NCBI GenBank assembly: GCA_029259915.1
Contig: JAJDED010000025.1
Location: forward strand, 1-64,000
DNA: 64,000 nt
Direction: 5' to 3'
Source: Planctomycetota bacterium
GTDB lineage: Bacteria; Planctomycetota; Planctomycetia; Pirellulales; Lacipirellulaceae
Within the stretch, counting starts at the first letter, position 1. The number at the start of each line of letters is the position of its first letter. This document shows, piece by piece, positions 1 through 64,000 of this stretch. The position numbers and the translations under genes are program-made. The notes below the pieces were generated by a model, which made no database searches, was not told where the DNA came from, and was given only the letters and a program-made list of their open reading frames with translations.

Positions 1-669
1 AAACAAATCGCGGCTTTGCAACACCTGGGCGGCCACGATGTATTCGCTCCAGGCGGTCATGAAACTAAACAGGGCCGTGATTACCAGCCCCGGCGCTGCA
101 ATCGGCAAGATCACGCGCACAAACGCGCTGAGTTGGCCACAACCGTCGATACGTGCCGCCTCTTCGAGCGAAGGAGGAATCGTATCGTAAAAACCTTTCA
201 TTTGCCAAATACAAAAAGGCAGGGCGGTCGACACATAAAACACCAATAAACCCAGGAACGTATCCACGAGATGCAACTTCGCGATCAGAATATACAACGG
301 CAGCAGCAGCATTGTTGCCGGGAACATTTGCGTGGTGAGAATCGCCAGCAGCGTTGCTTGCCGACCGACAAATTTGAACCGGCTCAGGGCGTACCCGCCA
401 ATCGATGCCAGTACCACGCCGGTAATCGTAACCAGGGCAGAGACCAACAGCGAATTGCCAAGCCAACGCAAAAACGGCTGTTCGGAAAAGAGTTGGACGT
501 ACGTATCGAACGTCCAGCCGTCGGGAATAATCGACAAATCGGTCGACTGCAATTGGTTCCCTGGTCGTAGCGAAATCGACACCACGGTCAGCACCGGGTA
601 GATGCTTATCGCCGCGAAGAGCAATAACACCGTGTGACGCAACAGAGAAATAATTCGTGGTTCGGTCAT
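1..669 (-). CDS. MalG-like sugar ABC transporter permease (3' end outside window)
   Basis: Inner-membrane permease of a carbohydrate uptake (CUT1) ABC transporter. The reading frame from ATG at 669 stays open to base 1, so about 223 residues are visible and the C-terminus is missing. It begins MTEPRIISLLRH, followed by a hydrophobic segment and several more membrane spans. The cytoplasmic EAA loop that docks the ATPase is visible as LEEAARIDGCGQ followed by VILPIAAPG. It lies 92 bp downstream of the binding-protein/MalF fusion on the same strand, so it completes the transporter's membrane half. No ATP-binding subunit is seen in the window. Family assignment is firm; maltodextrin as substrate is inferred from the neighbouring amylase. 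Confidence 0.9.
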   Translation of the reverse strand, partial: MTEPRIISLLRHTVLLLFAAISIYPVLTVVSISLRPGNQLQSTDLSIIPDGWTFDTYVQLFSEQPFLRWLGNSLLVSALVTITGVVLASIGGYALSRFKFVGRQATLLAILTTQMFPATMLLLPLYILIAKLHLVDTFLGLLVFYVSTALPFCIWQMKGFYDTIPPSLEEAARIDGCGQLSAFVRVILPIAAPGLVITALFSFMTAWSEYIVAAQVLQSRDLF

Positions 670-761
670 TGAATTGAGCGGGGGTCAGAGGTCGGAGGTC
701 AGAGAGAATGGCTACCATCAGTCATTTTCTTGGCGTCCTTGGCGATCTTGGCGGTTCTTTC
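670..761. repeat. Short repetitive intergenic segment between the permease genes
   Basis: This 92-bp gap carries two low-complexity runs. One is a GGTCAGAG/GGTCGGAGG iteration near 671-703. The other is a stretch built from CTTGGCG units near 729-757. Both look like non-coding repeats. The gap could contain an attenuation or processing site between the two permease genes, but no strong hairpin followed by a T-tract was found. Confidence 0.4.
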
Positions 762-3077
762 CTAGGCATATACATTTTCTGTTGCCCGGGTGCGGTGGAG
801 CGAAAGTAGACAGCCAAACAATAACAGTGCGAATATCACCAGCGACAACGCCGCTCCGTATCCATAACGATAAAGATTAAAAACCGCCTTATAGACGTAC
901 GACACCAGGATATGTGTTTGGTCGGCCGGTTCGCCGCCGTTGGAGACGAGCCAAACTACGTTTAGATTGTTAAACGTCCAAATGGCTCCCAAGGTGACTG
1001 CCGGCGCAAGCACCGGTTTGAGCAGCGGAAGGGTCACGTTACAAAACTGTTGCCAGCGAGTCGCGCCGTCGATGCGTGCGGCCTCGTACAACTCGCCGGG
1101 GATACCCTGCAATCCCCCCAAGGCAATGACCATCATAAACGGGTAGCCCAACCACACGTTGGCAACAATACATGCCGCGAATGCGGGGCCCGCTTCGCCA
1201 AGCCAGTTGACCGGCGCAAAGCCAAGCCACTTGCTCGCGATTAGATTGACCGCGCCATAGTCGAAATGAAACATGCTCCGCCACGTGAGCGCTGTGATGT
1301 ACGCCGGCACTGCCCATGGAATGATCAAGAGGATTCTGTAAATCGCCTTGCCGCGGATGGGGCCGTTGATGGCCACGGCCAACATCACGCCAATCGACAC
1401 GTGAAACAACACGTTCACCACCGTCCACAGCAGTGTGAGCAACAACACGCCGTAGAATTTATCTTCGGTAAGCACCTCGGCAAAGTTCTGCCAACCCACG
1501 ACCTGCCAATCTTGGAACTTCGTGAGTGACATATTCGAGAGCGACAACAGCACATTGTAAAAGAAGGGAAAAGCAACCGTGAGAAAAATCACTAACAGAG
1601 CCGGGGCAACCATCAGATAGGCAAAAGGTTGTCGCCGAACATCGGGTAAAAAGGCCAACAGGCTCTCGCGCTGCCAAATCAACAATCCGCCGCAGAACAC
1701 GATACCGGCCAGTTGCCAAACCCAGGCGTGTGGCGAGGCAATGCTCTCGCGATTCATCAGCGCGATCGACTTATTGGCCGTCTCCTGCATCTTGCTAGCC
1801 GCCTGTTGCGCGGTGACGCTGCCCGCTAGCAATAGTTGATACGGCGGGCGCATCGCGTCCCACACAGCACGCAATTCCGTATCACACGGCATCAATCGGC
1901 CGTTGTCCAATTGCTGTTTCGACGCTCGCAAAGTCGCATCCTCGGCAATCAGCGGATCGTCGTACAGGCTTGTCAGCGACGGGAGAATCCTTCCCTCGTG
2001 CAAGAAAAATTGTTGCGTTTCAGCACTGGTCATGAACCGCACAAATTGCATCGCCGCTTTCACCGAACCTTCGTCCGCAAATGCGTTGAGCGAATATCCC
2101 TTGGGCGAAACCATGGGGCCCATGGGGATACCCGTCGCACTCACCACCGGGAGCGGTGCGACGGCTGCGTCGATTCCCTCGGTTTCCAAATAATCGGCCC
2201 AACTCCAATCGCCATTGATAATCATGGCGGCTTTGCCGCTCTTGAAGAGCGAATCGGCTGTTTCGTAGTCGCAGTTGCGGGGCACAATTTTGTGACGATC
2301 GCGCAGCGAGAGAATAAACTCGTAGGCGGTAGCGCTCTCGGGCGTGTCGAGCGCAGGCACCGGTTTCCCAGAATCGTCGAACACCCAGGCTCCGTAGCCG
2401 GTGAGGAAAGGAACCGCGAAGAACGGCTCGACATAGTTCCACACAAGCCCATATCGCTCGATGCGGCCATCCCCGTCGGCATCAACCGTGTTCTGCTTAC
2501 CCAACGCGATCAGTTCGTCGGTGGTGGTCGGCGGTTTGCTGATAAATTTTCGGTTGTAAACCAAAGCCAGATGATTGCCGAAGCGATCGGGAATCTGCAC
2601 CAGCGCCCGGCTGACGGATACTTCTCCCTTGTTTGAGAGATAGGTCAACGCACCATTGCGAAAATTTTTGGCTTCATCCTCCGACATCCATGGGCTCATG
2701 TCCTGGACAATCCCCATCGTATGAAAGGGCCCAAGCACGTCGGACGGGCCGTGAATCAGTTCCGGCCCAATGCCTGCCAAAGCGGCGGCTTGAAAACCGC
2801 TCCGTAATTCCTCAGTCTCTTTATAAAGCGATCGCACATGAATCTCCGGGTGCGCAGATTCAAACGCATCGATTCTTTCTTGCAGCAGCGCGCGGTCGCG
2901 CGGCACCAATTGATGCCAGAGAGTGATCGTTGTGATCGTTTTTTGACTTTCGGCTTCGTGACACCCACTCAAGCAAGTAAAGAAGCAGGCTAGGAGAATG
3001 CCGAAAATACGAAGAACTAATGCGTGATTCCTGGCGAAAAGCTTACGCGTGTGCGTGTCCTGAAAGGCGAATGCCAT
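762..3077 (-). CDS. Fused solute-binding protein and MalF-like permease of sugar ABC transporter
   Basis: A single 771-residue frame combines two normally separate subunits. Residues 1-39 are a lipoprotein-type signal with lipobox LSGC. Residues about 45-450 are a family 1 extracellular solute-binding protein (ITLWHQLVP near the start). From about residue 465 a MalF/UgpA-type permease follows, with several membrane spans and the EAA loop YEAARIDGATRW near residue 680. The binding protein would thus be tethered directly to the permease in the inner membrane. It starts 9 bp after the GH13 gene stop and precedes the MalG-like gene, forming a three-gene operon. No frameshift or intervening stop is visible. 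Substrate is inferred to be maltodextrin. Confidence 0.9.
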   Translation of the reverse strand: MAFAFQDTHTRKLFARNHALVLRIFGILLACFFTCLSGCHEAESQKTITTITLWHQLVPRDRALLQERIDAFESAHPEIHVRSLYKETEELRSGFQAAALAGIGPELIHGPSDVLGPFHTMGIVQDMSPWMSEDEAKNFRNGALTYLSNKGEVSVSRALVQIPDRFGNHLALVYNRKFISKPPTTTDELIALGKQNTVDADGDGRIERYGLVWNYVEPFFAVPFLTGYGAWVFDDSGKPVPALDTPESATAYEFILSLRDRHKIVPRNCDYETADSLFKSGKAAMIINGDWSWADYLETEGIDAAVAPLPVVSATGIPMGPMVSPKGYSLNAFADEGSVKAAMQFVRFMTSAETQQFFLHEGRILPSLTSLYDDPLIAEDATLRASKQQLDNGRLMPCDTELRAVWDAMRPPYQLLLAGSVTAQQAASKMQETANKSIALMNRESIASPHAWVWQLAGIVFCGGLLIWQRESLLAFLPDVRRQPFAYLMVAPALLVIFLTVAFPFFYNVLLSLSNMSLTKFQDWQVVGWQNFAEVLTEDKFYGVLLLTLLWTVVNVLFHVSIGVMLAVAINGPIRGKAIYRILLIIPWAVPAYITALTWRSMFHFDYGAVNLIASKWLGFAPVNWLGEAGPAFAACIVANVWLGYPFMMVIALGGLQGIPGELYEAARIDGATRWQQFCNVTLPLLKPVLAPAVTLGAIWTFNNLNVVWLVSNGGEPADQTHILVSYVYKAVFNLYRYGYGAALSLVIFALLLFGCLLSLHRTRATENVYA

Positions 3078-3086
3078 GGTCGAGCG

Positions 3087-5087
3087 CTACTCCTCCCAGG
3101 GCTGCTCAGCCAACACAGCGCCATCGAAGGCAGGAATCGTCACCACTACCTGGGTTCCATCCTGCTCAATTTCTATTTCCTTAAAGCGGCCAGAAGCACT
3201 AAAAACTTCCGCGTAGGAATGTCCTTTTCTGCAGGAAGTCAGCCACCGGTATGGCGTATCGCCCCGGTTGATGGCCACGAGCATACAGTCCTCGCCGATA
3301 CTACGGCGAAAAGCAATAAACTGTGCCAGATCGTCCGCCATCAGAACCTCGAACTTTCCTCGACGGAGAATTTTGTTTTCGGAGCGAAGCCTGGTCGCGC
3401 CGGCATAAAAACTAAATAGTTCCTGATCGAAACTGACCGGATCCTCGGGCCGGTTGCGGCCAAGCGGGTCGGTTGTCTGATCTTGGTATTCCAGGTCGTC
3501 CCAAACCATCGGCTGACGGTTGCAAGGATCGTCGGCGCCCCACATTCCTGCCTCGGTCCCATAATAAATCATCGGGGGGCCCACATAAGTCATCTGCATC
3601 AGCGCAACGAGTCGTTGGATTCTTCGATCGGACTTCGTCGGTGCCGAAATTGCGTACTCCGGGCTATAACGGGGCGAGACTACCTCCGAAACGTCGTAAT
3701 CAAAACGCTCCGGCTGGAAATAGACTCTCCGGGGCGAATTGGCAATCATCGATGCCACACGATCGGTATCGTGCGAATCGACAAGGTTTTGCATAGCAAA
3801 TCGCATGGACGGGGGATATTCGTCGAGTCGGTCTTGTAAATACAAGCCAAAGTCGTGTGCGGTAAGCTTTCCGTCGATCAGAAATCCTTTGACGAGATAC
3901 GCAAAGCCATGGTAGTTCATCGTGGCGGAAAAACGGCCCCCGATCAGATGTTCGCGTGCATTGCCCCAGAACTCACCCACCGTATAAGCCTGGGGGTTCA
4001 GCTCGCGAACCAGCGTGTTCCAATCGAGCCAGAATCCATTTGGCACCTCGTTCGCCACATCCAAGCGCCAACCGTCGATGCCGTCCGACGGATCGCCATC
4101 GCCGTTCGGGTCCATCCAGCGACGCGTGATGTCAAACACATATTGCCTCGGCCCCGGGTGCAAGTCTTGCTGAGACTCGTTGTCGGCAAACTCAGGTAAC
4201 GACTCGAATCCCCACCAACTTTTGTAGCGAAATTCGTTTTGAGGCGTCGCCGGATCGTCGAAGTGCTGAACGATGTACCAATCTTGATACGCCGATTCTT
4301 TTTGTTTCGCGCGTAGGTCGGAAAAAGCAAAAAAATCTCGGCCCGTGTGGTTGAACACGCCGTCGATAATCACATGCATGCCGCGCTCGTGTAATTGGCG
4401 AATCAGTTCCAAGAACAGTTTGTCCGCGGCAGTCCATTGCCAGGTTTTCGGATCGCTAGTCTCGCTGGCAATCAACTTCAAATCGCCCACCGGGTCTGGG
4501 CCAAAATAGGGATCAATGTGATGCATCGATGCAGCGTCGTACTTGTGCATCGACCTGCCATAGAACACGGGGTTGAAATAAATCGCGTTGACTCCGAGAT
4601 TTTTCAGGTAATCGATTTTTTCGATCACTCCCTGAAGATCCCCGCCATAGCGGCGTTGGAAAACGCCATGCTCGTAGAAATTGTCGCTGCGCACTTTTTC
4701 CCAATCTGCGCGCGCATACCAATCACCGGTCCAAGACGAGGGTTTCCAGGATTCCGGCACGCTTGGCGGATCTTCCAGCGATGCGCGAATCGGGTCGTTC
4801 GTGCGATCGCCGTTACGAAATCGCTCGGGGAAAATCTGATAGAATACCGCATCCGCCACCCAATCGGGGACAAAGCGCGCCATGAGCTCCTCGTCTGGAG
4901 AGGGCGGCTGGGGTGGCTCTTTGGCTGGCTCGGCCGCGGGTAGGGCCGCTGGGGTTGCGGTAACTGCAGCCACATCTTCCGATGCAACCTCGTCTGCACG
5001 TTGGCAGCCAGTCGACAACAGCAAAACGAGTGCGAAGCATCGTAGCAACGGACTATCGAGGTAACAGGTCTGCTGATGAGTTCCCAT
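3087..5087 (-). CDS. GH13 alpha-amylase family lipoprotein (neopullulanase/cyclomaltodextrinase-like)
   Basis: Glycoside hydrolase family 13 enzyme of 666 residues for alpha-1,4-glucan breakdown. A lipobox (LSTGC, Cys28) predicts membrane anchoring on the periplasmic side. The four conserved GH13 regions are all present: DGVFNH (242-247), GWRLDVANE with nucleophile Asp343, GEFWG with acid/base Glu372, and DSHDTDR with His439-Asp440. The catalytic barrel starts near residue 75 (VFYQIFPERF). It is the first gene of the operon with the fused MalE-MalF transporter 9 bp downstream, so products are probably imported at once. Catalytic residues are intact; the exact subfamily is not certain. Confidence 0.93.
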   Translation of the reverse strand: MGTHQQTCYLDSPLLRCFALVLLLSTGCQRADEVASEDVAAVTATPAALPAAEPAKEPPQPPSPDEELMARFVPDWVADAVFYQIFPERFRNGDRTNDPIRASLEDPPSVPESWKPSSWTGDWYARADWEKVRSDNFYEHGVFQRRYGGDLQGVIEKIDYLKNLGVNAIYFNPVFYGRSMHKYDAASMHHIDPYFGPDPVGDLKLIASETSDPKTWQWTAADKLFLELIRQLHERGMHVIIDGVFNHTGRDFFAFSDLRAKQKESAYQDWYIVQHFDDPATPQNEFRYKSWWGFESLPEFADNESQQDLHPGPRQYVFDITRRWMDPNGDGDPSDGIDGWRLDVANEVPNGFWLDWNTLVRELNPQAYTVGEFWGNAREHLIGGRFSATMNYHGFAYLVKGFLIDGKLTAHDFGLYLQDRLDEYPPSMRFAMQNLVDSHDTDRVASMIANSPRRVYFQPERFDYDVSEVVSPRYSPEYAISAPTKSDRRIQRLVALMQMTYVGPPMIYYGTEAGMWGADDPCNRQPMVWDDLEYQDQTTDPLGRNRPEDPVSFDQELFSFYAGATRLRSENKILRRGKFEVLMADDLAQFIAFRRSIGEDCMLVAINRGDTPYRWLTSCRKGHSYAEVFSASGRFKEIEIEQDGTQVVVTIPAFDGAVLAEQPWEE

Positions 5088-5156
5088 ACTGTGTGCAACT
5101 TCTCCTGCTATCCGTGCCCAAATGGCGAGAGAACCGTTAATATTTGTAGAAAAATC

Positions 5157-5191
5157 GGCTGGCCGCGACTGCCAATCAATCGCGGCCAGCC
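5157..5191 (-). terminator. Rho-independent terminator after the 5212 PEP-CTERM gene
   Basis: A perfect 12-bp inverted repeat (GGCTGGCCGCGA and its complement) with an 11-nt loop sits just after the stop of the minus-strand gene ending at 5212. On the minus strand the stem is followed by GATTTTTCT. It separates that gene from the GH13 operon starting at 5087. Confidence 0.85.
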
Positions 5192-5211
5192 AAGCAAATT
5201 CAAAGAAACAA

Positions 5212-6741
5212 TCAGACGCGACGACGCATCATCAGCCCGCACAAGCCGAAGCCAATCAAAACGATCGAAGCTGGCTCAGGCACAGCCCCTAACGCTGGGA
5301 CACTTGGCACAGTGAGCGTGACAAACTGATCGCCAGCGATCAGGCTCAAATCGACACCCGAAAAATCGCCCGTGAAACCACCCAGACCATCGCCACCCAA
5401 GTTTCCACCCAAGATTCCAACGCCGGCATACTGGTTCGACGAAAAATCGTGACCCGCACCATTCACAAACGCGGTAAGCTTGATATCGCTAAGCGAAGCC
5501 GGGTTACCAATCTGAGCCAGTGGAATCGAAAACTCGACACCCGTGGTCACGTTTTCTGGATCGCCAGTTTCCGTGAAGACCGGTCCGCCGCTGCCGTTCA
5601 CACCAGCGTTGTTGCTGTTGTCGAAGCCCAGTTCGATGTCGACAACCGAATTATCAAATTTGCGATGGTTACTAGGGTTGCCCAAGCCGACCTCGGCTGG
5701 TGCAACGTCCAACACGAATCCTAATTCGGCCGCAACACAACCAGCACCACTATCGTCCGTGCATCCACCGGCACCCAAAGCATAGGTGCGATCGATCAAC
5801 TTGCCCTGCGCCAAACCCGGCAAAGCAGGGCCAATCAATGTGGTCGTAGAAACCGTTCCGCCATTGATTGGAACGAACGCGAAATCGGCTAAGGTCGGAT
5901 CAGTGCCGTACTGGCCTTGCCAAACCGCGAGATCGGCAGCATCCACGACAAGGTCGCCATTGGCATCGCCATCCAGCTTGGACGCCAGGGTGGTGATCCC
6001 GTCGAAATTTCCATGTCCACGTTGCCAAACAAGAAAATCGCCTCCACCGACATCGCCGTCTTCATTAAAGTCGGCCGCAAGCGGAGATCGCAAAACATTA
6101 GGAGCACCTTGCGGGGCCAATTGGATGCCAGCAGCTACCACTGGTCCAGCCGTTCCCTGAGTGAGATCCGCGTAATGCGCACTCATTGCCCAAAAATTTG
6201 AGTTATTGGGGGCAACACCGACATTCTCACCACCGTGGGTGAAAATCATCGCGTAGTCGGCGGAAAAATTGGTATCGAATGCCAACCCGTCCATCCGTTG
6301 CAGAGCACCTTCGTTATCGGTGTTCGTACCATCGGGAGGTGCGAACCCACCGCAGCAAAATGCGTCGAGCCCGAACGGTACATTATTATCCAATGGTGTA
6401 AAGACATCGCCATTGATCTTGTTCACACCACCCGCTACCGAATCGATAAAGATTTGCAGCTTGTTAAAATTGTTTTCCAGATTGCCGGCAACCGTTACGT
6501 AAAGCCTACCGCCTTCGATCTTGCCGAACACCTGGTCGATTTCCGAACCACCGCCAGAAGCAATCAAATCGGGCAACGTCGCGTTGCCGAAATGGGTGTC
6601 GGTGTTTTGCGTCGACAGTAAAGTGTACCCATCGGCCACACTGGCGTTTCCGTCCATGGTTGGCACAGCCACGGCTTGCTGACCAGCAGCCAACGCCACT
6701 ACTGCGGTACTCAGTAAAAAATATTTCCACGATTTCATCAT
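5212..6741 (-). CDS. PEP-CTERM exported protein with internal dockerin-like repeats
   Basis: Secreted protein of about 509 residues. The start is the MMKSWKYF pair (ATG at 6741 or 6738) behind GGGAGG; an upstream extension of the frame to 6984 would overlap the amylase gene and has no signal sequence. A signal peptide is followed by a beta-rich exported domain, then two calcium-loop segments resembling dockerin type I (DFNEDGDVGGGDFLVWQRG and DANGDLVVDAADLAVWQ). The C-terminus VPEPASIVLIGFGLCGL then RRR is a PEP-CTERM sorting signal recognised by exosortase. The N-terminal domain resembles that of the PEP-CTERM protein at 12794-13672. Location between two amylase genes suggests a role in polysaccharide handling, but its function is unknown. 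Confidence 0.85.
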   Translation of the reverse strand: MMKSWKYFLLSTAVVALAAGQQAVAVPTMDGNASVADGYTLLSTQNTDTHFGNATLPDLIASGGGSEIDQVFGKIEGGRLYVTVAGNLENNFNKLQIFIDSVAGGVNKINGDVFTPLDNNVPFGLDAFCCGGFAPPDGTNTDNEGALQRMDGLAFDTNFSADYAMIFTHGGENVGVAPNNSNFWAMSAHYADLTQGTAGPVVAAGIQLAPQGAPNVLRSPLAADFNEDGDVGGGDFLVWQRGHGNFDGITTLASKLDGDANGDLVVDAADLAVWQGQYGTDPTLADFAFVPINGGTVSTTTLIGPALPGLAQGKLIDRTYALGAGGCTDDSGAGCVAAELGFVLDVAPAEVGLGNPSNHRKFDNSVVDIELGFDNSNNAGVNGSGGPVFTETGDPENVTTGVEFSIPLAQIGNPASLSDIKLTAFVNGAGHDFSSNQYAGVGILGGNLGGDGLGGFTGDFSGVDLSLIAGDQFVTLTVPSVPALGAVPEPASIVLIGFGLCGLMMRRRV

Positions 6742-6800
6742 CAATCCTCCCTCAAGGAAAACCGAGGGTGGCCGCCACGTTGGCATCCCACCCAAAAAAA

Positions 6801-9800
6801 TTAAATTGGCCCCAAACACAAATTTCCTTTTGACGTCGTGCGCCGCATGCGAAGTCCGTAACCCCGCATGCCAAGCAAGACACCAAACAATCCAAGCGCC
6901 AGCGAATGCGGTTCTGGTACAACCGTTGTCGCCTCTGCTTGCGCCGCTAAAGTTAATCCCTGCGATCCATACACAGACTGCCAAACGGCCAGGTCCGTAG
7001 CGTTGACATTTCCATCAAGATTCGCATCGCCTTGGTGGAAAAGCGCGCCGCCGGTACCCAATCCCAACTGCCAAACGAGCATGTCCGCCCCGTCGACATC
7101 ACCATCCAAATCGAAATCACCGTTTTCGGTTCGGAAAATGTCGGTTATCAACGTCTGCACATCATTGAGATCCACAACACCGTCGACATTCAAATCTTCC
7201 AGCCAGCCGGTGCCACCGAACGCGGCGTGCAGTGCAGCGATGTCGTCGCCGTTGGTCATGCCGTCTTGGTTCACGTCGCCGCGGCGCAACAAAAGGCTGC
7301 CGTACTCATCGAGGATCGTTTGGTTGGCTCCGGAGGTAACCAATTGAGGTCCCAAAGCAAACAGGTCGAGGTTGTCGACATCGCCATCCCCGTCGAGGTC
7401 GGCCGCGGCGTTGAAATCTACGTTCTGGCTGAAAAGCACGTCTTCAAACGAGTTGTTTGCCAAACCGGAGAGATCCGCAATTTCGAAGATGTTGTCCGCA
7501 TCCAAGTCGCCAAAGCCGGCACCAACGCCCGTAGAAGTAAACAAACCAGGAAAACGCTGGACGTTGATGCCGTTTGTGCCGTCGAAGCTCGGTTCGAATG
7601 TGACAACCGTCGCCACGTGGTTGCCGGTGGTGACGCCCGTGAATCCAAAGACCCACGAATCGGAGTCATACTGCCCCGCGTCTTGCGCTCCACCGAGTGC
7701 AAGTGCAATTACCTGTGAATCGGTAAGTCCCTCGGGCAAATCGAGAAAGATGTGCATGTTGTCGGCCGTCTGGTCGGTCGATTGCACGATCAAATCGCGA
7801 TCGTCCAAGACGGTTGGACTCGACGCAAACGGATCAAAGCTCACAAAAGCCGCCTCGGGGGGCAAGCGATCGATGTACACGGCCTGTTTGAATTCCGAAT
7901 ATACCGCAGGCCCGCCGTCGCCGCCGGTGGACAGGTCGCGATGGCGAAATGCACGCGTCGTGATGTAATGCCGTCCCTCGCTCAGTTGCGTGGCATCGAT
8001 CGTTTGCGTATACGTTCCCGTACCCGTGCCGATATTCACCCCGGCACCGTTATCGATGTACCCCGGCACGCGTGTATCGGTGAAATCTTCAAAAGCGTAA
8101 GCCACGCTGCCAGGCGTGGCGTTGTCGATGCCCGCCACGTTGTTCAAATCCATTCCCTCGTCAATTCGCAGCAAAGCCGTATCGCCGTCGGCATCGAAAT
8201 CACGCACCGGCAACATGGTGTCGGGATCAGTGAGTGAAATGGGAGTCGTGTTCAGCGATACGTCAAAAGTGTCGGTGCGAATGACTTCAATATCACCCAG
8301 ACGCGCTGTGCCATTGGTCGCGGCAGTAGGCGTCGCGCCGGCAAGTGTCATCGCGACATTCGTCACACTCATAGTTCCCTGCGGATTGGCCAACCCATAG
8401 ATCACATATCCGCGACGATGCGTCCCGTTGCCGGGGATGCTGACATCAATCTGCCCCGAGGCATCGACTTTCACAGTTTCCGGAATCAGCCCGCTCGGAT
8501 CGACTAACGGATCGGCAGCGTTGCCGGTCAGTTCTACAAGAATCGTATTGGGGGCAAAGTCGGTTTGCACGCCGTTGCGAGTTTCGATAGCAGAATCGTT
8601 GCGACTACTGAGCGCAACGACTGCTGTGTTGGAACGCTCGTAGACATAAATATTCGAGAAGCCGCTCGGGTTGAATGCGTCGTCGATCCACCGTTCGCGG
8701 AAATCGCCGCGACCGTGGGTGTTGCGGATGTTCACCAGTGTGGGAACCGCCTCACCATGAAACCCACCCAACGCATCATCTTTGCCATCATTTGGGAACG
8801 AACGTCCCGTGCCGAATTCCTCGGCGTTGAGATACACCAATGCCTGCCCAGGCATCATCAGCGTGTAGGCATAGGCAACATTTTTCAGAAAGGGAAATCC
8901 GCCTGCTAGGTTGTCGTGACTATCGACAAACGATACCCCCTGGCTGCCGTTATGAAACCCATCGTCCTGCAAGTCCTGGCTTGCATTACGGATGCCATGC
9001 CAGTTGTTGGAAGCGGTAGCCCCGGTAAGGTTCGAGCGCAAGCCGAAAAAGAGCGGAAAATCGAGTACGTCGCGGTTGCCCTGCACGGTAAAATCGGCCG
9101 GGTCGATTGCAGCCGGGTTGGGCAATCCTTGGTTGATGAAGGTTTGCAAAAATCCCTTGTTGCCATCCAACACTTCGCCAAAGGAATAAATCGGCTTGAT
9201 CGAGCCGTCGTGATTCGTTTGATTGCTGGCTCGGAACACAGCCTGATCAAGCATTGTGAGCGTGCTTGTCGGAAAGTGCTTCTCCGCATCCAAACGAAAA
9301 CCGTCGACGCCAACCACCTGCACCATCCACTGCGCGTTTCGCATCAACAGTTGCTCTGCTGTTTCAATCGTGGCATCACCAGCCAAAGGGTTATTGAGGT
9401 TGAAGTCGTGGCGTGTGATTAAAAACTGCCCAGGCCCCGGATCGACGTCGAGCTGGACGCCTCCCAACCCTTGATCCTGATAAAATCGCGCGTTGTTCGG
9501 GTCGGGAACATTCGCCAAGCGGCCAAACGCGGCAGTCGTGCCCGCAGGGATGTTGTTCGGATTGCCTACCGCAACGGGATGACGAATAAACTGGTGCGTC
9601 TTTTCCTGGGCGATATCGACCAAACCTGCCAGACGACCATTCAAATCGCCCCCTTCGAACGCCCCGTGAAAGTCGCCATCGACGTCGGTCGGCAAAGTGA
9701 TCGCAAAACCTGGATAGCCGCCCGACTCGGCAAACGTCACGTCGTCGGCGGTACTGGGGGTTCCCTGGGTGTCAACCGTTCCCAGATCGCTAAATCCGTT

Positions 9801-10238
9801 GTGATTGAGAATCAGATCGGTGTAGATTTTCACACTCGCGTTATGGGCAGAGTTGACCAACGTCTTGAGCGACGTGTCGGTGCCGTAAAGCGTTTCTTTG
9901 CGGGCTCTGCCTAAATCGAACCGATCGTACACGTCGTATCCCACCGATTGATCTCCCGAATCGGCTCGACTCGGCGGCGGGAGCCACATTGCTCCGTAGC
10001 CCGTATAAAACAGGTCGACCTGCCGATCGGTGATGGTATTCCAACGTGCTTCAAACATCTGAAGAGTTGCCGGTGCGGAAACGTCCACGGCGCGAGCCGG
10101 CGCTTGTCTAAGGAGAACGATCGCCATCGCCAAAACCGCGCACTGAGCGCAAGCCTGACCGCCGACCCATAAAAGGCCGTTCCAGGGCGCAAATCGAATT
10201 GGCGTTGTCGTAGGTTTCATGAGTCTGTTGTGGCGCAT
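6801..10238 (-). CDS. Large secreted GH13 alpha-amylase with dockerin-like loops and PEP-CTERM
   Basis: Exported 1145-residue amylase. The N-terminal signal region is followed by a GH13 barrel whose conserved regions are DLILNHNG (141-148), FRLDAEKH with nucleophile Asp317, FGEVLDG with Glu355, and VDSHDN with His441-Asp442. A long beta-rich middle is followed by several calcium-loop segments of dockerin type (for example DLDGDGDVDNLDL, DVNQDGMTNGDDI, DFDLDGDVDGADMLVWQ). It ends in VVPEPHSLALGLFGVLLGM plus basic residues, a PEP-CTERM anchor. It is likely displayed outside the outer membrane to attack starch or glycogen, feeding the lipoprotein amylase and transporter downstream. A second possible start is the Met at 10220. 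Confidence 0.92.
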   Translation of the reverse strand: MRHNRLMKPTTTPIRFAPWNGLLWVGGQACAQCAVLAMAIVLLRQAPARAVDVSAPATLQMFEARWNTITDRQVDLFYTGYGAMWLPPPSRADSGDQSVGYDVYDRFDLGRARKETLYGTDTSLKTLVNSAHNASVKIYTDLILNHNGFSDLGTVDTQGTPSTADDVTFAESGGYPGFAITLPTDVDGDFHGAFEGGDLNGRLAGLVDIAQEKTHQFIRHPVAVGNPNNIPAGTTAAFGRLANVPDPNNARFYQDQGLGGVQLDVDPGPGQFLITRHDFNLNNPLAGDATIETAEQLLMRNAQWMVQVVGVDGFRLDAEKHFPTSTLTMLDQAVFRASNQTNHDGSIKPIYSFGEVLDGNKGFLQTFINQGLPNPAAIDPADFTVQGNRDVLDFPLFFGLRSNLTGATASNNWHGIRNASQDLQDDGFHNGSQGVSFVDSHDNLAGGFPFLKNVAYAYTLMMPGQALVYLNAEEFGTGRSFPNDGKDDALGGFHGEAVPTLVNIRNTHGRGDFRERWIDDAFNPSGFSNIYVYERSNTAVVALSSRNDSAIETRNGVQTDFAPNTILVELTGNAADPLVDPSGLIPETVKVDASGQIDVSIPGNGTHRRGYVIYGLANPQGTMSVTNVAMTLAGATPTAATNGTARLGDIEVIRTDTFDVSLNTTPISLTDPDTMLPVRDFDADGDTALLRIDEGMDLNNVAGIDNATPGSVAYAFEDFTDTRVPGYIDNGAGVNIGTGTGTYTQTIDATQLSEGRHYITTRAFRHRDLSTGGDGGPAVYSEFKQAVYIDRLPPEAAFVSFDPFASSPTVLDDRDLIVQSTDQTADNMHIFLDLPEGLTDSQVIALALGGAQDAGQYDSDSWVFGFTGVTTGNHVATVVTFEPSFDGTNGINVQRFPGLFTSTGVGAGFGDLDADNIFEIADLSGLANNSFEDVLFSQNVDFNAAADLDGDGDVDNLDLFALGPQLVTSGANQTILDEYGSLLLRRGDVNQDGMTNGDDIAALHAAFGGTGWLEDLNVDGVVDLNDVQTLITDIFRTENGDFDLDGDVDGADMLVWQLGLGTGGALFHQGDANLDGNVNATDLAVWQSVYGSQGLTLAAQAEATTVVPEPHSLALGLFGVLLGMRGYGLRMRRTTSKGNLCLGPI

Positions 10239-10324
10239 TTTGGGCGCTCGACCGTAAGCTCTGTTCCGCAGGGCCCGTTGGCTGAAGCACTAGGTAGTTC
10301 ATTAGGACAATTGTGTTTTACTTA

Positions 10325-10792
10325 TCAACGCCGACGCCTTTTCTGCTTTGGCGGTTTCCAATCAGGCGGCGGTTCCGATTTCAGTTCTAAATTGATTGTG
10401 TTGGAGCCAGGCTCTAACGTGACCTTCAAATCCGAGGTTTTTTTCGTACGATACCAAGCTGGCGTAATCGTTTTGCCCGGCGTTGGGGGGCCTCCATTGG
10501 GATCAGGTGTCGAGGGCTCATTAGCCACAACGGTTACCGTGTAGTCTCCGGAAGGCAATCCATTTTCGCGGCCCGTCATCAGCGAATAAGAGCCATCTTC
10601 TGCAACTAAGCCGTAGGCTTGGGGTCCAGTACCGGATGGTATAAAGGAAACAGTTCCGCGGGTGATCAGGGTGCTGTCTAAGGTAACTACACCCGTAACA
10701 CTGGCATCGTACACACCACCGCACCCAGGCAAGACCACCAAAAGGCTAAAGCAAACCAGGGATCTGATAGACCCCTTTCTAGTTACTAGCAT
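10325..10792 (-). CDS. Small lipoprotein with carboxypeptidase-regulatory-like fold
   Basis: A 155-residue lipoprotein (lipobox LPGC, then GG). The body (GVVTLDSTLITRGTVSFIP, later YTVTVVANEPS) resembles the carboxypeptidase regulatory-like/transthyretin-like beta domain that is abundant beside DUF1559 genes in Planctomycetes. It ends in a short basic tail (KPPKQKRRRR). The ATG at 10792 overlaps the stop of the upstream gene in TGATG, indicating translational coupling with its paralogue. Function is unknown. Confidence 0.82.
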   Translation of the reverse strand: MLVTRKGSIRSLVCFSLLVVLPGCGGVYDASVTGVVTLDSTLITRGTVSFIPSGTGPQAYGLVAEDGSYSLMTGRENGLPSGDYTVTVVANEPSTPDPNGGPPTPGKTITPAWYRTKKTSDLKVTLEPGSNTINLELKSEPPPDWKPPKQKRRRR

Positions 10793-11394
10793 CACTGGTC
10801 AGTCTCCATACTGCTTTCAACAGCTTGATCTTCATCCGGCGTTGTATCCTCTGATTCTAACACCGACTTTGAGTCAATCTGTCCTTCATCAGTTTCTGCG
10901 TCTTCTTCTGCGTCTTCCAAAATTTCTACTTCTTCGATAGCTTCAAGCTTTAAGACAATCACATTTCTGCCTTGCTTGACACTAACGAGGAGATCAGAAG
11001 TATCTTTACTTGCATACTTGTCCGCGGTAAGTCGTTTTCCAATGACAGGAGGACCACCTTCCCCCTTGTAGCTCTCTCCCGAAGATGGGCCCGTAGCGAC
11101 AACCGTTGCAATAAATCCGCCAGAAGATATAGCTCCTCCATCTGGATCTTTCAAATTGCCTTGCCCAGTACGCAACGAGTAGCTGCCATCGGTATTGATT
11201 TTTCCATAAGCGATAGGTCCGTCTCCCACCGGGTAGAACATTACGGTTCCCGAAGTCAACAGTTCACCTTCGATGGTAACTGTTCCTTCGACCGTGGCAT
11301 TAAGCTTGGGTCGCTTATCTCCACATCCCGTTGCGAAAAGCACTGCGGCCATCATTAAAAATGGAAGGATTGTTTTCCGCATGATGTAACTCAT
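10792..11394 (-). CDS. Lipoprotein with carboxypeptidase-regulatory-like domain and acidic tail
   Basis: A 200-residue lipoprotein, lipobox ATGC around residue 24. It has the same layout as the next gene: an N-terminal GTVTIEGELLTSGTVMFYP motif, a GSYSLRTG turn and a beta-sandwich to about residue 150. It then carries a distinctive acidic tail rich in Glu and Asp (residues 150-200). The two genes are probably tandem duplicates with divergent tails. It is located between the DUF1559 gene (53 bp upstream) and its paralogue, so all three are likely co-transcribed. A second start is possible at 11382. Function is unknown. Confidence 0.82.
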   Translation of the reverse strand: MSYIMRKTILPFLMMAAVLFATGCGDKRPKLNATVEGTVTIEGELLTSGTVMFYPVGDGPIAYGKINTDGSYSLRTGQGNLKDPDGGAISSGGFIATVVATGPSSGESYKGEGGPPVIGKRLTADKYASKDTSDLLVSVKQGRNVIVLKLEAIEEVEILEDAEEDAETDEGQIDSKSVLESEDTTPDEDQAVESSMETDQ

Positions 11395-11447
11395 TCTTCA
11401 AGTGCTCTGAAAGTGAGGCAAGATGGTTTAACTTCTCTAACTAGTCC

Positions 11448-12500
11448 TTAGTCCAATGAAACAATCTCCTCAAGATTACGCGTAGAGAGTCCTCGATAAA
11501 CATCATGGTCGATACTGTCATTTACAAAATGCACCGACCCATCAGCAAACACAAACTGGGCGCCACCGGGATGAAAACTTTTGAATCCACGAGTGTTGTA
11601 CCACTGGTCCTTTAGGCCAGCGACATCCAACCCTACAAGAAAGAAATTGAGTGGTGCGTTACAACTCGCAAAATCACCATCTGAAAAGAAGGCTGCTGAA
11701 TGAAAGTCCTGTTCTACGACAGCTTCACCAATCATAAACGTGTTACTTAATCCATCCGTAACATTTTTGAGTTTAATTTTCTCGTAATAGGAGTTCCGAT
11801 AAAACAACCCATTGCAATTCAATACGGTGTTATGACAGTCAGGGAGGCTGCCTTCCTGGTGTAAAGTGGACTGGGGCCAAATAATATTGTCGCCGATGAC
11901 TCCTTTGTAGCTTGTCGTTGCTGCCGTTCGGGATGTCCACCACCATAGGCCTTCGGTAGGCACTGCAGATGGGTCGGAGGGACATGTGAGCGAAGACATT
12001 TGGGTTTCTGTAATTTCACGGAGATCGTTATGCCCTAGCGACCAACCACCTTTAGCTTTGGCTGCAAAATCACGCACAAGCTTTTCCTCGATCCGATCGT
12101 ACATCGCTTGTTGCTCTATATAAGGCAGGATGTCGACAATCCAACCTTTGCCATTGAAGCCGGTCCCGCCATTTGCTGGATTCTGACTAGATTGACTCCA
12201 TCCACCTCCAAGATCTTCTGATCTGAAATTTCCACTACCCGGCGGATCTTCTACTAAGGTTACTTCCTCATACCACTGACCGATCGAAGTGGGTAAGTGG
12301 CCCCTGGAATCGGAAAAGTTAATAACCGCCAGACCCAACTGTTTGAGATTGTTTTGGCAGCTCATCCGGCGCGCTGCCTCACGCGCCGCTTGGACTGCTG
12401 GTAACAACAACGCGACCAAGACCCCGATGATGGCGATCACCACCAGAAGTTCCACGAGCGTAAACGCCTTTTTCCGCTTGCTATGCCGATTGTTGTTCAT
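11448..12500 (-). CDS. DUF1559 prepilin-like protein
   Basis: A 350-residue protein with a type IV prepilin N-terminus: a basic leader, then KAFTLVELLVVIAIIGVLVA, the cleavage and N-methylation motif. The Pro-Ala-Val-Gln-Ala-Ala-Arg-Glu-Ala-Ala-Arg-Arg segment and the Cys-Gln-Asn-Asn-Leu-Lys-Gln motif are the planctomycete DUF1559 signature. The C-terminal FKSFHPGGAQFVFADGSVHF is also typical. Such proteins are present in many copies per genome; they are thought to be pseudopilin-like surface proteins, with no proven role. It heads a likely operon with the two small lipoproteins. Confidence 0.95.
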   Translation of the reverse strand: MNNNRHSKRKKAFTLVELLVVIAIIGVLVALLLPAVQAAREAARRMSCQNNLKQLGLAVINFSDSRGHLPTSIGQWYEEVTLVEDPPGSGNFRSEDLGGGWSQSSQNPANGGTGFNGKGWIVDILPYIEQQAMYDRIEEKLVRDFAAKAKGGWSLGHNDLREITETQMSSLTCPSDPSAVPTEGLWWWTSRTAATTSYKGVIGDNIIWPQSTLHQEGSLPDCHNTVLNCNGLFYRNSYYEKIKLKNVTDGLSNTFMIGEAVVEQDFHSAAFFSDGDFASCNAPLNFFLVGLDVAGLKDQWYNTRGFKSFHPGGAQFVFADGSVHFVNDSIDHDVYRGLSTRNLEEIVSLD

Positions 12501-12526
12501 GTCTCATTACTCTCGAAAAGTGATTG

Positions 12527-12614
12527 TTGCTATTAGCGGTTAGCTATTAGCAGTTAGCTGTTGGCAAGTTCCTAAAAGGACTAATCGCTAACAGCTAATC
12601 GCTAACAGCTAGTA
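12527..12614. repeat. Imperfect inverted repeat built from TTAGC units
   Basis: Two arms made of iterated TTAGC/ATTAGC/TAGCTGTT units (about 12528-12563 and 12580-12612) are roughly complementary and flank a short centre. The RNA would fold into a long stem. It lies upstream of the DUF1559 gene. It looks like a non-coding palindromic repeat element. Confidence 0.6.
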
Positions 12615-12793
12615 CCACACTCCTCAGTTATCTCTGTTTCCTCCTGTTCCAATTTTTGTTTACGGCCGGAGGCCCGCTAAATAAACGTACCGCGATCCCA
12701 GTGGCTGTCGCCGCCCGCTCGCCGGCCCGGGGAGGACCGCACGAGCGGATCGACGACTGCCCCAACAAACAAACCCTCTATCTCCGTTGCCGA

Positions 12794-13672
12794 CTAAACG
12801 CGACGACGTGTCGCGAGCAGTCCAATAACAGCAAATCCGGCCAAAGCCAAGCTAGCAGGTTCTGGAACGGGGATGGTGAAGAACTGGTCTCCGGCAATCG
12901 TGCTAAAGTTCACGACGGAAAGGTTCGCTAAGTGCCCCTGAACGGGCAATCCGCCGAGTACCTGGTTGGATGCGAAGGTATGGTCACCGCTGTTGACGAC
13001 CGCAGAAACACGGATGTCGCCACCGGCGTAGCCAAGATCGGCCAAGTCAATTACCAACTCAAGACCAGTTGTAACGGCCGCTGCGACGCCCGCAGCAGGG
13101 GCCGCCGGAAAGGCTCCTCCAACACCCAAAACATTGCTATTGTCATACCCGACACCGATCGCGCTGGCGGTAGCCGGACCAGGAGCGACGCTGCCGCTAC
13201 CGGTCAGCGAGTTGCCAAAGATGCTGAACTGGCTGGTCACCAAGCCGCTGCCGAGGTTGGCAAAGTCCAGATCGAACTTGTTCTGGCCAAGGCCACCATC
13301 AAAGCCATTGCGGGCAATGATGTGGGTCTCGGGGGTGAACGCGGTGTCAAAAACCAGTCCGTTCATTGCGCCCGCACCGTCGTTGCCGGCACTGGCGAAA
13401 ATGCTCTGACCACCGGCCGCGGCGTCGATCCAAATCTCGAGCTTGTTGAAATTGTTCTCAACCTGCCCAGTGATGAACAAGTTGAGCGTGCCGCCAGCGA
13501 TGGTACCGTAGCCAGCATTCAACTCACTAAAATTGTCGCCAAAACTGGTCTCATTCGTCTGTACCGCAAGTGCGGCTCCGTAGCCGTCGCCGGCCGTACT
13601 ACCGTCGACAACCACCGCCGACACAGGTGCGGCCATCAGACATACAATGGCCAAAGAAAAGATTCTTTTCAT
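12794..13672 (-). CDS. PEP-CTERM sorting-domain protein
   Basis: Exported protein of about 292 residues starting MKRIFSLAIVCLMAAPVSA at 13672, directly behind GGAGGTGGAG; the open frame extends upstream to 13723 but lacks signals there. After the signal peptide the domain VDGSTAGDGYGAALAVQ resembles the N-terminal domain of the PEP-CTERM protein near the amylases. The C-terminus IPVPEPASLALAGFAVIG followed by RRR is a classic PEP-CTERM anchor. It probably sits on the cell surface after exosortase processing. No enzymatic motif was recognised. Downstream of the ECF sigma/FecR pair, which might control it. Confidence 0.85.
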   Translation of the reverse strand: MKRIFSLAIVCLMAAPVSAVVVDGSTAGDGYGAALAVQTNETSFGDNFSELNAGYGTIAGGTLNLFITGQVENNFNKLEIWIDAAAGGQSIFASAGNDGAGAMNGLVFDTAFTPETHIIARNGFDGGLGQNKFDLDFANLGSGLVTSQFSIFGNSLTGSGSVAPGPATASAIGVGYDNSNVLGVGGAFPAAPAAGVAAAVTTGLELVIDLADLGYAGGDIRVSAVVNSGDHTFASNQVLGGLPVQGHLANLSVVNFSTIAGDQFFTIPVPEPASLALAGFAVIGLLATRRRV

Positions 13673-13851
13673 TACTCCACCTCCGGGATAACTCCCCAAA
13701 AACAAAAAAACAGAACAAAACAAATGAAGCTAGGCAGCGCCCTCACGCGATGTGTTGGTCGATCACTGCTTCACCCCTCCAAAACTATCCGACGGCACTT
13801 TGCCATCGTTTCCTCTCTCTTGAGTTTAACAACTCTTGAGAAATTTCACTC

Positions 13852-15735
13852 TCAATATGTCAAGCGAATTGTTGCCAATAGCGGTGCCAGGCAAGAATCC
13901 GCGTTTTGATAAGTCCTGACCAGAGACGATTGAAATCGCCCCTTGGTATCATGTTGATAAGTAATTCGTCGCAGCAACCGACCGCGCTCCCCCCCCCAGC
14001 GACCGGTAACCGCAAGGAAGTGGGTGCCAACACGAACTTCGTCCACCTCGTGGATCTTCGTGCCGTGGAAGTTGCCTAGGCTGATACGGTCAAATGAAAA
14101 GTTTCCGTGCAGCACGGCGTCGACGCTACAAGCTTGCTCGTCGCGAAGCGATCGGGGATTACGGAAGATCTCCATCACATCGCGGTTGTCGACGCCAAAG
14201 GTTATTTTAACCACAATGAAGTTCGCTTCGGTATTTTCTTCTCCCATCGAGGGGAAATTTTTGGGGCCATAGATATTGAAAATCGACGTGGCCCCGTAAC
14301 CGGTTTCCTCGACGCCGCTGCCAATGTTCAGCACACGGTTGGCATTGCCATCGCCGCGGTTTAATTCCACGCCATAAAACACGTCGTCGACCTTAGAAAC
14401 CCGTTGCAGGAAGCTCAGGTAGACCTGGTTGCCATCGCGGCCCACTAGTCGAACGCCATCTTGGTTTTCCACAAGGCCGGCCACATCGAACACCCCCCCG
14501 ACCGACGTAGCCAACGATCGGCGAATACGATTTTCTTGACCCGTTTGAACTGCACGATTTCCCTGCGGGACAATCCCCTGGGTCGCCAAACTGCCGCCGC
14601 TTACGCGATTGGAGTCGGGGCCCTGCTCGCCATCAGCCGAAATATCGAACCATGGACCTGCCCAGCCAAAACCGCCGTTTTGCGCAGCCAACGGACCCTC
14701 GGGATAATCAAAACCTTCGTAAGCCAACAAGCCATCTTGAGGGCCGGAAGAGGGTAATAAACTACGAACAAATGCGGCTTCGTTCGCCGGGAATTCGAAC
14801 ACCGTGGTCGACACGGGGCTCACCCGCGCAGCTTCCGAGGAATTCAATTCCAATCGTTGCAAAGCCCGACCGGAAGAATCCAACACGTCGGCCTTCACCA
14901 AGCCACTGAACACGTGTACTTCAGAAGCGCCCGACTCATGGACAAACAATCCAAACTCTGTGCCGACATCGAAGATATCGAGCGAACGCGTATGAACGCG
15001 AAAACCTCGCGACTTGTTTGGCACCACCGCTGCCATACGGCCTGAGTGCAAAGCCACCCTGTATGGCGTATCGACCACAAACGTCGCCGGGCTTTCCAGC
15101 AACACCGTGGCACCATCCTCAAACGTAATTTCCGCCAGTCCCTCGCGAAGTTCCAGCTTTTCCCCCGCCACCAGTTCCGACCCATAACCAATTGTCCCAG
15201 AACTGTTTTTCCAGAGACAGTTTTGTGTTCCAGTAATGCGCGCCACTACTTGCTCGCTGGAGGGGAGCGATGCGTCGCCAGAAGCTAAAGTCTGGTTCGC
15301 CAACTGAGTGGAACGCGAAATTGCGATGTAGGTCAGCATGCTGGAAAACAGCGCGATGCCCACCACCGCAACCGCAATCATCCAAGAGAAATGCTGCGAA
15401 GAAATAGAGGTTGTCCCCGCCCCGTGCCTTAGCGGTCGGTTGCCTTCCAACTCGTAATGCGAGGCCAGGGCCATCAGGTTATCGCTTCGCAAGGATTCGC
15501 CATCCATCCAATCATTCGCAACAAGAGCGCTCGGCTGGTTTGAAGAAGGCTCGAGCGAAGCGCCTTCGGCATGCAGACATGCGTGTAAAGCCAGATAGTC
15601 GACATACAGTGCTTGAGCGTCGGGATCGTCGACGAGCTGTGTTTCGAGCCACTGGCCTTCGCGGGCATCTAGTCCGCCATTGCACAAATCGCCTAGGCAT
15701 TTCAGAAGGCGGTATTTGTCCGACTTTCGGCTCAT
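13852..15735 (-). CDS. FecR-domain anti-sigma factor with C-terminal beta-sandwich domain
   Basis: Likely membrane regulator of the ECF sigma factor encoded just upstream. The start MSRKSDKYR at 15735 overlaps the sigma stop in ATGA, so the pair is translationally coupled. The cytoplasmic N-terminus (residues 1-100) matches planctomycete anti-sigma regions. One membrane span follows (WMIAVAVVGIALFSSML). A FecR domain occupies about residues 150-300 (GRMAAVVPNKSRGFRVHT, then DVGTEFGLFV). The C-terminal LLAYEGFDYPEGPLA domain resembles a concanavalin-type sensor found in planctomycete FecR proteins. The gene may sense an extracytoplasmic ligand; the ligand is unknown. Confidence 0.85.
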   Translation of the reverse strand: MSRKSDKYRLLKCLGDLCNGGLDAREGQWLETQLVDDPDAQALYVDYLALHACLHAEGASLEPSSNQPSALVANDWMDGESLRSDNLMALASHYELEGNRPLRHGAGTTSISSQHFSWMIAVAVVGIALFSSMLTYIAISRSTQLANQTLASGDASLPSSEQVVARITGTQNCLWKNSSGTIGYGSELVAGEKLELREGLAEITFEDGATVLLESPATFVVDTPYRVALHSGRMAAVVPNKSRGFRVHTRSLDIFDVGTEFGLFVHESGASEVHVFSGLVKADVLDSSGRALQRLELNSSEAARVSPVSTTVFEFPANEAAFVRSLLPSSGPQDGLLAYEGFDYPEGPLAAQNGGFGWAGPWFDISADGEQGPDSNRVSGGSLATQGIVPQGNRAVQTGQENRIRRSLATSVGGVFDVAGLVENQDGVRLVGRDGNQVYLSFLQRVSKVDDVFYGVELNRGDGNANRVLNIGSGVEETGYGATSIFNIYGPKNFPSMGEENTEANFIVVKITFGVDNRDVMEIFRNPRSLRDEQACSVDAVLHGNFSFDRISLGNFHGTKIHEVDEVRVGTHFLAVTGRWGGERGRLLRRITYQHDTKGRFQSSLVRTYQNADSCLAPLLATIRLTY

Positions 15736-16310
15736 CGGATCCCCTCCGCGGCCAATGTGCGATCGATACACTCGTGCAGCGCCCGGCGAATTCGATTCAG
15801 TGCTTTGTAGATGGTATTCACGGGACGTCCCAAGTGATTTGCCGCCGATTTGAAACTCGACGTGCTGTCGTCATAACACTGCTGAACCAATTGTCGATCT
15901 TCCGGAGTTAGTTTTCCCAAGCAACGCCTTAGGGCCTCGCGGCGGTAGTCGAACAAATCTGCCCGGCTAACCGCAGTCGCAGCCACGCGATCAAATGCCT
16001 CTTCACTGAGCTGAAAACCTTCCCGGTGATGTTGGCGGCGAAACTTTCGCACTTGGTTGTGTGCGATCACAGCCACCCATTTCACAAAGTCGGTACCCAA
16101 CTCGAATGTCTCATGCTCTCGCCAAAGCACGACACACACTTCCTGAAAAACTTCCTCCGCATGGGCCGGGTTGCCCAATAGGGTGACTAAATACGAAAAC
16201 AGCCAGCGATCGTGCTTGGCAAATAGCCGCGCGAACGCATCCCGACGATCGCCACTCGCGTCGGCATCATCTGGCCCCAAATCTTCTGAATCTGAACGTT
16301 CGGCGGACAT
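15732..16310 (-). CDS. ECF-type sigma-70 family RNA polymerase sigma factor
   Basis: About 192 residues with sigma region 2 (FARLFAKHDRWLFSYLVTLL, AEEVFQEVCVVLW) and region 4 (LTPEDRQLVQQCY, then AANHLGRPVNTIYKALNRIR as the helix-turn-helix). This matches the planctomycete/verrucomicrobial ECF group that pairs with FecR proteins. ATG at 16310 (MSAERSDSED) was chosen; a TTG 87 bp upstream adds a poorly conserved extension. The 3' end overlaps the anti-sigma start by 4 bp. It directs RNA polymerase to an unidentified regulon, possibly surface proteins such as the neighbouring PEP-CTERM gene. Confidence 0.9.
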   Translation of the reverse strand: MSAERSDSEDLGPDDADASGDRRDAFARLFAKHDRWLFSYLVTLLGNPAHAEEVFQEVCVVLWREHETFELGTDFVKWVAVIAHNQVRKFRRQHHREGFQLSEEAFDRVAATAVSRADLFDYRREALRRCLGKLTPEDRQLVQQCYDDSTSSFKSAANHLGRPVNTIYKALNRIRRALHECIDRTLAAEGIR

Positions 16311-16544
16311 TTCCGGTTTGGTTCCCTCCCATGGATAAGCGCGCAAACTGCCCTGCCAGTCATAGTAAGGCGCCCCAAGGTACACTTTGGTATCCAAAAA
16401 TGGATGTTTTGGCAGAAAAACTCCCCGCTCATAAAAGGAAATTCATCCTAAAGCATTTTCCGAAAAGAGGTTATCAATTATTTTTCCGCCCAGCCCCCCG
16501 CTTGCGGTTTAGCGAAAAGAACCCAAAAAGACGTCGGAAACCAG

Positions 16545-16618
<74 letters not shown>

Positions 16619-16852
16619 GTGAAATGATGGACAAAAGACGAGAATGGCATCGCCACGGTTGCGGATGGCAGATACCACTTATTGTTACCCGCAGAAAGGC
16701 TTCTCGCCAGCCCATAACCGGTCGCAACGCCTATCACTTAGCCCCGAAAACCACAGTTTCTGGACGTGCTCTGTGAGGTTCGAGTACGATAACAGCCGGC
16801 AGCGGTCATCGCACTTTCTGCCAGACAACATCGCAGGACCACTGGTCACCCC

Positions 16853-18712
16853 ATGACATCATCCTCTGCTGAGCACAATTCCGACCCAGAGCAGCCGGTT
16901 CTCTCGGTCCTATTTTACCATCGGCGCAAACGGGTGTTTGTCACTCCGCTGGATCGACGACTAGAAATCGGTCGCCAACGCATAGGCGAGCCGATTCCGC
17001 GTAGCCGAATCGACCGGGCCGATTCCGCTCGAGTGGTTCTGGCGGCGCTTGATGAGGTGGATGTCTCGCGATCGCACATGGCACTTACCCCCCAGTCCGA
17101 TGGCAAGGGAATTGAAGTTGCCAATCTCAGCCACACCCAACCGGTGCGTCTGTCGCCTGACCTCGTTCTCCCGCCGGGGGAATCAACAGTTGTCGAGCCG
17201 CCGCTGCTTGCCCAGTTCAGTGTCTATGCCGTGCGTGTCGAACCTCCGGAAGAGGAGGAACTTGATTTACAACCTTTGCCAGAGCGCACGATGCCTCCCG
17301 GGCGAAAGTCGATCGCTGCCGGCTTGGGTCGATTGAATATCGATACCATGGACGAACGGCTGTTGCTACGGTGGTTGGAAACAGTGCTGGGCGTATTCCA
17401 AAGCGCTGCCAGCTCGCAGGACTTCACAGAACTGGCAGCCAAGGCGCTGGTAAAAATCGTCGGCCTCGATGCGGCCGCAATGCTGGAGTGCGATGAAGCA
17501 GGACGCTGGCGAGTTGCCGCGTTGCACTCCGTCGTCGAAGGACAGAACGAAGCAACTTGGATTCCCAGCCAAACGCTGCTGGGACGCGTCCGTAAAGAAA
17601 AACGCGCCTACCGCCATGTCCCGGCAAACGTTTCCGACACCGCCAAAAGCCTGCTCAACGTCAGTGCGCTGGTCGCAGCACCGATTCTTGACGGCGAGGG
17701 CAACGTGATTGGTGCGCTCTATGGCGATCGGCGCCAAGGAGGCACCAGCGACGACATTCCCGATATTTCGATGTTTGAAGCAAAATTGGTCGAGGTACTT
17801 GCCAGTGGAATCGCCGCTGGCTTGGCGCGCGTGAAAGAAGAACAGGCAGCGGTAGCCGCCCGTGTTCAATTCGAACAGTTCTTCACGCCGCAGTTAGCCC
17901 AACAACTGGAACGCGACCCGGGCCTGCTCGAAGGGCGCGATGCCAAGATTACCCTGCTCTTTGCCGACGTTCGAGGGTTCAGCCGAATTAGCGAAAAGCT
18001 GGGACCCGCGCTCACCATGACTTTGATCCAAGACACCATGGGCACGCTTTCCGAATGTGTGTTGGCATGCGATGGAGTATTGGTCGATTACCTGGGAGAC
18101 GAATTGATGGCCATGTGGGGCGCACCGATCGCCCAAGACGATCACGCCGACCTCGCCTGTCGGGCAGCGGAGAAAATGACTCACGCATTGCCCGAGATCA
18201 ATCGGCGCTGGCAGCAAAAATTGGGCACCCCCATTCAGTTAGGCATCGGCATCAACTCGGGCGTGGCACGCGTCGGCAACACCGGCTCGCGACAGAAATT
18301 CAAATACGGCCCCCTGGGCGATACCGTCAACGTAGCCAGCCGCGTGCAGGGGGCAACCAAGTATTTAGGCGCCGATTGTTTGATCACCGGGTCGACACTC
18401 ACCGCGCTGGAACTTGCACCCCCCAACCGCCGTTTGGCCCGAGTGAAAGTTGTAAATATCGAACAGCCGCTCGATCTCTACGAATTGGCCTGCACCCCAC
18501 CTGCCGACTGGTCCAAGCGCTGCAGCCGCTACCAAGAAACGCTGGAAGCGCTGGAAAAACGCGATCTCGGCACGGCTGCCGATTTGGCCAATCGGTTTGC
18601 TGCGGAATTCCCCGACGATGCAGCCGCCACCGCCCTAGCCTGTCGAGTGGCAGAAGCACAAAACTCACCCAGCACCTCCGACACCGCTATTTGGGCACTA
18701 CCAGGAAAGTAG
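16853..18712 (+). CDS. Adenylate/guanylate cyclase with FHA and GAF domains
   Basis: Cytosolic 619-residue signalling enzyme making cyclic nucleotide from NTP. The N-terminal 110 residues resemble an FHA phosphopeptide-binding domain (LEIGRQRIGEPIPRSRI, DVSRSHMALTP). About residues 170-325 form a GAF sensor domain. About 350-545 form a class III cyclase catalytic domain: TLLFADVRGFSRISEKL has the first metal Asp, DYLGDELMAMWGAP the second, and KYGPLGDTVNVASRVQ the substrate/transition-state region. It is a single gene between tRNA-Arg and tRNA-Asp. A long hairpin repeat follows its stop. Whether the product is cAMP or cGMP cannot be told by eye. Confidence 0.93.
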   Translation: MTSSSAEHNSDPEQPVLSVLFYHRRKRVFVTPLDRRLEIGRQRIGEPIPRSRIDRADSARVVLAALDEVDVSRSHMALTPQSDGKGIEVANLSHTQPVRLSPDLVLPPGESTVVEPPLLAQFSVYAVRVEPPEEEELDLQPLPERTMPPGRKSIAAGLGRLNIDTMDERLLLRWLETVLGVFQSAASSQDFTELAAKALVKIVGLDAAAMLECDEAGRWRVAALHSVVEGQNEATWIPSQTLLGRVRKEKRAYRHVPANVSDTAKSLLNVSALVAAPILDGEGNVIGALYGDRRQGGTSDDIPDISMFEAKLVEVLASGIAAGLARVKEEQAAVAARVQFEQFFTPQLAQQLERDPGLLEGRDAKITLLFADVRGFSRISEKLGPALTMTLIQDTMGTLSECVLACDGVLVDYLGDELMAMWGAPIAQDDHADLACRAAEKMTHALPEINRRWQQKLGTPIQLGIGINSGVARVGNTGSRQKFKYGPLGDTVNVASRVQGATKYLGADCLITGSTLTALELAPPNRRLARVKVVNIEQPLDLYELACTPPADWSKRCSRYQETLEALEKRDLGTAADLANRFAAEFPDDAAATALACRVAEAQNSPSTSDTAIWALPGK

Positions 18713-18722
18713 CTGGCAAGCC

Positions 18723-18791
18723 GAGAGTCAAGAGTCGAGAGCCAGAGGGGGAAAGGCATTTCTTCTGGCTCTCGACTCTCGACTCTTGTCT
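18723..18791. repeat. Long inverted repeat of GAGTCGA units
   Basis: Two arms of about 23-25 bp (18723-18746 and 18764-18791) built from GAGTCGAGAG units are nearly perfectly complementary, with a 17-nt centre. Immediately after the cyclase stop, it would form a strong hairpin, but no T-tract follows. Similar in style to the element at 12527-12614. Confidence 0.7.
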
Positions 18792-18900
18792 CTCCCCAGG
18801 CTTAAAGGTATATTTCTGGGTCTTATTTACCGATGAATTGCAAGGCAATGCGGACCGTTCCATGATACTGGGCGGGACGACCATGCTAGCAATCGCATCA

Positions 18901-18974
18901 GGCGCCGTAGCTCAATTGGTTAGAGTACTGGACTGTCGATCCAGTGGTTGCGGGTTCGAGTCCCGTCGGCGTCG
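18901..18974 (+). tRNA. tRNA-Asp (anticodon GTC)
   Basis: Complete cloverleaf. The acceptor GGCGCCG pairs with CGGCGTC. The anticodon loop CTGTCGA carries GTC. The T-arm is GCGGG-TTCGAGT-CCCGT. CCA is not encoded. The discriminator base G is also the first base of the 43-bp direct repeat described below. Confidence 0.96.
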
Positions 18975-19016
18975 CTTCCTACGAACCCCTGAAGACATCT
19001 TGTTTTCAGGGGTTTT
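18974..19016 (+). repeat. Direct repeat copy 1, tRNA-Asp 3' flank
   Basis: A 43-bp sequence beginning GCTTCCTACG at the last base of tRNA-Asp and ending GGGGTTTT. It recurs at 19957-19999 with a single mismatch and the same orientation. It encloses the transcription terminator of the tRNA. Confidence 0.85.
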
Positions 19017-19018
19017 TT
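18984..19018 (+). terminator. Terminator of tRNA-Asp
   Basis: Perfect 10-bp stem AACCCCTGAA / TTCAGGGGTT with an 11-nt loop, followed by a T-tract. It lies 9 bp after the tRNA. Confidence 0.9.
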
Positions 19019-19090
19019 CGTTATGGAGCGTGGGTAGCCCAAATGACGCCGTTGTCTGGGCTACCCGATTTCCAGCCGCCAAATGAGTTC

Positions 19091-19119
19091 TTGACAATAT
19101 CGGTTATACCCGATATTAT
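19091..19119 (+). promoter_or_regulatory. Sigma-70 promoter with overlapping palindromic operator for the toxin-antitoxin pair
   Basis: TTGACA (19091-19096) and TATTAT (19114-19119) are separated by exactly 17 bp. A 22-bp palindrome, AATATCGG-6-CCGATATT with one mismatched inner pair (19096-19117), fills the spacer and overlaps both boxes. It is the expected place for autorepression by the XRE-type antitoxin. Transcription should begin at or next to the GTG start at 19125, implying a leaderless message. Confidence 0.8.
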
Positions 19120-19124
19120 TAACT

Positions 19125-19484
19125 GTGGGTTGGAATGTCGAATTCACAGACGAATTCTCCGACTGGTGGGATAGTCTCACCGAAACGGAGCAAGAAGCGG
19201 TTCGCTCAGACGTGAAGTTGCTCATGGACGAGGGGCCGCAGTTGGGTCGCCCGACTGTCGACAGTGTGAAGGGTTCGCGACATTCCAATATGAAAGAGCT
19301 AAGGACACAGGCACACGGAGATCCGTTGCGGACGTTCTTTGCTTTTGACCCTCGGCGATCTGCAATCTTGCTGATCGGTGGCAACAAAAAAGGAGACAAG
19401 CGGTTCTATGACCGCATGGTCCCAATTGTAGACGACCTCTACAACGAATACTTGGAGGAATTGGAAAAGGAAGGGCTTATCTAA
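19125..19484 (+). CDS. HigB/RelE-superfamily toxin (Gp49-like)
   Basis: A 119-residue toxin of the phage-derived Gp49/HigB group, predicted mRNA interferase acting on translating ribosomes. Diagnostic stretches are WNVEFTDEFSDWWDSLTETE at the N-terminus and MKELRTQAHGDPLRTFFAFD in the centre, with LLIGGNKKGDKRFYDRM near the end. The start is GTG, 5 bases after the -10 box. The stop overlaps the antitoxin ATG in TAATG, so the toxin precedes the antitoxin as in higBA. Located between two direct repeats next to tRNA-Asp, it appears to be a recently acquired module. Confidence 0.9.
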   Translation: MGWNVEFTDEFSDWWDSLTETEQEAVRSDVKLLMDEGPQLGRPTVDSVKGSRHSNMKELRTQAHGDPLRTFFAFDPRRSAILLIGGNKKGDKRFYDRMVPIVDDLYNEYLEELEKEGLI

Positions 19485-19792
19485 TGGCTGGACGTCGACC
19501 TTGGTCAGAAATCGAAAAAAGAATGACCCCAGAGCAACGGGCGGCTTCCGATGCTCTTTATCAACAAAAGCGGATTGGATTGCTCGTCGCTGAAATGCGT
19601 AAGCATTCTGGTCTCACACAAACAGAACTGGCCGATCGCATCGGCACGGGGCAATCAACACTTTCAGAAATGGAAGCGTCCGGCGATATGCGTATTACCA
19701 CACTCAATAAAATCGTCGGCGAACTGGGTGGCAGTGTCGTGGTTCACATGCCAGATGGCGATATCAATCTCACGCTGCTTTCAGGCGAATGA
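19484..19792 (+). CDS. HigA-type XRE-family antitoxin
   Basis: A 102-residue antitoxin. An N-terminal segment likely binds the toxin, and a helix-turn-helix DNA-binding domain covers about residues 37-85 (RKHSGLTQTELADRIGTGQS, then STLSEME). The C-terminal GGSVVVHMPDGDINLTL strand is typical of XRE antitoxins in this group. It overlaps the toxin gene by one base. It should neutralise the toxin and repress the operon through the palindrome at 19096-19117. Confidence 0.9.
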   Translation: MAGRRPWSEIEKRMTPEQRAASDALYQQKRIGLLVAEMRKHSGLTQTELADRIGTGQSTLSEMEASGDMRITTLNKIVGELGGSVVVHMPDGDINLTLLSGE

Positions 19793-19795
19793 GGC

Positions 19796-19975
19796 GTGGC
19801 CAAAGCCGACACTTGGGATCAGTCTCGGCAGGTGGCACTGGAGTTCGACACGTTACGTACAGAGGCAATCTGCAAGAGCTCCCTCGCATGGATCGACTCA
19901 AAAAATCCTCCTGTGCCTTCGGCACCCAGACAACAAACAAGTTGTCTGGGCTACCCGCTTCCTACGAACCCCTGA
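19796..19975 (+). pseudogene. Possible gene fragment downstream of the antitoxin
   Basis: A short frame from GTG at 19796 reads MAKADTWDQSRQVALEF and continues with protein-like codons to about 19915. It then runs into the hairpin and the direct repeat and ends at about 19975. It may be the 5' remnant of a gene cut when the repeat was joined. There is no recognised family and it may not be expressed. Confidence 0.25.
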
Positions 19976-19999
19976 AGACATTTTGTTTTCAGGGGTTTT
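19957..19999 (+). repeat. Direct repeat copy 2, right edge of the toxin-antitoxin module
   Basis: Second copy of the 43-bp tRNA-Asp flank (42 of 43 identical to 18974-19016), again with the terminator stem. The segment just before it (GTTGTCTGGGCTACCC, 19941-19956) also recurs at 19055-19070, where it forms part of a hairpin. Confidence 0.85.
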
Positions 20000-20053
20000 C
20001 TTTTGTAGTGAGTGTAGCCTGACAACAAGGTGACTGAGCTATCCGTGGCATAT

Positions 20054-20395
20054 CTATATCGGACTGTAAATCTTATTAAGTGGCGGTATGTCGCCATCTT
20101 CTAGAATTGCTTGATTCATCCATCCACGCTCGATGACTCCAACTTCGGAGGCTTCTCGTATGGTATAGTAGCACCAAAACGGTGCGCCCGTTGGGCCGCA
20201 CTTCCGTTTAGCAGCTGTTTTGAGATGCTCGCAAAATCGACTGCGAATGCTTTTCGTTGCGAGACCGACATAAAGCACCTCGCCACTGAATGTCACCAGA
20301 GCATAACAACCAGGCTTTTCTGGAACTGTTGCTTCATGAGACCATTCAAATTCAATTTGATGCTCTGGCAAAGGAATCAATTTGGTGATTTTCAT
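20054..20395 (-). CDS. GIY-YIG nuclease-like protein
   Basis: A protein of about 113 residues matching the GIY-YIG endonuclease fold: GCYALV (the GIY strand), LYVGLATKSIRSRF (the YIG strand plus the conserved Arg), and VIERGWMNQAIL with the catalytic-type Glu, then PPLNKI with the conserved Asn. The ATG at 20395 (MKITKLIPLP) begins 7 bases after the stop of the DGQHR gene on the same strand; an upstream Met at 20437 would overlap that gene. The two genes form a tight pair. Likely a DNA-cleaving effector or repair-type nuclease; its specific role is unknown. Confidence 0.75.
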   Translation of the reverse strand: MKITKLIPLPEHQIEFEWSHEATVPEKPGCYALVTFSGEVLYVGLATKSIRSRFCEHLKTAAKRKCGPTGAPFWCYYTIREASEVGVIERGWMNQAILEDGDIPPLNKIYSPI

Positions 20396-20402
20396 GCTAT
20401 TT

Positions 20403-21542
20403 TCAAACGGAGATTTCGTCCACGTCATCTTGAACATTTATCGCATGGTTTAGAGATGTTGCCAATTTACGAACAGCTGATGAGTTTACTCCTGAAGCCC
20501 CTGCACCACGTTGCCACCATTCGCTCTGAGTCATTGCAATGTTGTCCCCTGTTAAGTTGTCGAAGCCACGTTGAAGGAGACTCTTGATAGCGTCCTTCGT
20601 ATAGTCTTTTTGATCGGCGAGATGCGTACAAACAGTAGCAGAAACAATATGAAACAAATCCACTCCTATAGTTTTAAAAATGATGGAAGGTGTTTCAACC
20701 TCTTTGTCTACTAAAAGTTCAACAATGGCATTCCAATAGTTGGAAAGAATCATCGGTCGCTTTTGCACCAAACTCGGATTTGAGAGCGGGTTATTGGATG
20801 AGAGAACATATCTCTTTAGCGATTTAACGAAACTATTCTGATTGATAGTAGTCGTCCCAGGCTGGCTCACTTCGTTAGCCATTCTAATCTTACCGCGCCA
20901 CGGCGAGCGAGGATCCGTATTCAGAAACTTGGTGATATAGAGCGCGCTCGCATCGTCTCCTTTTTCCACCTGGCGCCTTATCCATCGTGGTATTGTCGGC
21001 ATGTTCTCCAGGTCAAGCATGTCCGTCAATCGCGCGAGGATTTGTTGTTCAACGGCCTTGTCCACCGACTTTTGAGTAGAGTTGACAATCAGAAAATGGC
21101 ACATTTGGCTCACATCGTCGAGCGCCACGGCGATGTTGACTGCAATCTCAAAATCTAAAATCTCATTGTTCTTTTCTGCCGCCAAGATTAGGCCCGCAAT
21201 ACGATGTTGGCCATCCACCACATTGAACGGTCCAGCAGATTCCACGTCAAACGTGATTGTATTACTGGATGAATCAAAGGGAATGTTCTTCTCGGTAGCC
21301 AAGAAAACCGACGTAGGCAAAAATGAATCGCCTTCGTCATGTCCGTCAAGAAGATAATCAGCTAGCCTTTTGGCACGGCTCTGATTCAAAATGCGTTGAT
21401 ATCCTGGCCCATTATCTTCTGGGTCAAGCTTATTAATCGCGTAAAAGTTAGACAGCTTGAGATCTCTGACAGTAAGTGACGTGGCGTAAAGCCTGAGTGA
21501 ACCCTGACGAATCAGTGCTGCGGGGCGAGTAATCGTTACCAA
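20403..21542 (-). CDS. DGQHR-domain protein (DndB-like superfamily)
   Basis: A 379-residue protein with the DGQHR motif in FNVVDGQHRIAG (Asp110 to Arg114). This superfamily includes DndB of DNA phosphorothioation and DpdB of deazaguanine DNA modification systems. TTG at 21542 follows GGAG by 7 bases, supporting that start. It is followed at once by the GIY-YIG gene. No dndCDE, dpd or restriction genes lie nearby, so it is not a complete Dnd or Dpd locus. It lies in an accessory patch with a toxin-antitoxin beside tRNA-Asp, consistent with defence, but that is inference. Confidence 0.8.
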   Translation of the reverse strand: MVTITRPAALIRQGSLRLYATSLTVRDLKLSNFYAINKLDPEDNGPGYQRILNQSRAKRLADYLLDGHDEGDSFLPTSVFLATEKNIPFDSSSNTITFDVESAGPFNVVDGQHRIAGLILAAEKNNEILDFEIAVNIAVALDDVSQMCHFLIVNSTQKSVDKAVEQQILARLTDMLDLENMPTIPRWIRRQVEKGDDASALYITKFLNTDPRSPWRGKIRMANEVSQPGTTTINQNSFVKSLKRYVLSSNNPLSNPSLVQKRPMILSNYWNAIVELLVDKEVETPSIIFKTIGVDLFHIVSATVCTHLADQKDYTKDAIKSLLQRGFDNLTGDNIAMTQSEWWQRGAGASGVNSSAVRKLATSLNHAINVQDDVDEISV

Positions 21543-21678
21543 TGCGAATCTCCAAAACTTTTGAGCATAGTGGGAGGACGAACTAGTTCCCTCAGTCTAG
21601 CAATACTTCCCGTGGGAAAGTAGAGTCTTTCATATTGATTCAAGGGGCGACACTGTGACACACAAGAAAAAAATCTGC

Positions 21679-24600
21679 TCAACAAATTCCCTTGATCCTC
21701 CGACGTCTGAAGAGACTCATCGCTCCCAGCGCAAGGAGCAACCCACTAGCCGGCTCCGGCACCGCGGTCACGGCCGCGACGAGCGAAAACACCGAGCCGT
21801 ATTGCGATTCCCAGAACGGGAGGTCGGCCGCGTCGACGTTGCCGTCGCCGTTGGCGTCGCCGTTGGTGTTGTCTGTTTGCAAGGTCAGCCCCAAGCCACT
21901 TTGCCAGATCAGAAAATCTTTGCCATCCACGTCCCCGTCGTGATCGAAATCGGCTAGGAAATAGACGTCGTCGATCTGCAACACGACGTCCGTCGGCGAG
22001 TAGATGGGCGTGATGTCGAACCCAAACATGTTCGACTCGTCGAGGGTCACGATTTGGCTAAACGTGTTGATCACCGAAGTTGCTGTTAATACTTGAAAAG
22101 TGTCGCCCGGTGTGGGCAGGAAGCCGTCGATCAATTGCACTTCGATCGTACCATTGAGTCGGGCCGTGCCGATGATGTCGAGCCAATCGAATTGGGTTGC
22201 CTGCGTTAAACCGCCCAGGTCGACGGCAAACTCTCCGATGGAAGTCTGAGCAAAACTGCCGCGGATTGTGGCGGCACCCGGCTCGATCACGTCGATACTA
22301 ACTTCGCTGGCAAAAAATCCGATTTCCAAGCGACCATCGTTTTCCACGTCGATCCCCACATTGGCGCCGCTTTCCAAGTTCATGGTGCTGCCATTGTCGA
22401 CCGTCATCGCACCGGCCCCGCTCAAGCTAGCTGTATTGAGAATAAAACTGCGCCCCGCACCAGCAAAATGCACGTCGGTCGCGGAAGTTGCCGTTGTGAG
22501 GCTGCCGCCCAAGCTCACATTCGCTCCTAGGCGGACCCGACCATTGGCAGAGATCAAACCATTGGCCGCCAAATCGCTCCCAGCAAGCATTGTCACCGGC
22601 GACGCAGCCGTCGTGGTGAAGTTCAACGACCCGATCGACGACACTGTCCAGGCAAGCAGCGGATTGTCGAGATTCACTGCCAATTGAGCGGAGTTACCGG
22701 CGACGTTGATCGTGCCGGCAAACAGGTTATTCGTTTGATCGATGCGATCGACATTCAGAGAAAAACTGGTGTCGTTGACCGTGATCTGCGTGCTCTCGGC
22801 CGCGCCGTCCAAATCGACACTGTCGGTAGATATCGTGGTTGCCGCATCGACCATCGTGGTGGCGTTCAACTGAATCAGCCCCGCACCGGTGTAACTTCCT
22901 CCCAGGAATGTCGTCGCACCGTTCAGTTCCAATTCGCCGCCGGTGGCAACGGTCACGATGGCAGTCGACTCGAACGATGCCGGGTTGTTAAACTGTGCGA
23001 TGCCAGCTCCCACAGCCAACCCACCCTGCACGGTTGTGTCCCGATTTACGACCGTGTCGCCCAACGTGTTCATCTGGCCTGTGGAAAAAACAGTAAACCC
23101 GCCCAAGCCGTTGAGCGTGGGCAGCGTGGCGCCACCGAACTCGGTCATGTTGAGCTGGCCATCAAGACGAAACGAAACGATTGAGGAAAACGTTCCCTGA
23201 AGATTCATCACGCCGTCAAACCCGTCGTTGGATGTTAGCTCCAAATTGATCGAAGAGACCGAAAACGTCACGTTGGGCTGCACGTTGATCTCGCCGTTGC
23301 CCGAGTCGCCATCAAGATCGGTATCGGCCATACCGATGGAAGTGCTTTGCGTGACGAACACTTGGTTATCGAACTTAATAGCCCCGTTGCCGGTATAACT
23401 ACCGCCGGCCATGGTGGTAATGCCGTTCAGATCGATCGCGTCCCCCGGCCCATTGGTGACGACCGACGCCGTGGACGTGAACGAAGTGATTTGATTGAAG
23501 TCGGCTTCGCTACCGGCGAAAACGCCTCCCTCGATAATCACTTGCTGGTTGATTGCTCCTGCACCGGAAACATTAAGCTGTCCCCCCGAGCGAATCGTGA
23601 GGATGCCGCCGCCGGCGAGTGCGGGCACAGTGGCTGTGGTTTGGGTGAGATTGATCGTCCCATCGAGCAACCAACTGGTGGCAATGTCGAGCGTGCCGCT
23701 GTTGACGTTGATCGTGCCGTCGAAATCGTTGACCGCGGCTGTATCGATGTTGGGAGAATTGATATCGAGCGTAACATCGGGATCGATCGTCGTGGTGGTG
23801 TTGCCCGCTACGCCGTCCATGTCGTAGGTGTCGATGCTGATGAGTGTGTCGGCCGACACAAAGGCGTTGCCATTCTGCCGGGCAATGCCATCGCCCACGA
23901 CGCTACCCCCTTGGAACAACGTGGTGCCGTTGAGTCGGATCTCGGAGTTGGGGTCGCCAAACTCGGTGGTCACGCTGCCAGAAGATTGCAAAATGAGGGT
24001 GTTCTCGACAACGCCCAAGCCGTTCGCGTTGATCAAACCGCCGGCTCCCACGAAAAGATTGGTGCCGATAGAAGTCGCTGGACTTATGGCGGTACCCACA
24101 AGTTGCAAAGACCCTCCCGTGCCGATCGACCCTCCAAAGTTAAAGGCCACCTGTTTTCCCGCCCCCACGGTCATGTTCGCACTCATCGCGTTAAGCATGC
24201 CGGTTTCGAAACGGAGATTGTCGTCGATCGCTTCGATCGTGCCATCCAGATCGAGAGCTATATTATTGGCGGAAGTGATCACCAACTCTCCGCCGCCGGT
24301 GGCGCGAATGAGCCCTGTGCTGGTGAGCGTGCCGAAGATGCTGGAAATATCGACCGTCCCGTGACCACGCAATTCCCCTCCCGCGAGAATGGAAAGGCTG
24401 TTGACGACCTCCGCGTTGCCGCCCAATATGTCGAGCCGCGCGCCGTTGTTCACGGTGGCAATCTCCGAAATTAAATTGCCGAAGTTGTTGACGATCAGCC
24501 GCGGCGTTCCTACGCCGGTCGTCTTTTGAATGTCGAGAATGTCGGCAACCAGTAAATTCGTTTGTGTGTCGACACTGCTGTTGTTGTCGATCAACAGCGA

Positions 24601-25590
24601 GGCCACATTGCCGAGCCCGCTAATCGTCACGGCACCGCCGTGCCGCACAAACGCCGCGGAAAGCGACAGCGGCTCCTTGCCACCCAACCAATTGAAATCA
24701 GTATCCCAATCGACGCCGCCCAAGAAATCTTTCCGAGGCAGATCAACGTTGGTCCAATCCTCCGTCAGCGCAATGGCAAAGAAATCGGCTGCCGAGGGCC
24801 GTGTTCGGCTATCGCTGCCATCGAAAGAGCTCATCACAGCGTCGTCGCCGAACAAATGGTCAAGCGGATCGTTCCCCGTACCGCGCGGAAGCATATCCAT
24901 CACGTTGCCACGCACCCAGTTGGTGTCGACGTCGTAATCACCGTCGTCCACCTCGCCTGTACCACCGCCGTTGGTTACGCCGGAGAAACCCGCATTCATA
25001 CCCAGCGAATGGCCCACTTCTTGAAAAGCCAGCGTGAGCAAGTCGAGTCCCTGTCCGTCCGCGGGACCCATCGCGACGGCGTCGCCGTTGTACCCTGCTT
25101 CAAACAGGTCGGGGACGTTGCCCGTAAAGCGCGCTGTTTGGTCCGCTAGGGGCAAGGCATTCGGCCCATAGTTGTACTGCACTTGCGACATGTTGAATTC
25201 TGAGTCGTCCTCGGGCGTGGGGTCGTAGTAGAAGTTTCGCGTCGAGTTGAAGCGAACCGTCGCAAACGTGACCGCGCCGCCGCTCTCTACGATCCACGCT
25301 GGGTCGCTTTGACCCCCGGAAGTCATGTCGGCATCCCACCAGTAGGTGATACGGATTGTCGCAGGATCGACGAAGGCGGCCTCGAATTCTCGTTCCGTCT
25401 CTTCAAGAGTGTTCAGCAAAACTCCTGGAAAATAATCCATATCCGTCGGAAGTTCCTGGGCAAAAGTGCCTGCCGGATTGCCGGGGTGCGTCGATGCGTT
25501 CAGCGGCTCCCAAATAATGTTCAGAGCGTGAACACGCCACGAGCTGCACATCAACACAATGAAAAGAAACAAACGACAAGCATTACGCAC
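21679..25590 (-). CDS. Giant secreted PEP-CTERM protein with degenerate metzincin-like motif
   Basis: A 1303-residue exported protein. A signal peptide is followed by a region resembling secreted metallopeptidases (residues about 25-280), where LAFQEVGHSLGMNAG occupies the place of the zinc motif HExxHxxGxxH but has Gln for the first His and lacks the third. Residues about 300-1150 consist of autotransporter-type beta-helical repeats (INVNSGTLDIATSW and similar). Two dockerin-like calcium loops follow (DFDHDGDVDGKDFLIWQ, DANGDGNVDAADLPFWES). It ends VPEPASGLLLALGAMSLF plus RRRR, a PEP-CTERM anchor. Likely a surface adhesin or structural protein; proteolysis is doubtful. Confidence 0.88.
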   Translation of the reverse strand: MRNACRLFLFIVLMCSSWRVHALNIIWEPLNASTHPGNPAGTFAQELPTDMDYFPGVLLNTLEETEREFEAAFVDPATIRITYWWDADMTSGGQSDPAWIVESGGAVTFATVRFNSTRNFYYDPTPEDDSEFNMSQVQYNYGPNALPLADQTARFTGNVPDLFEAGYNGDAVAMGPADGQGLDLLTLAFQEVGHSLGMNAGFSGVTNGGGTGEVDDGDYDVDTNWVRGNVMDMLPRGTGNDPLDHLFGDDAVMSSFDGSDSRTRPSAADFFAIALTEDWTNVDLPRKDFLGGVDWDTDFNWLGGKEPLSLSAAFVRHGGAVTISGLGNVASLLIDNNSSVDTQTNLLVADILDIQKTTGVGTPRLIVNNFGNLISEIATVNNGARLDILGGNAEVVNSLSILAGGELRGHGTVDISSIFGTLTSTGLIRATGGGELVITSANNIALDLDGTIEAIDDNLRFETGMLNAMSANMTVGAGKQVAFNFGGSIGTGGSLQLVGTAISPATSIGTNLFVGAGGLINANGLGVVENTLILQSSGSVTTEFGDPNSEIRLNGTTLFQGGSVVGDGIARQNGNAFVSADTLISIDTYDMDGVAGNTTTTIDPDVTLDINSPNIDTAAVNDFDGTINVNSGTLDIATSWLLDGTINLTQTTATVPALAGGGILTIRSGGQLNVSGAGAINQQVIIEGGVFAGSEADFNQITSFTSTASVVTNGPGDAIDLNGITTMAGGSYTGNGAIKFDNQVFVTQSTSIGMADTDLDGDSGNGEINVQPNVTFSVSSINLELTSNDGFDGVMNLQGTFSSIVSFRLDGQLNMTEFGGATLPTLNGLGGFTVFSTGQMNTLGDTVVNRDTTVQGGLAVGAGIAQFNNPASFESTAIVTVATGGELELNGATTFLGGSYTGAGLIQLNATTMVDAATTISTDSVDLDGAAESTQITVNDTSFSLNVDRIDQTNNLFAGTINVAGNSAQLAVNLDNPLLAWTVSSIGSLNFTTTAASPVTMLAGSDLAANGLISANGRVRLGANVSLGGSLTTATSATDVHFAGAGRSFILNTASLSGAGAMTVDNGSTMNLESGANVGIDVENDGRLEIGFFASEVSIDVIEPGAATIRGSFAQTSIGEFAVDLGGLTQATQFDWLDIIGTARLNGTIEVQLIDGFLPTPGDTFQVLTATSVINTFSQIVTLDESNMFGFDITPIYSPTDVVLQIDDVYFLADFDHDGDVDGKDFLIWQSGLGLTLQTDNTNGDANGDGNVDAADLPFWESQYGSVFSLVAAVTAVPEPASGLLLALGAMSLFRRRRIKGIC

Positions 25591-25872
25591 GTCTGAACCC
25601 CCTCCTTGACTCCAGGCCGAAAGAAAAACAGGGCCCGAAGAGATCGAATAGCCAAGGACTCAACCACTTGCAGAAATTTTAGCCCCTCGCCTCATCCAAA
25701 TGCAACCTTTATCTGCTAGTCGTTGTTGCTTTGGGTGACTCCGCCACGATTTTTCTACAAACTAGCGCACTTGTCGGTAAAAATTGCCGTGTAGGACTTC
25801 GTGAATGTCGAAGGGTTGCGATCACGACTGCATATTGAGTACGACAAGGTGCGATTAAACTGCCTGCAGCCA
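25591..25872. other. Intergenic region upstream of the giant PEP-CTERM gene
   Basis: Contains the presumed promoter of the minus-strand gene starting at 25590 (GGAGGGGG lies just upstream of that start). No other convincing ORF, RNA or repeat was seen. Confidence 0.4.
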
Positions 25873-27873
25873 TCACCCTAACTTGCGGACGATATTCATC
25901 TCCGTATCGTGGAGCATCTTCGATAGGTGCGACATCATTTGTAGCAACTGCTGCAACCGTTGCGAAAGCTGTTGCACGTCGATGTTTGCAAGTTGCCGAT
26001 CGTTGCCAAGATGTTCCAATTGCTCTTCCAATTCCGCGATATGTTCGCGTAATTCCTCTCGGTCAAACGTCTTCTGCTGCCAAATCGTATAAGCGCGGCG
26101 GCCGGGGCGAAAGATCGGCAAACCATCGAGCGAATCGATCTTCACTCGCGAACCGGCATCTAACTGGCTGGCCACTTCGCGCAACTCGGTCAGGTGCAGG
26201 CGAAGCAGTTTTTTCGTTTGGTTGATGTGTCGCAATCTGTCGGCCTTGTTTTTTAATTCTCGCAGCTCACCCGCGTAGGATTCGCGAATCACATATCGGG
26301 CTGCTGCCGACGAGTCGACAGACGATTTGGCCTTCCGGACCGCTTTGACGAACTTCTCCCAATTTTCTTGGGTGTTCTCTCTTTTGCCTGCTTTGATCTC
26401 TGCCAGCACCCGGTCGAGCAACTCCGATTGCTCCGACGTCATGCCAGCAGGCCGGTCCGACGCAGTGTCGAGTATTGAAATCACGCCGGCCAACGAACGA
26501 CGGCTCTGTGTGTGGCAACTAGTTTTCGAGCGGGAGTTGCCTTCCGCCTGATCTTTGTCCTTCGATTTAGTTTTCTTCTTTTTCTTCGATCCGGATTCTT
26601 CCACGTCGGAAAACTGCATCAACACGTATTCTGGCTCCGGCTCCTCGACGTCGGAAAACTGCATCAGCATTACCTCGACCGGTTCTTCCACATCTTCGAA
26701 CTGCATGAGCACATACTCTACTTCATTCTCTGCGAGAGTTGCCTTGATCAGCCCTTCGATACGCTCCATCGCGTCGGCCATTGCCTTGTCATGTCCTTCC
26801 TTAATGGCCCGCAACACTTTTTCGGCTTCGTCCGCCTCACGCGATCCGGGCGCCAGTTTGAGCATGGAATTTTCCATCTTGCTCTGGTCCTGGCACGCCT
26901 TTCTTAAAGCCTTTACGTCAAGTGCGACTGTCTCCAGGGCCTGGCGTGCCAGGGCCGCATTGCTCGCAGACCTTGGTTTCTTCAACTGCAGGATTCCGTC
27001 GGCCAATTCCTCAAGATCGCGGCGGGCCTGATCAAATCCGTGCAGGCGGGCCACCTTCGCATACTTCTCGTTTTCGCTGACTTCTTTGTACCGCCGAATG
27101 ATTTCGCGAAGAATCTCTTCATCGGCAGATGTCATTTCTTCCTCGGACTGTGCTAGCCGCATCACTTCGTTGGCCTTCAGGTATTTCCTCCAACCGGGGG
27201 CAGGCTTCAGCCGCTGTAGCGAACGGTCGAACTGCTTGGAACTATTGCGAACCTTGCGCTGGCTGCGCTGCACCGGCCCCATGGCATACTCGCCAATCGC
27301 GGCGTTGACCGCCTGGAAGCCCCACTGACCGCTGATCGCGCGAAACTTCGGATTGTTAGCGACCGTGTCGAATTGAGCCGCGACGACCGCGAGTGTCGTG
27401 CGTGTTTTCGCATCCGGCTGCGCTCCCTTGCCGGTCCATAGAGCGCTGCCAAGCAATTCGAGTTTGAGAAATTCATTCCAACCCTCGCCAACGCGCATGC
27501 CATCCAGTTCATCAACAAGCCGCTGCAACGCGCCGCGCAACAGCTTGCGCTGTTCAGCCAGGGTCATGCCAGCCACTTCGGCACGCGTGGGAACTTGTGG
27601 TCGAGCTGGCTGGACAACTCGCTGCGTTGCACGGCTGCGACTACGGCGCTCGCCGTAGCTATCATTCTGCCCTGCCTCGGATTCCGGAGGAGTGAATAAC
27701 CTCAAAATATCCTCAACCGAAGGACCCTGCGGTGGTTGACGCTGCTGTTGCCGTTGCAACTGTTCCATGCGACTGCGCTCTGCTTGTCGACTCGACTGCT
27801 GTGCCACTGCGTGCTCAATCGACCAAAGAACTACCGTCGTAAAAAAAGTTAGGCTGACTAGATGCCGAACCAT
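25873..27873 (-). CDS. Exported coiled-coil protein with triple LMQFxDVEE repeat
   Basis: A 666-residue protein not assigned to a family. A signal peptide (MVRHLVSLTFFTTVVLWSIE) is followed by a Gln/Arg-rich segment. A helical domain spans about residues 90-390. At about 395-435 there are three consecutive copies of VLMQFxDVEEP-type units, followed by a Lys-rich stretch (KKKKKTKSKDKDQ). The C-terminal 200 residues are charged helices ending in a predicted coiled coil (LEEQLEHLGNDRQLANIDVQ). It is probably periplasmic. Function is unknown. Confidence 0.7.
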   Translation of the reverse strand: MVRHLVSLTFFTTVVLWSIEHAVAQQSSRQAERSRMEQLQRQQQRQPPQGPSVEDILRLFTPPESEAGQNDSYGERRSRSRATQRVVQPARPQVPTRAEVAGMTLAEQRKLLRGALQRLVDELDGMRVGEGWNEFLKLELLGSALWTGKGAQPDAKTRTTLAVVAAQFDTVANNPKFRAISGQWGFQAVNAAIGEYAMGPVQRSQRKVRNSSKQFDRSLQRLKPAPGWRKYLKANEVMRLAQSEEEMTSADEEILREIIRRYKEVSENEKYAKVARLHGFDQARRDLEELADGILQLKKPRSASNAALARQALETVALDVKALRKACQDQSKMENSMLKLAPGSREADEAEKVLRAIKEGHDKAMADAMERIEGLIKATLAENEVEYVLMQFEDVEEPVEVMLMQFSDVEEPEPEYVLMQFSDVEESGSKKKKKTKSKDKDQAEGNSRSKTSCHTQSRRSLAGVISILDTASDRPAGMTSEQSELLDRVLAEIKAGKRENTQENWEKFVKAVRKAKSSVDSSAAARYVIRESYAGELRELKNKADRLRHINQTKKLLRLHLTELREVASQLDAGSRVKIDSLDGLPIFRPGRRAYTIWQQKTFDREELREHIAELEEQLEHLGNDRQLANIDVQQLSQRLQQLLQMMSHLSKMLHDTEMNIVRKLG

Positions 27874-28215
27874 CTCATCCCCCTTACTGCCGAGGGCAGC
27901 ATGAAAAGAAGTGTGCCAAGGCCCCGCGACCGTCTCGCGGCATTGGCGTATTCAATCGGACGCAACGCTCGCGTGGCGCAAAGATGAGAAGGTTGAGGAA
28001 AGCTCAGAAGCCACGCGAGCCCGAAGATCAATTATACGCGAAATGTCCCCAGGGGACGGGTCAAATTCTCGAAACAGAGGCCGCGACTGCCGGGAGACCT
28101 CTGCCGAACGCACGAACCCGGCTCTTGCTGCTCGGCTCCTCCGATGGATACTCCTCAACTTGTATTGGACGGGCCGATAGGAGTGAGTAGAATTGGGTAC
28201 TTAGGAGAGTGTCTG
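27874..28215. other. Intergenic region, 342 bp
   Basis: Divergent promoter region between the coiled-coil gene (minus) and the nucleotidyltransferase gene (plus). It includes a CCCCAGGGGACGGGTC segment near 28046-28061 reminiscent of dispersed non-coding repeats. No supported gene was found. Confidence 0.4.
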
Positions 28216-28848
28216 ATGCTTGTCGATGCCGGCTTAACATTTCGCGAGATTGTCATGAACGATCCCCTGCCCAAGGGAACGATTCAACAGGCCGTCGTCA
28301 ATTTTCTAGACGGACGCGACGATGCCGCCCTCTTCGGGGCAATGGCTGTGAACGCTTATGTCGACGAGCGCCGCATGACCGAGGATGTCGATATCCTTTC
28401 GACGAGAGCGAAGGAACTTGCGGAAGAACTAAGGGAACATCTCAGCGAACAATTCGAAATTGCCGTCCTCATCCGAACGATACGCGACGGGATTGGATAC
28501 CGATTGTACCAACGCGCCAAGCCAAAGAACCGACATCTGGTTGATCTTCGATCGGTCGAGGCATTGCCTGCCACCGAACGGATCGACGGCGTTTTAGTCC
28601 TCACGCCGGCCAATATTATCGCAGCCAAAGTAAACGCCTACCACCGTCGAAAAGGGAAACCGAAGGCCGGTACCGACTGGCGCGACCTGGCACACCTCCT
28701 GCTGAAATTCCCGCAACTCAAAACCGAAGAAGGCCCCGTTAAGCAACGGCTTGAGTCCCTGGGCGTCGGAAAAGAAGTATTGGCTATCTGGCGACAACTC
28801 GTGGCTGAGGAAATCCTTCCCGAAGAGGAAGACGACGAATTCCTTTAA
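28216..28848 (+). CDS. AbiEii-like nucleotidyltransferase
   Basis: A protein of about 210 residues starting MLVDAGLTFREIVMND at 28216, placed 8 bases after GGAG; the longer frame from 28144 lacks a ribosome site. FGAMAVNAYVDERRMTEDVD is the nucleotidyltransferase core of the AbiEii/MNT group (the G-x-A-x6-R-T-x-D-x-D pattern). AbiEii proteins are usually toxins paired with an AbiEi antitoxin. Here no upstream antitoxin of that type is visible, so it is either solitary or serves a different role. NTP-dependent tRNA or protein modification is known for the family. Confidence 0.75.
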   Translation: MLVDAGLTFREIVMNDPLPKGTIQQAVVNFLDGRDDAALFGAMAVNAYVDERRMTEDVDILSTRAKELAEELREHLSEQFEIAVLIRTIRDGIGYRLYQRAKPKNRHLVDLRSVEALPATERIDGVLVLTPANIIAAKVNAYHRRKGKPKAGTDWRDLAHLLLKFPQLKTEEGPVKQRLESLGVGKEVLAIWRQLVAEEILPEEEDDEFL

Positions 28849-28871
28849 GATTCGATTCCAGATAATGCTGG

Positions 28872-29894
28872 TTATTGTTCTTCTAAATTGCCGAATAAAT
28901 CGACCACTTCAAATTGCAGAACGGCCTGGTTGTGCAGCGCCAGAGCGAGTTGCTCTAAAGCGTTGACCTGTTGGACGCCTTGGCTAACCTCATCGACTCG
29001 ACCCTCCATCTGCTTGATGATGCCCTCCAGCTTTTTAACACGAAGCTTGCCGCGATTGAAGTCCGCGAGTGGTATATTTCGTGCCGCATTGAGCCAATTA
29101 ACAAGCTTGGGTAATTCCGCTTTGTTCGCCGCGAGCGAGACGAAAAACTCGTCCGCGGCACGTCTGGTTTTATAAGCTTCGCTCTTGATCTTGTTGACCG
29201 TATATGGCATCGGCTCGTCTGCCCACAACGCCATCTGTGGCTCCACGATGAGAAAGATGCGATGGCCGATCTTATCCGTTCGCACCAGAATCCGCGCTTG
29301 TGAATACTCGGGGAAGAGAATCTGCAAATCGGCATCTGCTCCGACCAATCCATCCTCGGGCATCAGCTCGAATTTTTCTTTCAGTCCTCGTAACGCGATT
29401 ACTCGCACGCGCCCAACAAGGGTCTCCCCCACGGCTAGCTCTTCGAGAGGGATCTTCATTAGTTTTCTGTCCAATCTTAGTTTGACGTGCCGTCCAATTT
29501 CTTCGTCTCTAACAGCTAACTTCTCGATTGGTTGGGCCTCGACTGTCGCGACAGGCGCGGGTGGCAGCGCCACCGGCCTGTGCTCGACTGCGACCTCATG
29601 CTGTCCGGAATTTCGCTCTCTAGGAAAATTGTCTGGCGGCTCAATAGATTCCTTGGCAACAGGCGGTTTCCTCGCCTCAATGGCTGATGCGTTGCGGGCA
29701 ACTTCCCTCTGCGAGGTTGCTTGAGGTGAGGGTTTTCTGAGTTTTTCGCGAATTTTCTCCGGCAGGTCGAACGCAAAGGCGATCGCGACCAGCGAAGCCG
29801 TGGCGACGATCGAACGAATGGTATAGATAACCAAACGCAAGTCTCGCCGACGGTTCTTACGTCGGCGGTCACGATATTCGGAGCCGAAAGACAT
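28872..29894 (-). CDS. Single-span membrane protein with coiled coil, unknown function
   Basis: A protein of about 340 residues. The start MSFGSEYRDRRRKNRRRD (29894) is strongly basic. It precedes one membrane span (VIYTIRSIVATASLVAIAFA), predicting cytoplasmic N-terminus and outside body. A Pro/Arg/Glu-rich linker (residues 55-120) leads to a folded domain of about 150 residues, then a C-terminal coiled coil (KLEGIIKQMEGRVDEVSQGV). No family was recognised. It is convergent with the nucleotidyltransferase gene. An upstream Met at 29906 is possible. Confidence 0.65.
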   Translation of the reverse strand: MSFGSEYRDRRRKNRRRDLRLVIYTIRSIVATASLVAIAFAFDLPEKIREKLRKPSPQATSQREVARNASAIEARKPPVAKESIEPPDNFPRERNSGQHEVAVEHRPVALPPAPVATVEAQPIEKLAVRDEEIGRHVKLRLDRKLMKIPLEELAVGETLVGRVRVIALRGLKEKFELMPEDGLVGADADLQILFPEYSQARILVRTDKIGHRIFLIVEPQMALWADEPMPYTVNKIKSEAYKTRRAADEFFVSLAANKAELPKLVNWLNAARNIPLADFNRGKLRVKKLEGIIKQMEGRVDEVSQGVQQVNALEQLALALHNQAVLQFEVVDLFGNLEEQ

Positions 29895-30075
29895 GCCGCT
29901 CGCCACCGGAGAAAAGGTTGCTCGACTGAAGGTCGACCAATAAACCGATCGTTGCAGCTGGCACTATAGACCCCCTGCCAACGACATTCAAGCCGATTGC
30001 ATCAGAGACGGGGACAGGCACACTTTTCTGAAGACGCTGTAGCACCTTTGCTGAGCGTGCGTTGTCGTAAAAACT

Positions 30076-31593
30076 CTAGAAACCGTAGATCGCGCTGTAC
30101 TTGTCGGTGAGATGGCCAAGTAGCGCTTCGTGCGTCAGCGGCGCGCCGGTGATTCGCTCGGCGAGTTCGGCGGGGGTGTAGCGGCGTCCGTGTTGGTGGA
30201 TGTTTTCGTTGAGCCACTCGCGTAATCTCGAAAATTCGCCGCGGCGGAAGTCGGCCGACAGATCGCCCAGGTCTTTTTCGGCCTGCGCAAAAAACTGGGA
30301 AGCGTACAAATTGCCGAGGGCGTAAGTAGGGAAATATCCAAACAAGCCCGCGCCCCAATGGATATCCTGTAGCACCCCCTCGGTGTCCGTGGGCGGGTCG
30401 ATTCCCAAATAGTGTTGGTACTTTTCGTTCCAAGCATCGGGCAAATCTGCCACCTGCAATTGGTCTTCTATCAGTGCCAGTTCCAACTCGAAGCGGATGA
30501 GGATGTGGAGATTGTACGTCACCTCGTCGGCGTCCACGCGAATAAGCGATGGCCGAACGTCGTTGATGGCCGAATAAAAATTATCGCCATTCACGTCGCC
30601 TAGCGCAGTGGGAAAGACAGTCTGCGCTTGTGGGAAAAAATGTTCCCAGAACGCACGACTGCGCCCCACCAGGTTTTCCCACAGCCGCGATTGCGATTCG
30701 TGGATGCCCATCGACACATCTTTTCCCAGCGGCAGCCCATAATGCTGCCGCGGTAAGCCTTGGTCGTAAATTCCGTGCCCTGCCTCGTGCAAAATACTAA
30801 AAAATGCGTCGTTAAATTTGTTGGGGTCGTAGCGCGTCGTCAGCCGCACGTCGCCCGGCCCTAGACCGGCGCAAAATGGATGGATCGAAACATCAAGCCG
30901 ACCCGCCTGAAAATCGAAACCAATCGCCTCGGCGGCCAGACGACCGAACGACTCCTGAGCTGCTACCGGATAGTCGCGCTCTAGCAGCGAAACATCGGGG
31001 CTGAAAGAGCTTTCAGATATCGCCTGCACCAATGGCACCAGCGCATCGCGCAATTCGCCGAGCACGCGGGCTATGTTTTTCGTCGACTCGCCCGGTTCGT
31101 AATCGTCGAGCAATGGATCGTAAGGCGTTTCGGACGATCCATGCGCGGCCGACTCTTGGCGTTTTAACGTGACAGTTTTTTCTAGTATCGGTTGAAAACT
31201 AGAGAAATCGTTTTCTCGCCGCGCACTGGCCCAAACTTGCTGTCCCAAAACGCTCGTACGGGCAAGCTCTTCGACCAACGACTGTGGCAGGCAAGTTTTC
31301 TTTTCGTAGTCGCGTTTCAACAACCGGATGGTCGAACCGTGGTCGCTCGTAGAGTCCGCTGCCAAGGGACTGTCGGCCAATTCATCGAGCCACTCGCCCA
31401 CTTCCGGGGCAGTTTGCTTTTGATGGACCAGTCCCGCAACATAAGCGACCTGATCAGCCCGGTATTCTCCACCGGCGGGAGGCAACTGGGTGCGCTCGTC
31501 CCAATCGAGTAAACCTTCCAGCGAACGCAACATGACCACTTCGCGGGTCGAGTCGCAGAGCTGTTCAAAGATTTCGACCGGTTCCCGAGCCAC
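30076..31593 (-). CDS. Carboxypeptidase M32 (thermostable carboxypeptidase 1 family)
   Basis: A 505-residue cytosolic zinc metallocarboxypeptidase of the M32 family. The zinc motif is in ILHEAGHGIYDQG (HExxH). Family features visible are DERTQLPPAGGEYRADQ near the N-terminus, IGFDFQAGRLDVSIHPFC and GDVRLTTRYDPNKF before the zinc site, and GIHESQSRLWENLVGRS after it. The length agrees with the family. It should release C-terminal amino acids from peptides. A single-gene unit. Confidence 0.95.
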   Translation of the reverse strand: MAREPVEIFEQLCDSTREVVMLRSLEGLLDWDERTQLPPAGGEYRADQVAYVAGLVHQKQTAPEVGEWLDELADSPLAADSTSDHGSTIRLLKRDYEKKTCLPQSLVEELARTSVLGQQVWASARRENDFSSFQPILEKTVTLKRQESAAHGSSETPYDPLLDDYEPGESTKNIARVLGELRDALVPLVQAISESSFSPDVSLLERDYPVAAQESFGRLAAEAIGFDFQAGRLDVSIHPFCAGLGPGDVRLTTRYDPNKFNDAFFSILHEAGHGIYDQGLPRQHYGLPLGKDVSMGIHESQSRLWENLVGRSRAFWEHFFPQAQTVFPTALGDVNGDNFYSAINDVRPSLIRVDADEVTYNLHILIRFELELALIEDQLQVADLPDAWNEKYQHYLGIDPPTDTEGVLQDIHWGAGLFGYFPTYALGNLYASQFFAQAEKDLGDLSADFRRGEFSRLREWLNENIHQHGRRYTPAELAERITGAPLTHEALLGHLTDKYSAIYGF

Positions 31594-31630
31594 GTTGACA
31601 TCCTTGTCTAAGAAAATTCCTTACCTAAAG

Positions 31631-31681
31631 AAAAAAGAGGTGACAGACCTTACCCTGTGGGTCTTAGGCCTGTCACCCCTC
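31631..31681 (-). terminator. Terminator of the Cys-rich gene at 31690
   Basis: On the minus strand GGGGTGACAGGCC pairs with GGTCTGTCACCTC around a loop of about 17 nt, and the stem is followed by TTTTTT. It closes the transcript of the 104-residue Cys-rich protein before the carboxypeptidase gene. Confidence 0.8.
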
Positions 31682-31689
31682 GCGCGGGT

Positions 31690-32004
31690 TTAACCGCGAA
31701 CTTTGACGTTACCGCGACGATTGACAACGACCTTCACCGAATGGCCACAGCAGGCCCAGGTGTAGGTGCCAATTTGACGGCCCAAAATCCCCTGTCGCCA
31801 GCAAACGGTGGGTGCTTCGGCGCAACAACCGGGCACGCAAACCGTGACGTTTTGCGAGCAGCAACTGCAAGGTGGGTTCACACACAGCACAGTGCTCACA
31901 GGTGGTGGTGGACAGCAACAATCGCCTGCCTGTACGGCATCTGTCGAAGCGGTCCAAAACAACATAGCCACGAGTACCGCAGCAAACCAGGAATAACGAC
32001 TCAT
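31690..32004 (-). CDS. Small Cys-rich secreted protein
   Basis: A 104-residue protein with an N-terminal signal peptide (MSRYSWFAAVLVAMLFW) followed by a Cys- and Pro-rich body: GDCCCPPPPVS, NPPCSCCSQNVTVCVPGCC and WACCGHSVKVV. The mature part holds about 14 cysteines, suggesting multiple disulfides or metal binding. The C-terminus is basic. It has its own terminator. No family was recognised; Cys-rich exported proteins of this style are frequent in Planctomycetes. Confidence 0.75.
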   Translation of the reverse strand: MSRYSWFAAVLVAMLFWTASTDAVQAGDCCCPPPPVSTVLCVNPPCSCCSQNVTVCVPGCCAEAPTVCWRQGILGRQIGTYTWACCGHSVKVVVNRRGNVKVRG

Positions 32005-32327
32005 CGAACTAATCCCCTCTTCTAAGTTGGAAAAAAATAGCTGAACAGCCCAATCAAGCAGGCCGCTCAGAAACCCCTACTCACTTAAGTCTATTTCATT
32101 CACTCGCATGGGCAAATAGCCAGTTCAGGCTATCTTGAGAAAGCTAGTAAGAGCGTCTATGCTAGCGAACTAAAAACCACCCGATGGAGGGGTTTTCTGG
32201 GGTCTAAACCCTACGCACGAAGCTTCCAAGCGGAAAGCGATCAGAGCAGCGAACCAAGCGTGTTTGCCAAGCCGAAAACGCCAAATCGAGAACGATAAAG
32301 CTAGAAAGACAAAAAAGTGGCGAGAGC

Positions 32328-32429
32328 CTACTTCTTACGATGGCGAATTTTGGCCCGCATCCGACGCTTTTTGCGACCCACTTTTCGCCGACCTTTGCCT
32401 GTTTTCTTAGTACCCAAAGCCTGCTCCAC
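32328..32429 (-). CDS. Small very basic protein (possible COX24/THX-like ribosomal accessory)
   Basis: A 33-residue frame from GTG at 32429 (or TTG at 32438). It reads VEQALGTKKTGKGRRKVG, then RKKRRMRAKIRHRKK and a stop. The composition, almost half Lys/Arg with KKRRMR and HRKK at the C-terminus, resembles the AURKAIP1/COX24-domain and THX small ribosomal proteins. The family assignment is by eye only. An overlapping minus-strand frame at 32204-32431 looks much less protein-like. Confidence 0.4.
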   Translation of the reverse strand: MEQALGTKKTGKGRRKVGRKKRRMRAKIRHRKK

Positions 32430-32576
32430 ATCTGGCAAACGAATTAAAGAACACCCAATCCAACCGACGGCCTATCACTAAAGATACCGCCCAAAGACGA
32501 ACTAACCATAGTAGCAGCCCCAATGGCGGTCTGGCAAGCTGGTTCAAGAGGATTTTTCGACCGCCGTTTGGCCTCT

Positions 32577-33287
32577 CTACTCATCCGCAAGGCTTGCGGC
32601 AGACTTTTTCTGACAGAGCGGAACTCGATAGGCGGATGGTGTGCTGGTCGGTTGGCTTTCGGTTGCAGAGACTTGGCGGATCAGGTTTGTCTCTATTGGA
32701 CTGGTACGTGGAAAGTCGTTGGTTGCCGGCACCTCTGCCGAGCAGCCACATCCGGGGCAGCATCCGTCGCCCTCGCAAGAACACCGATTGCCGCTACGAA
32801 CACACTGTACCTTCCACTCGGTGCCACATTTTTTGCACTTGTACTTGTGCTGTTCAAGGACGTTCACGCAACGAACTTTTCCGCATTTCGGCGGACAATT
32901 GCAGCAACCGCTCGTGCAACCACCCTCGCCACAGCAGCTACCCGCCGCGCAATCGCGCTTCGAACCGCCAGCGCATTCCCACGGCCAACGAAAACTGGGA
33001 ATGCAAACGTATTTGCTTTTCACTTTCCAACATTTCTTCTCGACTTCCTCAACCACGCGCTGGGGACAGCAAGTCGGCTTGCAACAACAATTGCCAGCGC
33101 AATTGCAGCAGCCAGCTGCGCCGTCGCAACATCCTGCGGGTCTGACTTCAGAAGCACTCGCTTTGAGTACATGATCGGCAGTTGTGGCCAACGCACCAGG
33201 CTGTTGAAGACTTTGCGCTTGCACACTAGTCGTGAAAACAATAACCATGCTCAAACCGAAGGTTGTCGTTTGCAAGATAGAATTCAT
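32577..33287 (-). CDS. Cys-rich secreted protein
   Basis: A 236-residue exported protein with signal peptide (LSMVIVFTTSVQAQ). The central part (residues 48-195) contains some 37 cysteines in CC and CxxC clusters: CCDGAAGCCNCAGNCCCK, GSCCGEGGCTSGCCNCPPKC, and a zinc-ribbon-like CKKCGTEW. It also carries VVEEVEKKCWKVKSKYVCIP, a block shared by many planctomycete Cys-rich proteins as far as recalled. It is probably periplasmic or at the surface, binding metal or crosslinked by disulfides. Adjacent to a porin gene on the same strand, 123 bp away. Confidence 0.8.
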   Translation of the reverse strand: MNSILQTTTFGLSMVIVFTTSVQAQSLQQPGALATTADHVLKASASEVRPAGCCDGAAGCCNCAGNCCCKPTCCPQRVVEEVEKKCWKVKSKYVCIPSFRWPWECAGGSKRDCAAGSCCGEGGCTSGCCNCPPKCGKVRCVNVLEQHKYKCKKCGTEWKVQCVRSGNRCSCEGDGCCPGCGCSAEVPATNDFPRTSPIETNLIRQVSATESQPTSTPSAYRVPLCQKKSAASLADE

Positions 33288-33409
33288 GAAGAAAATCTCC
33301 TCCCGGTTCGTAAGGAGTTGCGGGTTGAAATGTTTGTTTCTACGTGTTTGTTTCTACTAAGCTTTGAATAACAGGAACCGTCGAGGAAAAACAATACGTC
33401 TCTCTGCCA

Positions 33410-34909
33410 TTAGAAGTCGACCATAAAACGCGTTCCAAGAACCGTGTAATGGCCAGAAACTGCCCCGAGCGAATTTTGCGGGTCGGCGTCGTCGAACCCT
33501 TCGCGGTCGTCGATCTCGCCATAGATCGCGTTGAATTGCATCCGTGCGTAGGGATTCCAATGCCAGTTTAAGCCGAGAGTGTGGCTCTGACCGCGACCCC
33601 CGAGAACATCGGCATCGGAAAAATTGGCGTACGACCAACGATAGGCAACTTGCCAGGCTCCCCACCCGCCGCGAACCCCTTCGCAACAGGTATTGACCAG
33701 AAAGAAGTTCTCGAAAGGTTCCACGCGGCCAAGAATTCCATCTTCTCGGTCCCAAGGAATATGCTCGCCTGTGAGGAAGTAAGAAGCGTAGAAATAACCG
33801 CCGTCGAAATGCAGATCGCTGCCGCCGTTGCGGTCGAGCCACAAGTTTTGGTACTCGCCCACAAGCTGTAAGGGGCCGGAGTTCCAAACATTCTCCAGCC
33901 CAAGCACCTGGTAGTTATCGGCACCGTCAATCGTGCCAGTATCGATCCAACGGTTGACCGTACGTGCCTCGGGGCGATGCCGAAAGCGAGCTTCGTTGGT
34001 TGCCCGACCAGGCAGATTGCTGCCGTCGGGGTTGGCGGCCGTCCCAGAAACGGCCCAATGTCCGTAGCCGCGACCACCCGAAGTTTCGTCGTACCAGAAT
34101 GTATTAGCCAGCCGCCCGGCAACTTCCATCTGGTAGTGGTCGCTGATGTAGTTTCCTTCGTCCTGAATCAAGCGCTGGTTGAAAACGCCGTAGCGCCAGT
34201 TCCATACTTCATCTTCCGAGACGCCATACGATTGGATACCAAATCGCCGGGCGTCTTGATTGATCGACTCGATGACAAACGGCCTCTCGATAAACACGTT
34301 GTAACGGCTACTGTTTAAGTGATCCAAGCCGTAAGGTCTTTTTTGATTACCAACCAGCAACTTCTGCAAAATTGGGAGGTCTTTCCAACCGAGATACGCA
34401 TCGCGGAATTCGGTCTTGTTGCCGCCCGCGAATTCTATTTCGATTTTGTAAAGCATCGTTTTCCAAAGGTCGCCCTTCACACCAAAGCGAAGGCGACGAA
34501 AACCAATGCGATCCTGCGGAGAAATTGCAGGATCGTTGTTTTCAAAGATGTTCACCCCGGGCGAATCCCCAGGAAAGGCCCAGTGATCGGCGTGCACGCG
34601 GCCGTTGACTTTCATCGTGGCCCAGCCATGGCCCGAGTAGGAAGCATTCTTCAGCTTCTTCTTCAGCTCGTTGTAATCATTCTCAAGATTCTGGTTCTTC
34701 GTTTCTAGCGAAGCAAGTCGATCTTCAACCGTCAGAGAAGACGCTTCGCCATCGAAAAGCGTATCGTAGTAGGCGACCGGTTGAGTGGGGCAAAGTTCGA
34801 CCGGCGGCAGTGGACGAATTACGTCGTCTTGCTCAGCTGCGGAAACACCCGCAATAAAAGCCACAACAGCAAACGTAAAACTCCACAGGGCTTTGACGTA
34901 AAGCCTCAT
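33410..34909 (-). CDS. OprO/OprP-type phosphate-selective porin
   Basis: Outer-membrane beta-barrel of about 499 residues, starting MRLYVKALWSFTFAV at 34909. After the signal peptide comes a short coiled coil (DRLASLETKNQNLENDYNEL), then the barrel with alternating aromatic strands: RIGFRRLRFGVKGDLWKTML, EFRDAYLGWKDLP and, at the end, GHYTVLGTRFMVDF with a terminal Phe typical of outer-membrane insertion. This layout fits the OprO/OprP porin family. Selectivity for phosphate or another anion is not provable from sequence by eye. Confidence 0.88.
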   Translation of the reverse strand: MRLYVKALWSFTFAVVAFIAGVSAAEQDDVIRPLPPVELCPTQPVAYYDTLFDGEASSLTVEDRLASLETKNQNLENDYNELKKKLKNASYSGHGWATMKVNGRVHADHWAFPGDSPGVNIFENNDPAISPQDRIGFRRLRFGVKGDLWKTMLYKIEIEFAGGNKTEFRDAYLGWKDLPILQKLLVGNQKRPYGLDHLNSSRYNVFIERPFVIESINQDARRFGIQSYGVSEDEVWNWRYGVFNQRLIQDEGNYISDHYQMEVAGRLANTFWYDETSGGRGYGHWAVSGTAANPDGSNLPGRATNEARFRHRPEARTVNRWIDTGTIDGADNYQVLGLENVWNSGPLQLVGEYQNLWLDRNGGSDLHFDGGYFYASYFLTGEHIPWDREDGILGRVEPFENFFLVNTCCEGVRGGWGAWQVAYRWSYANFSDADVLGGRGQSHTLGLNWHWNPYARMQFNAIYGEIDDREGFDDADPQNSLGAVSGHYTVLGTRFMVDF

Positions 34910-35101
34910 ACTAATCCCCCCATGCACGAGAACGGCGATCCTATGCCGTTAGCAAGAAAGATCGGCAGTTGGGAGAAACGGGTTTATTAAGATTCGAGGT
35001 TAAACTGGTAATGGTGCTAATCAAGCTAGTAGCACTGATAGCAGTCTGCACTCTGAGAGTGAAGGAGACGCAGGAAGCAATCGCCTGCGGGATGGCCAGA
35101 A

Positions 35102-35524
35102 ATGCTTGGATACGACCGAGCCGGGCGCGTAACACCTATTGACGACAGAACATGCCATGAAAAAGAAAAAGTGGGCGATACAAGACTCGAACGATCCTCC
35201 CATTCCTCGGTAAAAACGGACGTTTCTGCAACAAGGCGCGCAAAATCCGACGTAACTGACGCTGAATTGCAGCTCCTGGCTGCTGAACTTTCCTCGGCTC
35301 TGAGTACGGCCATGCGGCTGCGATTGGCCGAACTGTTAGAAACATGCATTTCGAAACCGAGGAGGGGGCAACCCGTGCGAGTTATTGACGATCCGAAAGA
35401 GCCAGTCACATGTGCGTACACCTGTCCGTGCACCCGGCCATCTGGGAGAAGATTATGGTCGGTGATCTCGGCCGAAATCAGCACACAACGACCTTTCGCA
35501 AATCTTGTCAACAAAGCTAGTTAG
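35102..35524 (+). CDS. Hypothetical ORF spanning a tRNA-Val fragment
   Basis: A 140-residue open frame. Codons 24-30 are contributed by the 23-bp tRNA-Val 3' copy at 35170-35192. The part after it (ELQLLAAELSSALSTAMRLR, then a Cys-containing tail) is protein-like. A competing minus-strand frame covers 35026-35514. The ORF could be the remnant of a gene disturbed by island integration. No family was recognised and expression is doubtful. Confidence 0.3.
   Translation: MLGYDRAGRVTPIDDRTCHEKEKVGDTRLERSSHSSVKTDVSATRRAKSDVTDAELQLLAAELSSALSTAMRLRLAELLETCISKPRRGQPVRVIDDPKEPVTCAYTCPCTRPSGRRLWSVISAEISTQRPFANLVNKAS
35170..35192 (+). repeat. Left attachment-site candidate: 23-bp copy of tRNA-Val 3' end
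   Basis: Twenty-three bases, from AGTGGGCGATAC to CTCGAAC, are identical to 58667-58689, which is the T-loop, T-stem, acceptor 3' strand and discriminator of tRNA-Val plus two flanking bases. The rest of the tRNA is absent. Same orientation as the intact gene, as expected for the distal att site of an element integrated at the tRNA 3' end. Confidence 0.75.
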
Positions 35525-35606
35525 TACTCGGCTGAGCTTTTTACCTCGCGGGATAGAAGTGGTAGTCGAACTGTACGGGATAGTCGCTGACGATTGCCAG
35601 TATGGA

Positions 35607-36398
35607 TTAGCTGATCAACTCGCATCCTTCGCAGGCTTCTGGACGCTCTAACGGGCTCGGCTCGGTATGCTGCGCTGTGGACTCGACGCCGAGCAATGCT
35701 CGTTCGGCAGGGATGAGCGCTGCGAGGAATACGCCGGCTTGGTCATAGAAGCCGCCTGGGTCTTCGTGGGAAAGCAGCCTAGCGAAGGCGGGTGCCCACC
35801 ACGAGAGATGCTCGCGCAGGAATCTCGCTTGCGCTTCGCGGCAGACTTCCAATCGCTGTTGGCGAATGGCCGCGTCACAGGAGTAGGCCTGTCGTTCCAA
35901 GCCGAGGAGAAATGCCATAAACTCCAGCTCCTGCACGATGTGGTCCGGACGTTCTGGGTGTGTTGTGGACGTAGTCAGGCCAAATGCACGATAAAAACCG
36001 CTAACGTCGGCTAACGTGTTGCTACGCTGAAACGCGTACTTGCTGTTGATGTACTCCGTTTCATACGGTGGGCATGCATTCGAGACCAGCAGCCCGAAAG
36101 TGTTCTCGAACTCTTCATTCAACTTGTCACGAGTATGGGGAAGACGATTTAGCACCGGATCTGGATCGAGTTTGGAAAGCGGGTGTTCGCCAGGCCCCAG
36201 CTTTCTCAGTGTGGCCTCGGGTAAGTCGCGAATAAGGTTCGCTGCTTCGGATAAGAGCGCATCTTCACGCAGTGCGTCGAGTTGTTCCCAACCACCGGCC
36301 TTGGGATCAAGCAGCGTCAAGGCCGCGAAGCGATAGAGCGTCTGACGAGCCATAAGAACGGCTGGATCACAACCAATCTCATCCGTAGTTTCAGTCAT
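35607..36398 (-). CDS. TorD-family molybdoenzyme maturation chaperone
   Basis: A cytosolic chaperone of about 263 residues for a type II DMSO-reductase-family alpha subunit. It should bind the Tat signal and apo-enzyme until cofactor insertion. Visible family features are FENTFGLLVSNACPPYETEY in the middle and the helical ERPDHIVQELEFMAFLL. The C-terminus CEGCELIS contains a CxxC. The start MTETTDEIGCDPA at 36398 was chosen; in-frame upstream starts would overlap the beta-subunit stop. It is the last gene of the molybdoenzyme operon, directly after the beta subunit. Confidence 0.9.
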   Translation of the reverse strand: MTETTDEIGCDPAVLMARQTLYRFAALTLLDPKAGGWEQLDALREDALLSEAANLIRDLPEATLRKLGPGEHPLSKLDPDPVLNRLPHTRDKLNEEFENTFGLLVSNACPPYETEYINSKYAFQRSNTLADVSGFYRAFGLTTSTTHPERPDHIVQELEFMAFLLGLERQAYSCDAAIRQQRLEVCREAQARFLREHLSWWAPAFARLLSHEDPGGFYDQAGVFLAALIPAERALLGVESTAQHTEPSPLERPEACEGCELIS

Positions 36399-36466
36399 AG
36401 TGAATCTCTTTGCTAAAAAGCGATCTGACAGTTTACTCATTCCGAAGGTGGCGGCCTTCGATTTGA

Positions 36467-37771
36467 TCAAATCGAGTTTACGTGCATGTCTGCTGGCCGC
36501 TCAAAAGTCGGTTCTTCGACGGTAACGCGGACAACCTCTTCGCCAAGTTTGTTGAAGCCAAGGACTGTGTCGTTGAACAATTCCTGCGTCTTACTGGAAC
36601 CATCGGGCATGGTCACTTCGATTTCGCCGACCTTAGGGCCTTCTTCTATTTCGAAGCGAAAGACGATTTGTTGATTCGCGCGAAATAGCTGCAAAACTGC
36701 CAGCAGTTCCCGGTCGGGACAACTGTATTGTTCGATGGCATGGTCGACGCCTGGTCCAAACATTTGCACCAAATAACTGCGTGGCACCCAACGCGGTGGA
36801 ATGTAGAACCCATTGGGCTCGGTACCGAACTGTGGGTAGAGTGGCAAAGCGATCTGCCGCTGGCGGATTAAATAGTAAAGTGGATTCTGCGGGTCTTCGG
36901 TCCAAGTTCCGTCTTCTTCAATGCTCAATAAACCTTGCAGGCGAATCTTGCCAACGCAGGCGGCCATGCATCGTGTTTCCGCTGGAGCACCCGTCGGGCT
37001 GACAGTCTTGTCCTTGCCTTCCAATCGTGGGAAACAACCGATGCACTTTTCGGTCGTCCTCGTTGTGGGCCGATACATCGCCTTCTTGTAGGGGCAGCCT
37101 TCGACGCACTTGCGGTAACCGCGACAACGGCCCTGATCGACTAACACGACGCCGTCTTCCGGCCGCTTGTAGATCGCGTTACGCGGGCACGAGGCGAGAC
37201 AACCTGGGTAAGTGCAGTGATTGCAGATGCGTGCCAGATGGAAGAACCAAACCTTGTGTTCCGGCAATTGAGCTTCACCGCCGTAGTCGTCTTTTCCTTT
37301 TGTCTTGAATTGGTCACCGGTTGCCGTATCCTCGTGGATGTTGGGCGCGCGCCACTGATCGTCGGTGGGAAGATAGCCTAGCGCCTGCTGGGCGCCAAAG
37401 TCAGGGCGCGGCTTCTGGTTGGCGGCGTCAAAAATCGTGAGGCCGTCGAAGACGCCATAGGGTTTCTTTTCTGTTTCTTTGTTGCGTGCGTCCCAGACCT
37501 GTCCGCTGGGATTGGCCTCCTCCAACATCGCGAGCAGCTTCGCGTCCCAGTGCTGCGGATAGCCGCCGTAGGGCTTCGTCTCTACATTGTTCCACCACAT
37601 CAATTCCTGGCCTTTGGAAAAAGTCCAGGTGCTTTTGCAGGCCATCGTGCAGGTTTGGCAGCCGATGCAGCGGTTGGGATTGAAGACGAACGCAAACTGC
37701 GTCTGCGGATGGCGCTCCTCGTGGGGGTAGCTCATCTCGCGACCGATTTGCCAGTTGTAAACGGTAGGCAT
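36467..37771 (-). CDS. nxrB: Iron-sulfur beta subunit, nitrite oxidoreductase/nitrate reductase-like (NxrB/NarH type)
   Basis: A 434-residue electron-transfer subunit with four Fe-S cluster motifs. They are CIGCQTCTMAC (Cys35-45), CNHCTYPGCLASCP, CRGYRKCVEGCP (Tyr replaces one Cys, the position that is Trp in NarH and binds a [3Fe-4S] cluster) and CIGC with later RCMAAC. Long stretches (STWTFSKGQELMWWNNVETK, KRPEDGVVLVDQGRCRG, FGTEPNGFYIPPRWVPR) agree, as recalled, with NxrB of Nitrospira and anammox bacteria. It lacks its own signal, so it is presumably exported with the Tat alpha subunit. GGAGG lies 8 bases before the start. Confidence 0.88.
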   Translation of the reverse strand: MPTVYNWQIGREMSYPHEERHPQTQFAFVFNPNRCIGCQTCTMACKSTWTFSKGQELMWWNNVETKPYGGYPQHWDAKLLAMLEEANPSGQVWDARNKETEKKPYGVFDGLTIFDAANQKPRPDFGAQQALGYLPTDDQWRAPNIHEDTATGDQFKTKGKDDYGGEAQLPEHKVWFFHLARICNHCTYPGCLASCPRNAIYKRPEDGVVLVDQGRCRGYRKCVEGCPYKKAMYRPTTRTTEKCIGCFPRLEGKDKTVSPTGAPAETRCMAACVGKIRLQGLLSIEEDGTWTEDPQNPLYYLIRQRQIALPLYPQFGTEPNGFYIPPRWVPRSYLVQMFGPGVDHAIEQYSCPDRELLAVLQLFRANQQIVFRFEIEEGPKVGEIEVTMPDGSSKTQELFNDTVLGFNKLGEEVVRVTVEEPTFERPADMHVNSI

Positions 37772-37814
37772 TGCGAAGCCCTCCTTCGTGGGCCAAGTTT
37801 TATCTCACCAGGTG

Positions 37815-38165
37815 TTATTCCAGCATTTCGATTTGCACTAAACGCTCCGAAGTCGGTACTGTTTCCTTCGTTGTCACACGGATGACTCCACACCGGGCCA
37901 AAATTTGCCCGATTTGTGACGTCAACTTTTCCTCACCAAAGAACTGCAACAGACCGTGAAATGCCTGATAATTGGGATCACGGGCTAACTGCAAGATTTC
38001 TTCGGCTCCCCATCCAATACGAGCGTACTCTTCGACCAACAGCCGTAGCATCAGGTTGGGATCGCCTGGCACTTCAAAGCCATGCATTTGCATAGGGTCG
38101 TCGGGCAAAATCTCCCGTGTCGCCGGATGCACCTTGGCAGTCGCGTGAGAGTTCTCATCGGACAT
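37815..38165 (-). CDS. Conserved-looking 116-residue protein of the molybdoenzyme operon
   Basis: A small soluble protein, not recognised. It starts MSDENSHATAKVHPATREIL behind AAGGGA and has two helical blocks: PNLMLRLLVEEYARIGWGAEEI and FGEEKLTSQIGQILARCGVI. No signal peptide, cofactor motif or membrane span is seen. It lies between the alpha and beta subunit genes, 50 bp from alpha and 43 bp from beta, where an assembly factor, small structural subunit or regulator could be encoded. The codon usage matches its neighbours. Confidence 0.8.
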   Translation of the reverse strand: MSDENSHATAKVHPATREILPDDPMQMHGFEVPGDPNLMLRLLVEEYARIGWGAEEILQLARDPNYQAFHGLLQFFGEEKLTSQIGQILARCGVIRVTTKETVPTSERLVQIEMLE

Positions 38166-38215
38166 GTCTGTTTCCCTTCAATTTTGGTTGTTATCAAGGG
38201 CCAGCAGTCGAGCGA

Positions 38216-41200
38216 TTATGATTTCACCGTCACGTATCCGCCGACCAGATACTGATCGTTCTGGGGCGAGTCCGAACCTGGGCTGTAGCCGGATTCGGCC
38301 GGCTTCCACAAACCGACCCCGCCAATGCCGCCATCTTCCGCTTTCGTGATGCGGATCAACGTTTCCTTCGGTACCGTGTTGATTGCATGGTTGTCGACGT
38401 CGAAACCAAAAGTGAAACCCATTGCGCCCGTTTTTTTGTGGAACAGCGTATCGGTCTGGTGCATCGGCATCATCCAGTTTCGCGTGATGCTTTGGTGCGA
38501 GCCATAGCGGTAGCTGGCCTGGTAGCCGGTCTCAGCGACCAACGCCCGGCCATCCGGACGTGTTTCGTGTGCTTTGACCGACCGCTCGCTGGCAATCCAA
38601 CCGGTGTGTTTCATAATTGTGAAGTTGTACGGCAAGCCCGGATTAAACTTCACGCGGACCATGCAACGAAATGCCTTATGCCGCGGACCATCGTCATCCT
38701 TCCACCCAATATAAGGACGATCGAGTTCATTGGCATCAACCCACACATAGTCGCCTTCATTCAATCCCTGATCGCGAGCGGCTTGCGGGTTGATTTGAAT
38801 CTGGCGATCAGCCACGCCTGGCGCCCGCTTGTCGGTGCGGTGTGGATCGCCAAAGTTATCGCTCCAGATCCAATGCCAATCGACGGTCGACCACGAAGAG
38901 TGGGTCGTATGGCGGCTCTTGGGTGTGCAACAAAAAAACGAGTAACCTTGCGACCACAACGGGTTTACCGTCTTCTGCACTTCGTCCCATGGCATCTTTA
39001 CGTTGCGAACTTGTCGTAAGTCGGCGTCGAGCGTGTCGTGTGCAATGCCATAATCCACCGGACGTATGAACGGGCTCGTCGAGACGATCACGTTCGGCAA
39101 ATAGGGCGTGGCCTCGACACCTTCGCGATGCACACAAAGATTTTCGCCATACTCGATAGCTTCGGGGATGTCGCAGTAGCTGTGCAGTCTACCGCTATCC
39201 GTATAAAACGGAATCGAATCGTGAATCTGCTCCCAAAACGGAACTCGGGGATACGTGCGGAACAACATCAGCCCCGCACCCGGCTCGCCGCCGTACTCGC
39301 CCGCGATAAATTTGTCGACGTCGTAAGGCCCGTCCTTGCCACGCGTGGTAGTGCTGTTGTCGAAGACGCGTTGAAGATAAATCTTGGCTTTGCCTTCGGT
39401 GACAAATTTGAAGTAGTCGGAAAATCGTTTGTCGCCAGTCTTGGCTGCCAGCGCGTCGGCAACTTTGGCGAAGACCATGCCGTCGTCCACGGTGTCGTGA
39501 ACCGGCCTGATTCCCCCTTTCCAGATCTGAAGAAATGGATTCGAGCAAGAACCGCCGCATTCGTAGTCCTCGATTTCGACCCACGAATTGACCGGCAGCA
39601 CAACGTCGGAATACTCCGCGCTGCCAGTCCATTCGATCTGCTGATCGACGATCATGTCCACCTTAGGCAGCACATTGGCGATAATGTTGTAGACCCATTT
39701 CGCCTGGTTCAAGAAATTCGCGTTGTTGTACCACACGACCTTCGTCGGCGTAGGCATGTGAGATTCGCCGGTAAAGCATCGCTTGTCGCCGTTGGGAAGG
39801 TCCACGGTGAGCGTCTTTTCCCCACTCGCCCAATACGAGGGGTCTTCGACGTCGGTCGTGTGCCGAAGGTCGGCACGGGTAATGCGCGCATTTTCGTCGA
39901 GTACGGGAGCGAATGGGTCTTCATGCGTGTAGCTGCCGACGCCGGGACCACTCCACGACGATGCCTGGAGCAGCGCACCCTTATAGTTGCCTGCCCACGT
40001 GAACGAGCCCGCTCCGTGTTTGCCGATATTGCCTGTAAGCAGCAACGGAAGATACGTCGCACGATTGTGCAGCGTCGCGTGGAAATAGTGATTCACGCCC
40101 TCGCCAATGTGAATTGCTACGGGGTGCCCCGCCTCGGTCGTCTGCCAAATATCTTCAGCCAAACGTCGAACCAAGTGGGCTGGTGCGCCCGAGATCTCTT
40201 CCACTGTTTTCTCATCGTAATCCGCCAGATGCCGCTTGTACATTTCCATGACCGGCATCACTTCGGCTTCGCTGCCATCGGCAAGCTTGACTCGAAACGT
40301 GCCTTCGAGCGCCGCATTGATATTTGCATGGTTGCCCACATCGTCGCGGCTGATAAAGGCAACTCGGTTCGTATCGTTGTCCCAAACGCAGAAGTCGCCG
40401 ATCTTCGCCCGCTGTGCATCGGTCAAACCTTGTATTTTATAAGACGGTCCGCCGCTAATGTCTTGAGGTTGATAGTCCGCCTGAATATCCTCCGGTCGCA
40501 AACGCCGCAGGTTGTCGGTTCGTACCAGCAGGGGGAAATCGGTGAAACGTCGGCAAAAGTCTGGCTTGTACCAGTCGTTGTCGAGCATGATTTTCGTCAC
40601 GCCCAACAGCACGGACAGATCCGACAGCCCCGGTCGTACGCTGATCCAGTAATCTGATTTCGTAGCCGGGCAATTGTATTCGGGCGCGATGTCGACTAGT
40701 TTCGCACCGCGCTCCATGCACTCGTTCAGCCAGTGCGATTCGGGCATCTTATTTTCAATGAGATTCTTGCCGATCTGGATGACCAGCTTGCAGAACCGCA
40801 TGTCGTTGAAGTCCATATCAGCCGTTTGCAAACCGTGAACGAACGGGTGGCCCGGGGCTTGATCGCCGCGCCAAGTGTACTCGTTCCAGTCGCGTGCCCC
40901 GCGTGCTTCTTCCGGCGGTACATTGCGAATGTGGTGGTCCAACAAACCGAGCACATTGGCAAAGCGGTAGATGCCAAACTTGCCTACTACGCCGTGAATG
41001 GGGAGATTGGAGCCGATCTTGACGACGCGCGTGCCAGCCCCTTCCACCTTGTCGATCATCCGCTGTTCGTAGCCATCCTTCTTCAGACGCGCTGCGCCTT
41101 CGTCGCCGCTATACGTCCCAGAGATAGCGTGCAATGCTTCGGCAACGTATTTCGACGCTTCGTCCCACGACATTCGCACATAGCTGTCGTTGCCTCGGTC

Positions 41201-41683
41201 GTCGAACTTGTATTTCGTACGCAGTGCCGGATTGTCCGATAGCGACGGGCAACCGTCGTCGACCCATTGTTTCCACCCCCGACGAAGCACGGGCCCCTTG
41301 AGTCGATAGGGTCCGTAAACCCGCCGCTGCATCGTGAATCCTTTCGGACAGCCGCGTGGGTTCCAGGCTTTGGTGGCCCGGTTGCCATACAAGTCGCCGC
41401 AGCGGTCGTGGTCGTAATTCTGCTCGCTACGGATCATGACGCCATTACGCACAAATGCGCGAAGCCGGCACATATGCGTGTCATTCGGGGCACAAACCCA
41501 GGTAAACGTGTCGTCGTAGCGATATTGGTCGAGGCAAACCTTTTCCCAACCGCGATTCGGGTAGGCTCCCAGGGGATTGTCGATGCTCACCGGTGCAAAA
41601 GCCCAGGCTTGCGCTCCTGCGGCCAACAGCGATCCACCGCTAGCGGCGCACGTTTCTAGGAAATGTCGGCGTGAAACATTCAT
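38216..41683 (-). CDS. nxrA: Molybdopterin alpha subunit, nitrite oxidoreductase/nitrate reductase-like (type II DMSO reductase family)
   Basis: Catalytic subunit of 1155 residues, close in length to anammox and Nitrospira NxrA as recalled. A Tat signal (MNVSRRHFLETCAASGGSLL) shows export to the periplasm. An N-terminal Fe-S-binding region follows (CAPNDTHMC, then RCGDLYGNRATKAWNPRGCP). Mo-bis-MGD family segments include VIQIGKNLIENKMPESHWLN and GEGVNHYFHATLHNRATYLP. AAAGGAG lies 7 bases before ATG 41683; an upstream frame extension is not signal-like. Likely reaction: nitrite oxidation or nitrate reduction; chlorate or selenate cannot be excluded. Expected to pair with the beta and cytochrome-gamma subunits. 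Confidence 0.88.
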   Translation of the reverse strand: MNVSRRHFLETCAASGGSLLAAGAQAWAFAPVSIDNPLGAYPNRGWEKVCLDQYRYDDTFTWVCAPNDTHMCRLRAFVRNGVMIRSEQNYDHDRCGDLYGNRATKAWNPRGCPKGFTMQRRVYGPYRLKGPVLRRGWKQWVDDGCPSLSDNPALRTKYKFDDRGNDSYVRMSWDEASKYVAEALHAISGTYSGDEGAARLKKDGYEQRMIDKVEGAGTRVVKIGSNLPIHGVVGKFGIYRFANVLGLLDHHIRNVPPEEARGARDWNEYTWRGDQAPGHPFVHGLQTADMDFNDMRFCKLVIQIGKNLIENKMPESHWLNECMERGAKLVDIAPEYNCPATKSDYWISVRPGLSDLSVLLGVTKIMLDNDWYKPDFCRRFTDFPLLVRTDNLRRLRPEDIQADYQPQDISGGPSYKIQGLTDAQRAKIGDFCVWDNDTNRVAFISRDDVGNHANINAALEGTFRVKLADGSEAEVMPVMEMYKRHLADYDEKTVEEISGAPAHLVRRLAEDIWQTTEAGHPVAIHIGEGVNHYFHATLHNRATYLPLLLTGNIGKHGAGSFTWAGNYKGALLQASSWSGPGVGSYTHEDPFAPVLDENARITRADLRHTTDVEDPSYWASGEKTLTVDLPNGDKRCFTGESHMPTPTKVVWYNNANFLNQAKWVYNIIANVLPKVDMIVDQQIEWTGSAEYSDVVLPVNSWVEIEDYECGGSCSNPFLQIWKGGIRPVHDTVDDGMVFAKVADALAAKTGDKRFSDYFKFVTEGKAKIYLQRVFDNSTTTRGKDGPYDVDKFIAGEYGGEPGAGLMLFRTYPRVPFWEQIHDSIPFYTDSGRLHSYCDIPEAIEYGENLCVHREGVEATPYLPNVIVSTSPFIRPVDYGIAHDTLDADLRQVRNVKMPWDEVQKTVNPLWSQGYSFFCCTPKSRHTTHSSWSTVDWHWIWSDNFGDPHRTDKRAPGVADRQIQINPQAARDQGLNEGDYVWVDANELDRPYIGWKDDDGPRHKAFRCMVRVKFNPGLPYNFTIMKHTGWIASERSVKAHETRPDGRALVAETGYQASYRYGSHQSITRNWMMPMHQTDTLFHKKTGAMGFTFGFDVDNHAINTVPKETLIRITKAEDGGIGGVGLWKPAESGYSPGSDSPQNDQYLVGGYVTVKS

Positions 41684-41753
41684 TAATTCGCTCCTTTGGT
41701 AGCCATCGTATCCAGCGCGGTGAAGCAAAAAAACTGACGCGTTTCTCCTGCGG

Positions 41754-43415
41754 TTACTTCTCCAACTCAAGATCCTGCCATATCGTGATTAACTTCTGGC
41801 CATCGCGGTCCTGGTGCGAACCGTTCCAGATCGCGAATGCGACCGACGCTTTCTCACCCGGCCCCAACGAGACGCCTTCATCGGGCGTATCGACTGACAG
41901 CGCCCGCTGCATCACGACCGTCCAACGCCCCTCTTTCCATTGCCCCATGGCCGTGACAAGTTGGCTTTTGGGAATGCGGAAGGTGACGCTACCGGGTCCA
42001 CCGACACCCAAGTCGGAACCACCAGAGATCGATCGACCCGGGACGATCTGATTCTTTGCAGCTAAGGCGGGTAAGCTGATGCTGGGCTGCTCATCCCGTA
42101 AGGTTCCTTTGCGGTGATATTCTGCCGTTGCAACAAGGTTCTCGCTGAATGGATAGATGTCAGCCACGATATTAGGGTATTGATCTTCGACATCGATTGA
42201 TGTCTGCCGATCCGCATCCCAGAACCAGACGTCCACCGACTGGTCCACACTCCCCATGCCAAGGAACGGTTCCGCGTTGCCGCGAACCAATTCCATCGCC
42301 ACGGCGTCCTCGAACGACTCGCTTCGGGTCGCATGCTTGTCTTCAGACCCATCTTTCCAAGTTATTCGTATAGCGATCGATTTGCCGTCATGGATGGCCT
42401 GTATTTGGAGGTTGGGATCCGCGTCATTGCGCCACCAAAGCGGCATGATCTTCAGGTTGACCTGCGCAATTTCCGACCAGGCATTCGAATCGAAGGGCTC
42501 AGGGATCGCGTTGACGGCTCTTACGAAGATTTTTGCGCGCTTCATGATTGCAGCCAATCGCATGTCTTCGCTGGAGAGTGAACGAATAAAATGCACTAGG
42601 TCGACAACTTCTTCCGGCTTCAACGCGCTCGAACCAGGCATCGGCGTGCCGGGCATCCCATAAGCAACTCGGCGAAACAGAGACGCTCCGTCGTGACCAC
42701 CCTTAAAGATGCCTAGCGTGAAGTCGCGCGGACTTGTAGGAAATCCCTCACCGTCCACCATCTTCTCCACGCCATCGCCCCGTCCTTCTTTTCCGTGACA
42801 AGAGTGACAACTCTGTTTGAAATAGACATCGCGACCACGAGCAATGGACTCCGTATCGGGCGACTCGATCACGGGCACACTGCGGCTCTCGCCAGGAGTC
42901 GTGAATCGCTGTACGTAGTCGTCGATATCTGCCTGAACCTCTTCTTCAGCGATTTCCTCTTCCGTCAGTTCTTCCTCTTCCCGGAGATAAGCCACAAAGG
43001 ATTCACGAGCGCCTTCTTTTCTCATCAGAAGTACCTCGTCGACAAGCGCATCGCGCTCCGCTTGCCCGAGGTGCTCCCAAGGTGGCATCGAGGAACCGGG
43101 CATGCCGCGAAGCAGCACGGCGTGCAAGTCCTCGCGAGTCGGGACATTGTTTGAAGTGCTCACCAGCCGAAACCGTCCGGCACGGAAATCCCGAGGCTTG
43201 GGAAACAAGAATGCCGCCGCAATTCCTTTGCTGTCGCCATTCTGGCCATGACAAGCGGCACAATGGAGGGCATAGAGCTCTTTCCCCGAGGGCGGAGATG
43301 CCGCAGAAGCACGCTGACAGCCCATCAAGCTAAGGGAGATAATCATACTGACAACTGTCAGAGAAGCCGTCGCTCTTACAGGCACATTGATCTGATGTTT
43401 CTCTCCGCGTCTCAT
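41754..43415 (-). CDS. Di-haem cytochrome c fused to haem-b gamma-type domain
   Basis: A periplasmic electron-transfer subunit of 553 residues starting MRRGEKHQ at 43415 behind AAAGGGAG. A lipobox-like LSLMGC (Cys33) is followed by cytochrome c domain 1 (CAACH at 52-56) and domain 2 (SCHSCHGKEG near 203). A strongly acidic linker (EEEELTEEEIAEEEVQA) separates them. Residues about 290-553 form an ethylbenzene-dehydrogenase-type (DMSO reductase gamma) haem-b domain (IQAIHDGKSIAIRITWKDGS). It probably accepts electrons from the beta subunit and passes them to soluble cytochrome or a terminal oxidase, since no quinone-reactive membrane subunit is present. Confidence 0.88.
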   Translation of the reverse strand: MRRGEKHQINVPVRATASLTVVSMIISLSLMGCQRASAASPPSGKELYALHCAACHGQNGDSKGIAAAFLFPKPRDFRAGRFRLVSTSNNVPTREDLHAVLLRGMPGSSMPPWEHLGQAERDALVDEVLLMRKEGARESFVAYLREEEELTEEEIAEEEVQADIDDYVQRFTTPGESRSVPVIESPDTESIARGRDVYFKQSCHSCHGKEGRGDGVEKMVDGEGFPTSPRDFTLGIFKGGHDGASLFRRVAYGMPGTPMPGSSALKPEEVVDLVHFIRSLSSEDMRLAAIMKRAKIFVRAVNAIPEPFDSNAWSEIAQVNLKIMPLWWRNDADPNLQIQAIHDGKSIAIRITWKDGSEDKHATRSESFEDAVAMELVRGNAEPFLGMGSVDQSVDVWFWDADRQTSIDVEDQYPNIVADIYPFSENLVATAEYHRKGTLRDEQPSISLPALAAKNQIVPGRSISGGSDLGVGGPGSVTFRIPKSQLVTAMGQWKEGRWTVVMQRALSVDTPDEGVSLGPGEKASVAFAIWNGSHQDRDGQKLITIWQDLELEK

Positions 43416-43493
43416 GGCTCGCGCTCCCTTTCTCACGCCGTTAGGCGCTGCGAACGATCCTCACTGCACATGTTTCATGAAGTGACGAAGCAA

Positions 43494-43958
43494 CTATCTT
43501 GCCAGTTGCTTCGTCTTTCGCTTCCTTTTCTTCTTTGTCCCAGCCGGACATTCCTTGGATGAAAATACGTTCAGCTTCGTCTGTTTGAGGAACGAGTCGA
43601 ATTGCTCATCAAACTGTACATAAGTATCATGGAGCGGGCAGGGATCTTTGTTGCCGCACCACTCTGGTCCGAAAGGACAAACGATTCGGTTTTCCATTCG
43701 CTCAAAAACCGACACGATATCGAACAGCGATATCTTTCCTGGCGCGAGGGCAAGACGATAGCCGCCTCCAGGACCTCGCTCACCCACAACCAACCCCGCC
43801 TGCGAGAGCATGGTCAATAGCTTGGCGACGAGTGTCTGTGCCAGATGTCGATCGCGGGCGATGTCGATCGAAGAAAGCAGGTGTTTTTCTGCGTAGGCCT
43901 CTGCCAGTCGGCTCATGGCCGCGATCGCATTCTGTGCAGTTTTGCCGTAAGGGGTCAT
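43494..43958 (-). CDS. Rrf2-family transcriptional regulator with Cys triad
   Basis: A 154-residue regulator. An N-terminal winged helix (KHLLSSIDIARDRHLAQTLV, LSQAGLVVGERGPGGGYRLA) matches Rrf2 proteins such as IscR and NsrR. The Cys triad CPFGPEWCGNKDPC (C-x6-C-x5-C) is where these proteins bind an Fe-S cluster that senses NO, redox or iron. The C-terminus is a basic tail (KKKRKRKTKQ). GGAAG precedes the start. It is the first gene on the minus strand before the cytochrome/alpha/beta genes, 78 bp upstream, so it is probably their redox- or NO-responsive regulator. Confidence 0.9.
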   Translation of the reverse strand: MTPYGKTAQNAIAAMSRLAEAYAEKHLLSSIDIARDRHLAQTLVAKLLTMLSQAGLVVGERGPGGGYRLALAPGKISLFDIVSVFERMENRIVCPFGPEWCGNKDPCPLHDTYVQFDEQFDSFLKQTKLNVFSSKECPAGTKKKRKRKTKQLAR

Positions 43959-44624
43959 CCGCTACTTCCTTTCGAGCGCCAGATTATCGCATTCCCGCAC
44001 GAGATACAAGAATAAAAGAGTAAGATATCTTGAAAATGGGCTCGTCGAGGCCAGCGGCGATCTGATTGACGTGGCTCTGTCCGTGCCCCTGTCTGAGGAG
44101 CCAAACGGGGCTCCCGCCAAATGAAAACTCGTGGCTCTCTTGCCACCGCTAGAGTTCTCCTCTGCTGAGCCGATTCGACAGAGTGGTTCCGTAGTAACCG
44201 CCGGTCGTCGCGAGTCTTGTGCGGCGGCATTCATTCGGCGCAGAGGTGATGCCCGCCATGGGCAGAAGTGGCGTCCCGATTCTTGCGAATTACTCTGGCA
44301 GTAATGTGCGATGCCGATGCAGCACGCCTTACTTCTTTTCTCGCCGAATGGATTAGAATACGGCAGTTAGCAGGTAGCGTAGCGGATTTCGTCGGTCGAT
44401 AGGATCAGGCACCGGCGGTTCCAGAGGTCTATCCGATGTCAACGACACTAAAGACTGTAGTAATATAATATCTTTGCACAGGAAATCCAGGCATTGCCTC
44501 ACGAACTCGATGTCTGCGAGGCCGCCAGAAAGATAAGTGTCCCACTGACAACCATTGCCGATGTCACAGGTTCCGGCACTAATGTAGTCGTAACCAAAAA
44601 GAAGAGACTTGGCTAATCGAAAAC
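43959..44624. other. Intergenic region, about 665 bp, upstream of the Rrf2 gene
   Basis: Contains the likely promoter of the Rrf2/molybdoenzyme operon. A perfect 10-bp palindrome AAGATATCTT lies at 44022-44031, 64 bp before the Rrf2 start; it resembles Rrf2-type half-sites but is unproven. On the minus strand a frame without an ATG (44353-44624) reads protein-like (FGYDYISAGTCDIGNGCQW) and may be a decayed gene. Nothing else was recognised. Confidence 0.4.
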
Positions 44625-45440
44625 CTAGCCTAAGCTGCGACTCTGTCGGCGATATTCCGCAGCCAGCAAATCTTCCAGGTATTGCTGGTGATCTTCTACC
44701 GATGGCACTTCTGTCTGCAATCGCTGGGTCATGGCTGGAACAATCTTTTCTGTCAGTGCTATTCGTTCTACTGGAGAAAGACTCGACCAACGCTCCAAGA
44801 TAGATTCAATGGTCGCAAAGTCGGCAGGTTGTGAACGCTTGAGCATGGCCCCAGTGATTCGGAATTTGCTATCAGCTTCCGAACGGCTACCAAGCGTTTC
44901 GCGGACAGAGCTTATTTCAGTTGGTTCGTCGGAAATAACAATCGTCCCGGCAACCATGTCGCCTAGTCTTTGTGATGAAGTTGACAGGACTGGAACAATC
45001 CACAATGGGGGCAACTGGTCGACAACACGAAACAGAGTTCGAATAAGAATGCTAGTCGGATCAAGCGAGAAGCCATCCGCTTTAACCACACGAATCTTCG
45101 ACATTCGCTTGCCAATGGTTTGGCCACGAAAAATCAATTCGCTCAATCCGAAGTATAAGAAGCCCCCCAACGACCAAATCATTAACCATACACCTAGAAA
45201 AATCAGCGAAAACTGGGAGCCGTCCCGGGAATCGGCATCACTTCCGCCCGGCTCGAACAAATCACTAAAAACCGAGTCAACAGAGGCACCAAAAGCTACA
45301 AAGACAACCAGCAGTACCAGACAGATCAGCGTCAGGAAGATGTTGTCGGCAAACCAAGCCAAAAACCGTGTCCCGGTGCCAGCAACTTGGTAAGATATCG
45401 TGATGTTTTCGGGCGTCTCAAAGTCGATGCGTTCGTTCAT
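44625..45440 (-). CDS. RDD-family membrane protein
   Basis: A 271-residue inner-membrane protein. The RDD domain spans about residues 18-150: GTRFLAWFADNIFLTLICLV is the first span, with the R..D pattern, and FRGQTIGKRMSKIRVVKADG the conserved loop. The C-terminal 90 residues are cytoplasmic and helical. It is divergent from the SpoIIM-like gene. RDD genes commonly accompany the SpoIIM, MoxR and DUF58 genes that follow, suggesting a joint role in membrane or secretion biology; the function of the family is unclear. Confidence 0.88.
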   Translation of the reverse strand: MNERIDFETPENITISYQVAGTGTRFLAWFADNIFLTLICLVLLVVFVAFGASVDSVFSDLFEPGGSDADSRDGSQFSLIFLGVWLMIWSLGGFLYFGLSELIFRGQTIGKRMSKIRVVKADGFSLDPTSILIRTLFRVVDQLPPLWIVPVLSTSSQRLGDMVAGTIVISDEPTEISSVRETLGSRSEADSKFRITGAMLKRSQPADFATIESILERWSSLSPVERIALTEKIVPAMTQRLQTEVPSVEDHQQYLEDLLAAEYRRQSRSLG

Positions 45441-45596
45441 GGGTCGAGATCAAGTTTTGTCGCGGTGGCTTTAGATCGGACGCGGCTCTGAGTACTAACG
45501 ATTCTTTCACGGCTAGGAAGCTGTCACCAACGGATTGATCCGAATTCAAGTCGTGTCCATCCCAGCACAATATTAGGGATATGAGTAGGAAATAGT

Positions 45597-46613
45597 ATGA
45601 GTGGTTTCGTATCGCGTAACAAGCCGGTTTGGGATCAGTTGGAGGCGCTGGTCCAACGGTACCGAAAATCGAAATGGAGCATGTCGCCCAATGATCTCAA
45701 GCGACTTGACTCACTTTATCGTCAAACGACCATACATCTCTCACAGGTTGCAACGCGTAGTACCGACAAACGCTTGGAGGATTATTTAAACAGCCTAGTT
45801 TCCTCTGCACATGGACTGATCTACCTGCCACCGCGCCAATCAATCTTGCACGGAGTGGTAACATTTTTGCGAGAGGGCTTTGCCCGAACGATCGTCCGAA
45901 ACTGGAAATATCATTTGCTCTCTGCGGCATTGGTAACTTTGGGTGCCTTGCTCGCCTATTTCGCTTCCGTGCAAGACCCTCAAACCGCCTATGCACTCAT
46001 GCCAGTTGGCGATGTTCGACAACCAGGCTCTACCAAAGAGCAGCTATTGCAAGTCCTCAGGTCAGGGCGCGACACGGGAAGTGGCGGTAAGTTTTTCTTC
46101 GCATCGTTCTTGTTTAGCCACAATCTCAAGGTTGGTATACTTGCTTTGGGAACCGGAGTTCTTGCTGCGGTGCCCACGGTTTTACTGATGGTATTTAATG
46201 GCATGATCCTGGGATCTTTCGCAGCCATTCACCATCAGGCGGGAATCACCACTGAATTTTGGGCCTGGATTCTCCCTCATGGTGTGACAGAAATCGGGGC
46301 CATTGTGCTCTGTGGAGGATGTGGATTGATGCTGGGTAAAGCCGTGGTTAGTCCAGGTATTGTCTCTAGAAGCGAAAGTCTACGCCTCGCTGGTATTGAG
46401 GCGGGCGCAATTTGTCTCGGTGTTATTCTCATGCTGATTGCAGCCGCCGTGATTGAAAGCTACTTACGACAAAGCCACCTCTCCAGCTCTGCTCGATTGA
46501 TGTTTGCGGGAGCAACTGCCTTGTTTTGGATGACTTACCTCTTTTTAGGAACAGTGCGAGAGAAAGCCGCTCTGAGAGTGGAAGCTGAAGGCATATCCGA
46601 AGAGCTGGCCTGA
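45597..46613 (+). CDS. Stage II sporulation protein M-like membrane protein
   Basis: A 338-residue protein of the SpoIIM/DUF95 family. A soluble N-terminus (VWDQLEALVQRYRKSKW) precedes a span (HLLSAALVTLGALLAYFASV). Further spans follow, with FFFASFLFSHNLKVGILALG and HGVTEIGAIVLCGGCGLMLG being the conserved SpoIIM blocks. AGGA precedes ATG by 6 bases. In non-sporulating bacteria these genes sit beside RDD/MoxR/DUF58 clusters as here. Convergent with the DUF58 gene with a 13-bp gap. Confidence 0.9.
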   Translation: MSGFVSRNKPVWDQLEALVQRYRKSKWSMSPNDLKRLDSLYRQTTIHLSQVATRSTDKRLEDYLNSLVSSAHGLIYLPPRQSILHGVVTFLREGFARTIVRNWKYHLLSAALVTLGALLAYFASVQDPQTAYALMPVGDVRQPGSTKEQLLQVLRSGRDTGSGGKFFFASFLFSHNLKVGILALGTGVLAAVPTVLLMVFNGMILGSFAAIHHQAGITTEFWAWILPHGVTEIGAIVLCGGCGLMLGKAVVSPGIVSRSESLRLAGIEAGAICLGVILMLIAAAVIESYLRQSHLSSSARLMFAGATALFWMTYLFLGTVREKAALRVEAEGISEELA

Positions 46614-46626
46614 GAAACCCGACAAT

Positions 46627-47949
46627 CTAAAGCAGATTTTGACAACGCAAGTCGATGAACTCGTTGATCAATGGAACTGTCAGTTCACTTGGCTCAACAT
46701 CAATCACATGAACTCCACTATGTCGTAGAGTATGGAGAGCTTTCTGCCGCTGTTGCAGAAGTTCAAATGCTACTGCCTTGCGTGATCCGTGCAGCAGCGA
46801 CGAGATTTGCGAATGGACGACCTGCTCCAGCAAGGGATTACGCAAGGCGGCAAACAAGATGACATGATTTTTCACCAATCGAGCAAGCGAGGTGCGGAAA
46901 CGAGACGAAGTCTCCACATCAACGATGTCTGATAGCAGCACAATCAGCGAACGGCGAGTCTGTCGCAGTTGCAGCTCGGCAAACATTGCTCCAAAGTCTG
47001 ATTCTCGCCACTCGGACTGAAGATTGTAGATACTGTCTGCCAAAGTGTGGACGGAATTCACGCCCGAAAGTGGAGTACGATAACCTCTCACACGATCATC
47101 AAAAAAACCGACACCGCAACGATCCCCGTGCCTCAACGCAACTTCTGCCAGCATGAGGGTGGAGTCAATCGCGCAATCGAGCTTTGAGCCTGCCTCGGTG
47201 AGCGCACCCATCAATCGACCACAATCAACGATGATCATGACGTCTCGATGGCGCTCGATCTGATAGCGCCGGACGATCGGATGCCCGAGTCGAGCGGTGG
47301 TTCGCCAGTCTATTCGGCGTGGATCATCACCATGCCGAAAATCAGAAAGCGATTCAAACTCGGTCCCTACTCCTTGTTGTCGTGCCCGGGTTATCTTGTC
47401 GAGCATCAGTAACTGAGCTCTTTGGTCTTCACTCAATCCTTCTTTCGATACGTAGGTTTCCGGCAGCACCTTGATGGACTCATGGCAATCGAAAGATCTT
47501 TGTCCTTCGAGCATCTGCCAAGGCCCTTGCAACCTTAGCCAGACCGGACCTACCTCATAGTGTCCGCGCTCAGGGATCCGCAGTTCGGTTGTGGTTGTTA
47601 CCACTCCACTAGATAGGATTTTGATTGACGCAGGTTGATGATCTGGAACTGCTTCGCTTGGCAAGACGTCGCGCACAACGCCGATTATGTCCTTCGCACC
47701 TTGGTTGGCTATTTTCAACTCCGAGAGAAAGGATACATTCCGGCCTACTACAGCCGGCTGCCGTCGTGAGATTTCCACTTTGGCAAACATACCCTGGACA
47801 AGTTGGAACTCTCGAACGGTGATGGCCAAAAGAGGTATCGTACCGAGAAGAAGTATCCAAGCGACTTGGGGCACAACGAAGGTGAAGGGCGAGAGCATTG
47901 CCAATCCCAGGATTGCAAGAATCAAATTGGGACCAGGGCGGATCCTCAC
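46627..47949 (-). CDS. DUF58-domain protein (vWA-like)
   Basis: A 440-residue protein. Two N-terminal membrane spans (LAILGLAMLSPFTFVVPQV and adjacent) precede a beta-rich region. The DUF58 signature follows: FESLSDFRHGDDPRRIDWRT, then RQYQIERH-like RRYQIERHRDVMIIVDCGR, which begins a von Willebrand A-like fold. Its start overlaps the MoxR stop by 4 bases. MoxR ATPases act as chaperones for vWA-domain proteins; DUF58 is the standard partner. Substrate is unknown. Confidence 0.93.
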   Translation of the reverse strand: MRIRPGPNLILAILGLAMLSPFTFVVPQVAWILLLGTIPLLAITVREFQLVQGMFAKVEISRRQPAVVGRNVSFLSELKIANQGAKDIIGVVRDVLPSEAVPDHQPASIKILSSGVVTTTTELRIPERGHYEVGPVWLRLQGPWQMLEGQRSFDCHESIKVLPETYVSKEGLSEDQRAQLLMLDKITRARQQGVGTEFESLSDFRHGDDPRRIDWRTTARLGHPIVRRYQIERHRDVMIIVDCGRLMGALTEAGSKLDCAIDSTLMLAEVALRHGDRCGVGFFDDRVRGYRTPLSGVNSVHTLADSIYNLQSEWRESDFGAMFAELQLRQTRRSLIVLLSDIVDVETSSRFRTSLARLVKNHVILFAALRNPLLEQVVHSQISSLLHGSRKAVAFELLQQRQKALHTLRHSGVHVIDVEPSELTVPLINEFIDLRCQNLL

Positions 47950-48893
47950 CGGGGAACCTCGACAAGTTCCAGTAGATTTGTCAGGACGTCGTCGCTGGAC
48001 ATTCCTTCAAGTTCGGCTGTGGGGCTAAGTACGACTCGATGCCGCATGACGGGCAGCAACGCCCTCTGGATATCATCAGGGGTAACATAGTCGCGCCCAT
48101 CGAAACACGCCAGACTCTTAGCAGCCATCAACAGCATCAATCCGGCTCGAGGGCTTGCACCTACCGATAACAGATCGTCTTCGCGCGTCGCCTGCAGTAG
48201 CTGGCACACGTATCCGACAACCTCTTCGCGAATCTGAGTTTCACGAATCGAGGCTCGAGCTGCCAGGATATCTGAAGGTTTTAGAATCCGTTGCACGTTC
48301 ATCCGAGCAGGATCAGATTGTCCTCCAGTCGCATGATGCTCGGTAAGCACACGTTTTTCATTTGCGGTATCCGGATAAGAAACAAGAACCTTGAACATAA
48401 AACGGTCCAGCTGAGCAAGCGGCAACGGATAAGTACCTTCCTGCTCCACAGGATTCTGGGTCGCGAACGTCATAAAAGGTTCTGGCAGACTATGCGAGAT
48501 GCCATCGTACGTCACGTGAAGCTCTTGCATAGCTTCCAACAACGCCGACTGCGTTCGAGCCGACGAACGGTTGATCTCGTCAGCCAGCAGGAAATTGGTA
48601 AAGACGGGGCCTCGGCGGAATTCGAATTCACGAGTATCCTCGCGATAAATCGAAGAACCCGTCACATCGTTCGGAAGTAGGTCCGGGGTCATCTGAATTC
48701 GTCGGAAATCCAGATCAAGTGTCGCGGCGATCGTTCGCACGAGCAACGTTTTTGCCGTGCCCGGCGGACCTTCTAATAAGACATGACCACTGCTAAACAA
48801 CGCTGCCAAAGCAAATTCGACCACTTCGTCTTGGCCGTAGATAACTTTGTCTATTTCGTCACGTATCTTTTGGTAGGTTAAGTTTAGAGACAA
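47946..48893 (-). CDS. MoxR-family AAA+ ATPase
   Basis: A 315-residue cytosolic ATPase. Walker A GPPGTAKT (about 39-46), Walker B in FLLADEINRS, sensor residues near TFATQNPVEQEGTYPLPLAQ and the C-terminal lid (SPRAGLMLLMAAKSLACFDG) are all present. It overlaps both neighbours (DUF58 by 4 bases, DUF4350 by 10 bases), so the genes are translationally coupled. It likely remodels the vWA-like DUF58 partner or associated membrane complex. Confidence 0.95.
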   Translation of the reverse strand: MSLNLTYQKIRDEIDKVIYGQDEVVEFALAALFSSGHVLLEGPPGTAKTLLVRTIAATLDLDFRRIQMTPDLLPNDVTGSSIYREDTREFEFRRGPVFTNFLLADEINRSSARTQSALLEAMQELHVTYDGISHSLPEPFMTFATQNPVEQEGTYPLPLAQLDRFMFKVLVSYPDTANEKRVLTEHHATGGQSDPARMNVQRILKPSDILAARASIRETQIREEVVGYVCQLLQATREDDLLSVGASPRAGLMLLMAAKSLACFDGRDYVTPDDIQRALLPVMRHRVVLSPTAELEGMSSDDVLTNLLELVEVPR

Positions 48894-50284
48894 TCGCTTA
48901 CCTTTCGTGTTGCTAGGAGGATTTCATCTTTCGGAGCTCGAGGATTGTCTAATACCACATCAGCGTACTTTAGAGCGGCCTGAAGCTGACTTGCCTTTTG
49001 CGGCTGTCGCCGGGAGAGCAGTCCAAGAATCATGTCCGTATTTTGCTGCTGGGGAGGTAAACCGAGCGATTTGCAGAAATGCCACAAGACGCCATCTCGT
49101 ACTTCGTGCAAGACGTACTTGGGGCTCTCTCGTCCTTGAAGAATAAAACGAGACATGGCCTCGACATACTCATTCAAGGATCGACGCGAAGCGGGTCTTT
49201 CCTGCCGACTTGGCCCCAAGAAGATGGCCTGCCGCCAAATCAAAAGTCCGACCACTGCCAAAATGGAAACTGTAATCACGGCATAAGGTCGTTTCGACAA
49301 AAGCCAAAGTGCATTACCGCGAACAGTCAGGCCATGATAAAACTCATCGAAAATCACCCGTGAGCGCCGACCAGTAAGCAGATGGGCGAGCAGAACACTG
49401 TTGTCCGCTCCGCTCAAGTTTACGTTACTCGCCATAAACGGGTTACTGATAACAACGATTTGCCCTTTTCCCAGCGTGAACAACGCAGCCAACGTATTAG
49501 AAGCATCTTCAGAGATAGCAATCGTGATGCGTGCTAACGGTTCCTGTTCTCCATAGTTCACTCTCCAGACTTGTTCGCTGGAAAGTTGGACTCGGTTGAC
49601 TTGGGAGCTCAAATAATCCCATTCTCCGTCACACTCAATGGAGTACACAGCCGATGGGCGTTTCTTAATCCGGAACACGTCTCGAACAGTCTCACGAATA
49701 TCCTCAGGGTCGGCATCGTCTTGATCACTCGCAGAAACTCTTTTTCCCCGCTGATTATTTCCTGCTGCCCCACTTCCTAATTCGATTTCCTCAATGGAAA
49801 CCTCTGACAAACCGAGTTCGTTTAGCAACGCAATAGGAACGCAAGTAGAACATTTGGCGGAAGAGCACCGTCGACAGTTGGAGTCATCGGAATCTTCAGA
49901 TTCCACACTTGGAGCCACTACAAGACGTCCACCATCACGCACCCATTGAGAAAGAACCTTAAAATGCGCTGGCTCAGTTTGTACTAGAGAGTCGAGAGGA
50001 TTCCACAATACATAGCTAGCAGCATGAGTATTTTCTGTCGCAGTGGGGATGAGAGTTCGCACCGTTTCGAATTCCAGGGCATCAAGCAGATCGTGAATCG
50101 CTCGGTATCCATCAGTACGCGTACCATACGAATCTCTGCCCAATGTGCTATTGCTCTGGCCGCCCCACAACAAAGAAAAAACAGCGCTTGCGACCGAAAG
50201 TATGGCAACTGCAACGATCGCAATGATGACACTACGCGCCGTCAGCATGAGTATCTTCTTTCGTCTGAAGTCTAATTTTGGCAT
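48884..50284 (-). CDS. DUF4350-domain membrane protein
   Basis: A 466-residue protein. A basic N-terminus (MPKLDFRRKKILM) and one span lead to a DUF4350 domain: NSTLGRDSYGTRTDGYRAIH (residues 42-61) and VLWNPLDSL, then VRDGGRLVVAPS. A second membrane span (AVITVSILAVVGLLIWRQAI) follows near residue 345. The cytoplasmic tail is helical. Two starts are possible, 50284 and Met13 at 50248; both overlap the DUF4129 gene. Conserved partner in MoxR-DUF58 loci; function unknown. Confidence 0.88.
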   Translation of the reverse strand: MPKLDFRRKKILMLTARSVIIAIVAVAILSVASAVFSLLWGGQSNSTLGRDSYGTRTDGYRAIHDLLDALEFETVRTLIPTATENTHAASYVLWNPLDSLVQTEPAHFKVLSQWVRDGGRLVVAPSVESEDSDDSNCRRCSSAKCSTCVPIALLNELGLSEVSIEEIELGSGAAGNNQRGKRVSASDQDDADPEDIRETVRDVFRIKKRPSAVYSIECDGEWDYLSSQVNRVQLSSEQVWRVNYGEQEPLARITIAISEDASNTLAALFTLGKGQIVVISNPFMASNVNLSGADNSVLLAHLLTGRRSRVIFDEFYHGLTVRGNALWLLSKRPYAVITVSILAVVGLLIWRQAIFLGPSRQERPASRRSLNEYVEAMSRFILQGRESPKYVLHEVRDGVLWHFCKSLGLPPQQQNTDMILGLLSRRQPQKASQLQAALKYADVVLDNPRAPKDEILLATRKVSDCL

Positions 50285-50897
50285 ATGCCTGACGACATTT
50301 CAAATAATCTTCTCTTCTACACTCTCCATTGCCGTACCAGCTGGCATCAATAATCTCGACGAACGATTGCAGAGAACCGGCAATGGGAGATTTCTGGTAG
50401 CGGCGAAGAAACTGCCTGTTTGTTAGACCGGGACTAAATAATCTCCCCTCCAAGATTTGCAGATGAGACAAGCTTGCCCGAAACAGAAAACGGACTGCGG
50501 CAATGTAGTCATGCTGTGCAATCGCTTCTTGAGCTAGCTGCTCGAATTCTTCTGCGCCAAGAATTCGGTTTGATGATAAAGCTGAGACGAATTTTGCGTT
50601 CCGTGTTGATGGTCTAAGAACAGTGACAAGTGAATAAACAATATGGCCCACCAGGAGCATTAACAGCACAAACAAGCCTATGACTATCAGCCAGCGCAAC
50701 ACATCGGGAAGCCCCTCCATCGCCTCGAATAGCCAACGAAACGGCAGAATGATCCAGACAAAGATTTGCCGCAGCAAGTCGACAATCGTTCCACCGACCT
50801 GAGTGTACTGATTGACGTGAAATTCGGGACCTTGCAGGATATCGATTGCAGTGCGACGAATCGTTTCAGGATCGGGAAGTGCCTGAGGGGTCGTCAT
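50232..50897 (-). CDS. DUF4129-domain membrane protein
   Basis: A 221-residue protein with two adjacent spans (VLRWLIVIGLFVLLMLLVGH is the clearest) and a C-terminal DUF4129-type region: EEFEQLAQEAIAQHDYIAAV, RFLFRASLSHLQILEGR, and LTNRQFLRRYQKSP. The DUF4129 region is typical beside transglutaminase, DUF4350 and MoxR genes. It overlaps the DUF4350 start. Unknown molecular role. Confidence 0.88.
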   Translation of the reverse strand: MTTPQALPDPETIRRTAIDILQGPEFHVNQYTQVGGTIVDLLRQIFVWIILPFRWLFEAMEGLPDVLRWLIVIGLFVLLMLLVGHIVYSLVTVLRPSTRNAKFVSALSSNRILGAEEFEQLAQEAIAQHDYIAAVRFLFRASLSHLQILEGRLFSPGLTNRQFLRRYQKSPIAGSLQSFVEIIDASWYGNGECRREDYLKCRQAYAKIRLQTKEDTHADGA

Positions 50898-50923
50898 CGC
50901 AGTAACCTATCAAGAACTTTGCT

Positions 50924-51727
50924 TCACATGGCAACTTCTGCTTCAGCCGAACCTTCCAGGCCAATGTTTTCGGCAAGCAGCGTCAGATCGAAGTTCTCAT
51001 TCTTGCAACGGCAGGAAAAGTAGAAAACCACAAAGGCAACCGTCGAGAAAACAAAGGCTACGGATCCTAAAAGGGCATGCACTGCCGTGGCAACATATTT
51101 TTGTGGGATAAAAAACGCTCCCCCAATAATCCCCCATTGGATCACACCGAGTACCATACCCAATGCGAAGACTGTACCAATATTGCCCTTCATAAGTTTC
51201 TTGCTTCGCGAAAGCGCAGCTCTACCGCTTTCGCCACCGATTACCACCGCATGGCTCGAAAGAGAAAACCAAAACGCAAAAATGATTCCAGGTATAATCA
51301 GCAAAATTAGCCCGCCCATAATGGCTAGCATTTGGAGAAACCAAGTTCCTAGTAAAGGAAATATAATTTTCATGGCATGCGAATAGGAGCTGCCAATTGT
51401 TGCCACTTTGCTAAGATAGCATCGAGAAACTGCATCAATTACAGCGGCGTTTGTTATAGGTACAACAATAAATCCAAATAGGATCGCCAAAGGCGTTGTG
51501 TAAATCGAAGCTTGCGCAGCAGCTTCTTGGTAGGCTCTGTAGTCATCCATAGTCGGTATGGCCGGCAATTCTGGAAGAACTGCCAGTGATACGAAGCCTT
51601 GTATCAATGCAACGGGAAGATAGAAGATGGCCACAATCCCAAAGAGTAAACCAAAGTGGTTTTTGACAAGCTTGATAGCTTGATCGAGAATCCCTCCTAA
51701 ACCAAGTGACTCGATTTGGTACTGCAT
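50924..51727 (-). CDS. Multi-span membrane protein of the MoxR locus
   Basis: A 267-residue polytopic protein with about six spans. It begins MQYQIESLGLGGILDQAIKL, a typical start of YciC/DUF975/GlpQ-membrane-domain-type proteins, and has LIIPGIIFAFWFSLSSHAVV in the middle. It starts the operon that continues into DUF4129, 26 bp away. The final tail is acidic (LEGSAEAEVAM). Function unknown. Confidence 0.8.
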   Translation of the reverse strand: MQYQIESLGLGGILDQAIKLVKNHFGLLFGIVAIFYLPVALIQGFVSLAVLPELPAIPTMDDYRAYQEAAAQASIYTTPLAILFGFIVVPITNAAVIDAVSRCYLSKVATIGSSYSHAMKIIFPLLGTWFLQMLAIMGGLILLIIPGIIFAFWFSLSSHAVVIGGESGRAALSRSKKLMKGNIGTVFALGMVLGVIQWGIIGGAFFIPQKYVATAVHALLGSVAFVFSTVAFVVFYFSCRCKNENFDLTLLAENIGLEGSAEAEVAM

Positions 51728-51834
51728 TCAACTTCCCCTATTTCAAGGTTGGGATTTGGGAACACATTAGACATGGACAATTGGAAATAAGCAAGTTACC
51801 AACACTACAGATTCGTCGTTAGTAGTCGAGATGT

Positions 51835-52158
51835 TTAATGGAGAAATTCTGCCCCGCCGCTGTCCGTAAGTCCTGGGCTATCGCAGTCAAAATACTTCAG
51901 CAGCGCCGGGCAAAGCCACCCTTTCAGGTTTTCTTCGGACCACTTGTAAAAATTGCCGCCATCCTCTTCGCGTACCCACTCCAAATGCAGATCGGCATCA
52001 GGGAAGGGAGTGGCGGAGAACAACAACAGGAAACCATCCTTTGCATTGGTGATTCCCTTGCGCTCAACAGCAACGTCGATCAAAGTGTCCGCACCGCTGA
52101 CAGAGGGCTCCTTGTCCAGATCGACGCGCTCGTCGTCAAAGACCCAAAGACCTTCCAA
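51835..52158 (-). CDS. DUF6717-like protein, possibly N-terminally truncated
   Basis: A 107-residue frame reading MEGLWVFDDERVDLDKEPSV, later FLLLFSATPFPDADLHLEW and ENLKGWLCPALLKYFDCDS, which agrees with the DUF6717 family as recalled. Family members usually begin with about 10 more residues. Here a TAA lies directly upstream of the only start, a TTG, so the 5' end is probably lost. Either a fragment or an unusual short member. Confidence 0.6.
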   Translation of the reverse strand: MEGLWVFDDERVDLDKEPSVSGADTLIDVAVERKGITNAKDGFLLLFSATPFPDADLHLEWVREEDGGNFYKWSEENLKGWLCPALLKYFDCDSPGLTDSGGAEFLH

Positions 52159-52472
52159 TTAATATCCGTCAATCTTGGGCTGTCGCAACCCCGTGCACGA
52201 AGAAACTTGCAGTTTCCTACCGAGGTGGCGATCACCGACGCATCTTTGATCGTCTGACTAATCGAACTCAGTGGCTCGGAGCGACGCCGGAACTCGAAGT
52301 TAATTGATCGCTCCAGCGAGTAACCGACTGCCAAGCGAATGGCACGTCGAGCGTTCTGGCAGGCCAGCTTTGACCGACAGATTGGCAAATCGTCGCTAAT
52401 CAGCGGAAAGTCTGGATTGCTTGCCCTGATTTACCTACGTATCATAGATGGGAGCTGAGAAAGGTACTGTTG
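52159..52472. other. Intergenic region, 314 bp, left of the ABC cassette
   Basis: Open frames here are short and not protein-like. It likely contains the promoter of the ABC cassette; GGAG-like sites precede the start at 52473. No repeat or tRNA fragment was noticed. Confidence 0.35.
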
Positions 52473-52916
52473 ATGTTTACTCGAATTGTTTCCCTCTTGC
52501 TGATGGCGGTCGCCATCGCCTGCCCAGTGTGGTGTGGCGACGGCGCATGTAATACCGGTCACTGTTGCGCTGCGGATGGTTGCAGTTTGCAGCAACAGCC
52601 ATCGTGTGCTTGCTCGATACACAGAACAGATGATAGTCTTTGCGAGAAGCCGGCTGAGGATCGCGACGAGAAGGCTCCGTATCGATGCCCGAAGAAAGGC
52701 TCGTGTCAGGGAGTTTGCGGCGGCGTGGTTTTTGAGAAGCCTTGCGAGTTCGAAGAGCCTTATGCGTTGTTCTTAATGCCGCCGATTGACAGCGACGGCT
52801 CACAGGTTTCCCTGCTGGCCCAGTACCGCACAGACGGTTTCGGGTGCTATCATTACATCAGCGCCAAGAATCACGGTCGCTTTGTGCGCACGTTGCATTC
52901 CTCGTTTTTGTGCTGA
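52473..52916 (+). CDS. Cys-rich secreted protein at the head of the ABC cassette
   Basis: A 147-residue exported protein. The signal peptide (MFTRIVSLLLMAVAIACPVW) is followed by a cysteine-dense segment: CGDGACNTGHCCAADGC, SCACSIHRTDD and CPKKGSCQGVCGGVVFEK. The C-terminal half is less Cys-rich (YALFLMPPIDSDG) and ends in Cys. About 17 cysteines suggest metal binding or disulfides. ATG 52473 follows a TTG that would add one residue. It is 151 bp before the first permease and on the same strand, so it may work with the transporter. Confidence 0.72.
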   Translation: MFTRIVSLLLMAVAIACPVWCGDGACNTGHCCAADGCSLQQQPSCACSIHRTDDSLCEKPAEDRDEKAPYRCPKKGSCQGVCGGVVFEKPCEFEEPYALFLMPPIDSDGSQVSLLAQYRTDGFGCYHYISAKNHGRFVRTLHSSFLC

Positions 52917-53067
52917 TGAGTCCAAAGTAACAAGTTCAGTGCCGACGGCGATGGTGCCTCGGCCATTCTAATTGAATCTTGTTGCTCGTTTCCGTTGGTT
53001 CTCAGTGCAGGTCCATCCTGTGCTGAGATGAACACTTCTTGGACTCGGCTTTGAATTCACCAACCTC

Positions 53068-54231
53068 ATGTTCTTCCGACTGCTCCCTTGGGAGTATGCA
53101 ATCCGAAACCTTTTCCGTCGCCCGCTGCGAACGTGTTTGACGTTTGCGGGCCTGACGACCGTGATTGTATTAGTGTTCGTAGTTGTGGGGTTTATTCGTG
53201 GACTGGAGCGGTCACTTGCTGTGAGCGGCGACACACAGACAGCGATAATTTTCTCGTTGGGCATGGGCGAGAACCTCGAATACTCATCGATCCCCATGCG
53301 GACAAGCGATCTCGTTCCGGCCAGTGTCTCTGGAATACAGCAGCGGTTTGGCCAGAAGTACGTATCACCGGAATTGTATTTGGGCACGCAGGTCAGCGTC
53401 GGAAAATCTGAGCCCTCGATGGGGCTCGTCCGTGGAGTGACCCGATCGGCAACATTGGTCCGTCGTCAAGTTGAGATCGAAGTAGGCGGCTGGCCCAATG
53501 CTGGTGAAGTATTGATAGGTCGCATGGCCACTTCAAAACTCGGAGCGACCGAGGCTGAAATGAGCGTCGGCAAATCGATCTCATTTGAGGGCCAAGTGTG
53601 GCGTGTCAGTGGAGTGTTCTCGGCAGGTGGATCTGCATTTGAATCTGAAGCTTGGTGTCGTCTCGATGACTTGCAACAGGCGATGAAGCGACAAGACCTT
53701 AGTATCGTTGCTGTGACACTCGCCCCCGGGAGTGACTTCGCAGAACTTGATCTCTTCTGCAAAGAGCGGCTGGACCTCGAACTGCAAACTACACGAGAGA
53801 CCGACTACTACGCGTCACTGCAGAAGGACTATGGCCCCGTGCGCTGGCTGTCGTGGTTGGTCGTACTACTTGTTTCCGGGGCCGGCGTGTTTGCCGGATT
53901 AAACACGATGTACGGCTCCGTTTTAGGACGAATTCCGGAGCTCTCCATGCTACAGACCATCGGCTTTTTGCGACGTGCCGTCCTCGTGAGTCTGATCCAG
54001 GAGGGTGTTTTGATGGCAGCAGCGGCAAGCCTGTTGGCTGCGATGATTGCACTGGTTTTTGTGAACGGCGTTGCAGTGCGGTTCACGATGGGAGCGTTCT
54101 CGCTTCGCATCGACAGCATGGCTGTGTTGATCGGCTGCGGTGTTGGATTGTTGCTTGGACTGTTCGGCGCTATACCGCCTGCGATCCGAGCGTTACGAAT
54201 GCCCATCGTCGATGGGCTCAAAGCGGTATGA
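53068..54231 (+). CDS. FtsX/MacB-type ABC transporter permease 1
   Basis: A 387-residue permease with the FtsX-type layout: a first span ([20 protein letters not shown]), a periplasmic domain of about 220 residues, and three C-terminal spans ([20 protein letters not shown] first). The loop [19 protein letters not shown] is the conserved FtsX coupling segment. It ends [18 protein letters not shown]. It probably exports or extracts a substrate with the adaptor and ATPase of this cassette, as in MacAB/DevBCA systems. Substrate unknown. Confidence 0.9.
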
Positions 54232-54279
54232 AGCCAACCTCAGTCACTTGTCGTGACTGACTCAACAAAGGAGATGAAA

Positions 54280-54819
54280 ATGAAGAAATATGTTGCCCAT
54301 GTAATTTGTTTCGCACTGACGGGTCTACTGGTCGGATGCTCGCAGGAGGGAGCCACAACCTCGGCACCGGAGCAGGCGAACTCAACGTCCACCGTGAACG
54401 GCTCGAAGTTCCTGCTTACCGCCCAACCTGACGCAGCGGTGGACGTCATCAAAGTGCGCGAAGCTGCTAGCGACGGAGATGAAGTGGTCATCGTGGGGCG
54501 CATCGGTGGCAGTGAGAATCCGTGGATTGATGGTCGGGCGGCGTTCTCCATCGTCGATGGTTCGATCAAAGCGTGCAGCGATATCCCGGGCGACAATTGT
54601 CCTAAGCCGTGGGATTACTGTTGCGAGACTGCCCAGCTCCCGACTTCGACAGCACTCGTGAAAGTCGTCGATAAGCGCGGCGACATTGTCACAGTTGACG
54701 CCCGTGAGTTGCTGGGAGTCACAGAACTTTCCACTGTCATCGTTAAAGGAAAAGCCCAGCGTGACGAGGCAGGCAACCTCACAGTCCTCGCCAGCGGTGT
54801 GTACGTGAAGAAGAAATGA
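54280..54819 (+). CDS. Lipoprotein with conserved CPKPWDYCC motif
   Basis: A 179-residue lipoprotein starting MKKYVAHVICFALTGLLVGC at 54280, 6 bases after GGAG; the upstream frame starting at 54253 has no signal. Cys20 is the lipid site. The mature part resembles an OB-fold (VIVGRIGGSENPWIDG, VKVVDKRGDIVTVDARELL). It contains IPGDNCPKPWDYCCE, a three-Cys motif that could bind metal or sense redox. It sits between permease 1 and the adaptor, 49 and 8 bp away. Unknown function in the transport cassette. Confidence 0.8.
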   Translation: MKKYVAHVICFALTGLLVGCSQEGATTSAPEQANSTSTVNGSKFLLTAQPDAAVDVIKVREAASDGDEVVIVGRIGGSENPWIDGRAAFSIVDGSIKACSDIPGDNCPKPWDYCCETAQLPTSTALVKVVDKRGDIVTVDARELLGVTELSTVIVKGKAQRDEAGNLTVLASGVYVKKK

Positions 54820-54827
54820 AGTGAATC

Positions 54828-56447
54828 ATGAGCAACGACGTTGATCTGAGAGAGTTGGCTTACGACCGCGACGATCCGAGAGAAACGATGATCCGGCCTC
54901 GAAGGCATGTGTTCACTCGTTATGTGCTTCCGCTAGTGTTAATTTTCGGATTCCTTGCGCTGGTGGCTTGGGCGTCACGAGGCCTCATTTTTCCACCTAC
55001 GGCAGTAACTGTCGTCCCTGTTTTTTCGACGACGGCAGAAGTTCGCCAGGAAGGCACACCGCTGTTCAAAGCAGCGGGCTGGATTGAACCTCGACCAACT
55101 CCGGTGCGAGTCGCTGCCCTTGCGCCGGGAGTCGTTGAGAAGTTGTTGGTGGTGGAGGATCAACCAGTCACCGCGGGCGAGGCCGTAGCGCAACTAGTCA
55201 AAATAGATGCGAAACTCGTACATGACAGGAAACTTGCCGACCTCGAACTTCGCCGAGCGGAACTCGATGAAGCCAAGGCTTCACTCACAGCAGCGGAGGC
55301 GCGTTTTCGAGAACCAGTCCACCTTGAAGCCTCTCTTGGCGAAGCCGAAGCATTGTTTGCTAAGATCGAAACAGAATTGAAGCACCTGCCGTTTCAGATT
55401 CGCCGTGCGGAATCAGATTATGAAGCAGCGAAGAGAGTCTACAACGGAAAGCTATCTGTGAAGGACGTTGTCGCCGGAGTTGAGGTTGATGTCGCCAAGA
55501 GCAAGGCCGACGCTGCCAAAGCACTGCTAGACGGACTACGCAGTCGTTCCGAGTCACTCAAGAGCGAACAGGCTGCGCTTTCCCACCGTCGGGACGCACT
55601 TCAAACACAACTTGAGCTAAGGGTTGACGAGACAAGAGCAAGAGATCAAGCGAAGGCAAAAGTCAAAGCAGCAACCGCTCGCATCGCACAGGCTGGAGTT
55701 GTCGTCGCTGAAGCGAAGTTGCAGTTGGACCGGATGACGGTGGTCTCACCGATTGACGGTCGTGTCTTCCGTCTGATTGCGCACCCGGGCGCACGCCTGG
55801 GCAGCGACATGATGCAGATGACAGGGTATGACGGTAGTACGGTGGTCACACTTTACTGCCCTGACATGTTGCAGATCCGAGTCGATGTGCGTTTTGAGGA
55901 CATTCCAAAAGTTAGCCTCAAACAACCCGTTGAGATCGACAACCCGGTCCTATCGTCGCCCTTGAGAGGTTCAGTGCTCTTCATTAGCTCCGAAGCCGAC
56001 ATTCAGAAAAACACTCTGCAAGTCAAGGTGGAGATTCCTGATCCACCGCCCGTGTTCAAACCGGAAATGCTTGTGGATGTAACATTCCTCGCACCAAGGC
56101 AACCGGAACGCCCAACCGAGCCGACACAGGAAGTCAAGCTCTATGTCCTCCAACAACTCATCTGGCAGGGTAACAGTGGTTCGTTTGTTTGGCTGGCTGA
56201 TCAATCGGACGGGATTGCCCGCAAGACCGTAGTTGAGACCGGAGCTGTTGGCTCCAACGGCCTCGTCGAAATCACGAGGGGCTTGACCGTTTCCAGCCGA
56301 ATCATTTCTGGCGGAAGCGATAGCTTGCAGGACGGCGACCGGATCACGGTTACCAACGAGGATCCTTCGCTTGGCACGAGCAATGCACATCCGCAAAGCG
56401 GTTGGCCAGGCGCGCCGAACCGACTGCCCAATGGAGATAACCAGTAA
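54828..56447 (+). CDS. HlyD/MacA-type periplasmic adaptor
   Basis: A 539-residue membrane-fusion protein. One N-terminal span ([20 protein letters not shown]) precedes a barrel-lipoyl region ([20 protein letters not shown]). A long coiled-coil hairpin covers about residues 130-300, rich in Ala/Glu/Lys/Arg. The second lipoyl half follows ([20 protein letters not shown]), then beta-barrel domains to about 440. It bridges the inner-membrane permeases to an outer-membrane exit or periplasmic carrier. Its stop overlaps the ATPase start in TAATG. Confidence 0.92.
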
Positions 56448-57175
56448 TGGCGCTCATCGAAATCAAGAATGTCACGAAGCGATACCATAAAGGTGACGAA
56501 ACGATTACACCGCTAGACGCCGTGTCGCTGAACATCCAACAAGGTGAATTTCTCTCGTTGATGGGAGCCAGTGGCACGGGCAAGTCCACGTTGTTGAATC
56601 TGATTGCGAGTATCGACAAACCCGACAGTGGCAGTATTGTGATCGACGGCATCGACATCACACGGCTTTCCCGCACCAACCTAGCGAATTGGAGAGCAGC
56701 CAATCTGGGCTATATCTTTCAGACGCACAATCTCGTCCCCGTGTTGACGGCGTTCGAAAATATCGAGCTACCCCTGATGCTGTTGCCATTGTCTCGCAAT
56801 GAACGTCGGAGACGTATTGAGGTTGCTTTGAAGGCCGTCGATCTGCTCGATCGAGTCGACCATTATCCACGTCAAATGTCGGGCGGGCAGGAGCAGAGAG
56901 TTGGCATCGCACGGGCCATCGTGGCTCATCCAAAAGTTGTAGTAGCCGACGAACCCACCGGTGATCTTGACCCCGACACATCTGATCAGATTCTCGGCTT
57001 GCTCAAGCGTCTGAACGAGCAACTGAATGTAACGTTGTTGATGGTGACCCATGATGCCAATGCCGCACAGATCGCTCACAAGCAGTTTCGACTCGATCAC
57101 GGAAAGCTAGTACAAACTGGCGGTGACGCCTTCGAGCCCACTATCATTTCCGATGCAGAGGAATCAGTTGGCTAG
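56447..57175 (+). CDS. LolD/MacB-type ABC ATPase
   Basis: A 242-residue ABC ATPase. Walker A is GASGTGKST, the signature is [13 protein letters not shown] and Walker B is [12 protein letters not shown]. The MacB/LolD hallmark sequence [20 protein letters not shown] is also present. It should energise both FtsX-type permeases. ATG overlaps the adaptor stop. The C-terminal tail beyond about residue 220 is slightly longer than LolD and acidic. Confidence 0.95.
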
Positions 57176-57193
57176 AAACCACGTTTCCGAATC

Positions 57194-58336
57194 ATGTTCA
57201 AGTTCCTTCCTTACACTTTGAAAACACTTTGGCGTCATCGCTCACGAACGATCCTGACCGTGAGTGGTTCCGCCGTAGCGTTATTCGTGTTCTGTTTTAT
57301 CGGAGCTGTGCAGGAAGGCATGAACGACCTTCAGCGACGGCAAGCGGCCAAGGGGTCGCTGATCGCTTTTCAAGCAAACAAGTTTTGCCCCGCCACAAGT
57401 CATCTGCCGCAGGACTACGACCGACAGATCGCTCGGCTGGAGGGCGTACGTGAAGTGTTACCGGTGCAGGTCTTCACAAACAACTGCCGAGCGAGCCTCG
57501 ATGTAGTTGTCTTCTACGGCGTTCCACCGCAGAAACTACGCAAGGCCCGCGACTTTGAACTCGTGTCAGGCAACTGGCCTGAATTCGAACAACATCAGGA
57601 CGCCGCTGTGGTTGGCCGCGCCGTCGCGCGCCGTCGTGGCATCACTGTTGGCGATAAGTTCTCTATCGGCGACCTGAGCGTGAACGTCGCAGGGATTTAC
57701 AGGAGCGAAGATCCTGCTGAGGAGAACTACATCTATTCACATCTTGAATTTCTGCAACGAGGGAAAGGCATGAACCGGGTGGGTACGGTGACACAGTTGG
57801 AAGTGCTGCTCAATGAAGGCGTGGATCCCGTCGACAAATGCACACAGATCGACGACCTATTTCGGGGGGGGCCGGTTGAAACCAACACTCGGCCAAAAGG
57901 CGTCTTTCAAGCGAAGAGCCTGGGTGATCTGACTCAGCTGATCGGCATGGCCCACTATCTTGGCTACGCCTGCGTTGGCCTCGTGCTGGCACTCGTTGCA
58001 ACCACGACTGTCATGTCCGTTGAAGACCGCATCAAAGAACACGCTGTCCTGCAAACCATTGGCTTCACTGGGCCGAGAGTTTTCCGACTCGTGATGGCCG
58101 AGAGCGTTCTGCTTAGCATTGCAGGTGGTACCATTGGAGTTGGATTCGCCGTGCTGGTGTTAAAAGTCACCAGCCTCTCAGTCGGTGCTGAGGCCGTCAC
58201 AATTGCCTTTACGCCATCGTTCCGGCTGGCAATCACCGGCCTGATCGTATCAGCAATTGCGGGGACACTGGCTGGAATCGCGCCTGCCATCCATGCTGCT
58301 CGAACGGAGATTGTCCCAGCGCTTCGGCAGGCATAG
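57194..58336 (+). CDS. FtsX/MacB-type ABC transporter permease 2
   Basis: A 380-residue permease with the same topology as permease 1: an N-terminal span ([20 protein letters not shown]), a periplasmic domain with two Cys ([15 protein letters not shown]), then three C-terminal spans ([20 protein letters not shown] first). [20 protein letters not shown] is the coupling loop. It is the last gene of the cassette. Its final codons and TAG run into the antisense of the integrase remnant, so the present 3' end may have been set by the insertion junction. Confidence 0.9.
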
Positions 58337-58540
58337 CTCGTTGATGGTAAGACGTTTGGCAGAATCTTCCCCAGAGACCGGGATGGGATCTGAGGCCATC
58401 AGCCGGGCAATGTGCTGGCGATACTTTTCGCGGCTCTCTGGGCTGTTGTACTTGCCCAGATAAATGCGATGCCCGTGAATCTCGATCAGCGCCTGACCGA
58501 TCGATCGATGGAGACGATACTTGGGTACATGAACGGACAT
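58334..58540 (-). pseudogene. Truncated integrase, N-terminal remnant
   Basis: From ATG 58540, with AAGGAG 9 bases upstream, the frame reads MSVHVPKYRLHRSIGQALIE and later IYLGKYNSPESREKYRQHIA, then RLTINEL. This matches the arm-binding N-terminus of planctomycete tyrosine integrases as recalled. After about 69 residues the homology stops where the ABC cassette begins; the catalytic domain (R-H-R-Y) is absent. It lies about 130 bp from the tRNA-Val 3' end. This is the broken integrase of the putative island. Confidence 0.7.
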
Positions 58541-58666
58541 AGCAGACAGCTCCTTCTCGCGGTTAAGGAGAATCGGGTAGTACTACCCGATTCATCGCGA
58601 AATAGCTGCCGCACTGCCGACCATCGGCAGGTATCCCAAAGTATTGGTTCGGCAAGACTTAGGTTT

Positions 58667-58689
58667 AGTGGGCGATACAAGACTCGAAC
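58667..58689 (+). repeat. Right attachment-site candidate in tRNA-Val
   Basis: Second copy of the 23-bp sequence at 35170-35192, here forming the 3' end of the intact tRNA-Val. Direct orientation, 23.5 kb from the first copy. Confidence 0.75.
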
Positions 58690-58742
58690 TTGTGACCCCT
58701 AGCTTGTCGAGCTAGTGCTCTAACCAACTGAGCTAATCGCCC
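58669..58742 (-). tRNA. tRNA-Val (anticodon GAC)
   Basis: Complete cloverleaf on the minus strand. The acceptor GGGCGAT pairs with ATCGCCC, discriminator A. The anticodon stem is CTAGC/GCTAG with loop TCGACAA (anticodon GAC). CCA is not encoded. Its 3' 21 bases recur at the left end of the putative island. Confidence 0.96.
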
Positions 58743-59166
58743 CGGTGTTCGGCTTCCGACGGGTGGGTTGATTCTCGAAGTGGGAGAAAAAACCTGCCCG
58801 GCGAATTTGCCGCAGAATGCGAGAGTTTACCATTCTCTCCCGCATTGTGGTAGTGCCGAGCGCGGGCCATTTTCCTCTTCGGGTCCTGTTTTTCAGGGTT
58901 TCAAAGCCAGGTAAAAGTACTGGGGCGGGTGTTGGCAATTTGGCCGACCGCAGCTAGCAGTTTCCATCCCTAGGCCCAACCATCGAGGATCGGGTGCGGG
59001 AATCCTGCTTGCCAATATAGGCCTTCTTCGCTCTATTCAGCACTAGTGCTTTGACAGTATCTGAAAAAGAGCTTGTGACAAAGCACTCAGCTGTCCTCGG
59101 TAGGTCCGTTTTTTGTCGGGCCATTATTCAAACAAGGACTAGTTTCTTACCGGGTGGGCATGATCT
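58743..59166. other. Intergenic region upstream of the small ORF, 424 bp
   Basis: Contains two modest inverted repeats: GAGAGTTTACCATTCTCTC near 58829-58847 and TGCTTTG/CAAAGCA near 59047-59084. No convincing gene was recognised. Confidence 0.35.
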
Positions 59167-59343
59167 ATGAAAATTGGCAGGCAGGAAGTGATCGCTTTGA
59201 GCGAACTGGCCGTTTTCCTCGCCGCATGGATGGTCGCCATCCTTGCCACGATGGACGACTACCACGGACGCGTCGATCCAAAAGCTGGTACCGACATCGC
59301 CGCCACAAGCAGTTTTTCAAACTTTGACAGTGAATTGGAATAA
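59167..59343 (+). CDS. Small putative single-span membrane protein
   Basis: A 58-residue frame from ATG 59167: MKIGRQEVIALSELAVFLAA, then a hydrophobic segment WMVAILATM and a polar tail ending LE. It has protein-like codon choice and one plausible span, but no strong ribosome site and no recognised family. Convergent with der. Confidence 0.4.
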   Translation: MKIGRQEVIALSELAVFLAAWMVAILATMDDYHGRVDPKAGTDIAATSSFSNFDSELE

Positions 59344-59391
59344 CGGGGAGTTGGAATAACAGGCAGCGCGTGGTGTGCATCCTAATCGGCG

Positions 59392-60768
59392 CTACTCGCT
59401 CTGCGCAGCTTTGGTAGTGTTTGCCGTTATCTCATCGCGATCGTCGCTCTGTTGGCGTTTGCGCAGATAAAGCTTGATCGGCACTTCTTCAAAATGAAGC
59501 TGGTCGCGTACTGACCCCAACACGTAACGCTGGTAGGGCCGGGAGAGAGCCGCGGGATCGTTGCAAAACAACACTAACGTGGGCGGCTGAATTCCAACCT
59601 GCGTGCCGTAGTAAATTTTGGGGCGACGGTTCTTATGCAGCGGTGGGGGCGTCTGGCGGATGGCATCGCGGAGCAAACGATTGAGCGGGCCAGTCGCTAC
59701 ACGCTGCCGAGATTGCTTAAACAGCATTTGGCCATGGTTGAGCAACGCCTTCACGTTTTTGCCCTTCTCGCCAGTGATAAACGCGATCGGCGCAAAACGC
59801 ATCGTCCGAAAAGTATCGTGCAGGTAGCGGACCCATTTTTCCGTCGGCATCGATTTGGCCATCAAGTCCCACTTGTTGACGACCAAAATACACGGCTTGT
59901 ATTGCTGGCCGATATAATCGCAAAGCTGTTTGTCGACTTTGCTAAGTCGTTGCGAAGCATCGAGAAACAAAAACACCACGTCCGCCCGACGAATGCTCCT
60001 TTGCGCGCGATGGGTACCATAAAAATCGATAGCCGCCCCGCGGCTCTGCGGACGACGCAGCCCGGGCGTGTCGATCGCGATGAACGATTTGCCATCGAGC
60101 TCGAACCGCACGTCCACACTGTCGCGCGTGGTGCCCGGTATTTCGCTCACGATCATCCGCTCGGCCTGAGCCATGGTATTCACAAAGGTGCTCTTGCCGA
60201 CATTGCGTCGACCGACGATCGCAACTTTCATCTCCGGCTCGGCATCGGAAGTGTCTTCGTCCTGATCGGCGGGAGGCAGTCGTTCGAGCACAAGATTGAG
60301 CAGCATGCCCCGATTTCGGTTTTGTTTGGTGCTGACGGGGATGATTTTCCCACGCCCCAGCCGATAGAAATCGGCGGCCTGATCGTCGAATTTTTTGTCG
60401 TCCGACTTGTTCGCCACACAAATCACCGGCACGTCGACATGGCGAAGCCGACGGGCAACCTCTTCGTCCAACGGCAGGAGCCCTTCGCGTGTGTCGACGA
60501 CAAAAAGAATAATTGACGCGGAATCAATGGCAACTTGGATCTGCTCCTCGATGTGCTGGGTAAGATTGTCCTCGTCGCGAATGCCGATGCCGCCTGTGTC
60601 GACCAGCTCGAAAAAACGATCCTCGTAGGCCATCAGATAATCGAGCCGATCGCGCGTCACTCCCGGGCGATCTTCGACAATCGCCAAGCGCAGCCCGGCA
60701 AGCCAATTGAGCAAGCTGCTCTTACCCACATTGGGGCGACCAACAATTACAACCTGAGGCACGGCCAT
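59392..60768 (-). CDS. der: Ribosome biogenesis GTPase Der (EngA)
   Basis: A 458-residue cytosolic double GTPase for 50S subunit maturation. The first G domain has GRPNVGKSS (G1), DTGGIG (G3) and NKSD (G4). The second has GRRNVGKST, DTPGLRRPQS and NKWD. The C-terminal KH-like domain follows (KIYYGTQVGIQPPTLVLFCN). The start MAVPQVVIVGRP at 60768 is the second of two Met codons. Single-copy housekeeping gene; both domains are complete. Confidence 0.97.
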   Translation of the reverse strand: MAVPQVVIVGRPNVGKSSLLNWLAGLRLAIVEDRPGVTRDRLDYLMAYEDRFFELVDTGGIGIRDEDNLTQHIEEQIQVAIDSASIILFVVDTREGLLPLDEEVARRLRHVDVPVICVANKSDDKKFDDQAADFYRLGRGKIIPVSTKQNRNRGMLLNLVLERLPPADQDEDTSDAEPEMKVAIVGRRNVGKSTFVNTMAQAERMIVSEIPGTTRDSVDVRFELDGKSFIAIDTPGLRRPQSRGAAIDFYGTHRAQRSIRRADVVFLFLDASQRLSKVDKQLCDYIGQQYKPCILVVNKWDLMAKSMPTEKWVRYLHDTFRTMRFAPIAFITGEKGKNVKALLNHGQMLFKQSRQRVATGPLNRLLRDAIRQTPPPLHKNRRPKIYYGTQVGIQPPTLVLFCNDPAALSRPYQRYVLGSVRDQLHFEEVPIKLYLRKRQQSDDRDEITANTTKAAQSE

Positions 60769-61093
60769 CAAGCACTCCTAAAGCAATAAGCGATAATCAC
60801 AGAACCCTCTATGATAATCGAGCGGCGCGGTCGTTGATAGTTACCAACTTCACACTTCTCGCGAACTCTGGGCCACCAAGCCCTTCCGTCCCCGAGGACA
60901 ATCCGTACACTGAAGTTCCTCCAATGCAAGGTGGCACCCTTGTGCTGAGCGTTTGCCGTTTCCGCAGCCGTTTTCTTGAAGAAACGCAGGCAAACGAATC
61001 GTTGGTGGCGTAGTCCTCAGTTAAACGCACCCTGCTAACCTTTGGTTCGCCCAGCAATTCAAAAATAGGCAAATCCGCACATCAGTCGCACCT
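60769..61093. other. Intergenic region, 325 bp, between der and the uracil-DNA glycosylase gene
   Basis: Divergent promoter region. Short frames here are not protein-like. No hairpin or repeat was noticed. Confidence 0.35.
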
Positions 61094-61885
61094 ATGCAAG
61101 ACCAGCAAGCAGAAAAAATCGAGCGGGCAGCATTGCAAGCTTTGGAAAGCCTTGCAGCGGCGGGCGTACAGCAATTGCCAAAACCTTCGCCAGCCGCCTT
61201 GCGTTCGGTAAGCCGTCTTGCATCGCAATCCAGCGAAGCTGTGCCAATAGCTTCCGAGTCTGCAAACGAGCAGAAAGAGTTAGATTCTCCCATGGCCGAA
61301 CTAAACGAAACCGAAATTTCCGCCGCCCCGTCACTCGATGTGTTGCGCGACGAAGTCGCCCAATGCACGCTCTGCCAAGAGCTTGCATCCACCAGAGAGC
61401 AAACGGTGTTTGGCGTTGGGAATCCCCAGGCGCGGCTCTGTTTTTTAGGGGAGGCTCCAGGAGCGGAAGAAGACCGCCAGGGGGAGCCGTTCGTCGGCCG
61501 CGCGGGAAAGTTGCTCAACAAAATTCTCGAAGCTTGCGGACTGCAGCGCGAAGACGTTTACATCCTCAACGTGCTCAAATGCCGCCCCCCCGGCAATCGA
61601 AACCCAACTCCCGAGGAGTCGAAAAATTGCCGCCGTTTTTTCGATCGTCAAATCGAGTTGATCAATCCCGAATACATCTGCTGCCTGGGAGCCGTCGCCG
61701 CGCAAAACTTGTTAGCCACCACCGAAGCCATTGGCCGCCTGCGGGGAAAAGTCCACCAGTACCGCGGCGTGAAAGTCGTTTGCACCTATCACCCGGCCTA
61801 TCTACTGCGCAACCCTTCAGCCAAACGCCACACCTGGGACGACATGAAGCTACTAATGCGCGAAATGGGCACGCCGATCGAGTGA
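61094..61885 (+). CDS. Family 4 uracil-DNA glycosylase
   Basis: A 263-residue DNA repair enzyme removing uracil from DNA. An Ala/Glu-rich N-terminal extension (residues 1-85) precedes the catalytic domain. [20 protein letters not shown] starts the domain with two of the four Fe-S-ligand cysteines; the active-site motif is [35 protein letters not shown] carries a further Fe-S-region Cys and [12 protein letters not shown] is the family's second catalytic motif. The long N-terminus is common in planctomycete homologues as far as recalled. Confidence 0.93.
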
Positions 61886-61959
61886 GCGCTGCAGCGTAAG
61901 AAGAGTCAGGGCTGCGAAGCCTCGAAGCTGGGCGTTTCAGAGTTGGCGTTCCCCAACTC

Positions 61960-62181
61960 CTATCCCACGAGCCGGGCGTGGGCGATTTCTTTGGGAGAGA
62001 TAGGTCGCACCTGGTCGGTCCTGAGCGAGACGACGGCCAACGTCTCGCCTTCCAATGTCACAAATTCAACCTCAAAGCCCGCATTCCCATGCACAAGCAC
62101 GACCGTCCCCAGATCGCCCTCGCTCAACCCGTGTTCTGGCAGGTCGATCATCAACACGATGCTATCTAGTTCCTTGATCAC
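61960..62181 (-). CDS. DUF4926-domain small protein
   Basis: A 73-residue protein beginning MIKELDSIVLMIDLPEHGLS and containing LGTVVLVHGNAGFEVEFVTL, the compact SH3-like DUF4926 pattern. It lies 10 bp downstream of the DUF6883 gene on the same strand. DUF4926 and DUF6883 genes are often neighbours; an immunity or antitoxin-like role has been suggested by context only. Confidence 0.85.
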   Translation of the reverse strand: MIKELDSIVLMIDLPEHGLSEGDLGTVVLVHGNAGFEVEFVTLEGETLAVVSLRTDQVRPISPKEIAHARLVG

Positions 62182-62191
62182 AATCTCGCTC

Positions 62192-62539
62192 CTAATCGCT
62201 ATAGGATTTAATGGGATAGGCAGTCACAAAACGGGGGAAATCCTCTTCCGATCGGATAAACCACACAGTGCGAACCTCAGGTGAGCGGCCATCCGGCATC
62301 TCTATTATACCCTCAAGAACGTAACGTGTCCCGAAGGGAGAAGGTTCCTCCTTAGAGATTTCGTACTCCAGAGCATGCTGGCGTACAAGACCCTCGAAGT
62401 CCTGCCAGTTATCTTGAGACAGACCAAATTGCGAGAAGAACTTGGCTTTATGTTGCCCATCTCTGTGGCTGGTCGACAGTAAATAATCAATGAGCTTTTC
62501 TCGGGGGACAATCGCGTGTATTGCATTGGGAATTTTCAT
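62192..62539 (-). CDS. DUF6883-domain protein
   Basis: A 115-residue protein: MKIPNAIHAIVPREKLIDYL at the start, SHRDGQHKAKFFSQFGLSQD in the centre and VRTVWFIRSEEDFPRFVTAY near the end match DUF6883 as recalled. It begins 2 bases after the K+ channel stop and is followed by the DUF4926 gene, so the three could be co-transcribed. Unknown function. Confidence 0.85.
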   Translation of the reverse strand: MKIPNAIHAIVPREKLIDYLLSTSHRDGQHKAKFFSQFGLSQDNWQDFEGLVRQHALEYEISKEEPSPFGTRYVLEGIIEMPDGRSPEVRTVWFIRSEEDFPRFVTAYPIKSYSD

Positions 62540-62541
62540 AG

Positions 62542-63282
62542 TTATTCAGTCGCCTGCACTGAAACGCCATCTTCCGCCAACTCGTCTTCAATCTCTCTCG
62601 CTGCTGAAAGAGCAGAAGCAACAAGTCCCGCAGGCACCGACACAACGCCAATACCGATTAGCAGTACACCAAAAGTAAAGATTCTCCCACCAACAGTAAT
62701 TGGGTAAACATCACCATACCCCACAGTCGTCAGCGTTACGACAGCCCACCAGAGGCTATGAAACACCGAGGCAAATGATTCTGGCTGGACTTCATTCTCA
62801 AAATAATAGACGCCCACAGCAGCAAGATACAGTAGAACCCCTGTCACACAGAAGTACAAAGTGATTTCTTCTCTGGCAATGATGAGCGCTCGATGTAAGC
62901 GCCGAATTGCATTGCTGTATCGCACCAACTTGAAAATGCGAAACAGACGCAGAAATCGAAAGATTCTCACCGCTCGTAGATCGACAGCACTACTCAAAAA
63001 GAAAGGAAGAATTGCCACCAAATCAACAATGCCAAAGAAGCTGAAGATATAGTTCTTTGGCTTGTCGGCAACTGCTACACGTAGTAGATATTCGATACTA
63101 AATAGGGAAACTGTGATCACTTCCACTCTGTGAAGCCATTGCCTAGTTTGCTCACCAAGATTGGGTATCGTTTCCAGCGAAAAGGAAACCAAGGAAATGA
63201 GAATCGTAAGTTGAACAATGAGATCAAAGGCCAAACCAGATTTAGAGTCACGTCCTTCGATGATTTGTTTCATCCGATGCAT
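62542..63282 (-). CDS. Voltage-gated-type potassium channel
   Basis: A 246-residue inner-membrane ion channel. The start MHRMKQIIEGRDSKS at 63282 (or the Met at 63273) was chosen over a GTG 165 bp upstream. S1-S4 are visible, with S4 RAVRIFRFLRLFRIFKLVRY having Arg every third residue. The pore region WAVVTLTTVGYGDVYPITVG contains the selectivity filter TVGYGD, and S6 follows. It is a complete Kv-type subunit. The short C-terminus ends in acidic residues. Likely K+ transport in response to membrane potential. Confidence 0.92.
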   Translation of the reverse strand: MHRMKQIIEGRDSKSGLAFDLIVQLTILISLVSFSLETIPNLGEQTRQWLHRVEVITVSLFSIEYLLRVAVADKPKNYIFSFFGIVDLVAILPFFLSSAVDLRAVRIFRFLRLFRIFKLVRYSNAIRRLHRALIIAREEITLYFCVTGVLLYLAAVGVYYFENEVQPESFASVFHSLWWAVVTLTTVGYGDVYPITVGGRIFTFGVLLIGIGVVSVPAGLVASALSAAREIEDELAEDGVSVQATE

Positions 63283-63765
63283 AGTTCCAGAATTTTCCCC
63301 ATTGTTTTCTGTGTCTGCAAATGTGCCAATACTATATTTCAGATGGACTTCGATGTTAGCTGAAGTTCGACCTGAGTGCGATCCGCCTGCAATTGCCGAG
63401 TCCTGTACGTTAAAGCTCGTTGAGCTTCTGAACCCAAACTCCCCCACGCACGCCTACGGCTAATTCCGTCCACGATAGCTGTGCCGGCGTAAGTTGGGGG
63501 AAGATTACCGGTCGTAACGGTCCTGTGCTGCGATTTTCTCAAACGTCTAGTTTTCTGGGCTCAAAACTGTTTCCACGTCTGCAACTGCTTGATAAAGTCG
63601 AACGTATCAAGCACACGGGTCCACTGTGTCGGCAGTCGACAAATGGGAAAGCTGTTTCCCCCAGTAGAAAGTCTGTCGGAGCCAGATTAGTTCCCGTGCG
63701 CAACGTGAAGAATACAGCTCATCGTTTTCGTACTACCGCATTGATTGACCCGGTGATTTGATGCC
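63283..63765. other. Intergenic region, about 480 bp
   Basis: Upstream region of the K+ channel on the minus strand and of the last gene on the plus strand. Short open frames look random. No RNA gene or repeat was recognised. Confidence 0.4.
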
Positions 63766-64000
63766 ATGATACCTCCCGACTCCCCACAATCGGACGACGT
63801 CGAGCACCTGATGCTCAACGCCCAACTGCGCGACGCACTCGAACCGCTCTACGACGAATCGATAGGGCGGGTGAATGCCGAGATGATGTCGACTTCGCGC
63901 GAGAACGACTTTCTCCAGTCGATGCTAGAATGGGAACGCGCACCAATGCTTCCCATCTGCGACTGGTTTTCACCCCGGTTGGTGCTTCCCGCACCCGACA
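63766..64000 (+). CDS. Hypothetical protein, 3' end outside window
   Basis: The frame starts MIPPDSPQSDDVEHLMLNAQ at 63766 and stays open to the window end (about 78 residues). It continues LRDALEPLYDESIGR and later FLQSMLEWERAPMLPI. Acidic and helical with no signal peptide. No family was recognised with confidence. Confidence 0.7.
   Translation, partial: MIPPDSPQSDDVEHLMLNAQLRDALEPLYDESIGRVNAEMMSTSRENDFLQSMLEWERAPMLPICDWFSPRLVLPAPD

What the first reader, a model, noticed from the sequence alone, without database searches (positions are those of the whole stretch)
35607..43958. Complete NXR/Nar-like periplasmic molybdoenzyme operon in a Pirellulales-type genome
Alpha (Tat signal, 1155 aa), beta (four Fe-S motifs, strongly reminiscent of NxrB), cytochrome-gamma fusion, TorD chaperone, a 116-aa protein and an Rrf2 regulator lie on one strand. 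Nitrite oxidoreductase of this periplasmic clade is known from Nitrospira, anammox planctomycetes and a few others. Finding it here raises the possibility of nitrite oxidation or periplasmic nitrate/chlorate reduction in a heterotrophic planctomycete.
Basis: partly seen in the sequence, partly recalled or inferred. Interest (0 to 1): 0.85.

Follow-up and report, generated by a model that had tools for sequence, protein, structure and literature searches.

The report
Nitrite oxidoreductase-type operon in a planctomycete
This stretch holds a complete set of genes for a nitrite/nitrate-converting enzyme of the nitrite oxidoreductase family in a planctomycete that is not an anammox bacterium; such genes were already reported from related bacteria, but the set includes a small gene, apparently undescribed, that goes with this enzyme in many phyla.

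Summary
Confirmed: six genes on the minus strand (Rrf2, gamma, alpha, a 116-aa protein, beta, TorD). Alpha and beta match Kuenenia NxrA/NxrB over their full length (1488 and 565 bits; perchlorate reductase 165 and 207; NarG/NarH 92 and 169) and keep the Mo, substrate and Fe-S ligands. Both lie in the periplasmic NXR superclade, in a branch of Planctomycetota and neighbouring phyla, outside the anammox and Nitrospinota branches. Gamma fuses a di-haem cytochrome c with the NxrC haem b domain, like the alt_NxrC of Nitrospina. The genome codes for aa3 and cbb3 oxidases; NirK, NirS, a full-length NrfA and RuBisCO were not found. NXR in Planctomycetota other than anammox, Pirellulaceae included, was published in 2023: a new member of a known kind. 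Less expected is the 116-aa protein: a family without Pfam or NCBIfam name, 3' of nxrA in 65 of 80 sampled NXR loci of many phyla, in 0 of 7 anammox genomes searched, and fused to a PpiC-type isomerase in 6 of 6 Nitrospinota genomes searched. It is probably an NXR assembly factor. The direction (nitrite oxidation favoured) is inferred, not shown.

The parts
43494..43958 (-). Rrf2-family regulator (154 aa) with three clustered cysteines (C94, C101, C107), possibly an Fe-S, NO or redox sensor
   Evidence: Pfam Rrf2 82 bits, NCBIfam rrf2_super; cysteines; an Rrf2 gene lies near gamma in some relatives
41754..43436 (-). gamma subunit, 560 aa: lipoprotein-like signal (SLSLMGC), two CxxCH haem c sites, C-terminal EB_dh/NxrC haem b domain
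   Evidence: Pfam cytochrome c x2 and EB_dh; PDB 6h5l_B and 7b04_C; Met155/Lys305 haem ligands kept; CxxCH motifs
38216..41683 (-). alpha subunit (NxrA), 1155 aa, Tat-like signal; FS0 ligands C64, D68, C72, C112; substrate Asn N67; Mo ligand D274
   Evidence: 7b04_B 1487.9 bits; alignments; trees
37815..38165 (-). 116-aa protein of an unnamed family found next to nxrA; proposed NXR assembly factor
   Evidence: HMM and genome searches; no Pfam or NCBIfam match for the window copy and none convincing for the family
36467..37771 (-). beta subunit (NxrB), 434 aa, no signal peptide seen, 15 presumed cluster cysteines
   Evidence: 7b04_A 564.8 bits; cysteines; tree
35607..36470 (-). TorD-family chaperone
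   Evidence: Pfam PF02613 75.7 bits; NCBIfam DMSO_red_II_cha 67 bits, below its cut-off

Best explanation
This is a periplasmic enzyme complex of the NXR family that interconverts nitrite and nitrate. Inferred assembly: alpha and beta fold in the cytoplasm, TorD helps to insert the Mo cofactor, the 116-aa protein helps to fold or join alpha and beta, and both leave together by the Tat route. Inferred electron path: Mo site - FS0 - four clusters of beta - haem b of gamma - two haems c of gamma, which sits at the membrane as a lipoprotein - soluble cytochrome c or the haem-c-bearing oxidases. The favoured direction is nitrite oxidation as an extra energy source in an otherwise organotrophic, oxygen-respiring planctomycete; the enzyme could run backwards as a nitrate reductase when oxygen is short. 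Shown here: family, ligands, operon, oxidases in the genome. Not shown: activity, direction, location, lifestyle and the role of the 116-aa protein. The confidence given is for 'NXR-family nitrite/nitrate enzyme'; for nitrite oxidation as the main direction I give about 0.55.
For: Full-length match to the solved Kuenenia NXR, shown to be bidirectional. Mo Asp, substrate Asn and the 3Cys/1Asp FS0 residues identical in 14 of 14 comparison alphas, 14 of 15 presumed cluster cysteines identical in 14 of 14 betas. Haem b Met/Lys ligands kept in gamma. Alpha and beta group in the NXR superclade apart from the Thermogutta-type rows. Own genome has aa3-type and cbb3-type oxidase genes, a cytochrome c protein two ORFs from CoxA, no NirK, no NirS, no full-length NrfA. 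Gamma carries haems c and no quinol-oxidising membrane domain was matched.
Against: No enzyme or growth data. The Kuenenia enzyme reduces nitrate faster in vitro than it oxidises nitrite, with artificial partners, and related clades hold nitrate reducers. The authors of PMC10732223 could not assign a direction from sequence either. The 3Cys/1Asp site is not diagnostic: it occurs in NXRs and NARs, by lineage, and in the Thermogutta-type rows. No RuBisCO in 15 of 15 genomes tested; other carbon fixation routes were not tested. NXR is patchy: 3 of 14 same-genus genomes, own included, carry it. NO-handling genes (ScdA, qNOR) near the operon in some relatives fit either direction.
Confidence: 0.88

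Rival explanations
1. The complex is a dissimilatory periplasmic nitrate reductase: electrons flow from the bc complex through cytochromes c and gamma to nitrate, and nitrite is excreted.
For: Kuenenia NXR reduces nitrate well with viologen. A cultured nitrate-respiring planctomycete, Thermogutta, has a distant relative beside bc-complex genes. The window's genome has a cytochrome b and a Rieske protein in the NapA-like cluster. Rieske and cytochrome b genes lie near the NXR operon in L051 and L053, a cytochrome b gene in L038.
Against: The presumed Thermogutta alpha is only 41% identical and falls in another clade, that genome lacks the 116-aa family and has NrfA (547 bits), while this genome has only a 25-bit fragment. 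The window's genome has a separate NapA-like protein, itself far below the NapA cut-off. No bc genes beside this operon in the window.
Confidence: 0.35
2. [quoted passage not shown]
For: Same fold family; matches to DMSO_red_II and ethylbenzene dehydrogenase models, all far below their cut-offs; one Cld-family gene in the genome.
Against: 165 bits to the perchlorate reductase structure and 120 to ethylbenzene dehydrogenase against 1488 to NxrA.
Confidence: 0.04
3. The operon does not belong to this genome (binning error) or is no longer functional.
For: The assembly has 64 contigs, is 93.2% complete and 3.49% contaminated; 11 of 14 same-genus genomes lack the operon.
Against: Contig of 99,811 bases with even base composition across the operon; two other same-genus genomes carry 96% and 93% identical alphas; all frames open.
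Confidence: 0.03

Closest known systems
Kuenenia stuttgartiensis NXR-ABC (PDB 7b04 by recall; PMC8387239)
   Same: Full-length alpha and beta homology; Mo Asp, substrate Asn, 3Cys/1Asp FS0, beta cysteines, haem b Met/Lys
   Different: About 56% (alpha) and 59-61% (beta) identity to anammox sequences; gene order; gamma carries two extra haems c; has the 116-aa gene, not found in 7 of 7 anammox genomes
Planctomycetota NXR of the Oslofjord tunnel MAGs (PMC10732223)
   Same: Planctomycetota outside the anammox group with NXR-clade alpha; L044 is isolate OFTM341, named in that paper, 76% identical in alpha
   Different: A different organism; the passages I saw do not mention the 116-aa gene
alt_NxrC of Nitrospina gracilis (PMC3578206)
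   Same: Haem b domain together with haem c sites (passages)
   Different: Here it is the gamma gene inside the operon, in place of a short NxrC
NxrX of Nitrobacter (PMC4786786)
   Same: Gene between nxrA and nxrB, thought to help NXR fold (passages)
   Different: NxrX is a peptidyl-prolyl isomerase; the 116-aa protein has no isomerase domain but matches the C-terminal part of a Nitrospinota PpiC-type isomerase. No NxrX sequence was compared
Thermogutta terrifontis NarGHI (PMC5673643; probably G017)
   Same: Same order by the tool's grouping, distant homologue, TorD neighbour
   Different: 41% identity, separate clade, next to bc-complex genes, no 116-aa family, genome has NrfA

Membership tests
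Periplasmic nitrite oxidoreductase (NXR) | Alpha and beta placed in the NXR/pNar superclade | tested here: met
   54 of 59 alphas, SH-aLRT 100; 50 of 54 betas, 98, against Thermogutta-type rows. No Nitrospira or Nitrotoga sequence was at hand
Periplasmic nitrite oxidoreductase (NXR) | Mo Asp, substrate Asn and 3Cys/1Asp FS0 in alpha | tested here: met
   residues named; also kept in the 41% Thermogutta-type rows, so not diagnostic
Periplasmic nitrite oxidoreductase (NXR) | Four Fe-S clusters in beta | tested here: met
   15 conserved cysteines; C45 is His in 5 of 14 rows
Periplasmic nitrite oxidoreductase (NXR) | Gamma with b haem held by Met and Lys | tested here: met
Periplasmic nitrite oxidoreductase (NXR) | Export: Tat signal on alpha, none on beta | tested here: inconclusive
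   Tat-like SRRHFLE read by eye; no signal predictor was run
Periplasmic nitrite oxidoreductase (NXR) | Nitrite oxidation by the enzyme or the organism | not testable with these tools
   Needs assay
Respiratory Nar of the Thermogutta type | Alpha and beta in the Thermogutta-type clade | tested here: not met
Perchlorate/chlorate reductase | Closest to PcrA/ClrA | tested here: not met
   165 against 1488 bits; that 4ydd is perchlorate reductase is recalled
Perchlorate/chlorate reductase | A true chlorite dismutase | tested here: inconclusive
   One Cld-family gene, not typed further; no non-carrier control in the order
alt_NxrC gamma | EB_dh haem b domain plus haem c sites in one protein | tested here: met
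NxrX (Nitrobacter) | PpiC-type isomerase domain in the gene between nxrA and nxrB | tested here: not met
   No Rotamase match for the window copy; none among the families listed for 66 members

The most novel reading that the evidence does not exclude
The 116-aa protein founds an undescribed family of dedicated NXR assembly factors (or small subunits): near-obligatory in the sampled part of the NXR superclade, replaced by a PpiC-isomerase fusion in Nitrospinota and absent from anammox bacteria. It would mark NXR-type operons apart from Thermogutta-type nitrate reductases and point to an unknown maturation step of the enzyme family that makes nearly all natural nitrate.
Probability: 0.5. Interest if true: 0.6.

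Novelty: new member of a known kind. Interest (0 to 1): 0.45.

Why it matters
If it oxidises nitrite, planctomycetes that are neither anammox bacteria nor classical nitrite oxidisers add to nitrate production, and marker-gene surveys that count every nxrA as one or the other misread the nitrogen budget. The 116-aa gene gives a simple co-marker and a testable maturation factor for an enzyme family whose anammox members cannot be made in a foreign host (PMC8387239).

Tried and rejected
Perchlorate/chlorate reductase and the 41% Thermogutta-type Nar were considered and rejected as the family. The porin gene 33410-34927 lies 679 nt from TorD; a search of the related loci with it printed no match above 40 bits (the loci from the genome search hold only about 1.5 kb of flank), so I do not count it as part of the operon. 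Repeat and promoter/terminator scans gave nothing useful: scattered imperfect repeats, 5 promoter-like sites against 5.0 expected, 15 terminator-like sites against 10.8. Cld as evidence: inconclusive. RuBisCO: absent in 15 of 15, but G446 of the Nitrospinota phylum lacks it too, so this does not exclude autotrophy. Solved structures for the 116-aa family: two designed toroids at E 6e-11 and 1e-8 over 21 positions of a repetitive helix, otherwise E above 0.05; not taken as kin. Nitrospira and Nitrotoga sequences could not be obtained: the single genome-contig scan kept its best 80 loci, none titled as either. A third AU test did not finish. In the two large searches with the 116-aa profile at most 12 first-look candidates per genome were scored, so an absence there is not absolute.
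Full report
OBSERVATION. The operon is real and intact. On the minus strand lie Rrf2 (43494-43958), gamma (41754-43436), alpha (38216-41683), a 116-aa protein (37815-38165), beta (36467-37771) and TorD (35607-36470), with gaps of 43 to about 70 nt and a 4-nt overlap of beta and TorD. The window is bases 1-64000 of a 99,811-base contig in an assembly of 4,208,455 bases, 64 contigs, 93.2% complete, 3.49% contaminated. That the order is Pirellulales is inferred: alphas of same-order genomes are identical to those of records titled Pirellulales or Pirellulaceae (G010/L045, G129/L037, G144/L041).

WHAT THE SUBUNITS ARE. Among solved structures alpha matches NxrA (7b04_B) over nearly its full length with 1487.9 bits; 4ydd_A follows at 164.6, ethylbenzene dehydrogenase at 120.4, NarG at 91.7 or less. 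Beta gives 564.8, 207.2, 188.9 and 169.2 bits for the same order of enzymes. Gamma's first half matches 6h5l_B, a cytochrome with two haem domains, its second half NxrC. That 7b04 and 6h5l come from Kuenenia and that 4ydd is perchlorate reductase is recalled. NCBIfam's type II DMSO reductase models match alpha, beta, gamma and TorD, all below their cut-offs.

LIGANDS. The Kuenenia paper (main section read) names Asp275 as Mo ligand, Asn70 at the substrate, a 3Cys/1Asp FS0 cluster with Asp71, and Met155/Lys305 for the b haem of NxrC, and shows that the enzyme works both ways. The window has D274, N67, D68 and C64, C72, C112 in alpha, identical in 14 of 14 comparison alphas. These residues are also kept in the 41% Thermogutta-type rows, and the paper says that Asp or His at FS0 varies by lineage in NXRs and NARs alike, so they show a complete site, not the direction. 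Of 15 conserved cysteines of beta, 14 are identical in 14 of 14 rows; at C45 five rows (two of the Scalindua type, three of the Nitrospinota phylum) have His. Gamma keeps Met and Lys and has two CxxCH sites. The motif after the Mo ligand is Y-4x-D-11x-QT, as in the two Kuenenia rows; L091 and L111 differ at the last residue. PMC6050957 gives QN for Nitrospira and QM for Nitrotoga (passages).

PLACE IN THE TREE. A FastTree of 110 alphas and an IQ-TREE of 59 alphas put the window in the NXR superclade (54 of 59 rows, SH-aLRT 100), apart from five outgroup rows of about 40% identity. In one search the window sits in a 51-row branch of Planctomycetota with single or few rows of Kiritimatiellota, Lentisphaerota, Sumerlaeota, Omnitrophota, Acidobacteriota and one titled Nitrospina; Pseudomonadota, Actinomycetota, Chloroflexota and Methylomirabilota stand next to it. 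The forks that join this branch with anammox and Nitrospinota-phylum alphas are not starred (83 and 94). Beta (54 rows) gives the same home for the window (22-row clade, 98). 'Nitrospinota' here means the phylum of G396, the genome of L049, titled 'uncultured Nitrospina sp.'; its members are unnamed. No Nitrospira or Nitrotoga sequence was available, a real gap.

SPREAD. In 396 genomes of the order, own included, 41 carry a homologue: 29 an NXR-type alpha (56% identity or more) and 13 the 39-42% type, one genome having both (counted). One of the 13, G017, has narG-narH-gamma-TorD beside bc-complex genes and a strong NrfA, which fits the description of Thermogutta terrifontis, a planctomycete that grows with nitrate (passage of PMC5673643); the identification is inferred. 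In genome contigs 503 of 589 matched stretches encode some relative at E up to 1e-3 (list cut off; not all need be NXR); the best 80 loci were kept.

THE 116-AA PROTEIN. A profile started from the window copy found relatives in 65 of the 80 named loci, 3' of nxrA. The 15 without: nine anammox loci (by title or by place in the tree), five loci with under 900 bases left after alpha (L035, L047, L068, L075, L077), and L072, which has room and lacks it. In L035 an ScdA gene follows alpha, as in L036, where the 116-aa gene comes after it. In the 396 genomes of the order, 25 have it; all 25 are NXR-type carriers and all have it beside alpha. The one extra partial hit (G190) lies at a contig end with beta and TorD. 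Of the four NXR-type carriers without it, three have alpha cut by the contig end (G031, G065, G073) and one (G060) has TorD straight after alpha and no beta match on that contig. Of 398 genomes of the phylum of G397 one has it, G397 itself, an NXR carrier. In whole-genome searches in which all candidates were scored, 0 of 7 anammox genomes and not G017 have it, while 6 of 6 Nitrospinota-phylum genomes have one weaker match each (E 6e-10 to 2e-8), not in the nxrA-nxrB gap, which is too short. In all six it is the C-terminal part of a protein of 183-214 aa whose first part is a PpiC-type isomerase. Profile comparison with one of them gives 54 columns, 13% identity, E 3.5e-9. Members have no convincing Pfam or NCBIfam match; the best, Recombinase in 5 of 66 at E 0.004, is weak. 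Nitrobacter has an isomerase gene, nxrX, between nxrA and nxrB (passages of PMC4786786). Hence the inference: a factor for folding or joining alpha and beta. The phrase 'between nxrA and nxrB' occurs in no paper of the library, and no paper holds Nitrospina, nxrA and peptidyl-prolyl together; a gene described in other words, in figures or outside the library would be missed.

THE REST OF THE GENOME. PF00115 finds three genes: an aa3-type CoxA (610 bits, cut-off 671), a cbb3-type CcoN (176, cut-off 583) and a qNOR-like protein with the NorB cytochrome c-like domain. A NapA-like protein (297 bits, cut-off 904) lies with NapH-like proteins, a long cytochrome c, a cytochrome b and a Rieske protein. 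No NirK, no NirS, only a 25-bit fragment for NrfA, no RuBisCO. So oxygen respiration is coded for and no classical nitrite reductase was found; this favours nitrite oxidation or one-step nitrate reduction over denitrification or ammonification. The genome is 93% complete, so each absence is provisional. The weak PF00384 hit on C11 was not examined; the one on C57 is an FdhF/YdeP-type oxidoreductase.

HOW IT PROBABLY WORKS. Nitrite is oxidised at the periplasmic Mo site; electrons run through FS0 and beta to the b haem and on to the two c haems of gamma, then to cytochrome c and the oxidases. PMC3578206 proposed that haem c-bearing alt_NxrC proteins hand electrons on in Nitrospina (passages); here that kind of protein is the operon's gamma. 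The lipoprotein-like signal is seen in the window and in some relatives only. The Rrf2 regulator with three clustered cysteines suggests control by NO or redox state. ScdA (Fe-S repair after NO stress, recalled) lies within the fetched flanks in 6 of 80 loci, and qNOR in one.

NOVELTY. PMC10732223 (passages) reports 19 NXR-clade alphas in Planctomycetota MAGs, Pirellulaceae and Bythopirellula among them; its authors could not assign the direction from sequence and hypothesise nitrite oxidation. L044 is one of its MAGs (OFTM341). PMC10359470 (passages) finds Planctomycetota, Scalindua included, as the main nxrA carriers in two oxygen-deficient zones. The operon is therefore a new member of a known kind. 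What I did not find described in the passages I read is the 116-aa family and the alpha exchange noted below.

Noticed in passing
L081, L082, L087; also L026-L030 for alpha: These planctomycete operons have gamma, 116-aa gene, beta and TorD in the usual planctomycete order, but an alpha that groups with Chloroflexota and others. Holding L081, L082, L087 with the planctomycete alphas costs 337.6 log units (p-AU 4e-25); keeping their betas out of the planctomycete betas costs 89.2 (p-AU 0.002). The catalytic subunit seems to have been exchanged alone. Groups were named after seeing the trees, and a third test did not finish.
   Followed up: partly
L049, L145 (G396): A genome titled Nitrospina, whose phylum group holds Nitrospina-like NXR carriers, has a planctomycete-type NXR operon (69% alpha) on a 10.8-kb contig with gamma moved behind TorD: horizontal transfer or a binning error.
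   Followed up: no
L095 488-2122, L106 222-1847: Two anammox nxr clusters hold, besides the short NxrC, a second gamma-like protein of about 545 aa with two CxxCH and the Met/Lys haem b positions, like the window's gamma.
   Followed up: no
L176 (G000 C64:60001-80000): Cluster with a divergent NapA-like protein, NapH-like proteins, a 967-aa cytochrome c with at least six cytochrome c stretches, cytochrome b, Rieske protein and an Rrf2-like ORF (the last judged by eye): perhaps an unusual respiratory complex.
   Followed up: partly
L037 4101-7535: A qNOR gene (1429 bits to the window genome's copy) and an ScdA/hemerythrin gene on the opposite strand beside the NXR operon of a Pirellulaceae MAG.
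   Followed up: no
window 32577-33287: A 236-aa ORF very rich in cysteine (repeated CC and CxxC) near the porin gene; not analysed.
   Followed up: no
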